Below are positions 1 to 64,000 of a stretch of 64,000 nt of DNA, piece by piece. Where the stretch lies: assembly GCA_029267335.1 (NCBI GenBank), contig JAJUJC010000005.1:62001-126000 (forward strand), in the 5' to 3' direction. This stretch comes from Intestinibacillus massiliensis (GTDB lineage: Bacteria; Bacillota; Clostridia; Oscillospirales; Butyricicoccaceae). A program made the position numbers and the translations under genes. How positions within the stretch are numbered: position 1 is the stretch's first letter; the number at the start of each line of letters is the position of its first letter. The notes under the pieces were generated by a model. The model made no database searches, had not been told where the DNA came from, and saw only the letters and a list, made by a program, of their open reading frames with translations.

Positions 1-1
1 T

Positions 2-64
2 GTCCTGCTCTATGAGGCGGTGCGCCGGCGCACCCACGGCAAGCAGGAGATGGAACAGACATGA
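2..64 (+). CDS. C-terminal end of an upstream gene (partial)
   Basis: An open frame enters from the left edge and ends at TGA 62-64, giving a 20-residue basic tail. Its stop overlaps the next start in an ATGA arrangement (ATG 61-63), which suggests translational coupling with the membrane protein that follows. There is too little sequence to identify the protein. Confidence 0.5.
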   Translation, partial: VLLYEAVRRRTHGKQEMEQT

Positions 65-2199
65 AAAAAAATATCATGGACACACAGGATCTCTCCGAGA
101 TTCGCAAGCTGATTGGTGACGCGTCTGCGCCCGACACCACCGACAGCGAGGGCTTCAACATCGACGCGATCATCGCGGAGGTCGAGGGCACGGTTCGTGA
201 CATTGAACAGGGTAAGCAACAGCGTGTGGAAAACCTGCACGCGGCGCAGTCTCCCCAATCCCGCGTCGAACCAGCTTCCACCGCGGAGCAGCGCGCGCGT
301 TTCCGCGTCGTAGAGACACCGCTAACCGGTGCGCCTTCTATGCCGAACGCCCCATCTGTGACGGACATTCCCGCGGCACAGGTGCCGCCTGTGCCCGCCG
401 CTGCGCCGCAAACGCCTCCCCCTGCGCCGGTACGGTCTGCGCCGCAGCTTGTCGACGAACCCGAAAAGGAATTATCCGAAAAGAAATATTGCAAGCAGGA
501 AAAGCGCCGCAAAAAGCAGGAAAAACAGGCGCACCGCGTGCAGGAGGACGAGCCGGTCTATGAGCCGCGCGATCCCCGGGTCGCACAGACCTCCTGCCTG
601 CGCCGTGCGCGCTCCCTCGCGGGACGCAGCGCGCTTGTTGCGCTGTTATTCCTCGGCGTCACCTACCTGACCCTTGCAGGCGGCATGGGCTGGCCCGTAC
701 CCGCACTGCTGACCTATGAGACCGCGACGGTCACGACCGTGCTCGCCATGCTCGTCATGGAATTCATCGCCATGCTCGTCGCAGTTGACATCATCGGGGG
801 CGGACTGTATGTGCTCTTCACGGGCGCACCCGATCGCCGCACACTGGTTTCGTGCGCGTGCCTGTCCACGCTCGCGCACGGCGTGAGTATCATCCTCAAG
901 CCCACCTGGGGCGGGCTGCTGCCCTACTGTGCACTCTCGCTGCTGCTGCTCCTCGCGGCGATGCAGGACGAAAAAGCGCGGTATGCCGGGCGGCAGCGCG
1001 CGTTCAAGGCGGCGACGCTCGCGACGCAGCCCACGGGCATCTTCATGCACCGCGACGGCAAAAAAGCGCCGCGCACCGCACTCAAGACCGACCTGCCGGA
1101 CGCGACTCCCTTCCTCACGGAAATGGAAAAGCCCGACGTCGCGCAGCGGTTTTCTTCGGTCTATGCGCCGGTCATGCTCGCCGCGTCGATCATCTTCGCA
1201 CTCGTCGTTTCGGTCGCGCAGGGCGTACCCTCGCGTTTCTTCTGGGCGCTGTCCGGTCTGCTCACGATGAGCGCGCCGATTGGTCTGCTGTGTGCCTCCG
1301 GTCCGGCGTATCGCAACGTGTCGCGCCGTCTGCTCACCGAAGGTGCCGCGATCGCGGGCACGCACAGCGCGGGCATGCTGCGCCGCTCCAAACAGGCGGT
1401 CCTGACCGACTGGGACCTGTTCCCCGCTGGCTCGATCACGATCGACGGCATGCGCAACTACGGCAACTACAGCCCGGAAAAGCTGCTGTCCTATGCCGCG
1501 GCGGTCACGAGCGGACGCGGTCTGGAAATCGGCCGCGTGTTCTCGGAATCCCTGCGCGAGCAGTACGGTCGGCCGGTCAAGGCGACAAATGTCCTGCAAT
1601 ATGAGAGCGGCGGTCTGTCCGCAGACATCGGCGGCGACAGCGTGCTCGTCGGCACGGCAGCGTTCCTCATGAAGCTGCACATTCGCGTGCGCGACATCCA
1701 TGGCATCGAAAACGGCGTGTTCGTCGTCATCAATAATCAGGTCGCGGGCGCGTTTGCACTGACTTACCACCCGTCCGCACAGACCTACAGCGCGCTGCAC
1801 GCGCTGTGCCGCCTGCACATCAAGCCCGTGCTCACCACGCGCGACTTCAACATCACACCCGCCATGGTGGACAGCCTGTTCGAGCTGCGCTCCGGCACGA
1901 CGCAGGAGATTGCCGACCCGCCGCAGTGCACCGACAAGGACACCATCTGCGGCATCCTGTCGCACGACGGCATCGTCCCCTTTGCACAGCTTTTGCACAG
2001 CTGCGAACGGCTGGGCGCGGCGGTTCGTACCAATCTGTCGCTCGGCGTGTTTTCCGGCGTATGTGGCGTGCTGCTCGTGTTCTATCTGGATCACCTTGCG
2101 GCGTTCGAGGCGCTGCAGCCCAAGAATCTGCTGCTCTATCTGCTGCTGTGGTATCTCCCCGTATTCCTCATGACGCTCAGCACCAGAAAGCGTATTTGA
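61..2199 (+). CDS. P-type-ATPase-like membrane protein lacking the catalytic site
   Basis: The protein has 712 residues. The first ~185 are soluble: acidic, then Pro/Ala-rich (about 90-130), then a Lys/Arg/Glu cluster. Hydrophobic segments follow at about 190-300 and 365-412, and two more lie near the C-terminus (about 660-705). The order of membrane segments and the later stretches GDSVLVGTAAFL and KPVLTTRDFN resemble the HAD and nucleotide-binding parts of metal P-type ATPases. Where the DKTGT phosphorylation motif should lie (residues ~450-457) the protein reads DWDLFPAG, and the usual CPC/CPx membrane motif reads SAPIGL. From family knowledge such a protein cannot form the aspartyl-phosphate intermediate, so a sensor or scaffold role is more likely than pumping. 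That role is inference. The start overlaps the upstream stop. Confidence 0.75.
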   Translation: MKKNIMDTQDLSEIRKLIGDASAPDTTDSEGFNIDAIIAEVEGTVRDIEQGKQQRVENLHAAQSPQSRVEPASTAEQRARFRVVETPLTGAPSMPNAPSVTDIPAAQVPPVPAAAPQTPPPAPVRSAPQLVDEPEKELSEKKYCKQEKRRKKQEKQAHRVQEDEPVYEPRDPRVAQTSCLRRARSLAGRSALVALLFLGVTYLTLAGGMGWPVPALLTYETATVTTVLAMLVMEFIAMLVAVDIIGGGLYVLFTGAPDRRTLVSCACLSTLAHGVSIILKPTWGGLLPYCALSLLLLLAAMQDEKARYAGRQRAFKAATLATQPTGIFMHRDGKKAPRTALKTDLPDATPFLTEMEKPDVAQRFSSVYAPVMLAASIIFALVVSVAQGVPSRFFWALSGLLTMSAPIGLLCASGPAYRNVSRRLLTEGAAIAGTHSAGMLRRSKQAVLTDWDLFPAGSITIDGMRNYGNYSPEKLLSYAAAVTSGRGLEIGRVFSESLREQYGRPVKATNVLQYESGGLSADIGGDSVLVGTAAFLMKLHIRVRDIHGIENGVFVVINNQVAGAFALTYHPSAQTYSALHALCRLHIKPVLTTRDFNITPAMVDSLFELRSGTTQEIADPPQCTDKDTICGILSHDGIVPFAQLLHSCERLGAAVRTNLSLGVFSGVCGVLLVFYLDHLAAFEALQPKNLLLYLLLWYLPVFLMTLSTRKRI

Positions 2200-2236
2200 T
2201 TGGTTTTTGGTGATATTTTTTGCGTTTCTGCACCCC

Positions 2237-2268
2237 AAGAGACCGGTTTTGTTGCCGGTCTCTTTTTT
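2237..2268 (+). terminator. intrinsic terminator after the P-type-like gene
   Basis: AAGAGACCGG pairs with CCGGTCTCTT across a short T-rich loop and is followed by six T. Confidence 0.85.
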
Positions 2269-2348
2269 CGCGCGCGATTGCGTGCCGATGCGTGTACACT
2301 CGATTTTGAGAATTTCTTGTAGTTTGTTCGGAATATACAAAAAATACG

Positions 2349-2377
2349 TTGCACTCACACGCAAAATAGTGTACAAT
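2349..2377 (+). promoter_or_regulatory. sigma-A promoter for the EF-G-like gene
   Basis: TTGCAC, a 17-base spacer, then TACAAT. The remainder of 2200-2463 is AT-rich leader with no gene. Confidence 0.7.
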
Positions 2378-2463
2378 TACAACAAGGATTTTATGTCCCC
2401 CCACAAAACAGCCTGTGTCCTTTGGGTGCAGGGCAAGTCAATTCGCAGGGAGAGTGTTAATTT

Positions 2464-4542
2464 ATGGCTAGTTTTTCGGTCAGCAAAATCAGGAACGTCT
2501 GCGTAATGGGACATGGCAGTGACGGCAAGACCTCGCTCGTCGAAAGTCTGCTGTTCACTGCCGGTGTTACAGATCGCGTCGGCAAGGTCTCCGATGGCAA
2601 CACCGTATGCGATTTTGATCCTGAAGAAGCAAAGAGACAGTTTACCATCAGCACGGCGGTCGCACCGCTGACGTTTATGGATTGCAAGATCAACCTGCTC
2701 GACACACCGGGCTTCTTCGACTTTGAAAGCGAAGTGCGCGCCGCGCTGCGTGTGAGCGACAGCGGTCTGATCGTCGTTCCCGGCAAGTCCGGTCCGTCGG
2801 TCGGCACCGAAAAGGCATGGAAGCGCGTGATTGAGCGCAAATTGCCGCGTATGTTCTACATTTCCCGCATTGATGAAGAAAATTCCGACTATTATACGTC
2901 GCTACATAAATTACAGAAAGCATTCGGCCCGTCGGTCTGCCCGATCGTCGTCCCGATCTTTGAAGGCAACCGCGAGACCGTCGGCGTTGTCGACTGCGTC
3001 ATCCGCAAGGCCTATGAAATGAAGGGCACCGAGCGCGTCGAGATCCCGATTCCGGACAACATGGTCGACCGCGTCAATCAGCACCGCGCCGCGCTGTGCG
3101 AAAACATCGCGGAGCTGTCCGAGGATCTCATGGAGCGCTATTTCGCAGGTGAAGAGTTCTCCGACGACGAGCTGATCGCGGGCATCCGTCAGGGCGTGCG
3201 CGACCAGGTCATCGCACCGGTATTCTGCGGCTCCGCGCTGAGCGGCATCGGCTCTTATGCGCTGCTCAAGGGCATTGCGGACTACATGCCGTCGCCGGAC
3301 GAGTCCCCGGTCGAAGTATGCGAGGATGAAAAGGGCGACCTGATCGAGATCGCCTGCACGCCGAATGGCTCGACCTGCGCCTTTGTCTTTAAAACCACCG
3401 CGGATCAGTACGGCCGCTTCTCGTTCTTCAAGGTGTTCAGCGGCACGGTCAAGCGCGACATGACGCTCGTCAATAAGCGCGCGGATGCGAACGAAAAACT
3501 CAGCCACATCTTCACCGTCTGCGGCAAAAAGACGACCGAGGTCGACGAGATCGGCTGCGGCGACATCGGCGCAGTCTCCAAGCTCGTCACGACCAAGACC
3601 GGCGACACCCTGTCCATGTCGGTGCGCCGCGTACAGCTCGACAGCTTCGAGATCGCCGCACCGTGCTACTCGCAGGCGATCGTCGCCAAGGTCAAGGGCG
3701 CGGAAGAAAAAATCGCCGCGGGTCTTGCCAAGCTGCGCGACGAGGATCCGAGCTTTGATACCTACTTCAATCCGGAAACCAAGCAGCAGATCATCTCCGG
3801 CGCGGGCGACATCCATCTGGACGTCATTTGCTCCAAGCTCAAGAGCAAGTTCGGCGCAGAGGTCCTGCTGGTCGCACCGATCGTCCCCTATCGCGAGAAG
3901 ATCCGCAAAAAGGTCACGGTCGAAGGCAAGCACAAGAAGCAGTCGGGCGGTCATGGTCAGTACGGTCACGTCAAGATGGAATTTGAGCCGTATTCTGAGG
4001 GCGATTATCTGTTCGACGAGCGCATCTTTGGCGGCTCTGTCCCGAAGAACTTCCACCCGGCGGTCGACAAGGGCATCCGCGAGGCGATGGAGCGCGGCGT
4101 GCTCGCAGGCTATCCGCTTGTCGGACTGCACGCAACGCTGATCGACGGCTCTTATCACGATGTTGACTCCAACGAGCTTTCCTTTAAGATGGCGGCGCGT
4201 ATCGCGTATAAGGCGGGCATCCCGCAGGCAAGCCCTGTGCTGCTTGAGCCTATTTGCTCGCTCAAGGTCGTTGTGCCAGACAGCTACATGGGCGACGTGA
4301 TCGGCGATCTCAACAAGCGCCGCGGTCGTATCATGGGCATGGATCCGACGGACGACGGCGGACAGCAGATCATGGCGGAAGCGCCGATGAGCGAGCTGTC
4401 GGACTACGCGATCACGCTGCGCTCCATGACACAGGGACGCGGCAGCTTTACCTCCCAGTTCGAGCGCTATGACGAAGCGCCCGCACCGGTGCAGGAAAAG
4501 ATCATTGCGGAGAGCAAGGACCGTCTGGTAGACGACGAATAA
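2464..4542 (+). CDS. elongation factor G-like GTPase
   Basis: The protein has 692 residues and the EF-G domain order, and is a second EF-G paralogue besides fusA at 32.4-34.5 kb. The P-loop GHGSDGKTS is at residues 16-24 and the G3 motif DTPG follows. The G4 motif reads SRID at residues 134-137 where classical EF-G has NKMD, so guanine recognition is altered in form; I recall S-K/R-I-D versions in other clostridial EF-G-like proteins. C-terminal EF-G domains IV and V are present (GQYGHVKMEFEP, then a [17 protein letters not shown]-like segment). Family members of this type have an unclear role in translation or ribosome rescue. It is monocistronic, with its own promoter and terminator. Confidence 0.9.
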   Translation: MASFSVSKIRNVCVMGHGSDGKTSLVESLLFTAGVTDRVGKVSDGNTVCDFDPEEAKRQFTISTAVAPLTFMDCKINLLDTPGFFDFESEVRAALRVSDSGLIVVPGKSGPSVGTEKAWKRVIERKLPRMFYISRIDEENSDYYTSLHKLQKAFGPSVCPIVVPIFEGNRETVGVVDCVIRKAYEMKGTERVEIPIPDNMVDRVNQHRAALCENIAELSEDLMERYFAGEEFSDDELIAGIRQGVRDQVIAPVFCGSALSGIGSYALLKGIADYMPSPDESPVEVCEDEKGDLIEIACTPNGSTCAFVFKTTADQYGRFSFFKVFSGTVKRDMTLVNKRADANEKLSHIFTVCGKKTTEVDEIGCGDIGAVSKLVTTKTGDTLSMSVRRVQLDSFEIAAPCYSQAIVAKVKGAEEKIAAGLAKLRDEDPSFDTYFNPETKQQIISGAGDIHLDVICSKLKSKFGAEVLLVAPIVPYREKIRKKVTVEGKHKKQSGGHGQYGHVKMEFEPYSEGDYLFDERIFGGSVPKNFHPAVDKGIREAMERGVLAGYPLVGLHATLIDGSYHDVDSNELSFKMAARIAYKAGIPQASPVLLEPICSLKVVVPDSYMGDVIGDLNKRRGRIMGMDPTDDGGQQIMAEAPMSELSDYAITLRSMTQGRGSFTSQFERYDEAPAPVQEKIIAESKDRLVDDE

Positions 4543-4555
4543 TTCGCACAAATAT

Positions 4556-4603
4556 AATACGAACTGCTATTAGTATTATTTTAATAGCAGTTCGTATTTT
4601 TTT
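4556..4603 (+). terminator. intrinsic terminator after the EF-G-like gene
   Basis: A 17-base arm at 4556-4572 is exactly complementary to 4582-4598, followed by a run of T. Confidence 0.9.
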
Positions 4604-4684
4604 GTTTGTGGAAATCCATCGTTCTATCTCCCCTCGCCTGTCCATAGAATGGGTTAAGGACATCGTAACGGGAGGGACAGGAAA

Positions 4685-5302
4685 ATGATCGTATTTGCAG
4701 CCAAGGTATCGGTCAAAAAGATCGCGCTCGGGCTTGCGGCGTTATGTGCAGTGGTCTGGGGGATCAGCACGCTGACGCCCCGTGCCGCGCAGTCGGTCGC
4801 GGCGAACACCGGTGAGATCGCGCAGAAACTGGAAACCAACGACGAACGGATCGCGTATCTGCGTTCCTTCGGCTGGGAGCCGGCTGCGGCACCGGAGGTC
4901 GAAATGGAGGTGCAGATTCCCAAAGAATTTGACGAAGCCTACACGGAGTATAACGCGCTCCAACAGAAGCAGGGGCTTGATCTTGCGAAGTATCGCGGCA
5001 AGCGCGTCATGCTGTACAGCTATCCCCTGCAAAACTATCCGGGCGACGCCAAGGATGTGACCGCGAGCCTTGTGCTCTATAAAAATCGCGTGATCGCGGC
5101 GGATGTCAGTTCGGCGGACACAAACGGCTTTACGCACGGCATTGCGGAGCATCCGTCTACACAGACCGCCGCGCCCAAGCAGGAACAGCCGGGCAAGACT
5201 GCTCCCGCGCCCGCGCAGGAGGATGCCGCGGCGGACACGCCGGATCCCTCTGCCGCTCCCAAGGGCGCATCCGACGACACACAGACCAAACCCGCGACCT
5301 GA
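4685..5302 (+). CDS. DUF4830 domain-containing exported protein
   Basis: The protein has 205 residues with one N-terminal hydrophobic segment (about 11-30) acting as signal or anchor. The middle (about 50-150, containing ERIAYLRSFGWE and YRGKRVMLYSYPLQNYPG) matches what I recall of clostridial DUF4830 proteins. The last ~50 residues are a Pro/Ala/Asp-rich low-complexity tail. Its function is unknown. A GGGAGG ribosome site lies shortly before the ATG. Confidence 0.8.
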   Translation: MIVFAAKVSVKKIALGLAALCAVVWGISTLTPRAAQSVAANTGEIAQKLETNDERIAYLRSFGWEPAAAPEVEMEVQIPKEFDEAYTEYNALQQKQGLDLAKYRGKRVMLYSYPLQNYPGDAKDVTASLVLYKNRVIAADVSSADTNGFTHGIAEHPSTQTAAPKQEQPGKTAPAPAQEDAAADTPDPSAAPKGASDDTQTKPAT

Positions 5303-5307
5303 ATACC

Positions 5308-5355
5308 AAAAAACGGCGTCCCGCACCTGTTTTGCACAGGCTGGGGACGCCGTTT
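5308..5355. terminator. shared terminator between convergent genes
   Basis: AAACGGCGTCCC pairs with GGGACGCCGTTT between two convergent genes and can serve both. Confidence 0.75.
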
Positions 5356-5364
5356 CACTGTCCG

Positions 5365-6534
5365 TTATGTAACGATGAACGCATCGGGCAGGTAACGCCC
5401 TTCTTCATTCATGCTCGCGGTGGTCGGACGTGTGATCTCGCGACCGTTATAGTACATGACCGAGGAGGAGCCGCCGTCCAGATTGGACGCCTGCACCGCG
5501 CCGTACCGCTCGAAGATGCTCGCGCAGTCATTGACCGTACAGCCCAGACTGTGACCGGGCTGACGACCGTCGACAACGAGCAGCATGACGGTCTGATCTT
5601 CCTTCTGACCGATCGCGCTGCGGGGCTGGAGTCCCCACCCCGCGGAATCCCTGACGAGTCGTTCGCCGTCGATGATGAGCGCGGGTGTGAACTCGACCGC
5701 ATCGCGGAACTGCGAGGTATCGCTGAAGCGGCCGATGCGCAGCCGGTTTTGCTCGTCAAAGCCGATGATCTTATAGTCGCCGCCGACCGCGCTGCGCTTC
5801 TTGCTGCCCTGCGACTTGACGAAGCCGTAGGGTGTGCCGCCGTTGCCGTTGCCGCCCGGATCTTCAAACCCCGAAGCGTTGATGGCGAGCAGCGCACTAT
5901 AGCGGTCTGCGATGTTGCGCACGAACTGACCGTGGCTGAACAGCGACTTCGTTGTGCCGACCGACACGCGCGACGCGTCCTTGATGAACGCCAGACGACC
6001 GTTATAGTCATCATCCTTGACCTCGACGATCAGGATGCCCGCCTGCGCGTTGATCGCGCGCACGTCGTCGCCCTGCGTGGTCTTGATGCCGGTCACGTCG
6101 TCCTTGCGGCCGCAGTAGTCGATGTCGATGCGGTCGTAACCGTCCGCCGTCGCGTCCGGATGCTCCTTGGCAAACGCGAAAAAGCTGTCGCGGTCAAGCT
6201 CGTCGAACTGCGCGAAAAAGCGCTGCTGCTCGTCGGTGTATTCCTCAACGCGCTGCTGCACGGTCTCGCCGGACATATCCCACTGGCTCTGCTTGCCGTC
6301 CTGCAGATCCTGCGACATATAGCGGCTTTTCATCACCTCGTCGATGATGCTCTGCGGAATGAACGTCGTCGCAAGCCACTGGTGGCTCAGGGTCGACATC
6401 GCTGTCTCGATATAAAGGGTGCGCCATTTGGCGACAACGGGGTTCTGCGTGTACAGACAAAACGGATAAAGGATCGTCAGCCCGAACAGAATTGCTGTCA
6501 GCATGCTCAGACCAAACTTTGCCGCGCGGTTCAT
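5365..6534 (-). CDS. phosphodiester glycosidase family protein (NAGPA domain)
   Basis: The protein has 389 residues with one N-terminal membrane segment (about 8-28) and an extracytoplasmic remainder. The C-terminal half carries hallmarks of the phosphodiester glycosidase (NAGPA/DUF2233) fold: AINASGF, a VVDGRQPGHSLG-like stretch and LDGGSSS. The family cleaves sugar phosphodiesters, and bacterial members are thought to act on cell-surface glycopolymers; the substrate here is unknown. I chose the ATG at 6534 because GGGAGG lies seven bases upstream. An in-frame start at 6603 adds 23 basic residues but has a poorly spaced site. The gene lies just downstream of the DEAD-box helicase on the same strand. 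Confidence 0.85.
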   Translation of the reverse strand: MNRAAKFGLSMLTAILFGLTILYPFCLYTQNPVVAKWRTLYIETAMSTLSHQWLATTFIPQSIIDEVMKSRYMSQDLQDGKQSQWDMSGETVQQRVEEYTDEQQRFFAQFDELDRDSFFAFAKEHPDATADGYDRIDIDYCGRKDDVTGIKTTQGDDVRAINAQAGILIVEVKDDDYNGRLAFIKDASRVSVGTTKSLFSHGQFVRNIADRYSALLAINASGFEDPGGNGNGGTPYGFVKSQGSKKRSAVGGDYKIIGFDEQNRLRIGRFSDTSQFRDAVEFTPALIIDGERLVRDSAGWGLQPRSAIGQKEDQTVMLLVVDGRQPGHSLGCTVNDCASIFERYGAVQASNLDGGSSSVMYYNGREITRPTTASMNEEGRYLPDAFIVT

Positions 6535-6618
6535 ATCCCGACCTCCCGGTGGATGTGCGCCGCGTGTGCGGCGCATCCCCTGTCTCTTTCTGTGTTTGCT
6601 CATTGCCTATTAGACGTA

Positions 6619-8418
<1,800 letters not shown>

Positions 8419-8456
8419 GGTGACTCCTTTGTTTGACGCGCACACAAAAGACGCGC

Positions 8457-8485
8457 TTGCACTGTCAGGCGCGCTATGCTATAAT
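8457..8485 (+). promoter_or_regulatory. sigma-A promoter of the putative manganese transporter
   Basis: TTGCAC, 17 bases, then TATAAT. The -10 is overlapped by a metal-regulator-like palindrome. Confidence 0.75.
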
Positions 8486-8500
8486 GAGAATCATTCTAAT
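8481..8500 (+). promoter_or_regulatory. Fur/metalloregulator-like operator
   Basis: The sequence ATAATGAGAATCATTCTAAT contains the perfect core AGAAT-C-ATTCT and agrees with most of the classical Fur consensus. It covers the -10 and likely start site, so bound protein would block transcription. The regulator's identity (Fur, Zur, PerR or an Mn sensor) is inferred only. Confidence 0.55.
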
Positions 8501-8513
8501 GTACGCGAGGTAA

Positions 8514-9362
8514 ATGACTTTGTTGGATGTTTTACTGGAATCCTGTCTGGATATTCTCAAGACCGTGCCCATTCTGCTCGGGGTATACGCCCTGCTCTAC
8601 CTGATCGAGACCCGCCTGCGGTCGACGCCGCGCATGCTTGAGCGCGCGCAGCAGCTCGGCCCGTTCTTCGGTGCGCTCGCGGGCTCTCTGCCGCAGTGCG
8701 GTTTCTCCGCGGCGGCGGCCACGCTGTATAACAGCGGCTGGCTCGCACCCGCAACGCTCGTTGCGGTGTTCGTTTCGACCTCGGACGAGGCGATCCCGCT
8801 CATGCTTGCCAACCCCGATGCGGGGCGCAATGTCGTGCTTCTGGTCGTATGCAAGATCGTGCTTGCGGTCATTGGCGGCTATATCCTGCAATGGACGCTG
8901 TTCCGCCGCGACACGGTACGCCGCGAGGCGATCGAGATCGACATGGAGGGCTGCTCGTGCTGCGGGCCTTCCCCGCTCGGCGCGATCGTCGGACGCACGG
9001 TCAAGACCACGCTCTTCCTGCTCGTCACGATGTTTGTCATCAATGCGGCGGTCTATCTGGTCGGTGAGGATACCCTGTCCCATGTGCTGCTCTCGGGCAG
9101 TCTGCTGCAGCCCGCACTGTGCGCGCTCATCGGTCTCATCCCGGGCTGTGCGATCTCGGTGCTGCTGACGCAGCTTTTCCTCGGCGGCACGATCAGCTTC
9201 GGCGCGGTCATCGCGGGTCTGTCGACCGGTGCAGGCTTCGGCTATGTGCTGCTCTTCGGGGAAGGCAGTTCCCGTAAGGACGCTCTGCGCATCGTCGGCG
9301 CGACCTATCTCGTTGCGGTGGTTGGCGGCACGCTTGTTCAGTTCCTCTTTCCGCTGCTTTGA
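8514..9362 (+). CDS. putative manganese transporter / arsenic efflux-like membrane protein
   Basis: The protein has 282 residues and about 8-9 hydrophobic segments in two related halves. Each half has a Gly/Pro/Cys signature (SLPQCGFSAA at about 60, and GLIPGCAISV near 205), and a short central loop carries GCSCCG. This matches the family annotated in clostridia as putative manganese transporter or arsenic efflux protein. Its promoter carries a Fur-like box, consistent with metal control. The direction of transport cannot be read from sequence. The ribosome site (GCGAGG) sits unusually close to the ATG, only three bases away. Confidence 0.8.
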   Translation: MTLLDVLLESCLDILKTVPILLGVYALLYLIETRLRSTPRMLERAQQLGPFFGALAGSLPQCGFSAAAATLYNSGWLAPATLVAVFVSTSDEAIPLMLANPDAGRNVVLLVVCKIVLAVIGGYILQWTLFRRDTVRREAIEIDMEGCSCCGPSPLGAIVGRTVKTTLFLLVTMFVINAAVYLVGEDTLSHVLLSGSLLQPALCALIGLIPGCAISVLLTQLFLGGTISFGAVIAGLSTGAGFGYVLLFGEGSSRKDALRIVGATYLVAVVGGTLVQFLFPLL

Positions 9363-9379
9363 GCACACCGCGCAATCGC

Positions 9380-9408
9380 AAGCTCCCTCTTCGTGAGGGA
9401 GCTTTTTT
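9380..9408 (+). terminator. intrinsic terminator
   Basis: AAGCTCCCTC pairs with GAGGGAGCTT, followed by six T. It lies at the convergent junction with the CpXC gene. Confidence 0.85.
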
Positions 9409-10036
9409 ATGCGTCGCGCAGCAACTCGAGCGCTTCGGTCGCCCAATCGAGGTCGATCTTGATGAAATCCTTTGCCGGGGTAAACAGGCGCTCCTCCACA
9501 TCGCGCGCAATGCGCGTATAGGTCTCGCCCTGCATCGCGGCATACTGCTCCGACCCGTCGGACAGCACGACCGCGAAACGGAAACTCGCGGCACGCTCGT
9601 CATACGCGTGGAACAGCAGGTCGACAATGTCCATGCTGCGCTGTAACTGCATCGCAAGCAGCAGCTTCATGATCTCGATCGCGCGATCATCCAATCCAGT
9701 TTCCAAAATCGCGATCTTCTCGCGAAAGGCGTTCGGACTGTCGACACGGCGCAGCGTATAGCCGGTCAGCGGATCAAAACCGGAGGCGTCGGGCGTATCG
9801 CCCTCCTCCGTCCACAGCCAGACCATGAACTGGTTCGACATATCATGATACAGGCAGGGGTCGAGCACGAGCGTCGTTTTGCCGCAGATCGGGCAGCGCC
9901 ACTCAAAGCAGGACAAGTCACGCACTTTTTCGCGCATTTCCGGCTCAAGGTCAACGTTAATGTGCTCCAAAACCGGACGTTGACGCTCGTTTTTGCAGTG
10001 CGGACATGTAAATTTTTCGATTCTCTGCTGTGCCAT
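9407..10036 (-). CDS. CpXC domain-containing protein
   Basis: The protein has 209 residues. The N-terminal CPHC and a second WRCPICG knuckle about 40 residues later frame a CpXC zinc-ribbon domain; the rest is an alpha/beta region of unknown role. Clostridial CpXC proteins are uncharacterised. The start at 10036 has GGAGG eleven bases upstream; longer in-frame starts cross a small GGGTCG/CGACCC hairpin (10071-10086) and are less likely. Confidence 0.8.
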   Translation of the reverse strand: MAQQRIEKFTCPHCKNERQRPVLEHINVDLEPEMREKVRDLSCFEWRCPICGKTTLVLDPCLYHDMSNQFMVWLWTEEGDTPDASGFDPLTGYTLRRVDSPNAFREKIAILETGLDDRAIEIMKLLLAMQLQRSMDIVDLLFHAYDERAASFRFAVVLSDGSEQYAAMQGETYTRIARDVEERLFTPAKDFIKIDLDWATEALELLRDA

Positions 10037-10163
10037 AGTGGAATGTTCCTCCCTGTATCGGACCTTCATGGGTCGACAGCGACCCAATTAAGTAGTATTA
10101 TATCACATCCTTTGCCAAAAAAGAAGCGGAATCGTCGCGATTTTGTGCGCTGTTTTTACGTTC

Positions 10164-10192
10164 TTGCCTTTTGCTCTTTTTCGCGCTACAAT
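10164..10192 (+). promoter_or_regulatory. sigma-A promoter for the GNAT gene
   Basis: TTGCCT, 17 bases, TACAAT, about 35 bases before the coding start. Confidence 0.6.
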
Positions 10193-10226
10193 GGTAAAAA
10201 CACGGAAACCGGAAAGGATGATCCCT

Positions 10227-10721
10227 ATGACGACCTTTGTGGAGGCCCGCACGGACGAAGATGTTGCCGCGCTTGCCGCACTCGCGCGCGAGATTTGGAC
10301 GGAATACTACATGCCGCTGCTCGGTGCAGAGCAAATCGAGTACATGCTTGCCCACTTTCAAAGCGCAGCGCCCATGCGCCGCCAACTCGACCACGGCGGC
10401 TACCGCTACTTTTTCCTGCGTCTGGACGGCGTGACCGCGGGTTATCTCGGCATTCAGATCAAGGACGGCGCACTTTTCCTAAGCAAGCTATATGTACGCC
10501 GCAACTGCCGGGGCAACCGCATCGGACGCGACGTGATGGCATTCGTCGAGGGCTGGGCGCGCGGCGCGGGTCTGTCCCGCGTGTGGCTCACCGTCAACCG
10601 CGGGAACACCGCATCGATCCGCAGCTACGAACGCATGGGCTTTACCAATTACGGTACGCAAGACGCGGACATCGGCGGCGGCTACGTCATGGATGATTAT
10701 CTATTTGAAAAGCGTGTATAA
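10227..10721 (+). CDS. GNAT family N-acetyltransferase
   Basis: The protein has 164 residues and a complete GNAT fold. The acetyl-CoA pyrophosphate loop reads RRNCRGNRIGRD (Q/RxxGxG/A type) near residue 95, preceded by the LSKLYV strand and followed by VWLTVNRGNTASIRSYERMGF, typical of the fourth motif. The acceptor substrate is unknown. The start at 10227 has GGAAAGGA eight bases upstream. It is a single-gene unit. Confidence 0.88.
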   Translation: MTTFVEARTDEDVAALAALAREIWTEYYMPLLGAEQIEYMLAHFQSAAPMRRQLDHGGYRYFFLRLDGVTAGYLGIQIKDGALFLSKLYVRRNCRGNRIGRDVMAFVEGWARGAGLSRVWLTVNRGNTASIRSYERMGFTNYGTQDADIGGGYVMDDYLFEKRV

Positions 10722-10756
10722 AAAAAGCCGATCACGGTTGTGATCGGCTTTTTTTT
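10721..10756. terminator. bidirectional terminator
   Basis: AAAGCCGATCAC pairs with GTGATCGGCTTT, with A-runs before and T-runs after, between convergent genes. Confidence 0.9.
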
Positions 10757-10812
10757 ATGGCAATGATCGCAATACCGATGCGCAGTTTTGCGAGAGGAAA
10801 CCTTTTTTGCCC

Positions 10813-11328
10813 TCACGAAACGGCAAGGGACAACCGCGCCTTTGCCGTCGGCGCGATGCTGCCGAGTTCCAGATAGGGTGTGTCGCCCTCGCAGTCTCCA
10901 CCGCGGCGCGTCGCCTTGACGAACGCCTGATAGAGCGCGGAGGTCGTATATTCAAAATAGGGGTAGCCTTCGAGCGGCGTGCCGTAATCGAGCGAGATCA
11001 GCCCCTCCTGCGCCATTGCAGACAGGAATGCGCCGGTCTCGCGCACGGTTTCGATCGTATCGCCTGTCGAGAACAGATAGACCGGTTCGAGCGCGACCGC
11101 ATAGGTTTCATCCGATACGCTGCTCGTGCGCACGAAACGCGTGACAGGCAGATACCCGTGCGTTTCAAGTTCCACCAAAAATTCTTTGCGCGGCGCGTCC
11201 AGTGTGACGGGTTCGGTCTTGCCGCAGCACAGACCACAGCCGCCGCAGCTTCCGCAGCCGCTGCTCCCGCGCGCGGCGCAATCGTTTTGTGCACACCCGC
11301 CTGTGCAGCCGCAGATTTGCTCAGACAT
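10813..11328 (-). CDS. hypothetical protein with Cys-rich N-terminus
   Basis: The protein has 171 residues. The first ~36 hold nine cysteines in a Gly/Ser/Cys-rich run (CGCTGGC, CGSCGGCGLCCG), suggesting metal or cluster binding. The rest looks like a folded domain with a possible winged-helix shape (alternating FLVELETHGYLPVTRFVR and AFLSAMAQEGLISLDYG segments). I do not recognise the family. Start ATG 11328 has CAGGAGGG six bases upstream, so the Cys-rich segment is genuinely translated. No signal peptide is visible. Confidence 0.75.
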   Translation of the reverse strand: MSEQICGCTGGCAQNDCAARGSSGCGSCGGCGLCCGKTEPVTLDAPRKEFLVELETHGYLPVTRFVRTSSVSDETYAVALEPVYLFSTGDTIETVRETGAFLSAMAQEGLISLDYGTPLEGYPYFEYTTSALYQAFVKATRRGGDCEGDTPYLELGSIAPTAKARLSLAVS

Positions 11329-11400
11329 AATACCCTCCTGTCCTATGATCGGTTTCCTTGCTCTTAAAATGATCCGATTTCAGCATACACGAACGCATAG

Positions 11401-11430
11401 AAAAAGAAAAGCCGAAAAAACGGCTTTTCT
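11401..11430 (-). terminator. terminator after the Sir2 gene
   Basis: Read on the minus strand, GAAAAGCCG and CGGCTTTTC pair around a T-rich loop and are followed by T-rich sequence. Confidence 0.65.
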
Positions 11431-11438
11431 CAAAAAAT

Positions 11439-12155
11439 TTACAACTGGGAAAAGATCTCGCCGATTGCGCCGTGCAGCACAAGATCGGCGCGGCTGTCCG
11501 CAGAGGTCTCCTGCTTGTTGACGAGCACGAGCTTACTGCCGCGGTAGTAGTTGATGAGCCCCGCCGCGGGATAGACCACGAGCGAGGTGCCGCCGATGAT
11601 GAGCATGTCTGCGCTGCGGATGGCTTCGATGCTGTGGGCAATGGTATTCTCGTCCAGCCCCTCCTCATACAGCACCACGTCGGGCTTGATGAGTCCGCCG
11701 CAGGCACAAAGCGGAATGCCGTGCGCCTGCTTGATATACGCGGCATCGTAAAATTTGTGGCAGCGCGTGCAGTAGTTGCGGTGTACCGAGCCGTGCAGCT
11801 CGTACACGGTCTTGCTACCCGCCGCCTGATGCAGTCCGTCGATGTTCTGTGTCACGATGGCGCGCAGCTTGCCCGCATGTTCCCACTCCGCGAGCTTTTT
11901 GTGCGCGGCATTGGGCTTTGCGTCGAGCGTAAGCATCTTGTCGTGATAAAATTCATAAAATTCCGCGGTATGCCGCTCAAAAAACGTGTGGCTCAGGATG
12001 GTTTCGGGCGGGTAGGCATAGTGCTGATGATACAGCCCATCGACCGAGCGAAAATCCGGGATCCCGCTTTCGGTCGACACGCCCGCACCGCCGAAAAAGA
12101 CGATATTGTTGCTGCTGTTCACCCATTGTTTAAGCGTTTCGATACTGTCCTGCAT
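11439..12155 (-). CDS. NAD-dependent protein deacylase, Sir2 family
   Basis: The protein has 238 residues and all sirtuin signatures: FFGGAGVSTESGIPDFRS (NAD binding) near the N-terminus, TQNIDGLHQ, the catalytic His in ELHGSVHRNYC, and two zinc cysteine pairs (CTRC and CACGG). It removes acyl groups from lysines and consumes NAD. I prefer ATG 12155 (AGGAGG ten bases upstream). ATG 12188, which overlaps the nitroreductase stop as ATGA, is the alternative. It is co-transcribed with the nitroreductase gene. Confidence 0.93.
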   Translation of the reverse strand: MQDSIETLKQWVNSSNNIVFFGGAGVSTESGIPDFRSVDGLYHQHYAYPPETILSHTFFERHTAEFYEFYHDKMLTLDAKPNAAHKKLAEWEHAGKLRAIVTQNIDGLHQAAGSKTVYELHGSVHRNYCTRCHKFYDAAYIKQAHGIPLCACGGLIKPDVVLYEEGLDENTIAHSIEAIRSADMLIIGGTSLVVYPAAGLINYYRGSKLVLVNKQETSADSRADLVLHGAIGEIFSQL

Positions 12156-12184
12156 GATGCCCGTGCCTCCTCCACTGTTTGCGG

Positions 12185-12706
12185 TCATTCCACGATCGTG
12201 ATAAGCCCTTCCTTGCGCGCCTTTGCAGGGGTCTCCTTCGCGATATAGCCGAGTGCGATCGAGCCGACCACCTCATGATCGTCCGGCACGCCGAGCGTGT
12301 GCAGCATCTCGCGCACAGCAGGCTGCTCGCACGTCGCGCGCACCTGGTTGATCCAGCACGAGCCGACACCGAGCGACTGCGCCATGAGCAGCATATTCTG
12401 AATCGCCGCGCTACCGTCAAGGAACGCATGCACATGTCCGCGCGGGCAGGATACTACAATCATCGTGGGTGCGCCGTAAAAATTGTAGTCCGCGCCGCGG
12501 TTGTCCGCCTCTGCGACGACCTTGGCAAGCGCGAGCGTCTTTTCCGCGGAATGCACCGCAACAAAGTGCCAGCCTTGCAGCCCCATGCCGCTCGGCGCCC
12601 AAGTGCCCGCTTCGAGGATGCGCTCGACGGTATCCAACGGCAGCTGTGCAGGCTTGAACGCGCGGGTCGACCGGCGCTCGCGAATGACCTTGAGAATTTC
12701 GTTCAT
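12185..12706 (-). CDS. nitroreductase family protein
   Basis: The protein has 173 residues. It has the N-terminal RRSTRAFK FMN-phosphate motif, APSGMGLQGWHF, and the C-terminal GSIALGYIAKE typical of FMN-dependent NAD(P)H nitroreductases. The substrate is unknown. A GGGAGG site precedes the ATG. It is the first gene of a two-gene unit with Sir2 and has its own promoter. Confidence 0.9.
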   Translation of the reverse strand: MNEILKVIRERRSTRAFKPAQLPLDTVERILEAGTWAPSGMGLQGWHFVAVHSAEKTLALAKVVAEADNRGADYNFYGAPTMIVVSCPRGHVHAFLDGSAAIQNMLLMAQSLGVGSCWINQVRATCEQPAVREMLHTLGVPDDHEVVGSIALGYIAKETPAKARKEGLITIVE

Positions 12707-12754
12707 AGAAGTTACCTCCCGTTCGTGCGTGTGACGATGTTCTTTCTATATTTT

Positions 12755-12783
12755 AGTATAATGCGTACAAGTCTCGCTTGCAA
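12755..12783 (-). promoter_or_regulatory. sigma-A promoter of the nitroreductase-Sir2 unit
   Basis: On the minus strand: TTGCAA, 17 bases, TATACT. Confidence 0.7.
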
Positions 12784-12886
12784 GTCAGGTGCAAAACTTT
12801 CTGTGAATTTTGCAAAATCCACCTTACAAAAGGCACATTCTATGATATAATGATGGCTGATTGAAAATGCGACGGAGGTATTTCCA

Positions 12887-14488
12887 ATGATTACGGTATC
12901 CAATCTCAGCGTTAACTTCAGCGGCGAGCCGCTCTTTAAGGACGTCAATATCAAGTTCACCGAGGGCAACTGCTACGGTGTCATCGGTGCAAACGGCGCG
13001 GGCAAGTCCACCTTCCTGCGCGTGCTGTCGGGCGACCTCGATTCGACGACCGGCGAGGTATCCATCAAGCCCGGCACGCGTATGTCCGTGCTGCGTCAGG
13101 ATCACTTCGCGTTCGACGACTTCACCGTGCTCGACACGATCATTCAGGGCAACGCCCGCCTGTATCAGATCATGCAGGAAAAGGACGCGCTCTATGCCAA
13201 GGACCCCTTCACCGAGGAGGATGGCAACCGCGCCGCCGACCTTGAGGCGGAGTTCGCCGAGATGGACGGCTGGAACGCGGACACCGAGGCGGGTCAGCTG
13301 CTCGAGGGCCTGGGCCTCGATTCGAGCGAGCTGCTCTATCGCCAGATGCGCACGCTCGGTGACAGCGAAAAGGTCAAGATTCTGCTCGCGCAGGCGCTGT
13401 TCGGCAAGCCCGACATCATCCTGCTTGACGAGCCGACGAACCATTTGGATGTGCACTCCATCCACTGGCTGGAGGATTTCCTGTTTGACTTCATCGGCAC
13501 GGTCATCGTCGTTTCGCATGACCGTCACTTCCTCAACAACGTTTGTACCCACATCGTCGACATCGACTTTGGCAAGGTACAGGTCTACGTCGGCAACTAC
13601 GAATTCTGGTATGAGGCGAGCCAGATCACGCAGCGCATGATCCGCGACCAGAACAAGAAAAATGAGGACAAGATCAAGGAGCTGCAAAACTTTATTCAGC
13701 GCTTCTCCGCGAACAAGTCCAAGGCACGTCAGGCGACCAGCCGCCGCAAGCTGATCGATAAGCTGTCGGTCGAGGAGCTGCCTGCGTCGAGCCGCCGCTA
13801 TCCGTGGGTGGGCTTTACGATGGATCGCGAAGCAGGCAAGGACATCCTTGAGGTCAAGGGCATCTCCAAGACCATCGACGGCGAAAAGGTGCTCAATAAT
13901 GTCTCCTTCATCGTGTCCAAGGGTGACAAGATCGGCTTCCTCGCAGACAATGAGCTTGCGACGACCACGCTCTTCCAGATCCTCACGGGCGAGCTCGAGC
14001 CCGACGAGGGCACCTTCAAATGGGGACAGACCACTTCGCAGTCTTACTTCCCCAAGGACAACTCGACCTACTTTAACGGTCACAAGGAAAACATGCTCGA
14101 CTGGCTCGCGCCCTACTCCAAGGACACGCTCGAGTCCACGCTGCGCTCCTTCCTCGGCCGCATGCTGTTCTCGGGCGACGATGTGTACAAGTCGGTCGAT
14201 GTGCTCTCGGGCGGCGAAAAGGTGCGCATGATGCTCGCGCGCATGATGCTGTTCGGCTCGAACGTGCTCGTCGTCGATCAGCCGACGAACCACCTCGACC
14301 TGGAATCCATCACCGCGGTCAACAACGGCATGATCGACTTCAAGGGCAACATCCTGTTTGCCTCGCACGACCATGAGTTTTTGCAGACCATCGCAAACCG
14401 CATCATCGAAATTCGCGAGGAGGGCGTGCTCGACAAGCCCTGCACCTATGACGAATTCCTCGAATTCAAGGAAACCTACCGCAAATAA
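12887..14488 (+). CDS. ABC-F family ATPase, YkpA/YbiT type, with one degenerate ATP site
   Basis: The protein has 533 residues: two ABC domains joined by an ABC-F linker, and no membrane domain. Domain 1 has Walker A GANGAGKS (~34-41) and DEPTNHLD (~182-189), but its signature reads LGDSE. Domain 2 has signature LSGGE, but its P-loop region reads GFLADNELATTT with no GK, and its Walker B continues DQPTNHLD with Gln for the catalytic Glu (~464). In the head-to-tail ABC sandwich this makes one intact and one dead composite site. From memory YkpA shares the altered P-loop and signature; the Gln looks like an extra change. The family acts on the ribosomal E site. Confidence 0.92.
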   Translation: MITVSNLSVNFSGEPLFKDVNIKFTEGNCYGVIGANGAGKSTFLRVLSGDLDSTTGEVSIKPGTRMSVLRQDHFAFDDFTVLDTIIQGNARLYQIMQEKDALYAKDPFTEEDGNRAADLEAEFAEMDGWNADTEAGQLLEGLGLDSSELLYRQMRTLGDSEKVKILLAQALFGKPDIILLDEPTNHLDVHSIHWLEDFLFDFIGTVIVVSHDRHFLNNVCTHIVDIDFGKVQVYVGNYEFWYEASQITQRMIRDQNKKNEDKIKELQNFIQRFSANKSKARQATSRRKLIDKLSVEELPASSRRYPWVGFTMDREAGKDILEVKGISKTIDGEKVLNNVSFIVSKGDKIGFLADNELATTTLFQILTGELEPDEGTFKWGQTTSQSYFPKDNSTYFNGHKENMLDWLAPYSKDTLESTLRSFLGRMLFSGDDVYKSVDVLSGGEKVRMMLARMMLFGSNVLVVDQPTNHLDLESITAVNNGMIDFKGNILFASHDHEFLQTIANRIIEIREEGVLDKPCTYDEFLEFKETYRK

Positions 14489-14494
14489 ACGGAC

Positions 14495-14531
14495 AAAAAA
14501 CCCGCGTGATATTGTATCACACGGGTTTTTC
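14495..14531 (+). terminator. intrinsic terminator after the ABC-F gene
   Basis: AAAACCCGCGTGATA pairs with TATCACACGGGTTTT (one mismatch), followed by T-rich sequence. Confidence 0.85.
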
Positions 14532-14748
14532 TCATTTTGCGTTTTCCGACCAGTTTTTTCACCGCGGTCACACCCTCGATCTGCATCGCGACACCGTGCG
14601 CATCCTGCAGGAAGCACACGAGGAAATCGCCCGGACGCAGCAAAAACACGTTTGACCGCTTATATGCACAAATGCGAAACAGTCTGCTCCGCGATCGCAT
14701 CTTCGGTTCGTACACCTCGTTTAACGCCCAGAGAGAAGGCAAAACAGC
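14532..14748. other. poorly coding stretch, possible gene remnant
   Basis: No convincing gene is visible. On the minus strand a short stretch translates to protein-like sequence (NVFLLRPGDFLVCFL, then MQIEGVTAVKKLV), but the frame runs through the preceding terminator, so at most this is a decayed fragment. Confidence 0.3.
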
Positions 14749-15114
14749 ATGTCTTGGCTGCAAAAACCAGGTTTAAAGCCAAAATACTTCATTTATGCAG
14801 TAGTGGATGCGATCGTTCTAATATCGTTTATTCTGGGCAACGCGGTTCCGCACACCATGCCTGACAAGATCGGGTGGCTTTCCGACGGACATCGTGCACA
14901 TTTGCACGTCTATGATGTGAAAGCGACCCTCGTGTCCTCCGACCCACAGACCACGCACGGCAGTATGGAAATCCGGTTTGACGATACTTTCCAAATACCG
15001 CCTGATCTGCTGCTTGCGGCGCAATATTCCGCGCATTCCTTGCGCGATTTCTCCATTGCCTATTCCTCATGTGTTGCCATGGGCATCACCTCCCCTCTAT
15101 GCAGGGTAAGGTGA
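14749..15114 (+). CDS. hypothetical small membrane protein (uncertain)
   Basis: This open frame of 121 codons has a hydrophobic segment near residues 13-32 and an otherwise unremarkable sequence. I recognise no family. A GAAGG-like site precedes the ATG, but base composition is lower in GC than the neighbours, and the C-terminal end looks like run-through of non-coding sequence. It may be spurious or a young or decaying gene. Confidence 0.3.
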   Translation: MSWLQKPGLKPKYFIYAVVDAIVLISFILGNAVPHTMPDKIGWLSDGHRAHLHVYDVKATLVSSDPQTTHGSMEIRFDDTFQIPPDLLLAAQYSAHSLRDFSIAYSSCVAMGITSPLCRVR

Positions 15115-15222
15115 AGTAACCGCCAACCGTTTTCGGCTGCGCCTTGTGTTTGTTTTATCAGTTTTTGGCAGAACATGCAATCATCTGCCGTGCAGCAGTT
15201 CCTTCCCGTACCGCAGGGCAAT

Positions 15223-15255
15223 AAAAAAACCTTTCCGAAAAACGGAAAGGTTTTT
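15223..15255 (-). terminator. terminator of the tRNA-Thr transcript
   Basis: AAAAACCTTTCCG and CGGAAAGGTTTTT pair. On the minus strand the hairpin directly follows the tRNA and ends in T. Confidence 0.85.
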
Positions 15256-15330
15256 GGAGCTGGTGATCGGACTCGAACCGATGACCTGCGCATTACGAAT
15301 GCGCTGCTCTACCAACTGAGCCACACCAGC
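15255..15330 (-). tRNA. tRNA-Thr (anticodon CGU)
   Basis: On the minus strand the 76-base sequence forms a full cloverleaf: a GCTGGTG/CACCAGC acceptor stem, a D arm with TGGCTCAGTTGGTAGAGCA, an anticodon stem GCGCA/TGCGC with loop TTCGTAA, GGTTCGAGTCC in the T arm, discriminator T and an encoded CCA. Confidence 0.97.
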
Positions 15331-15360
15331 AAATCTCGGGCTTTCGCCGTCGACTTGATT

Positions 15361-15389
15361 ATTTTATCACAGCTTTTCGCGTTCGTCAA
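15361..15389 (-). promoter_or_regulatory. sigma-A promoter of tRNA-Thr
   Basis: On the minus strand: TTGACG, 17 bases, TAAAAT, about 30 bases before the tRNA. Confidence 0.75.
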
Positions 15390-15431
15390 TTCCTATTTTA
15401 ATTTTTTTTGCAAAAAACGCAAAAATATTTC

Positions 15432-15459
15432 TTGACTTTTGTTCTGGGCGGTATATAAT
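15432..15459 (+). promoter_or_regulatory. sigma-A promoter of rpsF-ssb-rpsR
   Basis: TTGACT, 16 bases, TATAAT. It is divergent from the tRNA promoter. Confidence 0.8.
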
Positions 15460-15519
15460 AGTAAGGTATCCTTGCTCATGCCAGGAGCATGGGCCAAAGT
15501 CCAAAAGGAGGTGCTAAAC

Positions 15520-15813
15520 ATGGCAAAAATCACAGGCAAGTATGAGACGATCTTCATTGTCAACCCCACTCTCGGTGAGGAAGCAGTTGCTTCCGTTGTG
15601 GACAAGTTCAAGGCGCTCATCGAAGCTAACGGTACGATCGAGTCTGTTGACGATTGGGGCAAGCGTCGCTTCGCTTATCCGATCAACGACCTGACCGAGG
15701 GCTACTACACCCTGGTACAGTTTGAGTCTAAGCCGGAGTTCCCGGCTGAGCTGGACCGTATCTTCAAGATCACCGACGGCATCATGCGTTCCCTGATCAT
15801 TTCCAGAGACTAA
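15520..15813 (+). CDS. rpsF: 30S ribosomal protein S6
   Basis: The protein has 97 residues, the normal length for S6, with KYETIFIVNP at the start and RRFAYPINDLTEGYY in the middle. It binds S18 and 16S rRNA in the platform of the small subunit. AAAAGGAGG precedes the ATG; an in-frame upstream extension covers the promoter and is excluded. It is first in the conserved rpsF-ssb-rpsR operon. Confidence 0.97.
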   Translation: MAKITGKYETIFIVNPTLGEEAVASVVDKFKALIEANGTIESVDDWGKRRFAYPINDLTEGYYTLVQFESKPEFPAELDRIFKITDGIMRSLIISRD

Positions 15814-15828
15814 GGCTGGTGTAACGAA

Positions 15829-16317
15829 ATGCTCAACAAGGCAATTCTGATGGGCCGCCTCACCCGCGACCCGGAGCTGCGCCACACCCAGTCCAACATG
15901 CCCGTCTGCTCGTTCACGCTTGCGATCGACCGCGACCGCAAGGGTCCGAACGGCGAACGCCAGAGCGATTTCATCGACTGTGTCGCATGGAACCGCACCG
16001 CGGAGTTTGTACAGCAGTGGTTTACCAAGGGTATGATGGCGATTGTGGTAGGCCGCATCCAGTCCCGTAACTGGGAAGACAAAAACGGCAACAAGCGTGT
16101 CTCGATCGAGATCAACTGCGACGAGGTTTCCTTTGGCGAAACCAAGAAATCCCGCGAATCGAACGGCGGTGGCGGCTCCGGATACGGCAGCTACGACAGC
16201 GGTTCTCAGATTCGTCCGGAGACGAGCGGCGCACAGCCCGCTCCCGCATTCGATCTCCCCACCGGCGGCTCGGATTTCAGCGAGTTGGCGGACGATGACA
16301 GCGACGTTCCGTTCTGA
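15829..16317 (+). CDS. ssb: single-stranded DNA-binding protein
   Basis: The protein has 162 residues. The OB fold spans about 1-105 (MLNKAILMGRLTRDPELRHT, FIDCVAWNRTAEF, VVGRIQSRNWED), followed by a Gly/Ser-rich linker and the acidic partner-binding tip DDDSDVPF. It coats single-stranded DNA and recruits repair and replication proteins. It sits 15 bases after rpsF; its ribosome site is weak, so coupling to rpsF translation is plausible. Confidence 0.97.
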   Translation: MLNKAILMGRLTRDPELRHTQSNMPVCSFTLAIDRDRKGPNGERQSDFIDCVAWNRTAEFVQQWFTKGMMAIVVGRIQSRNWEDKNGNKRVSIEINCDEVSFGETKKSRESNGGGGSGYGSYDSGSQIRPETSGAQPAPAFDLPTGGSDFSELADDDSDVPF

Positions 16318-16347
16318 ATCCACAACAAAGAAGGAGGTTTCTAGGCA

Positions 16348-16617
16348 ATGGAAGAAAAGAAGGAATATACCCCCCGTCCGGATCGCGGCGAGCGCCGTGG
16401 CGGTGGCCGTCGCCGCAGAAAGGTTTGCACCTTCTGCGTAGACAAGGTCGATCAGATCGATTATAAGGATTCTTTCAAGCTCAAGAAGTATATGTCTGAG
16501 CGCGGCAAGATCCTGCCCCGTCGTATGACCGGTACCTGCGCCAAGCATCAGCGTCAGCTGACCGAGGCGATCAAGCGTGCGCGTCACATCGCGCTGCTGC
16601 CGTTCACCGCGGAATAA
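16348..16617 (+). CDS. rpsR: 30S ribosomal protein S18
   Basis: The protein has 89 residues: a basic N-terminus ([10 protein letters not shown]), then [15 protein letters not shown] and [18 protein letters not shown], characteristic of S18. The three cysteines (CTFC, TGTC) suggest the zinc-binding paralogue type. AAGGAGG precedes the ATG. It ends the operon. Confidence 0.97.
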
Positions 16618-16627
16618 TTGCAAACGC

Positions 16628-16663
16628 AAAAACACGCTATCAAATTTTGATAGCGTGTTTTTT
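16628..16663. terminator. bidirectional terminator
   Basis: AAAAACACGCTATCAAA pairs with TTTGATAGCGTGTTTTT between rpsR and the convergent msrAB gene. Confidence 0.92.
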
Positions 16664-16667
16664 TATG

Positions 16668-17789
16668 TCACTCAAAAATGTTACGCAGATAGCCGTAGCC
16701 CTGCGCTTCCATTTCGTCATACGGCACGAAACGCAGCGACGCGCTGTTGATGCAGTAGCGCGTGCCGTTCGGTGATTCCGGATCGTTCTCGAACACATGC
16801 CCGAGATGCGAGTCCCCCGCGCGGCTGCGTACCTCGGTGCGCAGCATACCGTGAGAAGTGTCAACCTTGGTCACAACCGCCGGTGCTTCGATCGGCGCGG
16901 AGAACGACGGCCAGCCGCACGAGCTATCATACTTATCGAGTGAGGAAAAGAGCGGTTCTCCGGTCACAACATCGGCATAGATCCCCTTCTCGTGAGAATC
17001 CCAGTAGGCGTTCGTAAACGGGCGCTCGGTCGCGCTGTTTTGTGTCACCTGATACTGTTCCTCTGTCAGCTTGTCGCGGATGAGCTCTTCCGCGGGCTTG
17101 CAATAGTCGCCGGGGTCGATTTGCAGCTTCGCAAACAGTTCGATCTCATCGGTCGGGATATGGCAGTAGCCACCCGGATGTTTGTCCAAATAGTGCTGGT
17201 GGTATTCCTCCGCGGGGTAGAAATTCTCGAGCGGTTTGAGTTCGACCGAGAACTTGTCCACGCGGCGCTTTTCGACCGCCGCGATGCGCTCCACCGTCGC
17301 CTTAGCGTCGTCGTCCGTATAGTAGATGCCCGTCTGGTACTGTGTGCCCACATCGTTGCCCTGCCGGTTTTCGACCGTCGGGTCGATTACATAAAAATAT
17401 GCGAGCAGAAGTGCGTCCAGGCTGACCTTGCTCGGGTCGTAGGTCACGCGTACGGTCTCACGGAAGCCGGTGTTGCCGCGCACGACGGTCTCATACTGCG
17501 CATCCTGCTCGCCCGTGCCGTTGGCGTAGCCGCTGACGACATCGGTCACGCCGGGAATGGACTGCATCAGCTTTTCCATGCCCCAGAAACAACCGCCCGC
17601 CAGATAGATCACTTTCTGTTCGGTTTTTTCCTTGCTCCTTACGCGCTCGGGTTCGGTGATGTCCGCGCGTCCGTGTGTGGCCTGCTGTGCCTGCACGCGC
17701 TTTGCTTTCGCCGCACCTATGGGAGCAGCATTACAGCCTGTGCAGAACAATAACGGCACCAATCCTGCCGTGATCCAGTGTGATTTCAT
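16668..17789 (-). CDS. msrAB: peptide methionine sulfoxide reductase MsrA-MsrB fusion, exported
   Basis: The protein has 373 residues. The N-terminal hydrophobic segment ends in CTGC, an atypical lipobox, so the enzyme is probably a surface lipoprotein. MsrA (about 60-215) carries GCFWGMEK with the catalytic Cys. MsrB (about 235-373) has CGWPSF, SHLGHVF and the catalytic Cys in [11 protein letters not shown]; MsrB zinc cysteine pairs are absent. The fusion repairs both stereoisomers of oxidised methionine. ATG 17789 is preferred (GAGGAG eleven bases upstream); a GTG twelve bases earlier sits inside that site. Confidence 0.93.
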
Positions 17790-17928
17790 ACTTTTTTGCA
17801 CTCCTCTCTGCTGCTTGTTGTGGTACTATGATTGTATGCCCGCACACACGAACCGTCTGTTGAAATTTCTACAAAAGGCATGAACAGTTTTATAATTTTC
17901 ATAAGAGTGCACATTTTTTCATGCGGGG

Positions 17929-18660
17929 TTATCGCCGGTTCTTCTTGCGCTGTGCCTGACTGACGAACAGAAACTGATCCGGCCGATGCCGCGACTGCGT
18001 GTACTCAAAGAGAATCCCGTCTGCGGTATAGGTCGAGCTCGTGATGACCGCCATGCAGTTATAATCCTCGAGATCGATATACTGCTGATCGAGCGCAGTA
18101 CAGCGCTCAACCGTGATCACACGCCGCGTCGAGCCGATGGCGACCCCCAGTTCCTGCTCCAGATAGCGATAGATGGAGTGCGACGCAATCTCCTGCGTCA
18201 GACCGGCGGCGATGTCCGCGCGAAAAAAGTTGATGTCGAAAATGAGCGGTAATTCATTGAGCATACGCACCCGTTCGATATAAACCAGTTCGGTTCCCAC
18301 GGCAAATCCCGTGCGGCTGTGCACCGCTTCGTCCGCAGTCAGCCGCTCGAACCGGATGACGTGTGTGCCCGGTACGCGGTGATTGCGCAGCGCAGATTCT
18401 TCGTACGATTCGATGTTTCCCACCGTAAACTGCGCCTGTGCCGTCGGACGATAGAGCACGCGTACCCCCTTGCCGTGGATACTCTGCACATAGCCCTGCA
18501 GCCCCAATTCATTGAGGGCGCGCCGGATCGTGCCGCGTGCGCAGCCGAACTCCCCGACCAGCATATTTTCTGACGGCAAAAGCTCCTCATACCGGTATTC
18601 TCCGGTTTCAATCCTGTGCCGCAGGCTTTCATAGATGGCTGTATATTTTGAGTTTGGCAT
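17929..18660 (-). CDS. treR: GntR-family trehalose operon repressor
   Basis: The protein has 243 residues. The N-terminal winged helix (about 1-70; LPSENMLVGEFGCARGTIRRAL) is followed by a UTRA effector domain (about 90-235). It is divergent from treP-treC, and two palindromic operators lie in the shared region. Trehalose-6-phosphate is the known effector of TreR. The assignment rests on context plus family resemblance. A sigma-A promoter lies 39 bases upstream. Confidence 0.9.
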   Translation of the reverse strand: MPNSKYTAIYESLRHRIETGEYRYEELLPSENMLVGEFGCARGTIRRALNELGLQGYVQSIHGKGVRVLYRPTAQAQFTVGNIESYEESALRNHRVPGTHVIRFERLTADEAVHSRTGFAVGTELVYIERVRMLNELPLIFDINFFRADIAAGLTQEIASHSIYRYLEQELGVAIGSTRRVITVERCTALDQQYIDLEDYNCMAVITSSTYTADGILFEYTQSRHRPDQFLFVSQAQRKKNRR

Positions 18661-18698
18661 AGATATGCTCCTTATTGCTCTGTTTCGGTTGTGTTATC

Positions 18699-18727
18699 AG
18701 TATAGCCTTTTGCCCTTCGGAAGTCAA
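18699..18727 (-). promoter_or_regulatory. sigma-A promoter of treR
   Basis: On the minus strand: TTGACT, 17 bases, TATACT. Confidence 0.75.
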
Positions 18728-18792
18728 TGCGAACGGCGCACCGACGAGCAGCCTGCACAAATCCCCCCGCAATATTCTGTCCATTCCAGCAA

Positions 18793-18821
18793 TAGACGAA
18801 CTTGTTTGAACAAGTTATAAT
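18793..18821 (+). promoter_or_regulatory. promoter of treP-treC
   Basis: TAGACG, 17 bases, TATAAT. The first operator occupies the spacer and touches the -10. Confidence 0.6.
18799..18816 (+). promoter_or_regulatory. TreR operator 1
   Basis: AACTTGTTTGAACAAGTT: arms CTTGTT/AACAAG around a TG centre, inside the treP promoter. Confidence 0.75.
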
Positions 18822-18822
18822 C

Positions 18823-18840
18823 ATCTTGTTCGAACAAGTT
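18823..18840 (+). promoter_or_regulatory. TreR operator 2
   Basis: It contains the perfect 14-base palindrome CTTGTTCGAACAAG (18825-18838), centred 24 bases from operator 1 and just downstream of the -10. Confidence 0.75.
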
Positions 18841-18874
18841 TGACGCTTTACAAAAGATAAAAGGAGAGAACACT

Positions 18875-20290
18875 ATGGGTAAGTACACAGCCGATTGCCA
18901 AAGTCTGCTCGAACTGCTCGGGGGAAGAGAGAACATCAACGCGGTGATGCACTGCGTCACGCGCATGCGTTTTGTACTCAACGATCCCTCCAAAGCGGAT
19001 ATTCCGGCAATTGAAGCGCTCAAATCGGTCAAAGGTTCCTTTACGCAGGCAGGTCAGTTCCAAGTGATTATCGGCACGGATGTCGCAACTTTTTTCAATG
19101 ATTTTCAGCAGATCTCCGGCATCGAAGGCGTGAGCAAGGAGGCGGCAAAGGCCGCTGCCAAGCAGAACCAAAACGCCCTCCAGCGCATCATGACCAACAT
19201 CTCCGAAATTTTTGCACCGCTCATCCCCGCGATCATTGTCGGCGGTCTGATTCTGGGCTTCCGCAACTGTATCGACTCTCTTTATCTCTTTGAAAACGGC
19301 ACCAAGACGCTGTGCGATCTGTCCCAGTTCTGGTCGGGTGTAGACAGCTTCCTTTGGCTCATCGGTGAGGCAGTCTTTCACATGCTGCCGGTCGGCATCT
19401 GCTGGTCTGTAACCAAGAAAATGGGCACGACCCAGATCCTCGGCATCATTTTGGGACTCACGCTGGTATCCGGTCAACTGCTCAACGCATATGCGGTGGC
19501 ATCGACTGCCGCCGCCGATATTCCATTCTGGAACTTCGGCTTTGCGCAGGTCAAAATGATCGGTTATCAGGCGCAGGTGCTCCCCGCGATCCTCGCCGCC
19601 TTTGTACTGGTCTATCTGGAACGCTTCTTTACCAAGATCGTTCCCAATGTGCTGAAAATGATTCTGGTGCCCTTCTTCTCCCTCACACTTTCCGTCATGT
19701 GCGCGCATTTCATTGTCGGCCCGATTGGCTGGAAGATCGGCTCAGCAATCTCCGCAGTGGTCTATGCCGGTATGGTCGGCAGCTTCAAGGTGGTGTTCGC
19801 CGCGGTATTCGGCTTCTTCTATGCGCCGCTCGTCATCACCGGTCTGCACCACATGAGCAACGCCATCGACCTGCAGCTCATCGCAGATTTTCAGGGAACG
19901 ATGCTGTGGCCGATGATTGCGCTTTCCAACATTGCGCAAGGCTCGGCAGTGCTTGCCATGAGCCGTTTGCAGCGCAAAAATGCGCAGGCGCAGGAAATCG
20001 CCGTGCCCGCATGCATTTCGTGCTACCTCGGCGTCACGGAACCTGCGATGTTCGGCGTCAACCTCAAGTATAAGTTCCCGTTCATCTGCGCGATGATCGG
20101 TTCCTCGTGTGCAGCGGTGTTCAGCGTGGCGTTCCATGTCACCGCAAACGCGATCGGCGTAGGCGGTCTGCCCGGTATCCTGTCCATTCAGCCCGCATAT
20201 ATGGGACTGTTCGCTATCGCAATGGCGATCGCGATCGTCGTTCCCTTCGTTCTGACCATGGTGGTAGGCAAAAAGAAAGGCATTTATTAA
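18875..20290 (+). CDS. treP: PTS system trehalose-specific EIIBC component
   Basis: The protein has 471 residues. The IIB domain (about 1-85) carries the phosphorylated Cys in MHCVTRMRFVL; the rest is a ten-segment IIC membrane domain (FAPLIPAIIVGG, HHMSNAIDLQ, VTEPAMFGV). It imports and phosphorylates trehalose to trehalose-6-phosphate. No IIA domain is fused or adjacent, so a IIA encoded elsewhere must donate phosphate. It is first in the treP-treC operon and under TreR control. Confidence 0.94.
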   Translation: MGKYTADCQSLLELLGGRENINAVMHCVTRMRFVLNDPSKADIPAIEALKSVKGSFTQAGQFQVIIGTDVATFFNDFQQISGIEGVSKEAAKAAAKQNQNALQRIMTNISEIFAPLIPAIIVGGLILGFRNCIDSLYLFENGTKTLCDLSQFWSGVDSFLWLIGEAVFHMLPVGICWSVTKKMGTTQILGIILGLTLVSGQLLNAYAVASTAAADIPFWNFGFAQVKMIGYQAQVLPAILAAFVLVYLERFFTKIVPNVLKMILVPFFSLTLSVMCAHFIVGPIGWKIGSAISAVVYAGMVGSFKVVFAAVFGFFYAPLVITGLHHMSNAIDLQLIADFQGTMLWPMIALSNIAQGSAVLAMSRLQRKNAQAQEIAVPACISCYLGVTEPAMFGVNLKYKFPFICAMIGSSCAAVFSVAFHVTANAIGVGGLPGILSIQPAYMGLFAIAMAIAIVVPFVLTMVVGKKKGIY

Positions 20291-20350
20291 GTTTTGTCCT
20301 GTTCCTTCCGCAGGTAACACAGGCAGCATTTGAAGGAGGACTCATTTTTC

Positions 20351-21991
20351 ATGGCTTCTTTTCACGATAAGGTCGTATATCAGATCTATCCCAAATCGTT
20401 TTATGATTTCGACGGCGACGGCATTGGTGATCTGCGCGGTGTGCGTGCCAAGCTAGACTATCTGCAATCGCTCGGCATTGATCTCATCTGGCTGACTCCC
20501 TTTTTCGTTTCTCCGCAGCGGGATAACGGCTACGATGTTGCGGATTATTGCCGTGTCGATCCGCGCTTCGGCACGATGGTGGATGTGGAGGCGCTGATCG
20601 ACGACGCCCGCGACCGCGGCATGGGCATCATGCTCGACATGGTGTTCAACCACACATCGACCGCTCACGAATGGTTTCAGCGCGCCCTTGCAGGTGAGAA
20701 GAAGTATCAGGAGTACTATATTTTTCGCAACGGTACGCCGGATACGCCGCCGACCAACTGGGTCTCCAAATTCGGCGGTTCGGCGTGGGAATATGTCCCC
20801 GCGCTCGGCAAATGGTATCTGCATCTGTTCGACGTGACCCAAGCGGATCTCAACTGGGATAATCCCGCCGTGCGCGAGGAGCTGAAGTCGGTCATCCGCT
20901 TTTGGAAACGCAAGGGCGTGCAGGGATTCCGGTTCGATGTCGTGAATCTCATCTCCAAGCCCGCGCAGTTTTGCGATGATACCGAGGGCGACGGCCGGCG
21001 TTTTTACACCGACGGACCGCATGTGCACGCGTATCTGCGCGAACTCGTCGCAGATACCGGCATTGCCGATCTGGTCACGGTCGGCGAAATGTCCTCCACC
21101 ACGATCGAAAACTGTGTGCTTTATTCCAATCCCGCAGAGCGTGAGCTGTCCATGTGCTTCAACTTTCATCATTTAAAAATTGATTACCGTGGCGGTGACA
21201 AATGGCAGCTCATGCCGCCCGATCTGGAAAAGCTCAAGCGGCTGCTCTGCCGCTGGCAGACCGAAATGCAGGCGCAGAACGGTTGGAACGCTACCTTTTG
21301 GTGCAATCACGATCAGCCGCGCATCGTTTCCCGTCTGGGCGATGAGGGCGTCTATCGCAAGCGCTCCGCAAAAATGCTCGCGACCGCGATCCATCTGCTG
21401 CGCGGCACGCCCTATGTGTATCAGGGCGAAGAGATCGGCATGACCAACGCACACTATACCTCGATCGAGCAATACGCCGATGTCGAAAGCCGCAATTATT
21501 ACCGGATTTTATGTGAAAGCGGCAGCACCCCCGCCGAGGCGCTTGCCGTGCTTGCGGCGCGCTCCCGTGATAACGGGCGCACGCCCATGCAGTGGAGCGA
21601 TGCTCCGCACGCAGGCTTTTCCACGGGCACGCCGTGGCTTGCCCCGTCCGATACCTACCGCACCATCCACGTCGCGGAAGCGTGCGCCGATCCGGATTCT
21701 ATCCTGCACTATTATAAGACCCTGATCGCGCTGCGCAAGCGGCTTCCGGTCATCGCGGAAGGCGAGATCGCGTTCTACGGCATGGAAATTCCCGGTCTAC
21801 TCGGCTACTATCGCACGCTGGGCGACGATGCGCTCCTCGTGCTGTGCAATCTAACCGGCGACACGCTCGCCGTTTCGCTTCCCGCGGAGCAGACGCGTTG
21901 GCAGGTGCTGCTCGACAGCTGCGGCGATGCGCCTGCGATCGGTGAGCGACTGACCCTGCGTCCCTATGAGGCGCTTGTACTGCAAAAGTGA
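20351..21991 (+). CDS. treC: alpha,alpha-phosphotrehalase (GH13)
   Basis: The protein has 546 residues and the GH13 (beta/alpha)8 enzyme layout: KVVYQIYPKSFYD at the start, FRFDVVN with the nucleophile Asp, VGEMSS with the acid Glu, and NHDQPR. It hydrolyses trehalose-6-phosphate to glucose and glucose-6-phosphate in the cytoplasm. AAGGAGG lies eleven bases before ATG 20351. The 60-base gap to treP has no terminator, so the two form an operon. Confidence 0.95.
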   Translation: MASFHDKVVYQIYPKSFYDFDGDGIGDLRGVRAKLDYLQSLGIDLIWLTPFFVSPQRDNGYDVADYCRVDPRFGTMVDVEALIDDARDRGMGIMLDMVFNHTSTAHEWFQRALAGEKKYQEYYIFRNGTPDTPPTNWVSKFGGSAWEYVPALGKWYLHLFDVTQADLNWDNPAVREELKSVIRFWKRKGVQGFRFDVVNLISKPAQFCDDTEGDGRRFYTDGPHVHAYLRELVADTGIADLVTVGEMSSTTIENCVLYSNPAERELSMCFNFHHLKIDYRGGDKWQLMPPDLEKLKRLLCRWQTEMQAQNGWNATFWCNHDQPRIVSRLGDEGVYRKRSAKMLATAIHLLRGTPYVYQGEEIGMTNAHYTSIEQYADVESRNYYRILCESGSTPAEALAVLAARSRDNGRTPMQWSDAPHAGFSTGTPWLAPSDTYRTIHVAEACADPDSILHYYKTLIALRKRLPVIAEGEIAFYGMEIPGLLGYYRTLGDDALLVLCNLTGDTLAVSLPAEQTRWQVLLDSCGDAPAIGERLTLRPYEALVLQK

Positions 21992-21992
21992 T

Positions 21993-22029
21993 AAAAAGCG
22001 CTGCATCTGTCCTGATGCAGCGCTTTTTT
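21993..22029. terminator. bidirectional terminator
   Basis: AAAAAGCGCTGCATC pairs with GATGCAGCGCTTTTT between convergent treC and the dCMP deaminase gene. Confidence 0.92.
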
Positions 22030-22032
22030 GCG

Positions 22033-22521
22033 TTAATATCCGCTTTCTCCGCTCAGAATGTCGTCGTGTTCAACCCATTCCTCGACCGGGATTTCCTCGT
22101 AAGTATCCGCGTCGCGGCGGATAATCACGCGTTCGATGCCCGCGTTGATGACCATGCGCTTGCACATCGTGCACGAGTTCGCGTCGCGCATGATCTCGCC
22201 GGTCTTCATGTCGCGTCCGACCAGATAGAGCGTCGCGCCGATCATCTGCTCGCGGGACGCGGCGATGATGGCGTTCGCCTCTGCATGCACGCTGCGGCAG
22301 AACTCATAGCGCGTGCCGCGCGGAATGTTCATCTGCTCTCTCACGCAGGTGCCCAGATCAATGCAGTTTGCCCGACCGCGCGGCGCGCCGGTGTAGCCGG
22401 TCGAGACGATGGAATCATTTTTGACGATGACCGCTCCAAAGTTGCGGCGCAGACAGGTGCCGCGTTCCAGTGCGACCTGCGCCATATCCAAATAGTAGTT
22501 GATTTTATCCCGTCTTGTCAT
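22033..22521 (-). CDS. dCMP deaminase family protein
   Basis: The protein has 162 residues. Zinc ligands and the catalytic Glu are in VHAEANAI, and the second zinc pair is in SCTMCKR (Ser in place of the usual Pro before the first Cys). TGYTGAPRGRANC matches the dCMP/ComEB subgroup. It deaminates dCMP to dUMP for thymidylate synthesis. It lies 22 bases after the ABC ATPase gene, with CAGGAGG before the ATG, so the two are probably co-transcribed. Confidence 0.92.
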   Translation of the reverse strand: MTRRDKINYYLDMAQVALERGTCLRRNFGAVIVKNDSIVSTGYTGAPRGRANCIDLGTCVREQMNIPRGTRYEFCRSVHAEANAIIAASREQMIGATLYLVGRDMKTGEIMRDANSCTMCKRMVINAGIERVIIRRDADTYEEIPVEEWVEHDDILSGESGY

Positions 22522-22543
22522 GGTTGTCCTCCTGTCTGACAGA

Positions 22544-23203
22544 CTACGCTTCGGTCAGCCTGCCGTCCTCGATCGTCACGCGGCGGTGCGCCCGCGCGGC
22601 AACCGTATTGTCATGTGTAATCAGCACAATCGTGTGCCCCGCGTCGTGCAGCTCGTCAAAAAGCGTGAGCACTTCGCGCGCCGATGCGGGATCGAGATTG
22701 CCGGTCGGCTCGTCCGCAAGCAGCACCGACGGCTGCGCGCACACCGCGCGCGCGATCGCAACGCGCTGCTGCTGCCCGCCCGACAGCATATCCGGTCGGT
22801 GCTGCATACGATGTGCCAGCCCAACCCGTTCAAGTGCGGCGGCGGCATAGCGTTCGCGCTCCCGACGCGCCATGCCGCGAAACAGCAGCGGCAGCGCAAC
22901 ATTTTGCAGTGCGGTCAGGTCGGTCGACAGCCGGAACGACTGAAACACAAATCCGATCTCGCGCCCGCGAATACGCGCGAGCGCATCCGCATCAAGTGCA
23001 CCGACATCGCGTCCGCCGAGCACATACTGTCCGCTCGTCGGCGTATCCATGCAGCCGAGAATGTGCATGAGCGTGGTCTTGCCCGAACCGGACGCCCCCA
23101 CAATGGATACATACTCACCCTGTTCGATGTCGAGATCAATGTCGCGCAGCGCGCACACGCTGCCCTTATCATAGATTTTACAGACCTTGCGCAGCAATAT
23201 CAA
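22544..23203 (-). CDS. ABC transporter ATP-binding protein without adjacent permease
   Basis: The protein has 219 residues and resembles LolD/MacB ATPases: Walker [17 protein letters not shown] signature, LLADEPTGNLD, ITHDN H-loop. All catalytic motifs are intact. No permease is nearby; upstream is mreB and downstream dCMP deaminase. It starts with TTG 23203, nine bases after AGGGG. An out-of-frame ATG seven bases upstream opens a ten-codon reading frame. Confidence 0.88.
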   Translation of the reverse strand: MILLRKVCKIYDKGSVCALRDIDLDIEQGEYVSIVGASGSGKTTLMHILGCMDTPTSGQYVLGGRDVGALDADALARIRGREIGFVFQSFRLSTDLTALQNVALPLLFRGMARRERERYAAAALERVGLAHRMQHRPDMLSGGQQQRVAIARAVCAQPSVLLADEPTGNLDPASAREVLTLFDELHDAGHTIVLITHDNTVAARAHRRVTIEDGRLTEA

Positions 23204-23254
23204 GTGTCATTTCCCCTTCCGCGCTTAGTGTGCGCGAAAGCGCTTGCCAATATA

Positions 23255-23292
23255 CAAAAACCGGCTGAAAACGCAATGTTTCAGCCGGTTTC
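23255..23292 (-). terminator. terminator after mreB
   Basis: AAACCGGCTGAAA and TTTCAGCCGGTTT pair, with a T-run on the minus strand. Confidence 0.85.
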
Positions 23293-23299
23293 CAAGAAA

Positions 23300-24319
<1,020 letters not shown>

Positions 24320-24392
24320 TTTGACACCTCAACCAATCTATATCACGGAAATTTATGGAGCAAACAAAATACTTTGCGGCATACTATTCAAT

Positions 24393-24420
24393 ATTATATC
24401 GGATTTATTTCATTTTGCAA
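24393..24420 (-). promoter_or_regulatory. sigma-A promoter of mreB
   Basis: On the minus strand: TTGCAA, 16 bases, TATAAT in an AT-rich stretch. Confidence 0.7.
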
Positions 24421-24474
24421 GTATACCGCGCATAATTTCATAAAAAATATCGAATTTCACAGTTTTACCTATAT

Positions 24475-25122
24475 TTACCGCGGTGTTTTTGTCACAGCGA
24501 GCGCAAACACGGCGGATGCTCCCGCGCCGCGCAAAAGCTGTACGCACACCGCCATGGTCGCGCCGCTCGTCAGCACATCATCGACCAGAACGAGCCGCTT
24601 TCCCTGTGCGTCTCTGTTGGGACGCATCCTGTAGGCGCGCGCCGCATTGTACGCGCGTTCGCTGCCCCGCAGACGGGACTGTTTGCGCGCGAAACTGCGC
24701 TTGTGCAGCAGCGGCACGACCGGAAGCCCAAACTGCGCGCCGAGCATCGCCGCGACATAGCCGCTCTGGTCATACCCGCGCATGCGGCGCGACAGCCAGC
24801 CCGTCGGCACATAGGTCAGCGCGTCCGGCTGCCATGTTTTGAGGTGTGCGGCGAGCACGGGCGCGGTCTGCGCGGCAAACCACCGCGCGTAGCTTTTATA
24901 ATGCTGAAATTTATAGCGCACAAGCGCGCGGCGGACTGCGCCGGTATAACGCAGCGCTGCCGCGGCATCGTCCGCTCCCCGCACGCGCACCTCGTCTGTT
25001 TGGCGGTATTCGCGCCGCACCACGGTCTGGCAGGCTGCACACAGCATCGCCCCCCCTGCAAGCGGCAGGTGTTCGCGGCACAGGACACAACGCTTTGGGA
25101 AAAGTAAGCTGAGCATGCTCAC
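24475..25122 (-). CDS. comF: ComF family phosphoribosyltransferase-like protein
   Basis: The protein has 215 residues. An N-terminal zinc ribbon (CVLCREH and CAAC) is followed by a phosphoribosyltransferase fold with the PRPP loop LVLVDDVLTSGATM. ComF acts in DNA uptake during transformation in other species. The GTG start at 25122 overlaps the recD2 stop as GTGA with AGGAGG upstream, so the two are translationally coupled. Confidence 0.92.
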   Translation of the reverse strand: MSMLSLLFPKRCVLCREHLPLAGGAMLCAACQTVVRREYRQTDEVRVRGADDAAAALRYTGAVRRALVRYKFQHYKSYARWFAAQTAPVLAAHLKTWQPDALTYVPTGWLSRRMRGYDQSGYVAAMLGAQFGLPVVPLLHKRSFARKQSRLRGSERAYNAARAYRMRPNRDAQGKRLVLVDDVLTSGATMAVCVQLLRGAGASAVFALAVTKTPR

Positions 25123-27356
25123 GGATTTTCCTCCTGCGTCAGCCGCGCGCGCAGGGCACTGTAGCGTTTGCCCTTGGTATTGTTGTCAACCATATAGGTC
25201 ACGACCTCCTGCGCGCCGACGATGACGAGCAGCCGCTTGGCGCGTGTGATCGCGGTATAGAGGATATTGCGTGTCAGCAGGCGACGCGGCACGCCCGCAG
25301 ACAGCGCGACGACGACTGCGTCGAACTCGCTGCCCTGTGCCTTGTGCACGGTCATCGCATAGGCAAGATCAAGCTCTCCGAGCATGTCAAAGGTATAGGT
25401 CGCCAGTTTTTCATCGAATTTCACGAGCAGGCACTCCTGCCCGGGAAAAATCTGCACGATCTCGCCCACGTCGCCGTTGAACATGCCGCTGCCCGCGTCC
25501 TTGCCGTCCGCGCTTTCCCACAGAATGTCATAGTTGTTGCGGATCTGCATGACGCGATCACCTTCGCGAAAGATCGTGTCCCCAAAGCGCTTTTCCGCCT
25601 TGCCCTCGGCGGGGGGATTGAGCGTGTCCTGCAACGCGCGGTTGAGTGCAAACGTGCCTGCACCCTGCCGTTTTGCGGGCGAAAGCACCTGGATCTGCGA
25701 CGGCGTCATGCCGTAATAGCGCGGCAGACGGTCACGGCACAGCTCGCACACCGTGCGCACGACCTCCGCGGGGTCCGCCTTTTTGAGCAGAAAAAAGTCA
25801 CCGTCCTTGCCGGAGGGATGGGGCTGCCGCCCCTCATTGATCGCGTGCGCGTTCATGACAATGTCGCTTTTCTGCGCCTGCCGGAAAATTTCGGTCAGGC
25901 GAATCGTCGGCACCATGCCCGAAGCGATGGTGTCGCGCAGAAAATTGCCCGGTCCGACCGGCGGAAGCTGATCCGCGTCGCCCACGAGCACGAGCCGCGC
26001 GCCATAGGGCAGCGCTTCGACGAGCGAGCGCATGAGCGCAATATCGACCATGGACACCTCGTCGAGCACGACGACATCACAGTCGAGCGGATTCGTCGCG
26101 CTGCGCTGAAACGCGAGATGACCGCCCGCGCCGTACCCCGCCTCGAGCAGGCGGTGGATTGTGCGCGCCTCCATGCCGCACAGCTCGGATAGGCGCTTCG
26201 CGGCTCTGCCGGTCGGCGCGGCAAGCTCGACGCGCAGCCCGATCGCCTCGAACACGCGCAGCATGCCGCGCACGGTCGTCGTTTTGCCCGTGCCGGGGCC
26301 GCCGGTCAGGATGACCAGACCGTTTTTTGCCGCCGCGGCGATGGCCTCGCGCTGAAGCGGCGCATATTCGACGTCGGAACCGTCCTCAAGCGCGGTGAGC
26401 AGCTCGTCCACATCGAAATCATATTCATAGTTGTGCTCCGCCATGCGGCGCAGCGTTTGCGCGAGATAATCCTCCGCCTCGTACATCTGCCGCAGATAGA
26501 CCGCGTCCCGGCCGCAGATGAACTCGCGCACAAGCTGTCCCTCGCTTTCGAGCCGCGCCAGCCCCTCCTCGACGCGTGCCGCGTCAAACGGCTCGTCCCC
26601 GTCGTCCGCGAGCAGCCCGCAGGTTGCCGTGAGCAGTTTTTCGACCGGAATAAAGGTATGTCCGTTGCCGAGATTGAAGGTCAGCGTGTAGAGCAGTCCC
26701 GCGTCTACACGCTCCGGACTGACGCGCGACAGACCGAGCGCGAGCGCCAGACTGTCCGCAAGGTGAAAATCGACCTCATAATAGTCGTCACACAGCAGAT
26801 AGGGGTTCTCGGTAAGCGCGTCGATCGCCTCGCCGCCGAGCCGCTTATAGAGCGGCGGCGTCAGGCTGAGCGGCAATCCGTTTTCCGTCAAAAAATCCAT
26901 GAGCAGACGCATTTCGCTCTGCTCGAGAAACTGCCGCTGAATGGCGCGCGCCTTTTGCTCGGTGATGCCGCGAATGTGCGTCAGCCGGTCGGGTTCGTTC
27001 GCGAGCACGTCGAACGTATCCTCCCCGAACAGCTCCGCAAGCTTGCGCGCAAGCTTAGGGCCGATGCCCTTGATGAGCCCCGATCCGAGATAATCCGCGA
27101 TGCCGCTCACCGTAGAGGGCAGCGTGCGTTCAAAGGTATCCGCCGCGAACTGCTCGCCGTAGCTTGGATGGGTCGTCCACTGTCCGCACAGGGTCAGTTC
27201 CTCGCCCACGCCGACATTGGGGATGCAGCCGGTCGTCGTGACCTCCTCCCCGCTGTCCGTGAGCAGGCGCAGCACGGCGTAGCCATTGTCCGTGTTCTGA
27301 AACACGACCTGCTCCACCGTGCCGCTCATTGTAAAATATTGCACGCTTTCCTGCAT
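25119..27356 (-). CDS. recD2: RecD2-type ATP-dependent DNA helicase
   Basis: The protein has 745 residues, the expected length. The N-terminal OB-like region and helix-hairpin-helix repeats (GIGPKLARKLAELFG, then HIRGITEQKARAI) precede the superfamily 1B motor: Walker A LTGGPGTGKTTT, DEVSMVD, GDADQLPPVG, and the C-terminal motif VHKAQGSEFD. It is a 5'-3' helicase for repair without RecBC. The ATG at 27356 begins 13 bases after the stop of the upstream small membrane protein. It forms an operon with comF. Confidence 0.94.
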   Translation of the reverse strand: MQESVQYFTMSGTVEQVVFQNTDNGYAVLRLLTDSGEEVTTTGCIPNVGVGEELTLCGQWTTHPSYGEQFAADTFERTLPSTVSGIADYLGSGLIKGIGPKLARKLAELFGEDTFDVLANEPDRLTHIRGITEQKARAIQRQFLEQSEMRLLMDFLTENGLPLSLTPPLYKRLGGEAIDALTENPYLLCDDYYEVDFHLADSLALALGLSRVSPERVDAGLLYTLTFNLGNGHTFIPVEKLLTATCGLLADDGDEPFDAARVEEGLARLESEGQLVREFICGRDAVYLRQMYEAEDYLAQTLRRMAEHNYEYDFDVDELLTALEDGSDVEYAPLQREAIAAAAKNGLVILTGGPGTGKTTTVRGMLRVFEAIGLRVELAAPTGRAAKRLSELCGMEARTIHRLLEAGYGAGGHLAFQRSATNPLDCDVVVLDEVSMVDIALMRSLVEALPYGARLVLVGDADQLPPVGPGNFLRDTIASGMVPTIRLTEIFRQAQKSDIVMNAHAINEGRQPHPSGKDGDFFLLKKADPAEVVRTVCELCRDRLPRYYGMTPSQIQVLSPAKRQGAGTFALNRALQDTLNPPAEGKAEKRFGDTIFREGDRVMQIRNNYDILWESADGKDAGSGMFNGDVGEIVQIFPGQECLLVKFDEKLATYTFDMLGELDLAYAMTVHKAQGSEFDAVVVALSAGVPRRLLTRNILYTAITRAKRLLVIVGAQEVVTYMVDNNTKGKRYSALRARLTQEENP

Positions 27357-27369
27357 CTTTATTCCACCG

Positions 27370-27675
27370 CTATTCGATATACTCCATATGCCGCCGCACG
27401 CACAGCGCCTTGGCATAGTTGAATTTTTCGGGGTCCGCCTCCCCGTTTTCCACAAAAACGACGACCAGTGCGGGCAAATACAGCCGCCTGATCTGTGCCG
27501 CCGTGGCAATGAGCTGTTCGACCTTGGGGTCTGTGCCGCTGGCATACAGAAACAGCTCGGTCTGCCCGTCGATCCGAAAATAACCTGTAAAGATTATATC
27601 ATAGACCGCTTTCAAAATGCAAATCAGTCCGACCGCCGCAAAGATCCCGATCACGCATTCGAGCCAAATGCTCAC
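27370..27675 (-). CDS. small hypothetical membrane protein
   Basis: The protein has 101 residues: one N-terminal membrane segment (about 5-27), then a soluble domain with YFRIDGQTELFLYASG and VVVFVENGEADPEKF. I recognise no family. GGAGGG precedes the ATG. The gene is 13 bases upstream of recD2 and very likely in its operon, but a mechanistic link is not apparent. Confidence 0.75.
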   Translation of the reverse strand: MSIWLECVIGIFAAVGLICILKAVYDIIFTGYFRIDGQTELFLYASGTDPKVEQLIATAAQIRRLYLPALVVVFVENGEADPEKFNYAKALCVRRHMEYIE

Positions 27676-27778
27676 ATGTCATCCCTCCTTGCGTCATCCT
27701 ATGCAGCGACGGCTATGGAGGGTGCATGCCGACGCACCGTGACGCGCGGCAAAATAAATTTAAAAAGTTTTTCGCGCG

Positions 27779-27807
27779 ACCCCCATTTTTGCTTTCGCCA
27801 CTTCGTA
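27779..27807 (+). promoter_or_regulatory. candidate SigI-type promoter for the secreted repeat protein
   Basis: ACCCCC (27779-27784) and CGTA (27804-27807) resemble, from memory, the -35 and -10 elements of SigI promoters (ACCCCC and CGAA/CGTA). No good sigma-A promoter is seen in this gap. The sigI-rsgI genes lie immediately downstream of the gene it would drive. Confidence 0.45.
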
Positions 27808-27878
27808 TTACTCTTACAGCGGGGGAAGCCCGCAGCATCCTACGAATGAAATGATGGATTGCAAAGGAGTATGATCTT

Positions 27879-28874
27879 ATGAACAAGCAGACTTTGAAAC
27901 GTGCAGGCAGCATGCTGCTTGCCGCAGCGCTCGCGGCCGGTATGAGTACACAGGCATTTGCATTTGGCGGCGGTCATGGCGGCGGACGAGGAGGCGCATC
28001 GGGCAGTGCGGCGGTCACCGCGAGCGTAACCGGCTCGACGCAAAAGGCGCAAAAGGCGCAAAAGGCGGCAAATCGTACGGCGGACGGCAAGCCCGGCATG
28101 ATGCGCGGCATGGACACCGAAGCGCTTTCCACTGCGATCGACGCGCTTGCAGACAGCACGGCAAAGACCAACCTTGCGTCCCTGCTCGATGCATATGAGG
28201 CTGCCGTGACCGCTGCGCAGGGCATTTCCTCCACGACGACCTCGACCGAAAAGCAGGCGCTTCTCGATGCCGTCAGAACCGCGCGCGAAGCACTGCGCGA
28301 CGCACTGACCGACGCGAACCTCGCTCCGATGGGCAGAGGCGACCGCATGGGCAGCAAGGACGGCAGCGGTCGCGGCATGAACGTGGACACGCTCACGGCA
28401 GCGATCGCCGCGCTCGCGGATAGCGATACCAAGACGCAGCTTCAGTCTGCGCTCGCCGCCTACCAGACCGCACTGACCGCGGAGCAGAACCTTGCCTCCA
28501 CCGCGACAGACGCCGAGAAGCAGGCTGCGCGCGACGCAGTCCGCACCGCACGCGAAGCACTGCGTACCGCACTGACCGACGCGGGCATCACTGCCTCCGG
28601 TAACCGCTGCATGACAAGCACCGAAATCGCATCCGCGATCGCCGCACTCAATGACGGTGACACCAAGAGCAGCCTCACTACCCTGCTCACGGCATACCAG
28701 ACCGCGCTGACTGCGGAGCAGAACGTGTCCTCGACCGCGACTGAAACCGAAAAGCGCACGCTGTGCGATGCGGTCAAGACCGCGCGTGACGCACTGTATG
28801 CGGCGCTGCGCAGCGCGGGCATCGAGCCGATCTACTGCACGACGACCACAACAACCGCAACCTCCGGCACCTGA
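27879..28874 (+). CDS. secreted protein with three tandem helical repeats
   Basis: The protein has 331 residues. A signal peptide ends near AFAFGG (about residue 27), then comes a Gly/His/Arg segment and three repeats of ~72 residues starting near 79, 167 and 245. Each repeat follows the pattern IxALxDxxTKxxLxxLLxAYQTALTAEQ, then STATxxEKxxxxDAVxTAREALRxALTDAGI. Repeats 2 and 3 are closest. The composition is Ala/Thr-rich and helical. A pair of late cysteines and a Thr run end the protein. I do not recognise the family. AAAGGAG precedes the ATG. The location next to sigI-rsgI suggests envelope-stress control. Confidence 0.82.
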   Translation: MNKQTLKRAGSMLLAAALAAGMSTQAFAFGGGHGGGRGGASGSAAVTASVTGSTQKAQKAQKAANRTADGKPGMMRGMDTEALSTAIDALADSTAKTNLASLLDAYEAAVTAAQGISSTTTSTEKQALLDAVRTAREALRDALTDANLAPMGRGDRMGSKDGSGRGMNVDTLTAAIAALADSDTKTQLQSALAAYQTALTAEQNLASTATDAEKQAARDAVRTAREALRTALTDAGITASGNRCMTSTEIASAIAALNDGDTKSSLTTLLTAYQTALTAEQNVSSTATETEKRTLCDAVKTARDALYAALRSAGIEPIYCTTTTTTATSGT

Positions 28875-28886
28875 GTTTCTATCCCA

Positions 28887-28915
28887 AAGGGCGGGGCATC
28901 TTCCCCGCCCTTCTT
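28887..28915 (+). terminator. hairpin after the repeat protein gene
   Basis: AAGGGCGGGG pairs with CCCCGCCCTT. The T-run is weak, so termination may be partial. Confidence 0.6.
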
Positions 28916-28935
28916 GCTTACTTTTGCGGAAAGGA

Positions 28936-28964
28936 TTGGCGCAAAATGCAGAGTGTGCTATACT
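28936..28964 (+). promoter_or_regulatory. sigma-A-type promoter of sigI-rsgI
   Basis: TTGGCG, 17 bases, TATACT. Confidence 0.65.
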
Positions 28965-29000
28965 GATAGCAACAATTCTTTGCAAGAGGAGTGAGCGCGC

Positions 29001-29720
29001 GTGACCGAGGAAAACCGTTCGGTGCTTCGTGCCCGACAAAACGCCCGCGCGCGCGACCGGTTCCTCCTCCGTGAGGAGGAGCACATCCGCCGTCTGACGA
29101 GCACGCTGGCACGCCGACCCATTACGCGCAGCGACGACGAATGGAGCGTCGCGCTGCTCGCGGTCTCGCAGGCGATCGACGACTATGACGAAACGCGCGG
29201 CGCGTTCTGGAGCTATGCCGCACTCGTCATCAAGAGCCGTCTGACAGATCTCTACCGCAGCCAAGCGCGGCATGCGCGCGAGATCGCGGTGCAGCCTGCC
29301 GCCTTTGACGGCGAGGTCGACGACAGCGAGGGAAATCTTTCCGTGCAATGTCAGGTGCGCGATGCCGCAGGTGTTTCAGTCGATACGACCCTGCGTGATG
29401 AGATCGAAGCGATCGGGCAGGAGCTGTCCGCATACGGCTTTTCGTTTTTTGACCTTGCAGACTGCTCCCCCAAGTCGACCGCGACACGTCACGGCTGCTT
29501 TGCTGCCATTCGCGCCATGTTGACGCCGCCCCCGCTCGTTCCGGAGCTGCAAAAAACACACCGGCTGCCGCTTCAGGCACTGATCGAGCGCACCGGCTTG
29601 CCGCGCAAGCTGCTCGACCGGCATCGGCGGTATGTCATTGCGGCAAGCCTCATTTTACATGGCGAGTACCCCGGGCTCGCCGCATATTTTCAGTCTGTCA
29701 AAAAGGAGGGGGACTCTTGA
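29001..29720 (+). CDS. sigI: RNA polymerase sigma factor SigI
   Basis: The protein has 239 residues. Region 2 has DDEWSVALLAVSQAIDDYDETRGAFWSYAALVIKSR-like sequence typical of SigI (first part at about 48-78). The C-terminal ~100 residues form the DNA-binding part (LPRKLLDRHRRYVIAASLIL). SigI responds to heat or envelope signals through its membrane anti-sigma factor RsgI. It begins with GTG 29001, and its stop overlaps the rsgI start. Confidence 0.9.
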   Translation: MTEENRSVLRARQNARARDRFLLREEEHIRRLTSTLARRPITRSDDEWSVALLAVSQAIDDYDETRGAFWSYAALVIKSRLTDLYRSQARHAREIAVQPAAFDGEVDDSEGNLSVQCQVRDAAGVSVDTTLRDEIEAIGQELSAYGFSFFDLADCSPKSTATRHGCFAAIRAMLTPPPLVPELQKTHRLPLQALIERTGLPRKLLDRHRRYVIAASLILHGEYPGLAAYFQSVKKEGDS

Positions 29721-30988
29721 ATGCCGTCATTGTAGAATTACGCGGCCGCCGCGCCGCCGCACTCGACGAAAGCGGATGTGTACGCATCGTCGTAAACCAC
29801 GACTATGCCATCGGACAGCAGATCACACTGACACACCGCGCGTCCGGACGGCTTGTGCGCCGCACCATTTGCGCCGTTGCCGCGGCGCTCGCCGTGTGCT
29901 CGGGCGTTGCCGCCTATGCGGTGCCCTACGCCGACGTCAGTCTGGACGGAACCTCCTCCCTGACCTATTCCGTCAATATTTTTCATCGTGTGATTGGCGT
30001 GCGGGCACTGGATGCCGCTTCTGGTGCACTCGTCGCACAGGTCAAGGACACGGTACGCGGGCGCTCGGTAGAGCACGCGGTAGGTTTGACCGTGCAGGAA
30101 ATGCAGCGCGAAAGCAACACCGATGGCGTGGTGGTGCTATCAGTCAGCGGCGGCCAGGCGGCGCAGCTTGCGCGCACGCTCCAAACCTCTGCGCAGACAG
30201 GTTCCAGTGCGGTCGAAATACAGTCGATCGCAGCAGACGAAACCCTTTCCAAGGAAGCACGAAAAAAGGGAGTGTCCCCGGGCAAGCTGTATTTGGTGCG
30301 GCAGCTGCACGACGCGATCGGTACCTCCTCGGATTTTGATGCGGATGCGTGGCTGGGACGCTCCGTGCATGAGATTACCGCAGCGGAACGCAAAGCGCGC
30401 CGGAAGGCAGAAAAAGCAGCCGCGCAGCCCGGGGCAAACGGGTCTGCGGATACCGCAGCATCCAATGCAGCATCCGCAAGCACGGACACCGGAGCCGCCG
30501 CACCTGCCCCACAAACGGCTTTGCAGAACGACCGTGTGCAGGGTGCTGCCTCTTCCGGCACGACGGATACGGTCACACCCTCGGAAAAACAACGCAAAAT
30601 CACGCGCACACCCCGCAAAGACAAAACAAAAAGCGCAAAAAACACGACTGCGTCGGCTGCTTCTACCGATCTCCCACAGGCAGATCCATCGCCCACGGAT
30701 CGTGCGGCGGTGGGGGAAACCGCCGCACCACTGGACACCGAAGCGCAGCAGCCCGCTGATCCTACCGCTGTGCCGTTCCCCCCGCTGCTCCCCCGACCCC
30801 ATACGGGCAAGCAGCACGATCCGGCGCAGCCTACCGCAGATACAAACGCGGAAGCGATCTCCACCGACGCGGCTGCAACCACGGAAAACGCACCTGCGCC
30901 GCTCCGCGACCGCGCAAACCCACCCGCCTCCGTGCCGCCGCTCGACGCTTCGCGTCCCGTATCCGCCCCTTCCCCCGAGAATCCCTGA
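29717..30988 (+). CDS. rsgI: anti-sigma factor RsgI-like membrane protein
   Basis: The protein has 423 residues. The cytoplasmic N-terminus (about 1-50) is the RsgI SigI-binding domain, a single membrane segment lies at about 52-72, and the conserved juxtamembrane domain follows (YADVSLDGTSSLTYSVN, then GVRALDAA). From about 240 to the end the outer part is Ala/Thr/Pro/Asp-rich low complexity with no carbohydrate-binding or enzyme module, unlike the sensor domains of cellulolytic clostridia. It starts with TTG 29717, overlapping the sigI stop, with AAAAGGAGG upstream. Confidence 0.9.
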   Translation: MNAVIVELRGRRAAALDESGCVRIVVNHDYAIGQQITLTHRASGRLVRRTICAVAAALAVCSGVAAYAVPYADVSLDGTSSLTYSVNIFHRVIGVRALDAASGALVAQVKDTVRGRSVEHAVGLTVQEMQRESNTDGVVVLSVSGGQAAQLARTLQTSAQTGSSAVEIQSIAADETLSKEARKKGVSPGKLYLVRQLHDAIGTSSDFDADAWLGRSVHEITAAERKARRKAEKAAAQPGANGSADTAASNAASASTDTGAAAPAPQTALQNDRVQGAASSGTTDTVTPSEKQRKITRTPRKDKTKSAKNTTASAASTDLPQADPSPTDRAAVGETAAPLDTEAQQPADPTAVPFPPLLPRPHTGKQHDPAQPTADTNAEAISTDAAATTENAPAPLRDRANPPASVPPLDASRPVSAPSPENP

Positions 30989-30992
30989 ATTT

Positions 30993-31023
30993 ATGGAGAG
31001 GATGTCACATCCTCTCCATTTTT
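30993..31023 (+). terminator. terminator of sigI-rsgI
   Basis: ATGGAGAGGATG pairs with CATCCTCTCCAT, followed by T5. Confidence 0.88.
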
Positions 31024-31029
31024 GCGCGC

Positions 31030-31064
31030 AAAAAAGCCCCGTCTGACAAGCAGACGGGGCTTTT
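31030..31064 (-). terminator. terminator of tuf
   Basis: AAAAGCCCCGTCTG pairs with CAGACGGGGCTTTT, and the minus strand ends in T6. A small ATTGGGA/TCCCAAT palindrome lies between it and the tuf stop. Confidence 0.88.
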
Positions 31065-31098
31065 AAGTTCATTGGGATGTCCCAATCAAAGGCAAAGC

Positions 31099-32301
31099 TT
31101 ACGCGTTGACCTTGATAACGACGCCAGAACCAACCGTACGGCCACCCTCACGGATAGCGAAACGCAGGCCTTCCTCGATCGCGATCGGGGTGATCAGCTC
31201 AACGTCCATTTCGACGTTGTCGCCCGGCATGCACATCTCAACGCCTTCCGGCAGAGAGATAACACCGGTAACGTCGGTGGTACGGAAATAGAACTGGGGA
31301 CGATAGTTGTTGAAGAACGGGGTGTGACGGCCGCCCTCTTCCTTCTTCAGGACGTAGACCTGGCCGCGGAACTTGGTGTGCGGGTGGATGGTGCCCGGCT
31401 TTGCCAGAACCTGACCGCGCTCGATGTCGGTCTTCTGGATGCCGCGCAGCAGGGTGCCGATGTTGTCGCCAGCTTCAGCGTAATCCAGCAGCTTGCGGAA
31501 CATTTCGATACCGGTAACAACGGTCTTGCGGGGAGCCTCCATCAGGCCGACGATTTCAACTTCGTCTGCCATCTTGATCTGGCCACGCTCAACACGGCCG
31601 GTAGCAACGGTGCCACGACCGGTGATGGAGAATACGTCCTCGACCGGCATCAGGAACGGCAGGTCAGCCTTGCGCTCCGGAGTCGGGATATACTCGTCAA
31701 CAGCCTTCATCAGCTCGTGGATGCAAGCGTACTCCGGTGCGTCAGCATCGGTGGAGTCGCAGGTCAGAACGTGCAGCGCAGAACCACGGATGACCGGGAT
31801 GTCATCGCCCGGGAACTCGTAGGTGGACAGCAGCTCGCGGATCTCCATCTCGACGAGGTCGAGCAGCTCGGGATCGTCAACCTGGTCAACCTTGTTCATG
31901 AAGACAACGATATAGGGAACGCCTACCTGACGAGCGAGCAGGATGTGCTCACGGGTCTGGGGCATCGGGCCGTCTGCAGAAGAAACAACCAGGATCGCGC
32001 CGTCCATCTGAGCAGCGCCGGTGATCATGTTCTTAACGTAGTCGGCGTGACCCGGGCAGTCAACGTGCGCATAGTGACGAGCCTCGGTCTGATACTCGAC
32101 GTGTGCGGTGTTGATGGTAATGCCGCGCTCCTTCTCTTCCGGTGCGCCGTCGATCTGGTCATATGCCTTGAACTCAGCCTCGCCCTTCATCGCCAGAACC
32201 TTGGTGATTGCAGCGGTCAGAGTGGTCTTGCCATGGTCGACGTGACCAATGGTGCCGATGTTAACGTGCGGCTTATTTCTTTCAAATTTTGCCTTTGCCA
32301 T
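31099..32301 (-). CDS. tuf: elongation factor Tu
   Basis: The protein has 400 residues. It has the P-loop [22 protein letters not shown] and the three EF-Tu domains through the terminal VIKVNA. It delivers aminoacyl-tRNA to the ribosome. The start at 32301 is set by GAGGAGG; a ten-residue upstream extension is not supported. Its own promoter sits in the gap to fusA. Confidence 0.98.
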
Positions 32302-32347
32302 TTTGATATTCCTCCTCGTGTGTTGATCCAACAGTCATGATAATACC

Positions 32348-32376
32348 ATTTTAAAGGATAACCTTAGAAAATGCAA
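32348..32376 (-). promoter_or_regulatory. sigma-A promoter of tuf
   Basis: On the minus strand: TTGCAT, 17 bases, TAAAAT, in the fusA-tuf gap. Confidence 0.7.
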
Positions 32377-32383
32377 CTGTTAG

Positions 32384-34486
32384 TTAGTCGTTTTTGTTGC
32401 GGGAGTCCATAATTTTTTCCTGAATGGACTTCGGCACTTCGGTGTAGTGGCTGGGCTGCATGGTGTACTGGCCGCGGCCCTGCGTGCGCGAACGCAGCGT
32501 GGTCGCATAGCCGAACATTTCGCTCAGCGGAACGGCAGCGCCAATGGCCTGCACGCCGCCGCGCGGCTCCATGCCCTGGATCTGGCCACGGCGGGAGTTC
32601 AGGTCGCCGATAACGTCGCCCATGTACTCCTCCGGAACCATAACGTCGACCTGCATGATCGGCTCCATCAGAACCGGATCCGCCTTCTTCATCGCTTCCT
32701 TGAACGCCATAGAACCGGCGATCTTAAATGCCATTTCAGAGGAGTCGACTTCGTGGTAGGAGCCATCATACAGCGTGACCTTTACGTCAACGACCGGATA
32801 GCCCGCGAGGATACCGGACTGCATTGCGCCCTGGATACCCTGATTGATCGGCTCGATGTATTCCTTCGGAATCGCACCGCCGACGACCTTGTTGATGAAC
32901 TCATAGCCCTTACCGGACTCGTTCGGCTCAACAATGATCTTACAATGGCCGTACTGGCCCTTACCACCGGACTGACGTGCGTACTTCTGGTCGACGTCTG
33001 CCGAGCGGCGAATGGTTTCCTTGTAAGCAACCTGCGGATTACCGACGTTCGCCTCTACCTTAAACTCACGGAGCAGACGGTCGACGATAATTTCGAGGTG
33101 CAGCTCACCCATGCCGGCGATGATCGTTTGACCGGTCTCTTCGTCGGTGTAGGTGCGGAAGGTCGGATCTTCTTCAGCGAGCTTCGACAGTGCGATGCCC
33201 ATCTTTTCCTGACCCGCCTTGGTCTTCGGCTCGATCGCAACACGGATAACCGGCTCCGGGAACTCCATGGACTCGAGGATGATCGGGTACTTTTCATCGC
33301 ACAGCGTATCACCGGTCGTGGTGTTCTTGAAGCCAACCGCCGCCGCAATGTCGCCCGAGTAAACGGTGTCGATATCCGCACGGTGGTTTGCGTGCATCTG
33401 GAGGATACGGCCCAGACGCTCGCGGTTGCCCTTCGTCGAGTTGAGCACTGCGGTGCCTGCATTGATCGTGCCGGAATAGACACGGAAGAAGCACAGCTTG
33501 CCGACATAGGGGTCGGTCATGATCTTAAACGCAAGTGCCGAGAACGGCGCGTTGTCGTCTGCCGGACGGGAATCCTCTTCGTCGGTCTGCGGGTTGATAC
33601 CCTTGATCGCGGCGATATCGGTCGGAGCAGGCATATACTCGATAACTGCGTCGAGCAGCATCTGTACGCCCTTGTTGCGGTATGCAGTGCCGCACAGAAC
33701 CGGAATGATCGCAACGTTGCACACGCCCTTACGCAGTGCAGCCTTGATCTCCGGAATGGTCAGCTCTTCGCCCTCGAGGTACTTCATCATGAGGTCCTCG
33801 TCAAGCTCTGCGACCGCTTCGAGCAGTGCATCGTGATACTCCTGCGCCTTGTCCTTCATGTCCTCCGGAATTTCTTCGTCACGGACATCCTTTCCCAGAT
33901 CGTCGTAGTAGACTTCCGCGCGCATCGTGATCAGATCGATGATGCCCTTGAAGGTCTCTTCCGCGCCGATCGGAAGCTGGATCGGGACTGCGTTGCACTT
34001 GAGGCGGTCCTTCATCATTGTGACAACGTTGTAGAAGTCTGCGCCCATGATGTCCATCTTGTTGACGAACGCCATACGCGGAACCTTATACTTGTCCGCC
34101 TGATGCCAAACGGTCTCAGACTGCGGCTCAACGCCGCCCTTTGCGCAGAATACGGTGACAGAACCGTCGAGTACGCGCAGCGAGCGCTCTACTTCGACCG
34201 TAAAGTCAACGTGGCCCGGGGTGTCGATGATGTTGATGCGGTTTTCCGGGAACTGGTGCTGAGAACCAGCCCAGTGACAGGTCGTCGCAGCAGAGGTGAT
34301 CGTGATGCCACGCTCCTGCTCCTGCTCCATCCAGTCCATCGTCGCGGAACCGTCATGGGTCTCACCGATCTTATGGTTTACACCGGTATAATACAGGATA
34401 CGCTCGGTCGTCGTCGTTTTACCGGCGTCGATATGCGCCATGATACCGATGTTTCTGGTATTTTCAAGAGAATACTCTCTAGGCAT
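32384..34486 (-). CDS. fusA: elongation factor G
   Basis: The protein has 700 residues, full length: [27 protein letters not shown] in [11 protein letters not shown], and domains II-V to the end. It catalyses ribosomal translocation. Start ATG 34486 has AAAGGAGA upstream. This is the canonical copy, in contrast to the divergent EF-G-like protein at 2.5 kb. Confidence 0.98.
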
Positions 34487-34570
34487 ATTGCTCTCCTTTC
34501 GTAAGCTTGAAGTTACACACATGGACTTAAACGCCGCGCAAGAAACTCACGCGGCGCAGACCGGCACAAA

Positions 34571-35041
34571 TCAATAACGATAGTGCGCGAACGCCTTGTT
34601 CGCTTCGGCCATCTTGTGTGTGTCCTCGCGCTTCTTTACGGAGCCGCCGAGATTGTTGCAAGCATCCAGGATCTCACCTGCAAGCTTTTCGCGCATGGTC
34701 TTTTCGCTTCTCGCACGAGAATACTTGGTCAGCCAGCGCAGGCCCAGGGTCTGACGACGCTCCGGGCGAACTTCCATCGGGACCTGATAGGTCGCGCCGC
34801 CTACACGGCGAGCCTTGACCTCCAGCGACGGCATAATGTTTTCCATCGCCTCAGTGAAAACCTCCAGCGGTTCACGACCGCTCTTTTCACGGACGATCTC
34901 AAAAGCACCATAAACGACCTTCTGGGACACACCCTTCTTGCCGTCGAGCATGATCGAGTTGACCAGCTTGGTGACGAGCTTAGAATTGTACAGGGGATCC
35001 GCCAGAACGTCTCTCTTCGGGACATTACCTCTTCTTGGCAC
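34571..35041 (-). CDS. rpsG: 30S ribosomal protein S7
   Basis: The protein has 156 residues, the normal length when started at GTG 35041 ([17 protein letters not shown]). AGGAGG eight bases upstream supports GTG; the in-frame ATG 18 bases earlier lies on the Shine-Dalgarno sequence. It organises the 3' domain of 16S rRNA and is a known translational regulator of str operons. Confidence 0.97.
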
Positions 35042-35059
35042 TTTACTTCCCTCCTTCAT

Positions 35060-35272
35060 ATAAAGTATGATTTCATAGGTACTCGAACGGCGCTTTGCAG
35101 CGCCTTCGTGTGGCGCCTGTCCGAGGTTTTCCGAAGATGCGATGCATCTATTCTAAAAACGCTCAGGACAAAGCGGGTGGACAGACTATGCTCCGTCCGG
35201 TTGCTTTGCTGAAACGAAGTTCCATTCAAAGTCTTTGAGTCGCTAAAGCAGTATTACGCGCAAAAACGCGAA
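35060..35272 (-). other. structured rpsL-rpsG intergenic leader
   Basis: This 213-base gap inside a ribosomal operon holds a GGCGCT/AGCGCC hairpin (35089-35104) and further short complementary segments. No gene or T-run is visible. In other bacteria the S12-S7 spacer binds S7 for feedback control; that role here is inference. Confidence 0.4.
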
Positions 35273-35692
35273 TTACTTGCCTGCCTTCGGGCGCTTTGCG
35301 CCGTACTTGGAGCGAGCCTGCTTGCGGTTTGCAACGCCCTGGGTATCCAGAGTGCCGCGGATGATGTGGTAACGGACGCCAGGAAGATCCTTGACACGAC
35401 CGCCGCGCACCATAACAACCGAGTGCTCCTGCAGGTTGTGGCCGACGCCGGGGATGTAGGCAGATACCTCCATGCCGTTGGTCAGCTTGACACGGGCGAC
35501 CTTACGAAGCGCGGAGTTCGGCTTCTTCGGGGTCATGGTCTTGACCGTGGTGCACACGCCTCTCTTCTGGGGCGCGGACTGATCGGTCGCCTGCTTCTTC
35601 TGGGAGTTGTAACCCACCTGAAGCGCCGGTGCGGTCGACTTGTACACGACTACCTCGCGGCCCTTGCGTACGAGCTGGTTAAAGGTTGGCAT
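35273..35692 (-). CDS. rpsL: 30S ribosomal protein S12
   Basis: The protein has 139 residues. [12 protein letters not shown] begins the protein, and the decoding-site loop [15 protein letters not shown] carries the streptomycin-sensitive Lys. It is an accuracy determinant of the 30S subunit. Confidence 0.98.
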
Positions 35693-35755
35693 TATGTTTC
35701 CTCCTTCTTTGTAAAATATTCTATATTAAGGGCCTTTTGCCCTTAACTAGCGTAA

Positions 35756-36007
35756 TTACGGCTGTGTACGGAGCATTACAACGACTGCCGCGCCGATTTC
35801 GATACCGGCGGCGTGTCCCAGCTCCTGCATGGTTTCGACTGTGGTCACTTCGATATGCTGCTCGCTGCAAAGCTCGCAGATCGGGCGCGTGACGCGGGCT
35901 TCCGCATCCGCTGCGACGAAAACTGCCGCTGCGCTGCCGTCGCGGATCGCCTTTTTCGACTGCTTTACGCCGACGACCTTGGGCGCCGTTTTAAGCTGTG
36001 ATAGCAT
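35756..36007 (-). CDS. rplGB: ribosomal L7Ae-like K-turn-binding protein
   Basis: The protein has 83 residues. VVGVKQSKKAIRDGSAAAVFVAADA and ELCSEQHIEV match the L7Ae/L30e/YbxF family that binds kink-turn RNA. The position between rpoC and rpsL is the conserved place of ybxF/rplGB in Firmicutes. AGGAGG precedes ATG 36007, which excludes a 33-residue extension. Confidence 0.92.
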   Translation of the reverse strand: MLSQLKTAPKVVGVKQSKKAIRDGSAAAVFVAADAEARVTRPICELCSEQHIEVTTVETMQELGHAAGIEIGAAVVVMLRTQP

Positions 36008-36037
36008 AGATGGACCTCCTATACCGCATACCTGTAC

Positions 36038-36066
36038 ATTATACGCCCACATTCGGCACTCGTCAA
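36038..36066 (-). promoter_or_regulatory. sigma-A promoter of rplGB-rpsL-rpsG-fusA
   Basis: On the minus strand: TTGACG, 17 bases, TATAAT, between rpoC and rplGB. Confidence 0.8.
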
Positions 36067-36102
36067 GTAGAAAGCGCAAGATTTTTGACTTTTTACGAAA
36101 CG

Positions 36103-36137
36103 ACACTAAGGGAATGACGCGGTCATTCCCTTAGTGT
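36103..36137 (-). terminator. perfect 16-base inverted repeat after rpoC
   Basis: ACACTAAGGGAATGAC and its exact complement flank a three-base loop. There is no proper T-run on the minus strand, so it may be a processing or protective hairpin or a weak terminator rather than a strong stop. Confidence 0.6.
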
Positions 36138-36154
36138 GTGCCGAACGGATTTGT

Positions 36155-39712
<3,558 letters not shown>

Positions 39713-39737
39713 AGATTAAGATGCTCCTTCCATGACT

Positions 39738-39786
39738 GAGTGTATTCCCAACGGAATCCCGGCTCCCGTAGGAGCCGGATACACTC
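39738..39786 (-). other. nested hairpin in the rpoB-rpoC gap
   Basis: The outer arms GAGTGTAT and ATACACTC enclose an inner CCGGCTCC/GGAGCCGG hairpin. No T-run follows, so RNA processing or partial uncoupling of rpoC is more likely than termination. Confidence 0.45.
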
Positions 39787-39791
39787 CCGCC

Positions 39792-43496
<3,705 letters not shown>

Positions 43497-43572
43497 GTTG
43501 TACCCATCACTCCGTTTCTTTTCCGTTATGTGTGATACGCCCGGAGGCGTGGCATTTATTTAAAATCGACTC

Positions 43573-43601
43573 TTGCGCTTGACGCGGCGGCGTGGTATCA
43601 T
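43573..43601 (+). promoter_or_regulatory. candidate promoter for the sigma/anti-sigma unit
   Basis: TTGCGC, 17 bases, TATCAT. Confidence 0.45.
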
Positions 43602-43691
43602 AATGACAGATAGTGGAGTTGCACGCCTATTTCGTGAAGCATTTCATTATATCATGTTTTTGCCTAACCAGTCAAGGATTATTTTGTATAA

Positions 43692-43718
43692 AAAGCAGAC
43701 GGATCGCCCGTCTGCTTT
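43692..43718 (+). terminator. leader hairpin 1 upstream of the sigma gene
   Basis: AAGCAGACGG pairs with CCGTCTGCTT and is followed by a T-rich stretch (TGTTATTTT). Confidence 0.6.
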
Positions 43719-43726
43719 GTTATTTT

Positions 43727-43768
43727 CCGCAAAAACCCTGCTTTTTCAGGGTGCTGCGGATCTTTTTT
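43727..43768 (+). terminator. leader hairpin 2 upstream of the sigma gene
   Basis: CCGCA and ACCCTG pair with CAGGGT and TGCGG, followed by T7. It has the shape of an intrinsic terminator inside the leader. Confidence 0.65.
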
Positions 43769-43867
43769 TATCCGTTTGAAACCATCCGCCTGCCTGCGCC
43801 GTCGAATAAGCAGAAGTCCCCGAAAACCGGTTTCGAGAATTTCCCTACAGGAAGGATTGTGAGAAAG

Positions 43868-44377
43868 GTGGCACAAAAGCACATCGACCCCGACACCTTT
43901 GCCGCGCTTTTGCAGCGCAGCAAGGAAAAATTATATCGTGTGGCATACTGTTATGTCAAGAACGAGCAGGACGCGCTCGACGTGATCGGCGACGCGACCT
44001 ATAAGGGCTTGCAGCGTCTGGATTCTCTGCGCGAGTCCGCGTATTTCGACACTTGGATGACGCGTATCGTCATCAATACAGCGATCGACCACATGCGCAA
44101 GCATGCACGGTACAGCGTGTGCGAGGACGAGGTACTCGAAACGCTGCCTGCCGGTCAGACCGTATCCGAACCCGAGGCGACGCTCGATCTGTACGCCGCA
44201 CTCGACGCATTATCCGAAAAGGATCGCACCTGCATCATTCTGAAATATTTCGAAGGTTATACCTTCGCGGAAATCGCGGAGCTGACGCGCGAAGCGGAAG
44301 CCACAGTCAAATCACGGCTCTACCGCAGTCTCACCAAAATGCGCAAACGAATGGAGAAAGAGGGCGACTCACTATGA
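43868..44377 (+). CDS. ECF-type sigma-70 family RNA polymerase sigma factor
   Basis: The protein has 169 residues. Region 2 (about 20-85) includes DALDVIGDATYKGLQRLDSL and FDTWMTRIVINTAIDHMRK; region 4 (about 110-160) includes LSEKDRTCIILKYFEGYTFAEIAELT. The start is taken as GTG 43868 (GGAAGG twelve bases upstream). Longer in-frame starts cross the leader hairpins. Its stop overlaps the next gene's ATG as ATGA, typical of sigma/anti-sigma pairs. Confidence 0.88.
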   Translation: MAQKHIDPDTFAALLQRSKEKLYRVAYCYVKNEQDALDVIGDATYKGLQRLDSLRESAYFDTWMTRIVINTAIDHMRKHARYSVCEDEVLETLPAGQTVSEPEATLDLYAALDALSEKDRTCIILKYFEGYTFAEIAELTREAEATVKSRLYRSLTKMRKRMEKEGDSL

Positions 44378-45231
44378 CAAACCTTGGAAAGCAGTTCTAT
44401 GACGAGATTCCCATCCCGGCCGCACTCGATATCGTCATCAACGACGCCATCACGCGCTACAAGCGCGACGCATGGCGCAAGACCGCACGCAAATTCACAG
44501 CGTCGGCAGTCGCAGCGGTGCTGCTGCTGTTTACCGCCGCCAATATTCCGCCCATTTATGCCTACGCTGCCGACCTGCCCATCCTCGGCACGCTCGTGCG
44601 CGTGCTGCATGTCGGCACGGGCGGCGAACAAACCGACGGCGTGCACACCGCCGCCGATGCCGCGGGGCAGACCGTTTCCCTGCGCTTTGAAGCCGACGCG
44701 CAGGCGGCCGCGACCGCACCGGTCTACACCGCGACCCATCTGAACGCACCCAACCGTCTGGTGCTCACGCTGAGCGGTGTGCGCACGCTCGACTTCCCCT
44801 CGATCGAGAGCAGCCTGCGCAAGGCGGACGCGGTGCGCGACGTCTACCGCAGCATGATCGCGGACGATTCGTCCTACGGCTTTGTCATCGTGCTCAAGCC
44901 CGGCTACGATTACGAGATCTCTGAGCTTGCAAATCCCGCATCGCTCTCGCTGCGCTTCTTCCAAAGCGAGCAGGCCGCGCAGAACACCTATTACTACCTG
45001 CGCACCGCCGCCGTCCCTTACGGCGAGGAGCTGAGCATACTCAGCGAGACCCTGTTTGAGGATCATCCGACCCAGCTCAAGACCGCAGACGGCAACTACA
45101 TCGTCACGGTCGGTGAGTATGCAACCGAGGCGGAAGCGACCGCCGCGCTGCAAAGCATTGAGCAGCGTTTGGGTGGCACATCCGGTCTGACTGTCGCGCA
45201 CGGCACGGCACAAGACATTCCACAGAAATAA
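44374..45231 (+). CDS. membrane anti-sigma factor-like protein with AMIN-like and SPOR-like domains
   Basis: The protein has 285 residues. A cytoplasmic N-terminus of about 45 residues precedes one membrane segment (about 47-68). The outer part has an AMIN-like region (NRLVLTLSGVRTLDFPSIES, near 125-200) and a C-terminal SPOR-like repeat (NYIVTVGEYATEAEATAAL, near 245-280). Both domain types bind peptidoglycan or denuded glycan in other proteins. By overlap with the sigma gene and by topology it should sequester the sigma factor at the membrane; the ligand is inferred. Confidence 0.75.
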   Translation: MTNLGKQFYDEIPIPAALDIVINDAITRYKRDAWRKTARKFTASAVAAVLLLFTAANIPPIYAYAADLPILGTLVRVLHVGTGGEQTDGVHTAADAAGQTVSLRFEADAQAAATAPVYTATHLNAPNRLVLTLSGVRTLDFPSIESSLRKADAVRDVYRSMIADDSSYGFVIVLKPGYDYEISELANPASLSLRFFQSEQAAQNTYYYLRTAAVPYGEELSILSETLFEDHPTQLKTADGNYIVTVGEYATEAEATAALQSIEQRLGGTSGLTVAHGTAQDIPQK

Positions 45232-45236
45232 TGATT

Positions 45237-45272
45237 AAAAAGCGTAAATCCGCAATGGATTTACGCTTTTTT
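45237..45272. terminator. bidirectional terminator
   Basis: AAAAAGCGTAAATCC pairs with GGATTTACGCTTTTT between convergent units. Confidence 0.92.
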
Positions 45273-45298
45273 CGTTTTATGCGCCATGAATATATAGA

Positions 45299-46021
45299 TT
45301 AGAGCACCTTTGCAAGAAAATCCTTGAGGCGCGGATGCTGCGGGTTCGCGAAGAACGCCTTGGGCTCGTTCTGCTCGACAATGTTACCGCCGTCCATGAA
45401 CAGCACGCGCGTGCCGACTTCGCGAGCGAAGCCCATTTCGTGCGTGACGACCACCATGGTCATGCCGTCCTCGGCAAGCTCCTTCATGATCTCGAGCACT
45501 TCACCGACCATTTCGGGGTCAAGCGCCGAGGTGGGCTCGTCAAACAGCATGACGTCGGGGTTCATCGCAAGCGCGCGCGCGATCGCGATGCGCTGCTGCT
45601 GTCCGCCCGAGAGCTGCTTGGGGAACGCGTTCGCCTTATCGGGCAGACCGACGCGCTCGAGCAGCTGCATCGCTTTCTTTTCCGCCTCGTCGGGCTTCAT
45701 CACGCCGAGCTGCACGGGCGCGAGCATGATGTTGTCCTTGACCGACAGGTGCGGGAACAGGTTGAACTGCTGGAACACCATGCCCATCTTGCGGCGCACG
45801 AGGTTGATGTCGGTCTCCTTTGCGGTGATATTCTGTCCCTCGAAGATGATGCTGCCGCCAGTCGGCTCTTCGAGCAGATTGAGGCAGCGCAGGAAGGTCG
45901 ACTTGCCCGAGCCGGACGGCCCGATGATGACGACCTTTTCGCCCTTGCCGATGTGCTCGTTGATGCCCCTCAGCACCTCGTGGTGTCCGAAGGCCTTCTG
46001 TAAATTTTTAACGTCGATCAC
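45299..46021 (-). CDS. polar amino acid ABC transporter ATP-binding protein
   Basis: The protein has 240 residues, GlnQ type: [47 protein letters not shown]. It powers the adjacent permease. The GTG start at 46021 overlaps the permease end by 14 bases, with AGGAGG ten bases upstream. It is last in the importer operon. Confidence 0.95.
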
Positions 46022-46712
46022 TTGCGGACAGCCTCCTTTCGATGAGCCGCTGCACCTGCGTCATGCCAACGACCAGTACCAGATAGAATACCGCCGTGAT
46101 CATGAGCGGCGCGATGTTATACACACGGTTCTGGATGTTTGTCGCCATTTTCAGCACATCCTGCACCGCGATATAGCCCGCGACCGAGGTTTCCTTGAGC
46201 AGCGTAATGAACTCGTTGAACAGCGCAGGCAGGATATTGCGCACCGCCTGCGGCAGAATGATGAGACGCATCGTCTTGCCTGCCGACAGACCCAGCGAGC
46301 GGCCGGCTTCGGTCTGACCGCGGTCGATCGACTGGATGCCCGCGCGGATGACCTCCGCGACGTATGCGCCGGAGTTGATGCCAAAGCCCACGATGCCCGC
46401 GAGCGTGCCGTCGGTCATCGAGGTGAAAATACCTGTGTAGATAATGAGCAGCTGCACCATGACAGGCGTGCCGCGGATGACCGTCAGATAAATGTCGCAG
46501 ATTTTTTCAAGCACCCACAGCAGTGGGTTGCGCTTATGTCCCTGCTTGCTCTGCGTCGCCGAGACTTTGATAATGGCGACGATAACGCCAATCAAAATGC
46601 CGAGCAGCACCGCACCCGCGGCAAGCTCCAGGGTTTTGCCCAGTCCCTTGAAATAGAGGATCCAGCGGCCGTTCTCCAGGAATGCGCCGGAAAACTTTTC
46701 CCAAAGACCCAT
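46008..46712 (-). CDS. polar amino acid ABC transporter permease
   Basis: The protein has 234 residues. It has about five membrane segments and the His/Glu/Gln permease signature ([23 protein letters not shown] type) near 100-130, including the EAA loop [12 protein letters not shown]. It forms a homodimeric channel with the ATPase. I chose ATG 46712, ten bases after GGGGAG, over the TTG just before it. Confidence 0.95.
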
Positions 46713-46750
46713 CAAATCTCATCTCCCCTTTATGTAGTATGAACCAAAAC

Positions 46751-46772
46751 AGCAGGAGCGCTCAGCTCCTGC
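46751..46772 (-). terminator. attenuating hairpin between binding protein and permease genes
   Basis: AGCAGGAGC pairs with GCTCCTGCT. On the minus strand it is followed by TTTTGG, a weak T-run, suggesting partial termination so that the binding protein is made in excess. Confidence 0.65.
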
Positions 46773-46794
46773 TGCCTTGCCGTCGTGTCGATCC

Positions 46795-47655
46795 TTACTT
46801 GATGCCCATGTGCTGGGTAATCAGCTCGTCAACCTTACCGTCCTTGTACTCCGCGAGCACGCCGTTGATGAAGTCGCGCAGGTCATCCTGACCCTTCTGG
46901 ACCGCGAACGCGTACTTCTCGTCCGTCAGCTTCTTGTCGAGCAGCGTCAGCTTGCCGTTCTGGGAAGCGACGATCGCTTCGGCAGGTTTCTGGTCGATGA
47001 TGATCGCATCCGCCTTGCCCTGTGCAAGCATCATGCCCGCTTCCACGCCGGACTTGTAACGCAGAACGTTCGCGTCCTTAATGGTCGAGCCGGTGTTCTC
47101 GGTGTCGCCCGAAGCGTACCAGTCGCCGGTCGTGCCTTCCTGCACGGCGATGTTCTTGCCGGACAGCGCCGCATCCTCCGCGGTCAGGGTCGAGCCTGCG
47201 GGCACGACGACCATCTGGGACGAGGTGACGTATTCATCGGTGAAATCGACTTCCTTCTTGCGCTCCTCGGTCACGGTCATGCCCGCCGCAGCAAAGTCGC
47301 CCTTGCCGCTCTTGAGCGCGGAAACGATGCCGTTAAAGTCCATATCGACGACCTTGAGCTTGACGCCCAGCTTGTCAGCGACAGCCTGCGCCAGATCGGG
47401 GTCGACGCCCTTGACCGTGCCGTCGTCACCGAGATACTCAAACGGCGGGAACTGCGCGTTCGTCAGCATGATGATCTCGCCCTTCTGCTTGATCGCGTCG
47501 AGGGTCGGGGTCGCGCCTGCGGCAGCGGTATCGGTCGCTGCGGCGGTCTTGTCGTCGGTTTTCTGGGTGTCATCGGTCTTTGCAGCGCCGCAGCCGGTCA
47601 GTGCCGCAGACAAGACCATTGCGCCTGCGAGCAGCAGGGCGAGTCTCTTCTTCAT
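46795..47655 (-). CDS. amino acid ABC transporter substrate-binding lipoprotein
   Basis: The protein has 286 residues. The signal peptide ends in a lipobox (SAALTGC, Cys at about 22), followed by an Asp/Ala/Thr linker and a family 3 solute-binding domain (PPFEYLGDDGTVKGVDPDL, then VDFTDEYVTSSQMVVV). It captures polar amino acids at the membrane surface; cystine or glutamine are both possible. GGAGG precedes ATG 47655. Confidence 0.94.
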   Translation of the reverse strand: MKKRLALLLAGAMVLSAALTGCGAAKTDDTQKTDDKTAAATDTAAAGATPTLDAIKQKGEIIMLTNAQFPPFEYLGDDGTVKGVDPDLAQAVADKLGVKLKVVDMDFNGIVSALKSGKGDFAAAGMTVTEERKKEVDFTDEYVTSSQMVVVPAGSTLTAEDAALSGKNIAVQEGTTGDWYASGDTENTGSTIKDANVLRYKSGVEAGMMLAQGKADAIIIDQKPAEAIVASQNGKLTLLDKKLTDEKYAFAVQKGQDDLRDFINGVLAEYKDGKVDELITQHMGIK

Positions 47656-47708
47656 ACTTGATTCCTCCAAAACAGCATACTCATTGCTTTCATTGATAAA
47701 CAAGTATT

Positions 47709-47736
47709 ATTATACACGCCGGTGTGTAAAATGCAA
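47709..47736 (-). promoter_or_regulatory. promoter of the amino acid importer operon
   Basis: On the minus strand: TTGCAT, 16 bases, TATAAT. Confidence 0.7.
47713..47728. promoter_or_regulatory. operator candidate within the importer promoter
   Basis: TACACGCCGGTGTGTA is a 16-base near-perfect palindrome (seven of eight pairs) lying in the spacer between -35 and -10. Confidence 0.5.
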
Positions 47737-47856
47737 GCATAAATCCTCTACTTCCTCTTTTTTACGCAAAACGACCAAGGACAGCCCCCTATATTGGCGC
47801 AATTTATGCAATAAATTTGAAGGTGCGGCATATGCATCGCCCTTAAGCGCCATGCG

Positions 47857-48071
47857 GCGCATGCACATGGTTTGCCCGTGCTGCGGAGTATGTTGACAAC
47901 AGCATCAGACCGTGCTTTGCGACTTGTATCTGCAGGTCAAGACCGGGGTGTATGTGCTGCCCTTTTCTATCGAACCAACTGCTGCGTAAGGGTGCGCCCG
48001 ACCGAGCCGCTCATACGGTTGGGCGTGCCTCTGCGCCTGCTGCGGTGCAATGCGCAGGCACGCTTTTTTTT
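47857..48071 (+). ncRNA. structured RNA candidate ending in an intrinsic terminator
   Basis: No protein gene is convincing here. The 3' end is a strong terminator (48023-48071). Its 5' arm can instead pair with 47991-48004 in a 14-pair hairpin. A GACTTG/CAGGTC hairpin lies near 47921-47938, and GCGCATGCAC (47857-47866) can pair with 48045-48055, which would close a ~200-base RNA. Possible identities are a riboswitch or attenuator, or a 6S-like RNA; I match it to no known family. The promoter was not located. Confidence 0.35.
48023..48071 (+). terminator. intrinsic terminator with competing antiterminator
   Basis: GCGTGCC and TGCGC pair with GCGCA and GGCACGC, followed by T8. The first arm (48023-48029) also belongs to the alternative hairpin GGTGCGCCCGACCG with CGGTTGGGCGTGCC. 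Confidence 0.75.
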
Positions 48072-48101
48072 GCGTGCGCATACATTTAAGAGAAAGAGGG
48101 A

Positions 48102-48130
48102 TTGACAGAGGAAAGTACACATGCTATAAT
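48102..48130 (+). promoter_or_regulatory. consensus sigma-A promoter of the leader peptide-symporter unit
   Basis: TTGACA, 17 bases, TATAAT: both hexamers match the consensus exactly. Confidence 0.88.
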
Positions 48131-48175
48131 CGCATTAAATCAGATATGTTTAATATGATTTTAGGAGGTTCCATT

Positions 48176-48322
48176 ATGAACAAGCTGCTGCACGGTTTTT
48201 CTTGTTGTTGCGGTACGGACACGGCAATGCCGATGCCCGCGTTTTGTTGTACCCGTTTTTCACCGGCTGCTTTTTGCTCTTGTTCGCACAGGAATTGTAG
48301 GTGTGTCTGCATCCCGCAATAG
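48176..48322 (+). CDS. Cys-rich leader peptide
   Basis: The peptide has 48 residues, ten of them Cys, in clusters: CCC at 10-12, CC at 24-25, CSC at 34-36, and CRCVC at 41-45. Both TGT and TGC codons are used. AGGAGG is optimally placed before the ATG, and a perfect-consensus promoter lies 46 bases upstream. An intrinsic terminator follows 36 bases after the stop, and a symporter of the cystine/dicarboxylate class comes next. This arrangement fits a leader peptide whose translation senses charged tRNA-Cys. A small metal-binding or secreted peptide is an alternative, but no signal sequence is seen. Confidence 0.65.
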   Translation: MNKLLHGFSCCCGTDTAMPMPAFCCTRFSPAAFCSCSHRNCRCVCIPQ

Positions 48323-48358
48323 GGATTTTGGCACATGATGCACAATGCGTCCTTTCGT

Positions 48359-48391
48359 AAGCGGAGAGCCGGCAGGCTTTCCGCTTTTTTT
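48359..48391 (+). terminator. attenuator terminator between Cys leader and symporter
   Basis: AAGCGGAGAGCC pairs with GGCTTTCCGCTT (one G-U pair) around GGCA, followed by T7. It lies on the path from the promoter to the symporter, so reading through must be regulated or inefficient. Confidence 0.85.
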
Positions 48392-48459
48392 GTACCTTTT
48401 CTTCGGCGCATGCGCGGCACGCCTTGCGATCCGGAATCACACCAAAGGAGAAATCAATC

Positions 48460-49818
48460 ATGAACATCAATTATCTCGACTGGCTCGCCGTGCTCGGCGC
48501 CGCCGCATTTATGTGGGTGCTGTACTACCTCGACCGCAAGAAAAACATGGACTTCGGTCTGCGCACCATCATTGCGATGGGCTTCGGCGTCATCGTGGGT
48601 CTGGTCTTTAAGGGACACGACCAGTATGTATCCGCGGTCGGCACGATTTACGCACATGCGATTGCCGCGGTCGTCGTCCCGCTGCTCGCATTCAGCATCG
48701 TATCCAGCCTAACCGGCATGGGTGATACGCACAAACTCAAAAAGGTGGGTCTCAAGACCGCGGGCTTCCTGACGCTCAACACCCTGCTCGCAAGCTCCAT
48801 CACGCTGGTCGCCTCCTTCTACACGCGCATCGGCGCGAACCTGGCGTCCCAGCCCATTGCCGAGTATAAAAAGCTCGAAGCGCCCTCTTTCCTCGATACG
48901 ATTATCAATTTGTTTCCGCAAAATCTGTCCGCGCACTGGGCGGAAAACCAGATCCTTCCGCTGCTGCTGTTCTTTGTGCTCATCGCGATCGCATACAATC
49001 AGCTTTCCGCCGAGCATGCCGAAAAACTGCTGCCGTTCAAGCATTTTGTAGACTCCGGCAATCTGGTCATGGGTCAGGTCATCAATATCATCATCTTCTT
49101 CACGCCCTACGCGGTACTCTCGCTCATCGCGCACGCAGTCAGCAAAAACGCGCTCAGCGACCTGCTCCCCCTGTTCAGCGTGCTTGTCCTCGCGTATATC
49201 TTATGCGCGGTGCAGATTTTCATCGTCGAAGGTCTGCTGCTTCGTCTGATCGGTAAATTAAACCCCATCCCATTCTTCAAAGGCATGTGGCCGGCGGGCG
49301 CAGTCGCCTTCACCTCCCAGAGCAGCATCGGCACCATCCCTGTCACGGTACATCACCTCAAGAAGATCGGCGTGCAGGAGGACATCGCGACCCTCGGCGC
49401 GACGCTTGGCGCAAACATCGGCATGCCCGGTTGCGCGGGCATCTGGCCTGTCCTGTCCGCAGTCTTTGCCATCAATCTGCTTGGCATCGACTACTCGCCC
49501 ATGCAATACGTCTTTCTCGTCGTGCTGACCGTTCTGGTCTCCATCGGCACGGTCGGCGTACCGGGCACCGCGACCATCACCGCAACCACGGTGTTCCTTG
49601 CCGCGGGTCTGCCGGTCGAGATCATCGTGCTGCTCACCCCCATCTCGAGCATCGTCGACATGGCGCGCACCGCCACCAACGTCATCGGCGCGGCGACCGC
49701 GTCCACCCTTGTCGCAAAGAGCGAGGGGCTGCTCGATCTCGAGCGCTATCACGCAGCGGGTGCTGCAAAGGGGGACGAACCGACTTCCAAGCCTATCTCC
49801 GAACCTGCGCTTTGGTAA
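48460..49818 (+). CDS. dicarboxylate/amino acid:cation symporter (DAACS family)
   Basis: The protein has 452 residues and about eight membrane segments plus two re-entrant loops: FTSQSSIGTIPVTV (serine-rich hairpin 1 type) near 285 and GVPGTATITATTVFLAAG near 365, then the NMDGT-like substrate region replaced by DMARTATNVIGAA. This resembles L-cystine symporter TcyP-type members as well as glutamate carriers. The upstream Cys-rich leader favours cystine, by inference. AAAGGAG precedes the ATG. Confidence 0.88.
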   Translation: MNINYLDWLAVLGAAAFMWVLYYLDRKKNMDFGLRTIIAMGFGVIVGLVFKGHDQYVSAVGTIYAHAIAAVVVPLLAFSIVSSLTGMGDTHKLKKVGLKTAGFLTLNTLLASSITLVASFYTRIGANLASQPIAEYKKLEAPSFLDTIINLFPQNLSAHWAENQILPLLLFFVLIAIAYNQLSAEHAEKLLPFKHFVDSGNLVMGQVINIIIFFTPYAVLSLIAHAVSKNALSDLLPLFSVLVLAYILCAVQIFIVEGLLLRLIGKLNPIPFFKGMWPAGAVAFTSQSSIGTIPVTVHHLKKIGVQEDIATLGATLGANIGMPGCAGIWPVLSAVFAINLLGIDYSPMQYVFLVVLTVLVSIGTVGVPGTATITATTVFLAAGLPVEIIVLLTPISSIVDMARTATNVIGAATASTLVAKSEGLLDLERYHAAGAAKGDEPTSKPISEPALW

Positions 49819-49855
49819 ACGCCGCCGGTGTCATTCGGTTACACCGCACAAAAGA

Positions 49856-49893
49856 AAAAGCAGTCGACCGAAAAGGGTCGACTGCTTTTTTTG
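49856..49893 (+). terminator. terminator of the symporter gene
   Basis: AAAAGCAGTCGACC pairs with GGTCGACTGCTTTT, followed by T-run. Confidence 0.9.
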
Positions 49894-49925
49894 CGTTTTG
49901 TGCGCCAAAGGGCACACAAACAAAA

Positions 49926-49968
49926 AAAACCTCAAAAGTTCAGCAAAACTAAACTTTTGAGGTTTTTC
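49926..49968 (-). terminator. terminator of the tRNA-Arg transcript
   Basis: AAAAACCTCAAAAGTT pairs with AACTTTTGAGGTTTTT; on the minus strand it follows the tRNA and ends in T. Confidence 0.85.
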
Positions 49969-49981
49969 ACCATTGTTTAGA

Positions 49982-50058
49982 TGGTACGCCGGAAGGGACT
50001 CGAACCCCCGACCTACTGGTTCGTAGCCAGTCACTCTATCCAGCTGAGCTACCGGCGC
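49982..50058 (-). tRNA. tRNA-Arg (anticodon ACG)
   Basis: The 77-base minus-strand cloverleaf has acceptor GCGCCGG/CCGGCGT (terminal G-U), TAGCTCAGCTGGATAGAG in the D arm, anticodon stem GACTGG/CCAGTA-type with loop CTACGAA, GGTTCGAGTCC in the T arm, discriminator A and an encoded CCA. The ACG anticodon is expected to be edited to inosine. Confidence 0.97.
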
Positions 50059-50117
50059 ATATCTTCTAAACCTTGGGTTTCGCAGTTTCGTTTGCCGTAA
50101 CAACCGACTGCCTGATT

Positions 50118-50146
50118 ATAATATCATACCCTGAGCAGGAAGTCAA
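50118..50146 (-). promoter_or_regulatory. promoter of tRNA-Arg
   Basis: On the minus strand: TTGACT, 17 bases, TATTAT. Confidence 0.6.
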
Positions 50147-50198
50147 CACCTTTTTTCATCTTTTTTTGCTTTTTTCCAATGCACCTTGCAGGCAGGCT

Positions 50199-51461
50199 TT
50201 AAAGCCCACCTGCTCTGTGCAGCAACGCAGCATAGTGCTCCGCATCGTCGACCTGACCGACGGCGCAGATCGATGCTTGTGAAAAGTCGAGCACGCGGCG
50301 GGCAAGCGCCAGCACCTGCTCCTCGGTCACGGCGTCGTAGCCTGCGATCAGCTCCTCCGGCGAGGGCACACGACCGCGGAACAGCTCGCTGCGTCCTATG
50401 TGGTTCATGCGCGCCGAGGTGCTCTCGACTCCCATGAGCATACTGGTCTTGCGCTGCTCGCGGCAGCGGTTCAGCTCCGCGCTGGTCGGGCCGCTCTGCG
50501 CAAACTCCCGCAGCACCTGTCCGATGAGCTCGATGGCACGGGTCTCCATCGCCTTGCCGAGTGCGGTATATACGCTGAAGATACCCGTATCCTGATAGCT
50601 GTCGTTGAACGAATACACGGTGTAGCACAGACCGTTTTGCTCGCGCACGGTCTGGAACAGCCGCGAGGACATGCCGTCGCCCAGAATGGCGTTCATCATC
50701 TGCATCGCATAGCGCTCCTCCGCGTGCATCGGAATGCCCGGGAAGCCCATGCACAAATGGCACTGTTCAATGTCCTTCGGCCGCACGAGAACGCTCTGCG
50801 CGTACTGTGCGGGTACGACCTCGTTATGCCCCGTGCCGCGCATCGCACCGAACAGCTCGCAGATATAGGCGAGTGCCTCGTCGGAAAAGCTGCCGGACAG
50901 CGCGATGACCGTATCCTGGGGCGAATAGAAGTCGCGCATATAGGCGTGCAGCGCATCGCTGTCCATGGTGCGCAGCGTGTCCTCCGTGCCGAGCACCGGT
51001 CTGCCGAGGGAGGAGGACGCAAAGCAGCTCTCAAACAGCTTTTCGTTCGCGACATCCTCGGGCGTGTCCTCGTACATGTCGATCTCTTCGAGCACGACGC
51101 CGCGTTCAAGCTCGATGTCCTCGTTCGCGAATTTCGAGTGCAGGAACATGTCCGCCAAGATCTCGACACCGGTCATAAGATGCGTGTCGAGCGTCTTGAG
51201 GTAATAGCATGTGCACTCCTTGGTCGTGAAGGCATTGACCTGCCCGCCGATTTCGTCCATCGCGATCGCAATTTGCTGCGCGCTGCGCGTGTCTGTGCCT
51301 TTGAAGATCATGTGCTCGATAAAATGGGAAATACCGCCGACCTCGGCGGGTTCATAGCGGCTGCCGTTACCGACCCAGATGCCGATCGAACAGGAACGCA
51401 CGAAGTCGAGCCGCTCGGAGAGCACACGCACACCGTTTGGCAAAACCTTTTTTTCTATCAT
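50199..51461 (-). CDS. M16 family zinc metallopeptidase (processing peptidase-like)
   Basis: The protein has 420 residues. The inverted zinc motif HFIEH is near residue 52, with the distal Glu in EIGGQVNAFTTKECTCYY-type context ~70 residues on. The C-terminal inactive half is also present. It resembles YmxG/MlpA of Bacillus, encoded near pnp there as here. ATG 51461 has GGAG seven bases upstream. The substrate is unknown. Confidence 0.92.
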   Translation of the reverse strand: MIEKKVLPNGVRVLSERLDFVRSCSIGIWVGNGSRYEPAEVGGISHFIEHMIFKGTDTRSAQQIAIAMDEIGGQVNAFTTKECTCYYLKTLDTHLMTGVEILADMFLHSKFANEDIELERGVVLEEIDMYEDTPEDVANEKLFESCFASSSLGRPVLGTEDTLRTMDSDALHAYMRDFYSPQDTVIALSGSFSDEALAYICELFGAMRGTGHNEVVPAQYAQSVLVRPKDIEQCHLCMGFPGIPMHAEERYAMQMMNAILGDGMSSRLFQTVREQNGLCYTVYSFNDSYQDTGIFSVYTALGKAMETRAIELIGQVLREFAQSGPTSAELNRCREQRKTSMLMGVESTSARMNHIGRSELFRGRVPSPEELIAGYDAVTEEQVLALARRVLDFSQASICAVGQVDDAEHYAALLHRAGGL

Positions 51462-51676
51462 ATCCATTCTCCACCGTTTCTGCTTTGCACTTTGCAAACA
51501 TTAAATTTTTGTATGGTCTCAGTATAGCATACCCCATGCGATTATAAAACAGGAAAATGCCGTCTGCGGCATGATTGCGCGCATTCTATCACGCAATCAA
51601 CGTTTTGCATACACCAAACCGACACATGTATCTGCTAAACTAAATCCATCAAAATACACGGATCGGAGTGGTTTTC

Positions 51677-52567
51677 ATGTCGGATACGACCGGTAAACGC
51701 AAACCTTATCACAAACTCATCCTCGACCTCGTGCTGATTGTACTGGTCGCGCTGCTCTATCGCAAGCAGGCGATCTCACTACATTTTCACGAAGTTGCAG
51801 GGCTGGTACTCTTCGGATTATTTGCCATACATATGCTGTTTAACCGCAAATGGATCGTGGGCGTGACGCGGCGGCTGACCGACGAAAAACTGCCGGTCAA
51901 AACGCGCATCGGCTGGGCGGTCGACGCGCTGCTCGCGGTGAGCTGGACACTGACCATCGTCAGCGGCGTGCTCATGTCCAAGACCCTCGGGCTGTCGCTC
52001 TCTGTGCCCGGGCCATGGCAGGTCGTCCATTATACGACCGCCGCACTCGGTCTGGCGCTCGTCGGCATCCACGTCGGGCTGCACCTGTCCTATCTGCGCG
52101 GCATCTTTCATCCGGTGCTCTCCCATCTGGGACGCGCGGCGAAGCCGGTCGCAGCGGTGTGTGCTGCGGTCATCGTGATCGGCGGCTTGTACAGCGTCGC
52201 CACGACCAACTACCTGCGTTGGCTGACCATGCCCTTCTCCGCAAGCGAACAGGGCGCACAGGGCGCGCGCGGCGACTTCGCGGTAGGCGGCGCACCGGAC
52301 GGACAATTCCCGCAGGGCGATGCGGCGGAAGGACCGCGCCACGGCGGCAAGCGCGGCGCACGCGGGGACTTCGCACCCGCAGGTGATGGAAACGGTGCAC
52401 GCAACGGTGCAGGTCAGGGCGGCGCAGGCGTGCTTCCGACCATCCTTTCCTTCGGTTCGATCGCCGGACTGTTCGCGGTGCTGACCGGCATCATCGAGCA
52501 GCTTGTACGCTGCCGCAAGAAACACCTTCCCGAACTCCCCTCTCCCGACTCGATCGATCAACTGTAA
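51677..52567 (+). CDS. DUF4405 domain-containing membrane protein
   Basis: The protein has 296 residues. The N-terminal two-thirds has four to five membrane segments with paired histidines (HFHEVAG, FAIHMLFNRKW, VVHYTT, GIHVGLHLSY), suggesting a b-type haem or cytochrome b561-like fold. A Gly/Ala/Asp/Arg-rich loop (about 195-255) and a final membrane segment follow. It may take part in membrane electron transfer; the partner is unknown. CGGAG lies eight bases before ATG 51677. The gene interrupts the usual pnp-M16 neighbourhood on the opposite strand. Confidence 0.8.
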   Translation: MSDTTGKRKPYHKLILDLVLIVLVALLYRKQAISLHFHEVAGLVLFGLFAIHMLFNRKWIVGVTRRLTDEKLPVKTRIGWAVDALLAVSWTLTIVSGVLMSKTLGLSLSVPGPWQVVHYTTAALGLALVGIHVGLHLSYLRGIFHPVLSHLGRAAKPVAAVCAAVIVIGGLYSVATTNYLRWLTMPFSASEQGAQGARGDFAVGGAPDGQFPQGDAAEGPRHGGKRGARGDFAPAGDGNGARNGAGQGGAGVLPTILSFGSIAGLFAVLTGIIEQLVRCRKKHLPELPSPDSIDQL

Positions 52568-52571
52568 GCAA

Positions 52572-52613
52572 AAAAAGAGCCCCGAAACGCAACGTTTCGG
52601 GGCTCTTTGTGTT
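52572..52613. terminator. bidirectional terminator
   Basis: AAAGAGCCCCGAAACG pairs with CGTTTCGGGGCTCTTT between convergent genes. Confidence 0.92.
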
Positions 52614-54737
52614 TTACTTGAGTTTTTCGTCTTCCTTGACGTCCTTCATGGACAGGTTGATGCGGCCCTTGTCGTCGATCTCCATGACCTTGACCCAGAC
52701 CATATCGCCCTCGTGAACGGCGTCCTCGACCTTTTCGATGCGATGATCCGCCATCTTGGAGATGTGGACCATGCCGTCCTTGCCCGGAACCAGATTGACG
52801 AATGCGCCGAAGGTCATCAGGCGGACGACCTTGCCGTAGTAAACTTCGCCCGGCTCGGGATCCTTGACGATCGCTTCGATCATCTTCTTTGCCATCTCGC
52901 CCTCGCGTGCGTTGACCGACGCGATGATGATGGTGCCGTCGTCCTCGATGTCGACCTTTGCGCCCGACTCCGCGACGATCTTCTGGATGACACTGCCGCC
53001 CTTGCCGATGACCTCACGGATTTTGTCCGGATTGATGTGCATCTTGATCATCTTAGGTGCCCACGGGCTCATCTCGCTGCGCGGCTCGGGGATCGCCTTG
53101 AGCATGATCTCATCCAGAATGCCGTAACGCGCGTCGCGGCACTTGCGGAACGCTTCCTTGATGATGTTCGGGGACAGACCGTCGACCTTGATGTCGACCT
53201 GAATCGCGGTAATGCCCTTCTTGGTGCCTGCGACCTTGAAGTCCATATCGCCGTAGAAGTCCTCAACGCCCTGAATATCGGTGAAGGTGGTCTCCTGACC
53301 GCCGTCCGTGATCAGACCGCAGGAAATGCCGGCGACCGGCGCCTTGATCGGCACGCCTGCATCCATGAGGGCGAGGGTCGAGCCGCAGACAGAACCCTGC
53401 GAGGTCGAGCCGTTCGAGGAAACGACCTCGGACACCAGACGCAGCGCATAGGGGAACTCGGTCTCGGACGGGATGACCGGCAGCAGCGCACGCTCTGCAA
53501 GCGCGCCATGACCGATCTCACGACGGCCGGGGCCGCGGGACGGACGGGTCTCACCGACCGAGAAGGACGGGAAGTTGTAGTGGTGGATATAACGCTTGGA
53601 CTTTTCCTCGAAAATGGTATCGAGCTCCTGCGCGTCGCCCAGCGTACCCAGCGTGCACAGCGTCAGCACCTGGGTCTGGCCGCGTGTGAACAGACCGGAG
53701 CCGTGTACACGGGGCAGAACGCCGACCTCGCTTGCGAGCGGGCGAACCTCCTCCATGCCGCGGCCGTCGACACGCTTGCCGTTTGCGAGCCAGTGACGGA
53801 CGATCTTCTTTTGCAGCTTGTCGACACACTCGCTCAGGAACGAGCCGTGCTCCGCGAGGTAGTCCTCGTCGAGCGACGCGGTGAACGCGTCGACGATCGC
53901 GCGCACGCCCGCGTCGCGGACGGTCTTATCGTCAGTATCCATCGCCTGCTCGAAGCGTGCGCGGCACGCCTGCTCGAGCTTGTCGAACAGGTCGTGGTCG
54001 ATGTCGTGGTGCTCATACTCAAACTTGGGTTTGCCGATCTGCGCCTTGATGTCCGCGATGAACGCGACGATCTTCTTGATCTCCTCATGGGCTTGCATGA
54101 GCGCGTCAAACATCTGATCCTCGGGCACTTCGTTCGCGCCCGCCTCGATCATGACGATCTTTTCCGCGGTCGCGCACAGGGTAACGTCCATCTGGGAGAG
54201 CTGACGCTGCTCCTGCGTCGGGTTGATGACGACCTTGCCGTCGATCATGCCGACGTTTGCGCCCGCAATGACGTAATCAAACGGGATGTCGGAAATCGAG
54301 ACCGCGATGGACGCGCCAAGCAGCGCGGCGATCTCGGGAGAGTTGTCAAAATCGTTCTCGAGCACGGTGCACACGATCGAAACGTCGTTGCGCAGGTCCT
54401 TCGGGAACAGCGGACGCATCGGGCGGTCGATCTGGCGCGAGGACAGGATCGCCTTCTCGCTCGGACGGCCCTCGCGGCGCATGAACGAGCCGGGGATGCG
54501 GCCTACCGCATACAGACGCTCTTCAAAGTCGACCGAAAGCGGGAAAAAGTCGATGCCGTCGCGCGGCTTCGCAGATGCGGTCGCGGTGACGAGCACGACG
54601 GTCTCGCCGTAACGCACGAGGCACGAGCCATTGGCGAGCTGCGCCATTTTGCCGGTCTCGATGACGAGCGGACGACCCGCGTAGGTCGTTTCAAACGTGC
54701 GCGCGTTCTTGAATTCCATTTGCTTGATGATTGCCAT
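52614..54737 (-). CDS. pnp: polyribonucleotide nucleotidyltransferase (PNPase)
   Basis: The protein has 707 residues: two RNase PH domains (first ~1-210, second ~310-545 with SNGSTSQGSVCGSTLALMDAG), a helical domain between, then KH (MHINPDKIREVIGKGGSVI) and S1 (GKVVRLMTFGAFVNL) domains. It is a phosphorolytic 3' exoribonuclease of the degradosome. It follows rpsO, with a long hairpin in its leader. Confidence 0.98.
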   Translation of the reverse strand: MAIIKQMEFKNARTFETTYAGRPLVIETGKMAQLANGSCLVRYGETVVLVTATASAKPRDGIDFFPLSVDFEERLYAVGRIPGSFMRREGRPSEKAILSSRQIDRPMRPLFPKDLRNDVSIVCTVLENDFDNSPEIAALLGASIAVSISDIPFDYVIAGANVGMIDGKVVINPTQEQRQLSQMDVTLCATAEKIVMIEAGANEVPEDQMFDALMQAHEEIKKIVAFIADIKAQIGKPKFEYEHHDIDHDLFDKLEQACRARFEQAMDTDDKTVRDAGVRAIVDAFTASLDEDYLAEHGSFLSECVDKLQKKIVRHWLANGKRVDGRGMEEVRPLASEVGVLPRVHGSGLFTRGQTQVLTLCTLGTLGDAQELDTIFEEKSKRYIHHYNFPSFSVGETRPSRGPGRREIGHGALAERALLPVIPSETEFPYALRLVSEVVSSNGSTSQGSVCGSTLALMDAGVPIKAPVAGISCGLITDGGQETTFTDIQGVEDFYGDMDFKVAGTKKGITAIQVDIKVDGLSPNIIKEAFRKCRDARYGILDEIMLKAIPEPRSEMSPWAPKMIKMHINPDKIREVIGKGGSVIQKIVAESGAKVDIEDDGTIIIASVNAREGEMAKKMIEAIVKDPEPGEVYYGKVVRLMTFGAFVNLVPGKDGMVHISKMADHRIEKVEDAVHEGDMVWVKVMEIDDKGRINLSMKDVKEDEKLK

Positions 54738-54790
54738 TGTAAAACTGCCTCCTTCTTCTGGTTCAGGCAGGGCAGAGCAGCCGGCTGGCC

Positions 54791-54844
54791 TTTAGCACTT
54801 GAAGCGCGAGCCGGCGAAAAGCGGCTTGTCCTTCAACTGCTAAA
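54791..54844 (-). promoter_or_regulatory. long hairpin in the pnp leader
   Basis: TTTAGCACTTGAAG pairs with CTTCAACTGCTAAA (one mismatch), continuing into CGAGCCG with CGGCTTG. In enterobacteria PNPase autoregulates through an RNase III-cleaved leader duplex; an analogous role here is inferred. Confidence 0.55.
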
Positions 54845-54882
54845 GCGAATTTCCGGCTGATCCATCCCTGATTACACGGGAT

Positions 54883-54906
54883 AAGGGGGGCATGGCTGCC
54901 CCCCTT
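54883..54906 (-). terminator. GC-rich hairpin after rpsO
   Basis: AAGGGGGGCA pairs with TGCCCCCCTT right after the rpsO stop. There is no T-run, so it may protect the rpsO 3' end or attenuate pnp. Confidence 0.5.
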
Positions 54907-54916
54907 ACAAAACGGT

Positions 54917-55183
54917 TTACTTACGGATGCCGAGCTTCTTGATGAGCTCTCTGTAGCGCTCGATGTCCTTCTTCTGCAGATATGCGAGCATGGAGCGGCG
55001 CTGACCTACCATCTTGAGCAGGCCACGACGGGAATGGTTGTCGTGCGGGTGCTGCTTGAGGTGCTCGGTCAGTTCGCGGATGCGCTCGGTCAGGATTGCG
55101 ACCTGTACCTCCGGCGAGCCGGTGTCGGTCGGATGGGTGCGGTTTGCTTCGATGACTGCGGTCTTGTTTTCCTTACGGATCAT
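54917..55183 (-). CDS. rpsO: 30S ribosomal protein S15
   Basis: The protein has 88 residues, standard S15 length. [22 protein letters not shown] and [18 protein letters not shown] are signature segments. ATG 55183 has AAAGGTG upstream; a 35-residue N-terminal extension is excluded. It is first in rpsO-pnp. Confidence 0.98.
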
Positions 55184-55305
55184 GGTAATTTCACCTTTCT
55201 GAAATAAAAAATGGAAAGTCCCCTCATGCTGCGTGATCGGCTGGTGAAGTGGCACGCTGCACGCGCCCTGTACCCAAAAACGAAACATGGGGCAAATTTA
55301 AATGT

Positions 55306-55334
55306 ATTTTAACATAAACAGCGTACTTTGTAAA
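55306..55334 (-). promoter_or_regulatory. promoter of rpsO-pnp
   Basis: On the minus strand: TTTACA, 17 bases, TAAAAT. Confidence 0.7.
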
Positions 55335-55416
55335 GCATTTTGCGAAAAATTCGCGGTTTGTATATTTCATGCAGTCATTCACAAAAAATTTACATGTTTT
55401 TTATGGAATATGAAGA

Positions 55417-55445
55417 TTGCTGGCGAACGCTGTTTCTGTTATAAT
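55417..55445 (+). promoter_or_regulatory. promoter of an orphan small RNA
   Basis: TTGCTG, 17 bases, TATAAT, on the opposite strand to both neighbouring genes. Confidence 0.65.
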
Positions 55446-55451
55446 TCATTC

Positions 55452-55536
55452 GTCGCCTCGAAAGAGACGACATGATTGGTTAAGGAATACGCGGCGGACT
55501 GTGCAAAAGTGTGGTCGGATGCCGCGTTTTTTCTTT
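55452..55536 (+). ncRNA. orphan small RNA candidate
   Basis: A transcript of about 85 bases would start after the promoter. It holds a TCGTC/GACGA hairpin with a GAAA-containing loop and ends in a terminator (ACGCGGC with GCCGCGT, then T6 at 55489-55536). No gene follows on this strand, so it is not an obvious riboswitch. I match it to no known RNA family. Confidence 0.5.
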
Positions 55537-55602
55537 TAGTATACCGTTTTTCTCTATACTTATTCCCACTTTTGGTTTTCTTGTTTTTGGATTTAAAATT
55601 TA

Positions 55603-55644
55603 CAAATCGCCCCGTTTGCGAAAGACAGCGAACGGGGCGATTTT
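55603..55644 (-). terminator. terminator of the phosphoglucomutase gene
   Basis: AAATCGCCCCGTTTGCG pairs with CGAACGGGGCGATTT (one mismatch), and a T-rich minus strand follows. Confidence 0.8.
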
Positions 55645-55666
55645 GATATGCTTTGTGTAAGACCGT

Positions 55667-57394
55667 TTACTTGACGATTTCCTTCGCCGCCGCGACCAGA
55701 CCCTCGACCTTGTCCGCCGCCTGCTGCTTGGTATCACCCTTCGCCATGATGTACACCTTGACCTTCGGCTCGGTGCCGGACGGACGGATGATGAACACCG
55801 TACCGCCGTCCAGTTCATAATACAGCACATTCTGACCGGAAAGCTCCATGTTTTCGACCGCGCCGGTTGCAAGGCAGGTGCGCGTGCCCGGCTGATAATC
55901 GCGGATAAACGCAACCTTGTCCGCGCCGACCTGCGTCAGCTGCTCCGCGCGCAGCTCCGCCATCAGCTCCTGCATGCGCTGCAAGCCGGAAACGCCCGGC
56001 ATGGTGATTGAAATGGTGTGCTCCACGAAATAGCCGTACTTTTCGTACATCTCTTCCATCGCGTCGTACAGGGTCTTGCCCTGCGTGCGGTAGTACGCCG
56101 CCATCTCCGCGACCAACATGGACGCCGTGACCGCGTCCTTATCGCGCGCATAATCGCCGCACAGGTAGCCGTAGGACTCCTCGAACGCAAAAATATACTG
56201 GTGCGATCCGGTCGTTTCAAATTCCTTGATCTTCTCGGCAAGGAACTTGAAGCCCGTGAAGGTATCGAAGCATGCAACGCCGTTCTTTTCCGCGGCGGCG
56301 CGCGCCATCTCGGTCGTGACGATGGACTTGAGCACCGCAGGATTTGCAGGCATCGTGCCGGTCAGCTTGCGCGCGGTGATGATGTAGTCGACGAGCAGCA
56401 CCCCGACCTGATTGCCGGAAAGTGTGATGTACTCGCCCGTCTTGTCGCGCAGCACGATGCCCGTGCGGTCCGCGTCAGGGTCGGTGCCGATGATGAGATC
56501 GACGCCGTGCTGCTTTGCGAGCGCGATCGCAAGGTGGAAGCCTTCCTTATTTTCCGGGTTCGGGCTGGCAACGGTCGGAAAATCGCCGTCGATGACCATC
56601 TGCTCGGGCACGCACAAAATGTGCTTGTAACCGATGCGCTTGAGGATCTCGGGTACAAGGCGGTAGCCCGCGCCGTGAAACGGTGTGTAGACCAGCTTGA
56701 ACTCGTCCGCGACCTTGGCCACGCAGTCCGGATTAACGGCAACGCCTCGCACATGGGTCAGATACGCTTCGTCGGTATCGCGGCCGAGGATCGTGATCAT
56801 GCCAGCGGCAAGGAACGCATCGTACGCGCCGGTCTTGACGCCCGTGAACAGATCGGTGCGCGCCATCTCCTGTGCGACGACATCCGCCTCCTTGGGCGGA
56901 AGCTGTGCACCGTCCTCCCAGTACACCTTATATCCGTTATATTCCTTCGGATTATGACTTGCTGTAATATTGATGCCTGCGATGCAGCCGTAGTGACGGA
57001 TGGCAAAGGACAGCTCCGGCGTGGGGCGCAGCTCATCGAACAGGCGCACCTTGATGCCGTTCGCGGCAAGGATGCACGCGGCGATGCGCGCGAACTCGGG
57101 CGAGAAATGACGGCTGTCATAGGCGATCGCGACGCCGCGCTCCATCGCCTGCGCGCCGTTTGCAACAACCAGATTGGCAAGCCCCTGTGTCGCCTGTCCG
57201 ACCGTGAAGCGGTTCATACGGAACAGACCCATGCCCAGCACGCCGCGCAGACCCGCGGTTCCGAAGGACAGCGGCGCGTAAAAACGATTTTCGATTTCTC
57301 CCTCGTCCTGTGCGATGGCGGCGAGTTCGGCATGCTCTGCTTCGGTCAGCTTGCCGCTCTCCATCCAGCGCTTGTATTCAGACAGATAATTCAT
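55667..57394 (-). CDS. phospho-sugar mutase (alpha-phosphoglucomutase type)
   Basis: The protein has 575 residues, the long PgcA-like form. SFGTAGLRG is near residue 43, active-site Ser in TASHNPKEYNGYKVYW near 145, the metal loop DPDADRTG near 300, the sugar loop FEESYGY near 405, and the phosphate loop RPSGTEPKVK near 540. It interconverts glucose-1- and glucose-6-phosphate. The gene is monocistronic. Confidence 0.95.
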   Translation of the reverse strand: MNYLSEYKRWMESGKLTEAEHAELAAIAQDEGEIENRFYAPLSFGTAGLRGVLGMGLFRMNRFTVGQATQGLANLVVANGAQAMERGVAIAYDSRHFSPEFARIAACILAANGIKVRLFDELRPTPELSFAIRHYGCIAGINITASHNPKEYNGYKVYWEDGAQLPPKEADVVAQEMARTDLFTGVKTGAYDAFLAAGMITILGRDTDEAYLTHVRGVAVNPDCVAKVADEFKLVYTPFHGAGYRLVPEILKRIGYKHILCVPEQMVIDGDFPTVASPNPENKEGFHLAIALAKQHGVDLIIGTDPDADRTGIVLRDKTGEYITLSGNQVGVLLVDYIITARKLTGTMPANPAVLKSIVTTEMARAAAEKNGVACFDTFTGFKFLAEKIKEFETTGSHQYIFAFEESYGYLCGDYARDKDAVTASMLVAEMAAYYRTQGKTLYDAMEEMYEKYGYFVEHTISITMPGVSGLQRMQELMAELRAEQLTQVGADKVAFIRDYQPGTRTCLATGAVENMELSGQNVLYYELDGGTVFIIRPSGTEPKVKVYIMAKGDTKQQAADKVEGLVAAAKEIVK

Positions 57395-57443
57395 GGTCGA
57401 TTCACCTCATAGTAGAAAAATAGCAATCCTGCTGTATATCCAA

Positions 57444-57471
57444 ATTATACAATATTTCGCACGCAAAGCAA
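57444..57471 (-). promoter_or_regulatory. promoter of the phosphoglucomutase gene
   Basis: On the minus strand: TTGCTT, 16 bases, TATAAT. Confidence 0.65.
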
Positions 57472-57521
57472 AGTGGTTTTTGTCATTTTGTGCGTATTGT
57501 TTTTAAAGCTGTCTCTTCGTA

Positions 57522-57562
57522 TAAAAAAATCCTCCGTCCCGCGGGACGGAGGATGCATTTTT
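57522..57562 (-). terminator. terminator of the NhaC-type antiporter gene
   Basis: ATCCTCCGTCCC pairs with GGGACGGAGGAT, T-run on the minus strand. Confidence 0.88.
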
Positions 57563-59062
57563 TTACTTTGCCGTTTTGCGGGGCTTGAGCCGCTCAAAAA
57601 TCGCAACCGTGACGATCAGGAACACGCCGAAGCCGACCACCAGACCGATCCAGCCGTTGCCGGTCAGACCCGCGGCGATGTAGCCCACAAAGGAGCACGC
57701 AGCGACGATCATCGCATAGGGCATCTGCGTAGATACATGATCCATGTGGTTGCATTGACCACCCGCAGAGGCGAGGATGGTCGTGTCCGAGATCGGGGAT
57801 ACATGGTCGCCGCAGACCGCGCCGGACAGCGAAGCCGCGACTGTCAGCACGAGCATATTGGTCGCGCTGTCCCCGAAAATCGCGAACGCGATCGGGATGA
57901 GGATACCGAACGTACCCCACGACGTACCGGTCGCAAACGCCAGACCGAGCGCGACGAGGAAGAACACCGCAGGCATGAAGGTGAGCACGCCCGTGCCGTT
58001 TTCGACGAGCGTCTTGACATAGCCGCCGATGTTCAGATAATCGGTCGAGCACACGCCCGACAGCGTCCATGCGAGCGACAGGATCATGATGGCCGGCGCC
58101 ATCGCGCGGAAGCCCTCGATGAAGCTCTCACAGAACTGCTGGAAGGTCAAAATCTTGCGCGGCAGGTAGAGCAGAAAGGTGAAGATCAGCGTAAAGAACG
58201 AACCGAGCACCAGGCTGCTCGAGGAATCGCAGTTTGCAAACGCGTCGACCACGCCAACGCCCTCGAGAATGCCACCGGTGTAGAGCATTGCCGCGATGCA
58301 GGTGCCGATGAGCACGAGAATGGGCAGCACGAGATCGAATACACGACCGTTGCCGTAGATCGGGATCTCCTCCGCATCGACCGCGTCGATCTTGCCCGAC
58401 GCCTTGACGCGCTCCTCATAGCGCTTCATCGCGCCGAAATCAAAGTCGCTGATGATGAGATACGCAAGAAACGCGAGCGTGAGCAGCGCGTACAGATTGA
58501 ACGGAATGGTCTGTAAAAACAGGCTGAAGCCGTCTACATGGCTGCCCTCCGGCAGCGAAGAGCCGACCGCCGCCGCCCAGCTCGAGATCGGGGCGATGAT
58601 ACACACCGGCGCGGCAGTCGCGTCAATCACATACGCGAGCTTGGCGCGGGTGATGCCATGCTTGTCCGTTACCGGGCGCATGACCGTGCCGACGGTCAGG
58701 CAGTTAAAATAATCGTCCACAAAAATCAGTGTGCCGAGCAGCGAAGTCGCCATCAAAGCGCCGCGGCGCGTCTTGATGGTGCGGCTTGCCCACTCACCGT
58801 ATGCCTTGGACGCACCGGACTTCGTGATGAGCGCGACAAGGATGCCGAGCAGCACGAGAAATACCAGAATATTGACATTGCCGCCGATTTTTTCACCCAT
58901 GATGGTAAACGTCGTCTCGACCGCATGCAGCGGATTAAAACCCGCAAACAGCAGAGCGCCGGACAGAATACCGATCATCAGCGACATGTACACTTCCTTG
59001 GTGAGCAGGGCGAGTGCGATCGCGATAATCGGCGGCAGCAGGGACCAAATGGTTGCAGCCAT
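57563..59062 (-). CDS. Na+/H+ antiporter NhaC family protein
   Basis: The protein has 499 residues and about eleven to twelve membrane segments. Family motifs include DDYFNCLTVGTVMRPVTD near 120, ATGTSWGTFGILIPIAFA near 385, and GDHVSPISDTTILAS near 430. It exchanges sodium for protons or an organic ion. ATG 59062 has AAAGGAG nine bases upstream; a 33-residue extension is not supported. A GGTGTG/CACACC hairpin sits in the leader (59091-59117). Confidence 0.92.
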   Translation of the reverse strand: MAATIWSLLPPIIAIALALLTKEVYMSLMIGILSGALLFAGFNPLHAVETTFTIMGEKIGGNVNILVFLVLLGILVALITKSGASKAYGEWASRTIKTRRGALMATSLLGTLIFVDDYFNCLTVGTVMRPVTDKHGITRAKLAYVIDATAAPVCIIAPISSWAAAVGSSLPEGSHVDGFSLFLQTIPFNLYALLTLAFLAYLIISDFDFGAMKRYEERVKASGKIDAVDAEEIPIYGNGRVFDLVLPILVLIGTCIAAMLYTGGILEGVGVVDAFANCDSSSSLVLGSFFTLIFTFLLYLPRKILTFQQFCESFIEGFRAMAPAIMILSLAWTLSGVCSTDYLNIGGYVKTLVENGTGVLTFMPAVFFLVALGLAFATGTSWGTFGILIPIAFAIFGDSATNMLVLTVAASLSGAVCGDHVSPISDTTILASAGGQCNHMDHVSTQMPYAMIVAACSFVGYIAAGLTGNGWIGLVVGFGVFLIVTVAIFERLKPRKTAK

Positions 59063-59132
59063 AGCTTCTTTCTCCTTTGTGTTTGTGTCTGGTGTGTCCT
59101 CCCCCTGAGGGCACACCTCTTTTGCATATTTT

Positions 59133-59161
59133 AGTTTACTATATTTCAGGAGATTAGGCAA
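59133..59161 (-). promoter_or_regulatory. promoter of the NhaC-type antiporter gene
   Basis: On the minus strand: TTGCCT, 17 bases, TAAACT. Confidence 0.65.
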
Positions 59162-59203
59162 GTTCCCCGCCGGAATTTGTCGGATAAAATGTGATTTACG
59201 CGA

Positions 59204-59767
59204 TTATCCCAGCACCCCCAAATGCTGTAACACGATCTTACATCCCATTAAAACAAGCAGTAGACCGCCGATAAACTCCGCCTTGCAGGAAAAGCGCTCG
59301 CCAAACACCGTGCCGATCTTGACGCCTGCGAACGAAATGACAAACGTCGTACATCCGATCAAGGTGACAGCGGGCACGATGTCGACCTGCAAAAATGCGA
59401 ACGTCACACCGACGGCGAGCGCGTCGATCGAGGTCGCGACGGCGAGCGGCAGCATGCGCGATGGGGCGAACGAACCGTCGACCGGCGCGTCCTCTCCCTT
59501 GCGCGATTCCAGGATCATATTGCCACCGATGAGCGCGAGCAGCACGAACGCGATCCAGTGGTCGATCGTCTGGATACAACCCGAAAAACGCGTGCCGAAA
59601 AAATATCCCACGAGCGGCATGACCGCTTGAAAAACGCCGAACCACAACCCCGTAATCGCCGCATGCTTCCACCGCATACGCTGCATCGTCAGCCCCTTGC
59701 CGATTGCCACCGCGAACGCATCCATCGACAGCCCGACAGCAACGACCAGCAACTCCCACAAACCCAT
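59204..59767 (-). CDS. mntP: manganese efflux pump MntP
   Basis: The protein has 187 residues and six membrane segments in two homologous halves, each with an acidic motif (GLSMDAFAVAIGKG near 14, ATSIDALAVGVTFA near 110). It exports Mn2+. ATG 59767 has GGAGG eight bases upstream. A yybP-ykoY-type riboswitch and two terminators precede it, which strongly supports the manganese assignment. Confidence 0.96.
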   Translation of the reverse strand: MGLWELLVVAVGLSMDAFAVAIGKGLTMQRMRWKHAAITGLWFGVFQAVMPLVGYFFGTRFSGCIQTIDHWIAFVLLALIGGNMILESRKGEDAPVDGSFAPSRMLPLAVATSIDALAVGVTFAFLQVDIVPAVTLIGCTTFVISFAGVKIGTVFGERFSCKAEFIGGLLLVLMGCKIVLQHLGVLG

Positions 59768-59786
59768 ACAAACTTCCTCCAGATAC

Positions 59787-59815
59787 AAAAAAATCAGGTG
59801 TTTTTCCGCACCTGA
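59787..59815 (-). terminator. riboswitch terminator 2 before mntP
   Basis: On the minus strand TCAGGTG pairs with CACCTGA, then T7, just before the mntP ribosome site. Confidence 0.75.
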
Positions 59816-59820
59816 GCATA

Positions 59821-59853
59821 AAAAAAGACACAGGTGCGGCAAGCCTTCCGCAC
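59821..59853 (-). terminator. riboswitch terminator 1 before mntP
   Basis: On the minus strand GTGCGG pairs with CCGCAC, then CTGTGTC and T7. Its 3' arm CCGCACCTG is exactly complementary to CAGGTGCGG of the next hairpin, giving an alternative antiterminator pairing. Confidence 0.7.
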
Positions 59854-59942
59854 ATGAGTCTCGTTAATGAAGGCAGACCAGACGAAAAAACCGTCAGTAT
59901 GTTGACCTGCCGCGCATGTCGCGCCAACTACTCCCTCATAGG
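59852..59942 (-). promoter_or_regulatory. yybP-ykoY manganese riboswitch aptamer
   Basis: On the minus strand the 5' segment ATGAGGGAGTAG and the 3' segment AACGAGACTCATG close a helix (GAG/CTC core) around the two conserved purine-rich internal loops, with GGTCAACATACTGACG between. This is the yybP-ykoY layout, which binds Mn2+ and controls efflux genes. Confidence 0.85.
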
Positions 59943-59949
59943 TTTTATT

Positions 59950-59978
59950 ATTATACGCGCAAATATGCATGCTGTCAA
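59950..59978 (-). promoter_or_regulatory. consensus promoter of the mntP riboswitch transcript
   Basis: On the minus strand: TTGACA, 17 bases, TATAAT, both exact consensus. Confidence 0.88.
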
Positions 59979-60000
59979 GAAAATGCTGCTCCAAACGCAC

Positions 60001-60030
60001 AAAAAAGGATACGCCGAAGCGTATCCTTTT
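60001..60030 (-). terminator. terminator of the transketolase genes
   Basis: AAAAGGATACGC pairs with GCGTATCCTTTT; T6 follows on the minus strand. Confidence 0.9.
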
Positions 60031-60042
60031 GCGATGCGTTTT

Positions 60043-61008
60043 TTACTTGCGCGAAATTGCCTTCTTGGCAGCCGCGACAACGTCTGCGACCGTCAGGTTG
60101 TACTCTTCGCGCAGGAAGTTCTCCGCGCCGACCTGGCCAAAGCGGTTCTGGATGCCGACCATCTCGACCGGAACCGGCAGGTTCTTCGCGAGGCAGTTTG
60201 CAACAACAGAGCCCAGACCGCAGCCGACCTGATGGTTCTCGGCGGTGACGACACAGCCGGTCTCCTTCGCGGATGCAATGACCAGCTCCTCGTCGAGCGG
60301 CTTCCAGGTGAACATGTCGATGACCTTTGCGGAGATGCCCTCAGCCTTGAGTGCCTCTTCTGCCTGCAGCGCAACGTCGACCATGATACCGGAGGAAATG
60401 ATCGTAACGTCCTTGCCTTCGCGCAGGGTGACACCCTTGCCGATCTCGAAGTCCGAGCCGTCCGCATAGACCGTGGTGACGGTCTTGCGAATCATGCGCA
60501 TATAGGAGAACTTCTCCGATGCTGCCAGCTTCTTGGTCAGGCAGTAGATCTGTGCGTAGTCGACCGGGTCGATGACGACCGCGTTCGGTACGGACAGATA
60601 CAGTGCGCAGTCCTCGAACGGCATGTGCGTGCCGCCGTTGTATGCCGCGCAAACGCCCGGGTCAGAACCGACGATATGAACCGGAAGCTGTGCATAAGCC
60701 GCGGACATAAACGCCTGATCGAACGAACGGCGGGAAGCGAACGGGCCGAAGGAGTGCATAAACACCTTCTTGCCGGTCGCGACCAAACCCGCGGAAACGC
60801 CCATTGCGTTTGCTTCCGCGATGCCCGCATTGATCGTGCGTGCCGGATAAGCCTTCTCAAGCTTGCCGGTATTGATGCAGTTTTCAAGGTCGCAGTCGAC
60901 ATGAACGACCGTCGGATCCTTTTCCATCATCTCGAGCATCGCGTTGACGTAACCGTCACGGTTTGCGCGAGCATCCTTCTCGTGTTTTCCAATCAAAGTA
61001 AAGCTCAT
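60043..61008 (-). CDS. transketolase, C-terminal subunit
   Basis: The protein has 321 residues: pyrimidine-binding and C-terminal domains of split transketolase (INAGIAEANAMGVSAGLVATG with the conserved catalytic Glu, GSDPGVCAAYNGGTHMPFEDCAL, then MFTWKPLDEELV). It works with the N-terminal subunit encoded just upstream; the starts and stops are 15 bases apart. Transketolase links pentose phosphates to glycolysis. Confidence 0.95.
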   Translation of the reverse strand: MSFTLIGKHEKDARANRDGYVNAMLEMMEKDPTVVHVDCDLENCINTGKLEKAYPARTINAGIAEANAMGVSAGLVATGKKVFMHSFGPFASRRSFDQAFMSAAYAQLPVHIVGSDPGVCAAYNGGTHMPFEDCALYLSVPNAVVIDPVDYAQIYCLTKKLAASEKFSYMRMIRKTVTTVYADGSDFEIGKGVTLREGKDVTIISSGIMVDVALQAEEALKAEGISAKVIDMFTWKPLDEELVIASAKETGCVVTAENHQVGCGLGSVVANCLAKNLPVPVEMVGIQNRFGQVGAENFLREEYNLTVADVVAAAKKAISRK

Positions 61009-61023
61009 TGTTGATACCCTCCC

Positions 61024-61875
61024 TTACTGTGCCTTGATCTCAGCAAGCTGCTTCTCAGCATAAGCAATGGCTTCGTCCCACTGCTCCTTGGTCGGCTGAG
61101 AGGAGTGCGCGCCGGTACCGTCTGCAAAGGTCGCGCCCTTGCCCTTGATCGTATTGAGCACGATGCAGGTGGGCTTGCCGGTGTTGGCATACGCCGCCTG
61201 AATGGCATCATAAATCTGCTCAACGTCGTTGCCGTCTGCCAGCTCGATGACGTTCCAGCCGAACGCGTCGAACTTCGCGCCGATGCCCTTGCCGTGGCGC
61301 ATAATCTTGTCGCACGCACCATCGAGCTGATACTTATTGTCGTCGACGAAGCAAATCAGGTTGTCGAGCTCATAGTGCGCCGCAAACTGCGCTGCCTCCC
61401 AAACCTGTCCTTCATCTGCCTCACCGTCGCCGATGAATACAAATACATGGTTGTCACGGCCGTCGATCTTGTTGCCGAGTGCCGCGCCTGTCGCGGTGGA
61501 CATACCCTGACCAAGCGAACCGGTCGTCAGGTCGACACCCGGCGTCTTGGTGCGGTCGGTATGGGACGGGAAATTCGTGTGGGGCTGGTTCAGGGTATAC
61601 GCCTGCTCCAGCGGATAGAAGCCCTTGAGTCCGAGGGTAGCATACATTGCCGGGCCCGCATGACCCTTGGACAGAACGCACCAGTCGCGGTCCTCCCAGC
61701 GCGGATTCTTCGGGTCTACCTTCATTACATCGCCGTACAGAACCGCCAGCGCGTCAATGATCGACATGGAGCCGCCGACATGGCCGAAGCCGAGCGAGCC
61801 GATGGTCTTGAGAGTTTCCAGTCTAATCTCCTGTGCGAATACGCGGAGCTGCTGCATTTTTTCTGCTTTCTGCAT
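61024..61875 (-). CDS. transketolase, N-terminal subunit
   Basis: The protein has 283 residues and is the thiamine diphosphate-binding half: GHVGGSMSIIDALAVLYG, SKGHAGPAMYATL, and the cofactor motif GDGEADEGQVWEAAQFAAHYELDNL (first part GDGEADEG near 150). ATG 61875 has CAGGTG six bases upstream; a GTG nine bases earlier lies on that site. It is divergent from the DeoR regulator gene. Confidence 0.95.
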   Translation of the reverse strand: MQKAEKMQQLRVFAQEIRLETLKTIGSLGFGHVGGSMSIIDALAVLYGDVMKVDPKNPRWEDRDWCVLSKGHAGPAMYATLGLKGFYPLEQAYTLNQPHTNFPSHTDRTKTPGVDLTTGSLGQGMSTATGAALGNKIDGRDNHVFVFIGDGEADEGQVWEAAQFAAHYELDNLICFVDDNKYQLDGACDKIMRHGKGIGAKFDAFGWNVIELADGNDVEQIYDAIQAAYANTGKPTCIVLNTIKGKGATFADGTGAHSSQPTKEQWDEAIAYAEKQLAEIKAQ

Positions 61876-61957
61876 GAAATACACCTGCCTATTCCTTAGT
61901 TTTCAAAGCGTCGTCCGCGAGCTGCAGGCGCACGGACCCCTTTCTTTCGCTGCCTCC

Positions 61958-61986
61958 AGTTTATCATCTTCTGTGCAGGATTTCAA
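61958..61986 (-). promoter_or_regulatory. promoter of the transketolase genes
   Basis: On the minus strand: TTGAAA, 17 bases, TAAACT. Confidence 0.7.
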
Positions 61987-62091
61987 TGCCAGAACTCCAT
62001 TTTCTTACGAAAAAATTACCCATCTTTACCGCGAGTTGCGCAACACTTCTCATGGTTTCGCGCAACCTTCCGAAAATCACTGTGTTTTTGG

Positions 62092-62119
62092 TTGATTTTT
62101 CGTCAATTTCTGATAAAAT
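62092..62119 (+). promoter_or_regulatory. promoter of the DeoR-family gene
   Basis: TTGATT, 16 bases, TAAAAT. Confidence 0.6.
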
Positions 62120-62152
62120 TAAAAACAGGTGCATATGCAGAGGGAAAAGGGA

Positions 62153-62170
62153 CCGTCCCCAAGGGGACGG
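62153..62170. repeat. perfect 18-base palindrome CCGTCCCC-AA-GGGGACGG
   Basis: A fully self-complementary GC-rich hairpin lies in the leader of the DeoR-family gene, flanked by A-rich sequence. I have the impression that similar GGGACCGTCCCC palindromes recur in clostridial genomes. It has no other copy in this window that I noticed. Confidence 0.55.
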
Positions 62171-62202
62171 CAAAATATGAAGGAAGCCGAGGTGTCCTTG
62201 CA

Positions 62203-62958
62203 TTGAAAATCAGCAGACTCAACTCGATCGAGCAGTATGTCATCGCGCGTGAAACTGCCACGATCGACGAACTATGCGAGGCGTTCAACGTCTCTAAGAA
62301 TACCATCCGCCGCGATCTCAACACGCTGGAAGCGCGCGGTCATATCGCGAAGGTCTATGGCGGCGTGACCGCCATCTCCTCGCCCGGCGCGGTGCCCACG
62401 CCGGTGCGCTCGAACCTGCACTCCGCCGACAAGACCCTGATCGGACGTCTTGCTGCCGACGAGGTTGAGGACGGGGATACCATCTTTATCGACTCGGGCA
62501 CAACCACCGTGTGCATGCTCAAGTTTCTTGCCACGAAAAAGCGCATCACGATCGTAACGCACTCGCTCGGCGCGCTTGCCGAAGCCTCCAAGTACGAAAA
62601 TCTCAACGTCATTTCGCTCGGCGGCATCTACTCCCGCCCGACCGATTCGTTCGTCGGTCTGTCCGCGTTCGAGGCGCTGTCCTCCATGAAGATTAACAAG
62701 GCGTTCATGGCGGCGACCGGTGTGTCGATCGATGCCGGCATGATGAACACGACCTTCCTCGAAGCCGAGATCAAGCGCGGCATCGTACAGCGGGCCGCAC
62801 ATATTTTCCTGCTCGCGGACAACTCCAAGCTCGGTCGCGACGCGGTCATCTCGTTCTGCCACCTTGAAGACCTGACCGGTTTCATCACCGACCGCCGTCC
62901 GCCCGATCTTTACGTGCGCTTCTGCGACTCCCACGGGGTACATCTGCGCTACGAATAA
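62203..62958 (+). CDS. DeoR/GlpR family transcriptional regulator
   Basis: The protein has 251 residues. The N-terminal winged helix (RLNSIEQYVIARETATIDELCEAFNVS, split near residues 4-30, then TIRRDLNTLEARG) is followed by a DeoR sugar-phosphate sensor domain (IFIDSGTTTVCML, MAATGVSIDAGMMNT, LADNSKLG). Ligands of this family are phosphorylated sugars. It starts with TTG 62203, eight bases after GAGGTG. It is divergent from transketolase, which it may control. Confidence 0.92.
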   Translation: MKISRLNSIEQYVIARETATIDELCEAFNVSKNTIRRDLNTLEARGHIAKVYGGVTAISSPGAVPTPVRSNLHSADKTLIGRLAADEVEDGDTIFIDSGTTTVCMLKFLATKKRITIVTHSLGALAEASKYENLNVISLGGIYSRPTDSFVGLSAFEALSSMKINKAFMAATGVSIDAGMMNTTFLEAEIKRGIVQRAAHIFLLADNSKLGRDAVISFCHLEDLTGFITDRRPPDLYVRFCDSHGVHLRYE

Positions 62959-62961
62959 CGC

Positions 62962-63837
62962 TTACGCGCCCACACTTCCGGTGGCTGTGCGCCGGTATTC
63001 ACTCGGCGTGCAGCCGAAGCACGCGCGAAAGCGCTTGATGAAATAGCTGAAATTATCAAATCCGACCGACAGCGCGATCTCCGAGATCGGGTCGTCGGTA
63101 TCGCGCAGCAGGCGGCTGGCGCGCTCGACCCGCAGGAAATTAACGTGCTGGGTCAGCGTCCTGCCGAGGTTTTCCTTAAAAAAGGTGCAAAAATACTGGG
63201 GCGACAGACCGAAGTTCGCGGCGACCGCATCGAGCCGCAGGTGTTCGGTGCAGTGCGCGTCAAGATAGGCGACGATGCTGCGCAGGGTCTCCTGCTTGTA
63301 GTCCGCCTTACCTGCGCGCGGCACGAGCAGACCGAGGGACGCCGCCGTCGCCACAATGTGCAGCAGCCCCGCTTTGACCATCAGCTCATAGCCCGTGTGT
63401 TTGTCAATGCAGGCGCGCACGATCTCCCGTAGGGCAGCTTCGATTTCGGTGCTGCCCTGTTGCCCGTGGGTCAGCGCGGTGCGAAAGACGAGCTGTCCGT
63501 CCGCGATCGGCGCCAGAAACTCGCTTTGTGCAAGGTCTGCGCGCGAAAACTGTAAAAAATCCATCGGAAAGACAAAGGACTGCGACCGTCCCGCGGGCGT
63601 GCCACGGATCTCATGCAGCTCGCCGCTGCGCACAAAATAGACATCGCCCTGTCTGCCGGTGTACTTCCGGTCTCCGATCGTCAGCTCGACCTCGCTCGCA
63701 CCGATCAGGATGATCTCATTTTCGGGGTGCCAATGATAGGGGACCAGATCGGGGTCGCTCACCTCGAGCGCCGGATAGATCTGGAAGGGAAAGCCGTGTG
63801 TGCCGTGGATGCGCTTTTCCCGTTTGGTGTCGTCCAT
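62962..63837 (-). CDS. AraC family transcriptional regulator
   Basis: The protein has 291 residues. An N-terminal cupin ligand domain (PYHWHPENEIILI, GDVYFVRSGELHEI) precedes the double helix-turn-helix (LRLDAVAANFGLSPQYFCTFFKE and ISEIALSVGFDNFSYFIKRFR). The gene is convergent with the DeoR-family gene with only three bases between stops. The ligand is unknown, probably a sugar. AGGAGAGG precedes the ATG. Confidence 0.93.
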   Translation of the reverse strand: MDDTKREKRIHGTHGFPFQIYPALEVSDPDLVPYHWHPENEIILIGASEVELTIGDRKYTGRQGDVYFVRSGELHEIRGTPAGRSQSFVFPMDFLQFSRADLAQSEFLAPIADGQLVFRTALTHGQQGSTEIEAALREIVRACIDKHTGYELMVKAGLLHIVATAASLGLLVPRAGKADYKQETLRSIVAYLDAHCTEHLRLDAVAANFGLSPQYFCTFFKENLGRTLTQHVNFLRVERASRLLRDTDDPISEIALSVGFDNFSYFIKRFRACFGCTPSEYRRTATGSVGA

Positions 63838-63910
63838 AGCGTCCTCTCCTTTTTGCTTAAAATCGTGTCATTACTTGCGAAAATACTGCAAGACGAAATC
63901 TTCTTTTTCT

Positions 63911-63926
63911 GTCTATAATTATAGAC
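63911..63926. promoter_or_regulatory. palindromic operator candidate at the AraC promoter
   Basis: GTCTATAATTATAGAC is a perfect 16-base palindrome containing the -10 of the AraC gene promoter. Confidence 0.5.
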
Positions 63927-63946
63927 GAAGAGAATCAATAATACAA
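63918..63946 (-). promoter_or_regulatory. promoter of the AraC-family gene
   Basis: On the minus strand: TTGTAT, 17 bases, TATAAT. Nothing further is recognised from here to the window end. Confidence 0.65.
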
Positions 63947-64000
63947 GCGCTCTGTAACGCATCGCGTGCGTGTGCGCGGGACGCGCCCCACCGGATGCGG

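Follow-up and report, generated by a model that had tools for sequence, protein, structure and literature searches.

In Firmicutes, the sensing of amino acids is usually credited to repressors, for example CymR, and to riboswitches and T-boxes. For cyst(e)ine symporter genes, a Cys T-box has been described before CysP1/CysP2 of Clostridium perfringens; there, expression of symporters under the T-box rises 7 to 15.5-fold when cysteine is limiting, and a Northern blot showed premature termination for one of the genes (PMC2940859). Leader peptides are also known in this phylum; in bacilli, for instance, hisS and hisZ have leader peptides for histidine (PMC2965389). Cys-rich leader peptides have been described for the cysteine operons of Mycobacterium, P. 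acnes and B. longum (PMC1262725), and the Cys leader of M. smegmatis is reported to work by translation attenuation (Canestrari 2020, as cited in PMC13236596). In Rhodobacterales, the uORFC-8-2 motif, a Cys uORF, is found upstream of cysS (PMC8632094). To the best of our knowledge, which is based on excerpts of the open-access literature with subscription papers mostly outside the search and is thus no proof of absence, a Cys leader peptide has not been reported before in Clostridia; the excerpts of PMC2494555 and PMC6429828 contain nothing further on Cys leaders.

The DNA analyzed here is a 64-kb stretch from Intestinibacillus massiliensis (hereafter the window), in which a Cys-rich frame and a terminator precede a symporter gene. 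A cysteine-responsive attenuator is by far the best reading of this arrangement and is probably how it acts in the cell. We propose, with a probability of about 0.8, that the region 48.10-48.46 kb acts as a ribosome-mediated transcription attenuator, which would sense charged tRNA-Cys and control the gene for the cyst(e)ine symporter behind it. When cysteine is ample, the ribosome would reach the leader stop codon, the terminator at 48359-48391 would form and transcription would end. When Cys-tRNA is short, the ribosome would stall at the Cys codons, chiefly C24-C25, leaving the segment just ahead (48263-48277) free to pair with 48361-48376; this pairing would block the terminator and permit transcription of the symporter gene. 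The parts of the region, their geometry and the recurrence of Cys sensors at homologous loci are results of the computation; that the leader is translated, that ribosomes stall on it, that the switch works in vivo and what the symporter carries are inferred.

The Cys leaders of Actinobacteria resemble the window in their short frames, their runs of Cys codons and their position before sulfur genes, but they precede biosynthesis operons and no terminator hairpin was found in them, whereas in the window the terminator is strong, the gene behind it is that of a symporter and the host belongs to another phylum. The uORFC-8-2 motif, as described, also combines a short frame that contains tandem Cys codons with an intrinsic terminator behind it, and the logic proposed for it is the same; it differs in belonging to Alphaproteobacteria and in preceding the cysteinyl-tRNA synthetase gene. 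Compared on the same descriptive basis, the Cys T-box of CysP1/CysP2 and the window would both put a cyst(e)ine symporter gene under the control of tRNA-Cys and premature termination, but the T-box RNA binds the tRNA directly, whereas the window would use a leader peptide. The hisS/hisZ leaders are alike in that leader peptide attenuation takes the place of T-boxes within Firmicutes and unlike in that they concern histidine and genes of the tRNA-synthetase type.

Parts of the leader region

All parts are on the plus strand. The sigma-70 type promoter (TTGACA-17-TATAAT, 48102-48130) matches the consensus at 12 of 12 positions and has a TG ahead of its -10 element. The leader Shine-Dalgarno sequence AGGAGG (48163-48168), read from the sequence, is 7 nt 5' of the ATG at 48176, where a frame of 48 codons with ten Cys begins (48176-48322; ORF translation, recomputed). 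Its Cys codons are C10-C12 (48203-48211), a possible further stall site, the tandem C24-C25 (TGTTGT, 48245-48250), the proposed main stall site, C34 and C36 (48275-48283), and C41, C43 and C45 (48296-48310). The intrinsic terminator (48359-48391) consists of 12 pairs within 48359-48386 and a T run to 48391, has an energy of -21.9 kcal/mol and shares its 5' arm with the putative antiterminator. The gene behind it (48460-49818) encodes an SDF/DAACS symporter (Pfam SDF, 1.1e-95) and has a Shine-Dalgarno sequence of its own, AAAGGAG (48444-48450), likewise read from the sequence. Promoter, AGGAGG site, 48-codon frame with ten Cys, terminator and symporter with its AAAGGAG are thus all present, as the original prediction had described. 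The same prediction had pointed to a CCGGCT near 48261 as a possible antiterminator seed: its complement AGCCGG is indeed found in the arm and loop of the terminator (48367-48372), while the CCGGCT itself lies at 48263-48268.

With ten Cys, the leader has the highest count among the 170 Shine-Dalgarno-led frames of 20-80 codons on both strands of the window, and by Cys fraction it is second, after a 28-codon frame with seven Cys. When 48102-48460 was shuffled 2000 times with its dinucleotides preserved, no plus-strand frame with at least ten Cys arose. Given its ten Cys, the strong promoter and Shine-Dalgarno sequence in front of it and the terminator directly behind it, the frame could be read as a real small product, i.e., a metal-binding or modified peptide, with a terminator that ends its own mRNA and an accidental adjacency to the symporter gene. 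We regard this as very improbable: the peptide has no Pfam or NCBIfam match at E 0.001, and no peptide-modifying gene was noticed when the first 40 residues of the window's ORFs were inspected by eye. The homologous loci described below also argue against it.

Rfam models at gathering score match only two tRNAs in the whole 64-kb window, with no T-box (RF00230) upstream of the symporter gene. The genome itself has eleven T-box matches, six of them over the cut-off and none Cys-specific by eye. A divergent amino-acid ABC transporter (binding protein, permease and ATPase; 45299-47655, minus strand) adjoins the symporter gene; the top model of its permease is a cystine permease, under the cut-off, and its binding protein and ATPase have other top models.

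Cys leaders and Cys T-boxes of homologous symporter genes

The symporter is patchy among genomes. At E 1e-60, a homologue was found only in its own genome (G000) among 87 genomes of its family; the best match in the one other genome of the genus that was examined has 31% identity and is not a close homologue; and at E 1e-80, homologues are found in 8 of the 391 genomes of a class-wide sample, its own genome included. Consequently, any comparison of leaders must rest on more distant homologues. When the leader region was used as a DNA query against 60 related genomes, the only matches were the window itself and one stretch of 25 bases over the Shine-Dalgarno sequence and start. In the symporter tree, the window protein has a long terminal branch and falls into a supported 14-member group together with L004, L007 and L008, whose genes have tandem-Cys leaders with terminators. 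The homologues nearest to it by tree path (L003, L005 and L014-L016) are without tandem-Cys leaders, and since the genus also offers no close homologue, the support for the window's leader comes from diverged or convergent leaders and not from an alignment of its peptide. Regulation of these nearest homologues looks different. In L005, L006, L015 and L016, a common Shine-Dalgarno-led frame with SVRCTR is seen, which has two Cys in L005 and one in the others, and the frame of L014 differs from it; the end of a LysR-like gene was noted by eye upstream of the symporter gene in some of the four.

Computation finds Cys sensors repeatedly before homologous symporter genes. The leaders were counted in 83 loci, i.e., 73 of 80 homologous loci, nine loci from the class-wide sample (L117-L125) and the window; the other seven have hardly any upstream DNA (L038, L053, L065 and L079), a match that begins inside the gene (L058 and L071) or 256 nt upstream (L023). 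To count as a leader, a frame had to follow a Shine-Dalgarno sequence, contain tandem Cys codons, be no longer than 70 codons and lie at most 400 nt upstream of the symporter gene on its coding strand. Such leaders are found in 29 of the 83 loci (window included), or 28 distinct leaders given that those of L049 and L121 are identical, compared to 0 of 83 on the reverse strand and to a mean of 0.9 and a maximum of 3 in 60 rounds of dinucleotide shuffling. The enrichment z for Cys is 31, followed by those for Asn (6.1), Leu (5.9) and Lys (3.9), all of which are inflated by related loci among the 83. A stricter count, which demands three Cys in seven codons, gives 18 of 75 loci on the forward and 0 of 75 on the reverse strand. 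A scan of the window's own genome for TGYTGYTGY was abandoned, as its 528 matches, compared to 261 in the reversed control, were too many for use.

The leaders vary among clades in sequence and length and have the tandem Cys codons in common. For instance, CCSCCCCC-like runs are found in the leaders of Lachnoclostridium, Anaerocolumna and Herbinix, CCCC runs in those of Thomasclavelia and Sedimentibacter, MCCRM or MCCVM in those of Butyrivibrio and CC at several loci of the Oscillospiraceae type. That tandem Cys is kept while the remainder of the peptide changes from clade to clade speaks against a peptide that serves as a product, and so do the Cys T-boxes that occupy the equivalent position in Clostridium-type loci. 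By eye, shorter leaders outside this count were also seen, e.g., MGERMC ahead of a Faecalibacterium gene, and the L010 leader, with RCYYY, resembles the RCCCC leaders of L018 and L019 with three Cys codons changed to Tyr codons, which reads as decay or a change of specificity.

Rfam models were run on 60 of the 80 homologous loci. A T-box scoring above the gathering score lies directly upstream of the symporter gene at eight Clostridium-type loci, and a ninth, at L057, scores 90.6 compared to the threshold of 93. In the model alignments, the specifier is the Cys codon UGC in all nine, at the position that we take to be the specifier from T-box anatomy. At gathering score, no T-box was matched at L064 and L066, which are in the same part of the tree, and neither a riboswitch nor a T-box was matched upstream of the symporter gene in 40 of the scanned loci. 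Of the 83 loci, 45 have neither a tandem-Cys leader nor one of the nine T-boxes, for which 60 of the 80 homologous loci were scanned. The expectation that clusters of Cys codons would accompany the symporter in relatives is borne out by these leaders, with their empty reverse strand and low shuffle counts, and by the Cys T-boxes of nine further homologues. Thus, the homologous symporters are tied to tRNA-Cys by two unrelated devices, a leader peptide and a T-box, which appear to be alternatives to each other at genes of one kind.

By profile, such symporters can be assigned to the broad SDF family but no further; the sensors allow a substrate to be proposed for them. The window symporter resembles E. 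coli TcyP (YdjN), another member of that family, in TM7, where TcyP has the form GxxGCAGx[WY]P: the sequence is GMPGCAGIWP in the window, GQNGCAGLYP in TcyP and NLDG-STLYQ in GltP. All readable homologues, the Clostridium group with T-boxes included, have the TM7 that is one residue longer and contains Cys, with minor variants such as ACGG and GCAA (the motif table is without L117-L120, L124 and L125 for reasons of strand and L070, which is too short). In BLAST, the window protein has 31% identity and 147 bits with TcyP and hardly less, 27% and 141 bits, with GltP, and in the tree, which has long branches, TcyP is far off on a long branch. Because the two scores are so close and the branches so long, cyst(e)ine specificity rests on the TM7 signature and the Cys sensors. 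Together they strengthen the cystine specificity that the original prediction had assumed, and the window symporter is probably a cystine/cysteine carrier. The TM8 arginine was considered as a mark of specificity and proved useless, as TcyP and GltP both keep it.

Predicted antiterminator geometry and leaders without a terminator

Eleven leaders from seven clades have a terminator, ten of them found by script and that of L004 by eye. For each leader, complementarity to the terminator 5' arm, which was set by hand, was scanned with a 14-nt window over 116-162 offsets from the tandem Cys pair; in the 64-kb window, C24-C25 was chosen from two possible Cys sites. In all 11 leaders, the best complement of the scan starts 3-14 nt after a tandem Cys pair; 0 of 5000 random rotations of the profiles reach the observed mean. 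If a ribosome were stalled at the Cys pair, its front edge would lie approximately here, as we presume from ribosome geometry. With the window left out, the best offset of the other six clades is +9 (0 of 1000), and it is +7 when L004 is left out as well (0 of 1000). The window's own best offset among 162 is +10, so that the antiterminator seed suggested by the original prediction sits where six other clades predict it; by our estimate, chance agreement in the window alone is about 0.04, with the two Cys sites allowed for.

The putative antiterminator segment was also folded. When the 3' arm of the terminator is absent, 48263-48277 pairs with 48361-48376 around three hairpins in the fold of 48260-48376, and the antiterminator is also formed in that of 48263-48376. 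One of the predicted hairpins (48301-48336) contains the leader stop codon (48320-48322), so that a ribosome finishing the leader would probably melt it. When folding begins at 48226 (48226-48376), the terminator arm pairs with a different upstream stretch, and over the whole leader the energy of the window's antiterminator is not above that of shuffles (124 of 200 as good). The complete terminator wins in every full-length fold printed, for which reason the switch must be kinetic. Elsewhere, antiterminator energy stands out in L008, L024, L027, L029, L031 and L037 (0-4 of 200 shuffles as good) and is marginal in L007, L012 and L013 (26, 20 and 30 of 200). Taken together, the diverged or convergent leaders, the T-boxes and the antiterminator geometry support, at the level of sequence comparison, the original reading of the region as a cysteine-sensing attenuator. 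The Cys content of the frame, the TM7 signature, the related MCCRM leaders of sulfur amino-acid genes and the response of the C. perfringens symporters to cysteine limitation also speak for it.

No terminator was found in 17 of the 28 distinct tandem-Cys leaders (L004 counted as having one). This could mean that the leader responds to cysteine chiefly via translation of the symporter or stability of its mRNA and that the terminator sets a basal level only. Sixteen of the 17 were scored for pairing with the symporter Shine-Dalgarno region, L019 being a near copy of L018, and in five of them the segment just behind the Cys codons pairs with this region better than most shuffles do: pairing as good was reached by 0 of 500 shuffles for L017, 1 of 500 for L044, 7 of 500 for L039 and, weakly, 37 of 500 each for L033 and L043. 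In the other 11, at least 49 of 500 shuffles pair equally well, and translational attenuation was therefore rejected as a rule for all leaders without a terminator; it likely operates in some of them. L017 is a clean candidate for such control by cysteine. Its leader reads MLEKSERRINLMRCC, and the end of this leader pairs with the symporter Shine-Dalgarno region in a stem of 11 pairs. For the window, which has a strong terminator and an antiterminator segment at the predicted offset, we consider control chiefly at the level of translation or mRNA stability to be unlikely and retain transcription attenuation as the preferred mechanism.

MCCRM leaders of sulfur amino-acid genes

The pattern ATGTGYTGYCGNATG was found at 49 places in 39 of the 391 genomes of the class, compared to 8 in the reversed control (summed from the listing). 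Inspection of all 49 places identified 13 as Shine-Dalgarno-led short frames before a fitting gene, whereas the other 36 look like chance. Eleven of the 13 frames precede genes of the sulfur amino-acid type and two (L163 and L164) an amino-acid ABC permease gene. A terminator and, behind the Cys pair, a segment containing CGGGC or GGGC accompany 12 of the 13; L186 is without both. MCCRM leaders, or their MCMRM/MMCRM forms, with antiterminator segment and terminator were noted at L163, L164, L168/L196, L171, L172, L174, L175, L177, L180, L181, L182, L184, L204-L207 and L211-L213, mostly before sulfur amino-acid genes.

For an alignment of 18 leaders (A1; L004, L012, L013, L037 and L186 are not part of it), RNAalifold returns both alternatives, antiterminator and terminator. 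In the antiterminator, 89.4% of the cells pair, compared to 23-46% when the strands are slid, and 5 cells are changed on both sides; further pair types are not above those of shuffles (461 of 500); for the covariation score, the excess over shuffles is weak (29 of 500). In the terminator helix, for which the alignment mixes two registers, 82.5% pair, a value that is not clearly above shuffles (67 of 500). A covariance model (R1) matches 19 places in 12 of the 391 genomes, of which twelve are training members and seven are new, and all seven new places precede genes of the sulfur amino-acid type. These genes were named by profile at L205, L206, L207 and L212 and by likeness to those at L204, L211 and L213. 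Among the genes of the MCCRM loci, the O-acetylhomoserine/O-acetylserine sulfhydrylase of L206 and the sulfate-binding protein of L186 score above the curated cut-offs, whereas the MetQ, MetN, cystathionine lyase-type, glutamate-cysteine ligase and permease matches score under them.

With the MCCRM leader RNA, Clostridia would gain a new regulatory family; none of the eight loci scanned gave an Rfam match at E 0.1. On balance, we favor the view that peptide-based sensing of tRNA-Cys is a general layer of control on sulfur amino-acid genes in many Clostridia. This layer would comprise an MCCRM regulon of MetQ-/MetN-like transporters, O-acetylhomoserine sulfhydrylase, cystathionine lyase-like enzymes, amino-acid ABC permeases and cyst(e)ine symporters, as well as versions with Met codons, would have no Rfam match where this was tested and would be evolutionarily interchangeable with Cys T-boxes, the window being a far-diverged or independently evolved relative. 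Membership of the window in the MCCRM family itself was rejected: with default filters, R1 is silent at 48.2-48.4 kb, and with the filters off it gives 0.5 bits at 48333-48391.

The conserved MCCRM core in leaders of other Clostridia could mean a role for the nascent chain, such that a leader would sense a cue other than tRNA-Cys charge, e.g., redox state or metals by nascent-chain arrest. For the window we hold this to be the least probable of the explanations considered, as the window is without MCCRM, the poly-Cys leaders of other clades have only their Cys codons in common and homologous genes carry T-boxes for tRNA-Cys. Moreover, the SRA codons behind MCCRM are within the antiterminator helix, so that this part of the conservation is accounted for by RNA pairing. 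Sensing of charged tRNA-Cys remains our preferred reading for the leader of the window.

Some leaders of this type, at L205, L206, L207 and L213, possibly sense methionine: they combine a single Cys with additional Met codons (MMCRM, MCMRM and MYMCMFRM) and are located before MetQ-, O-acetylhomoserine sulfhydrylase- and MetN-like genes.
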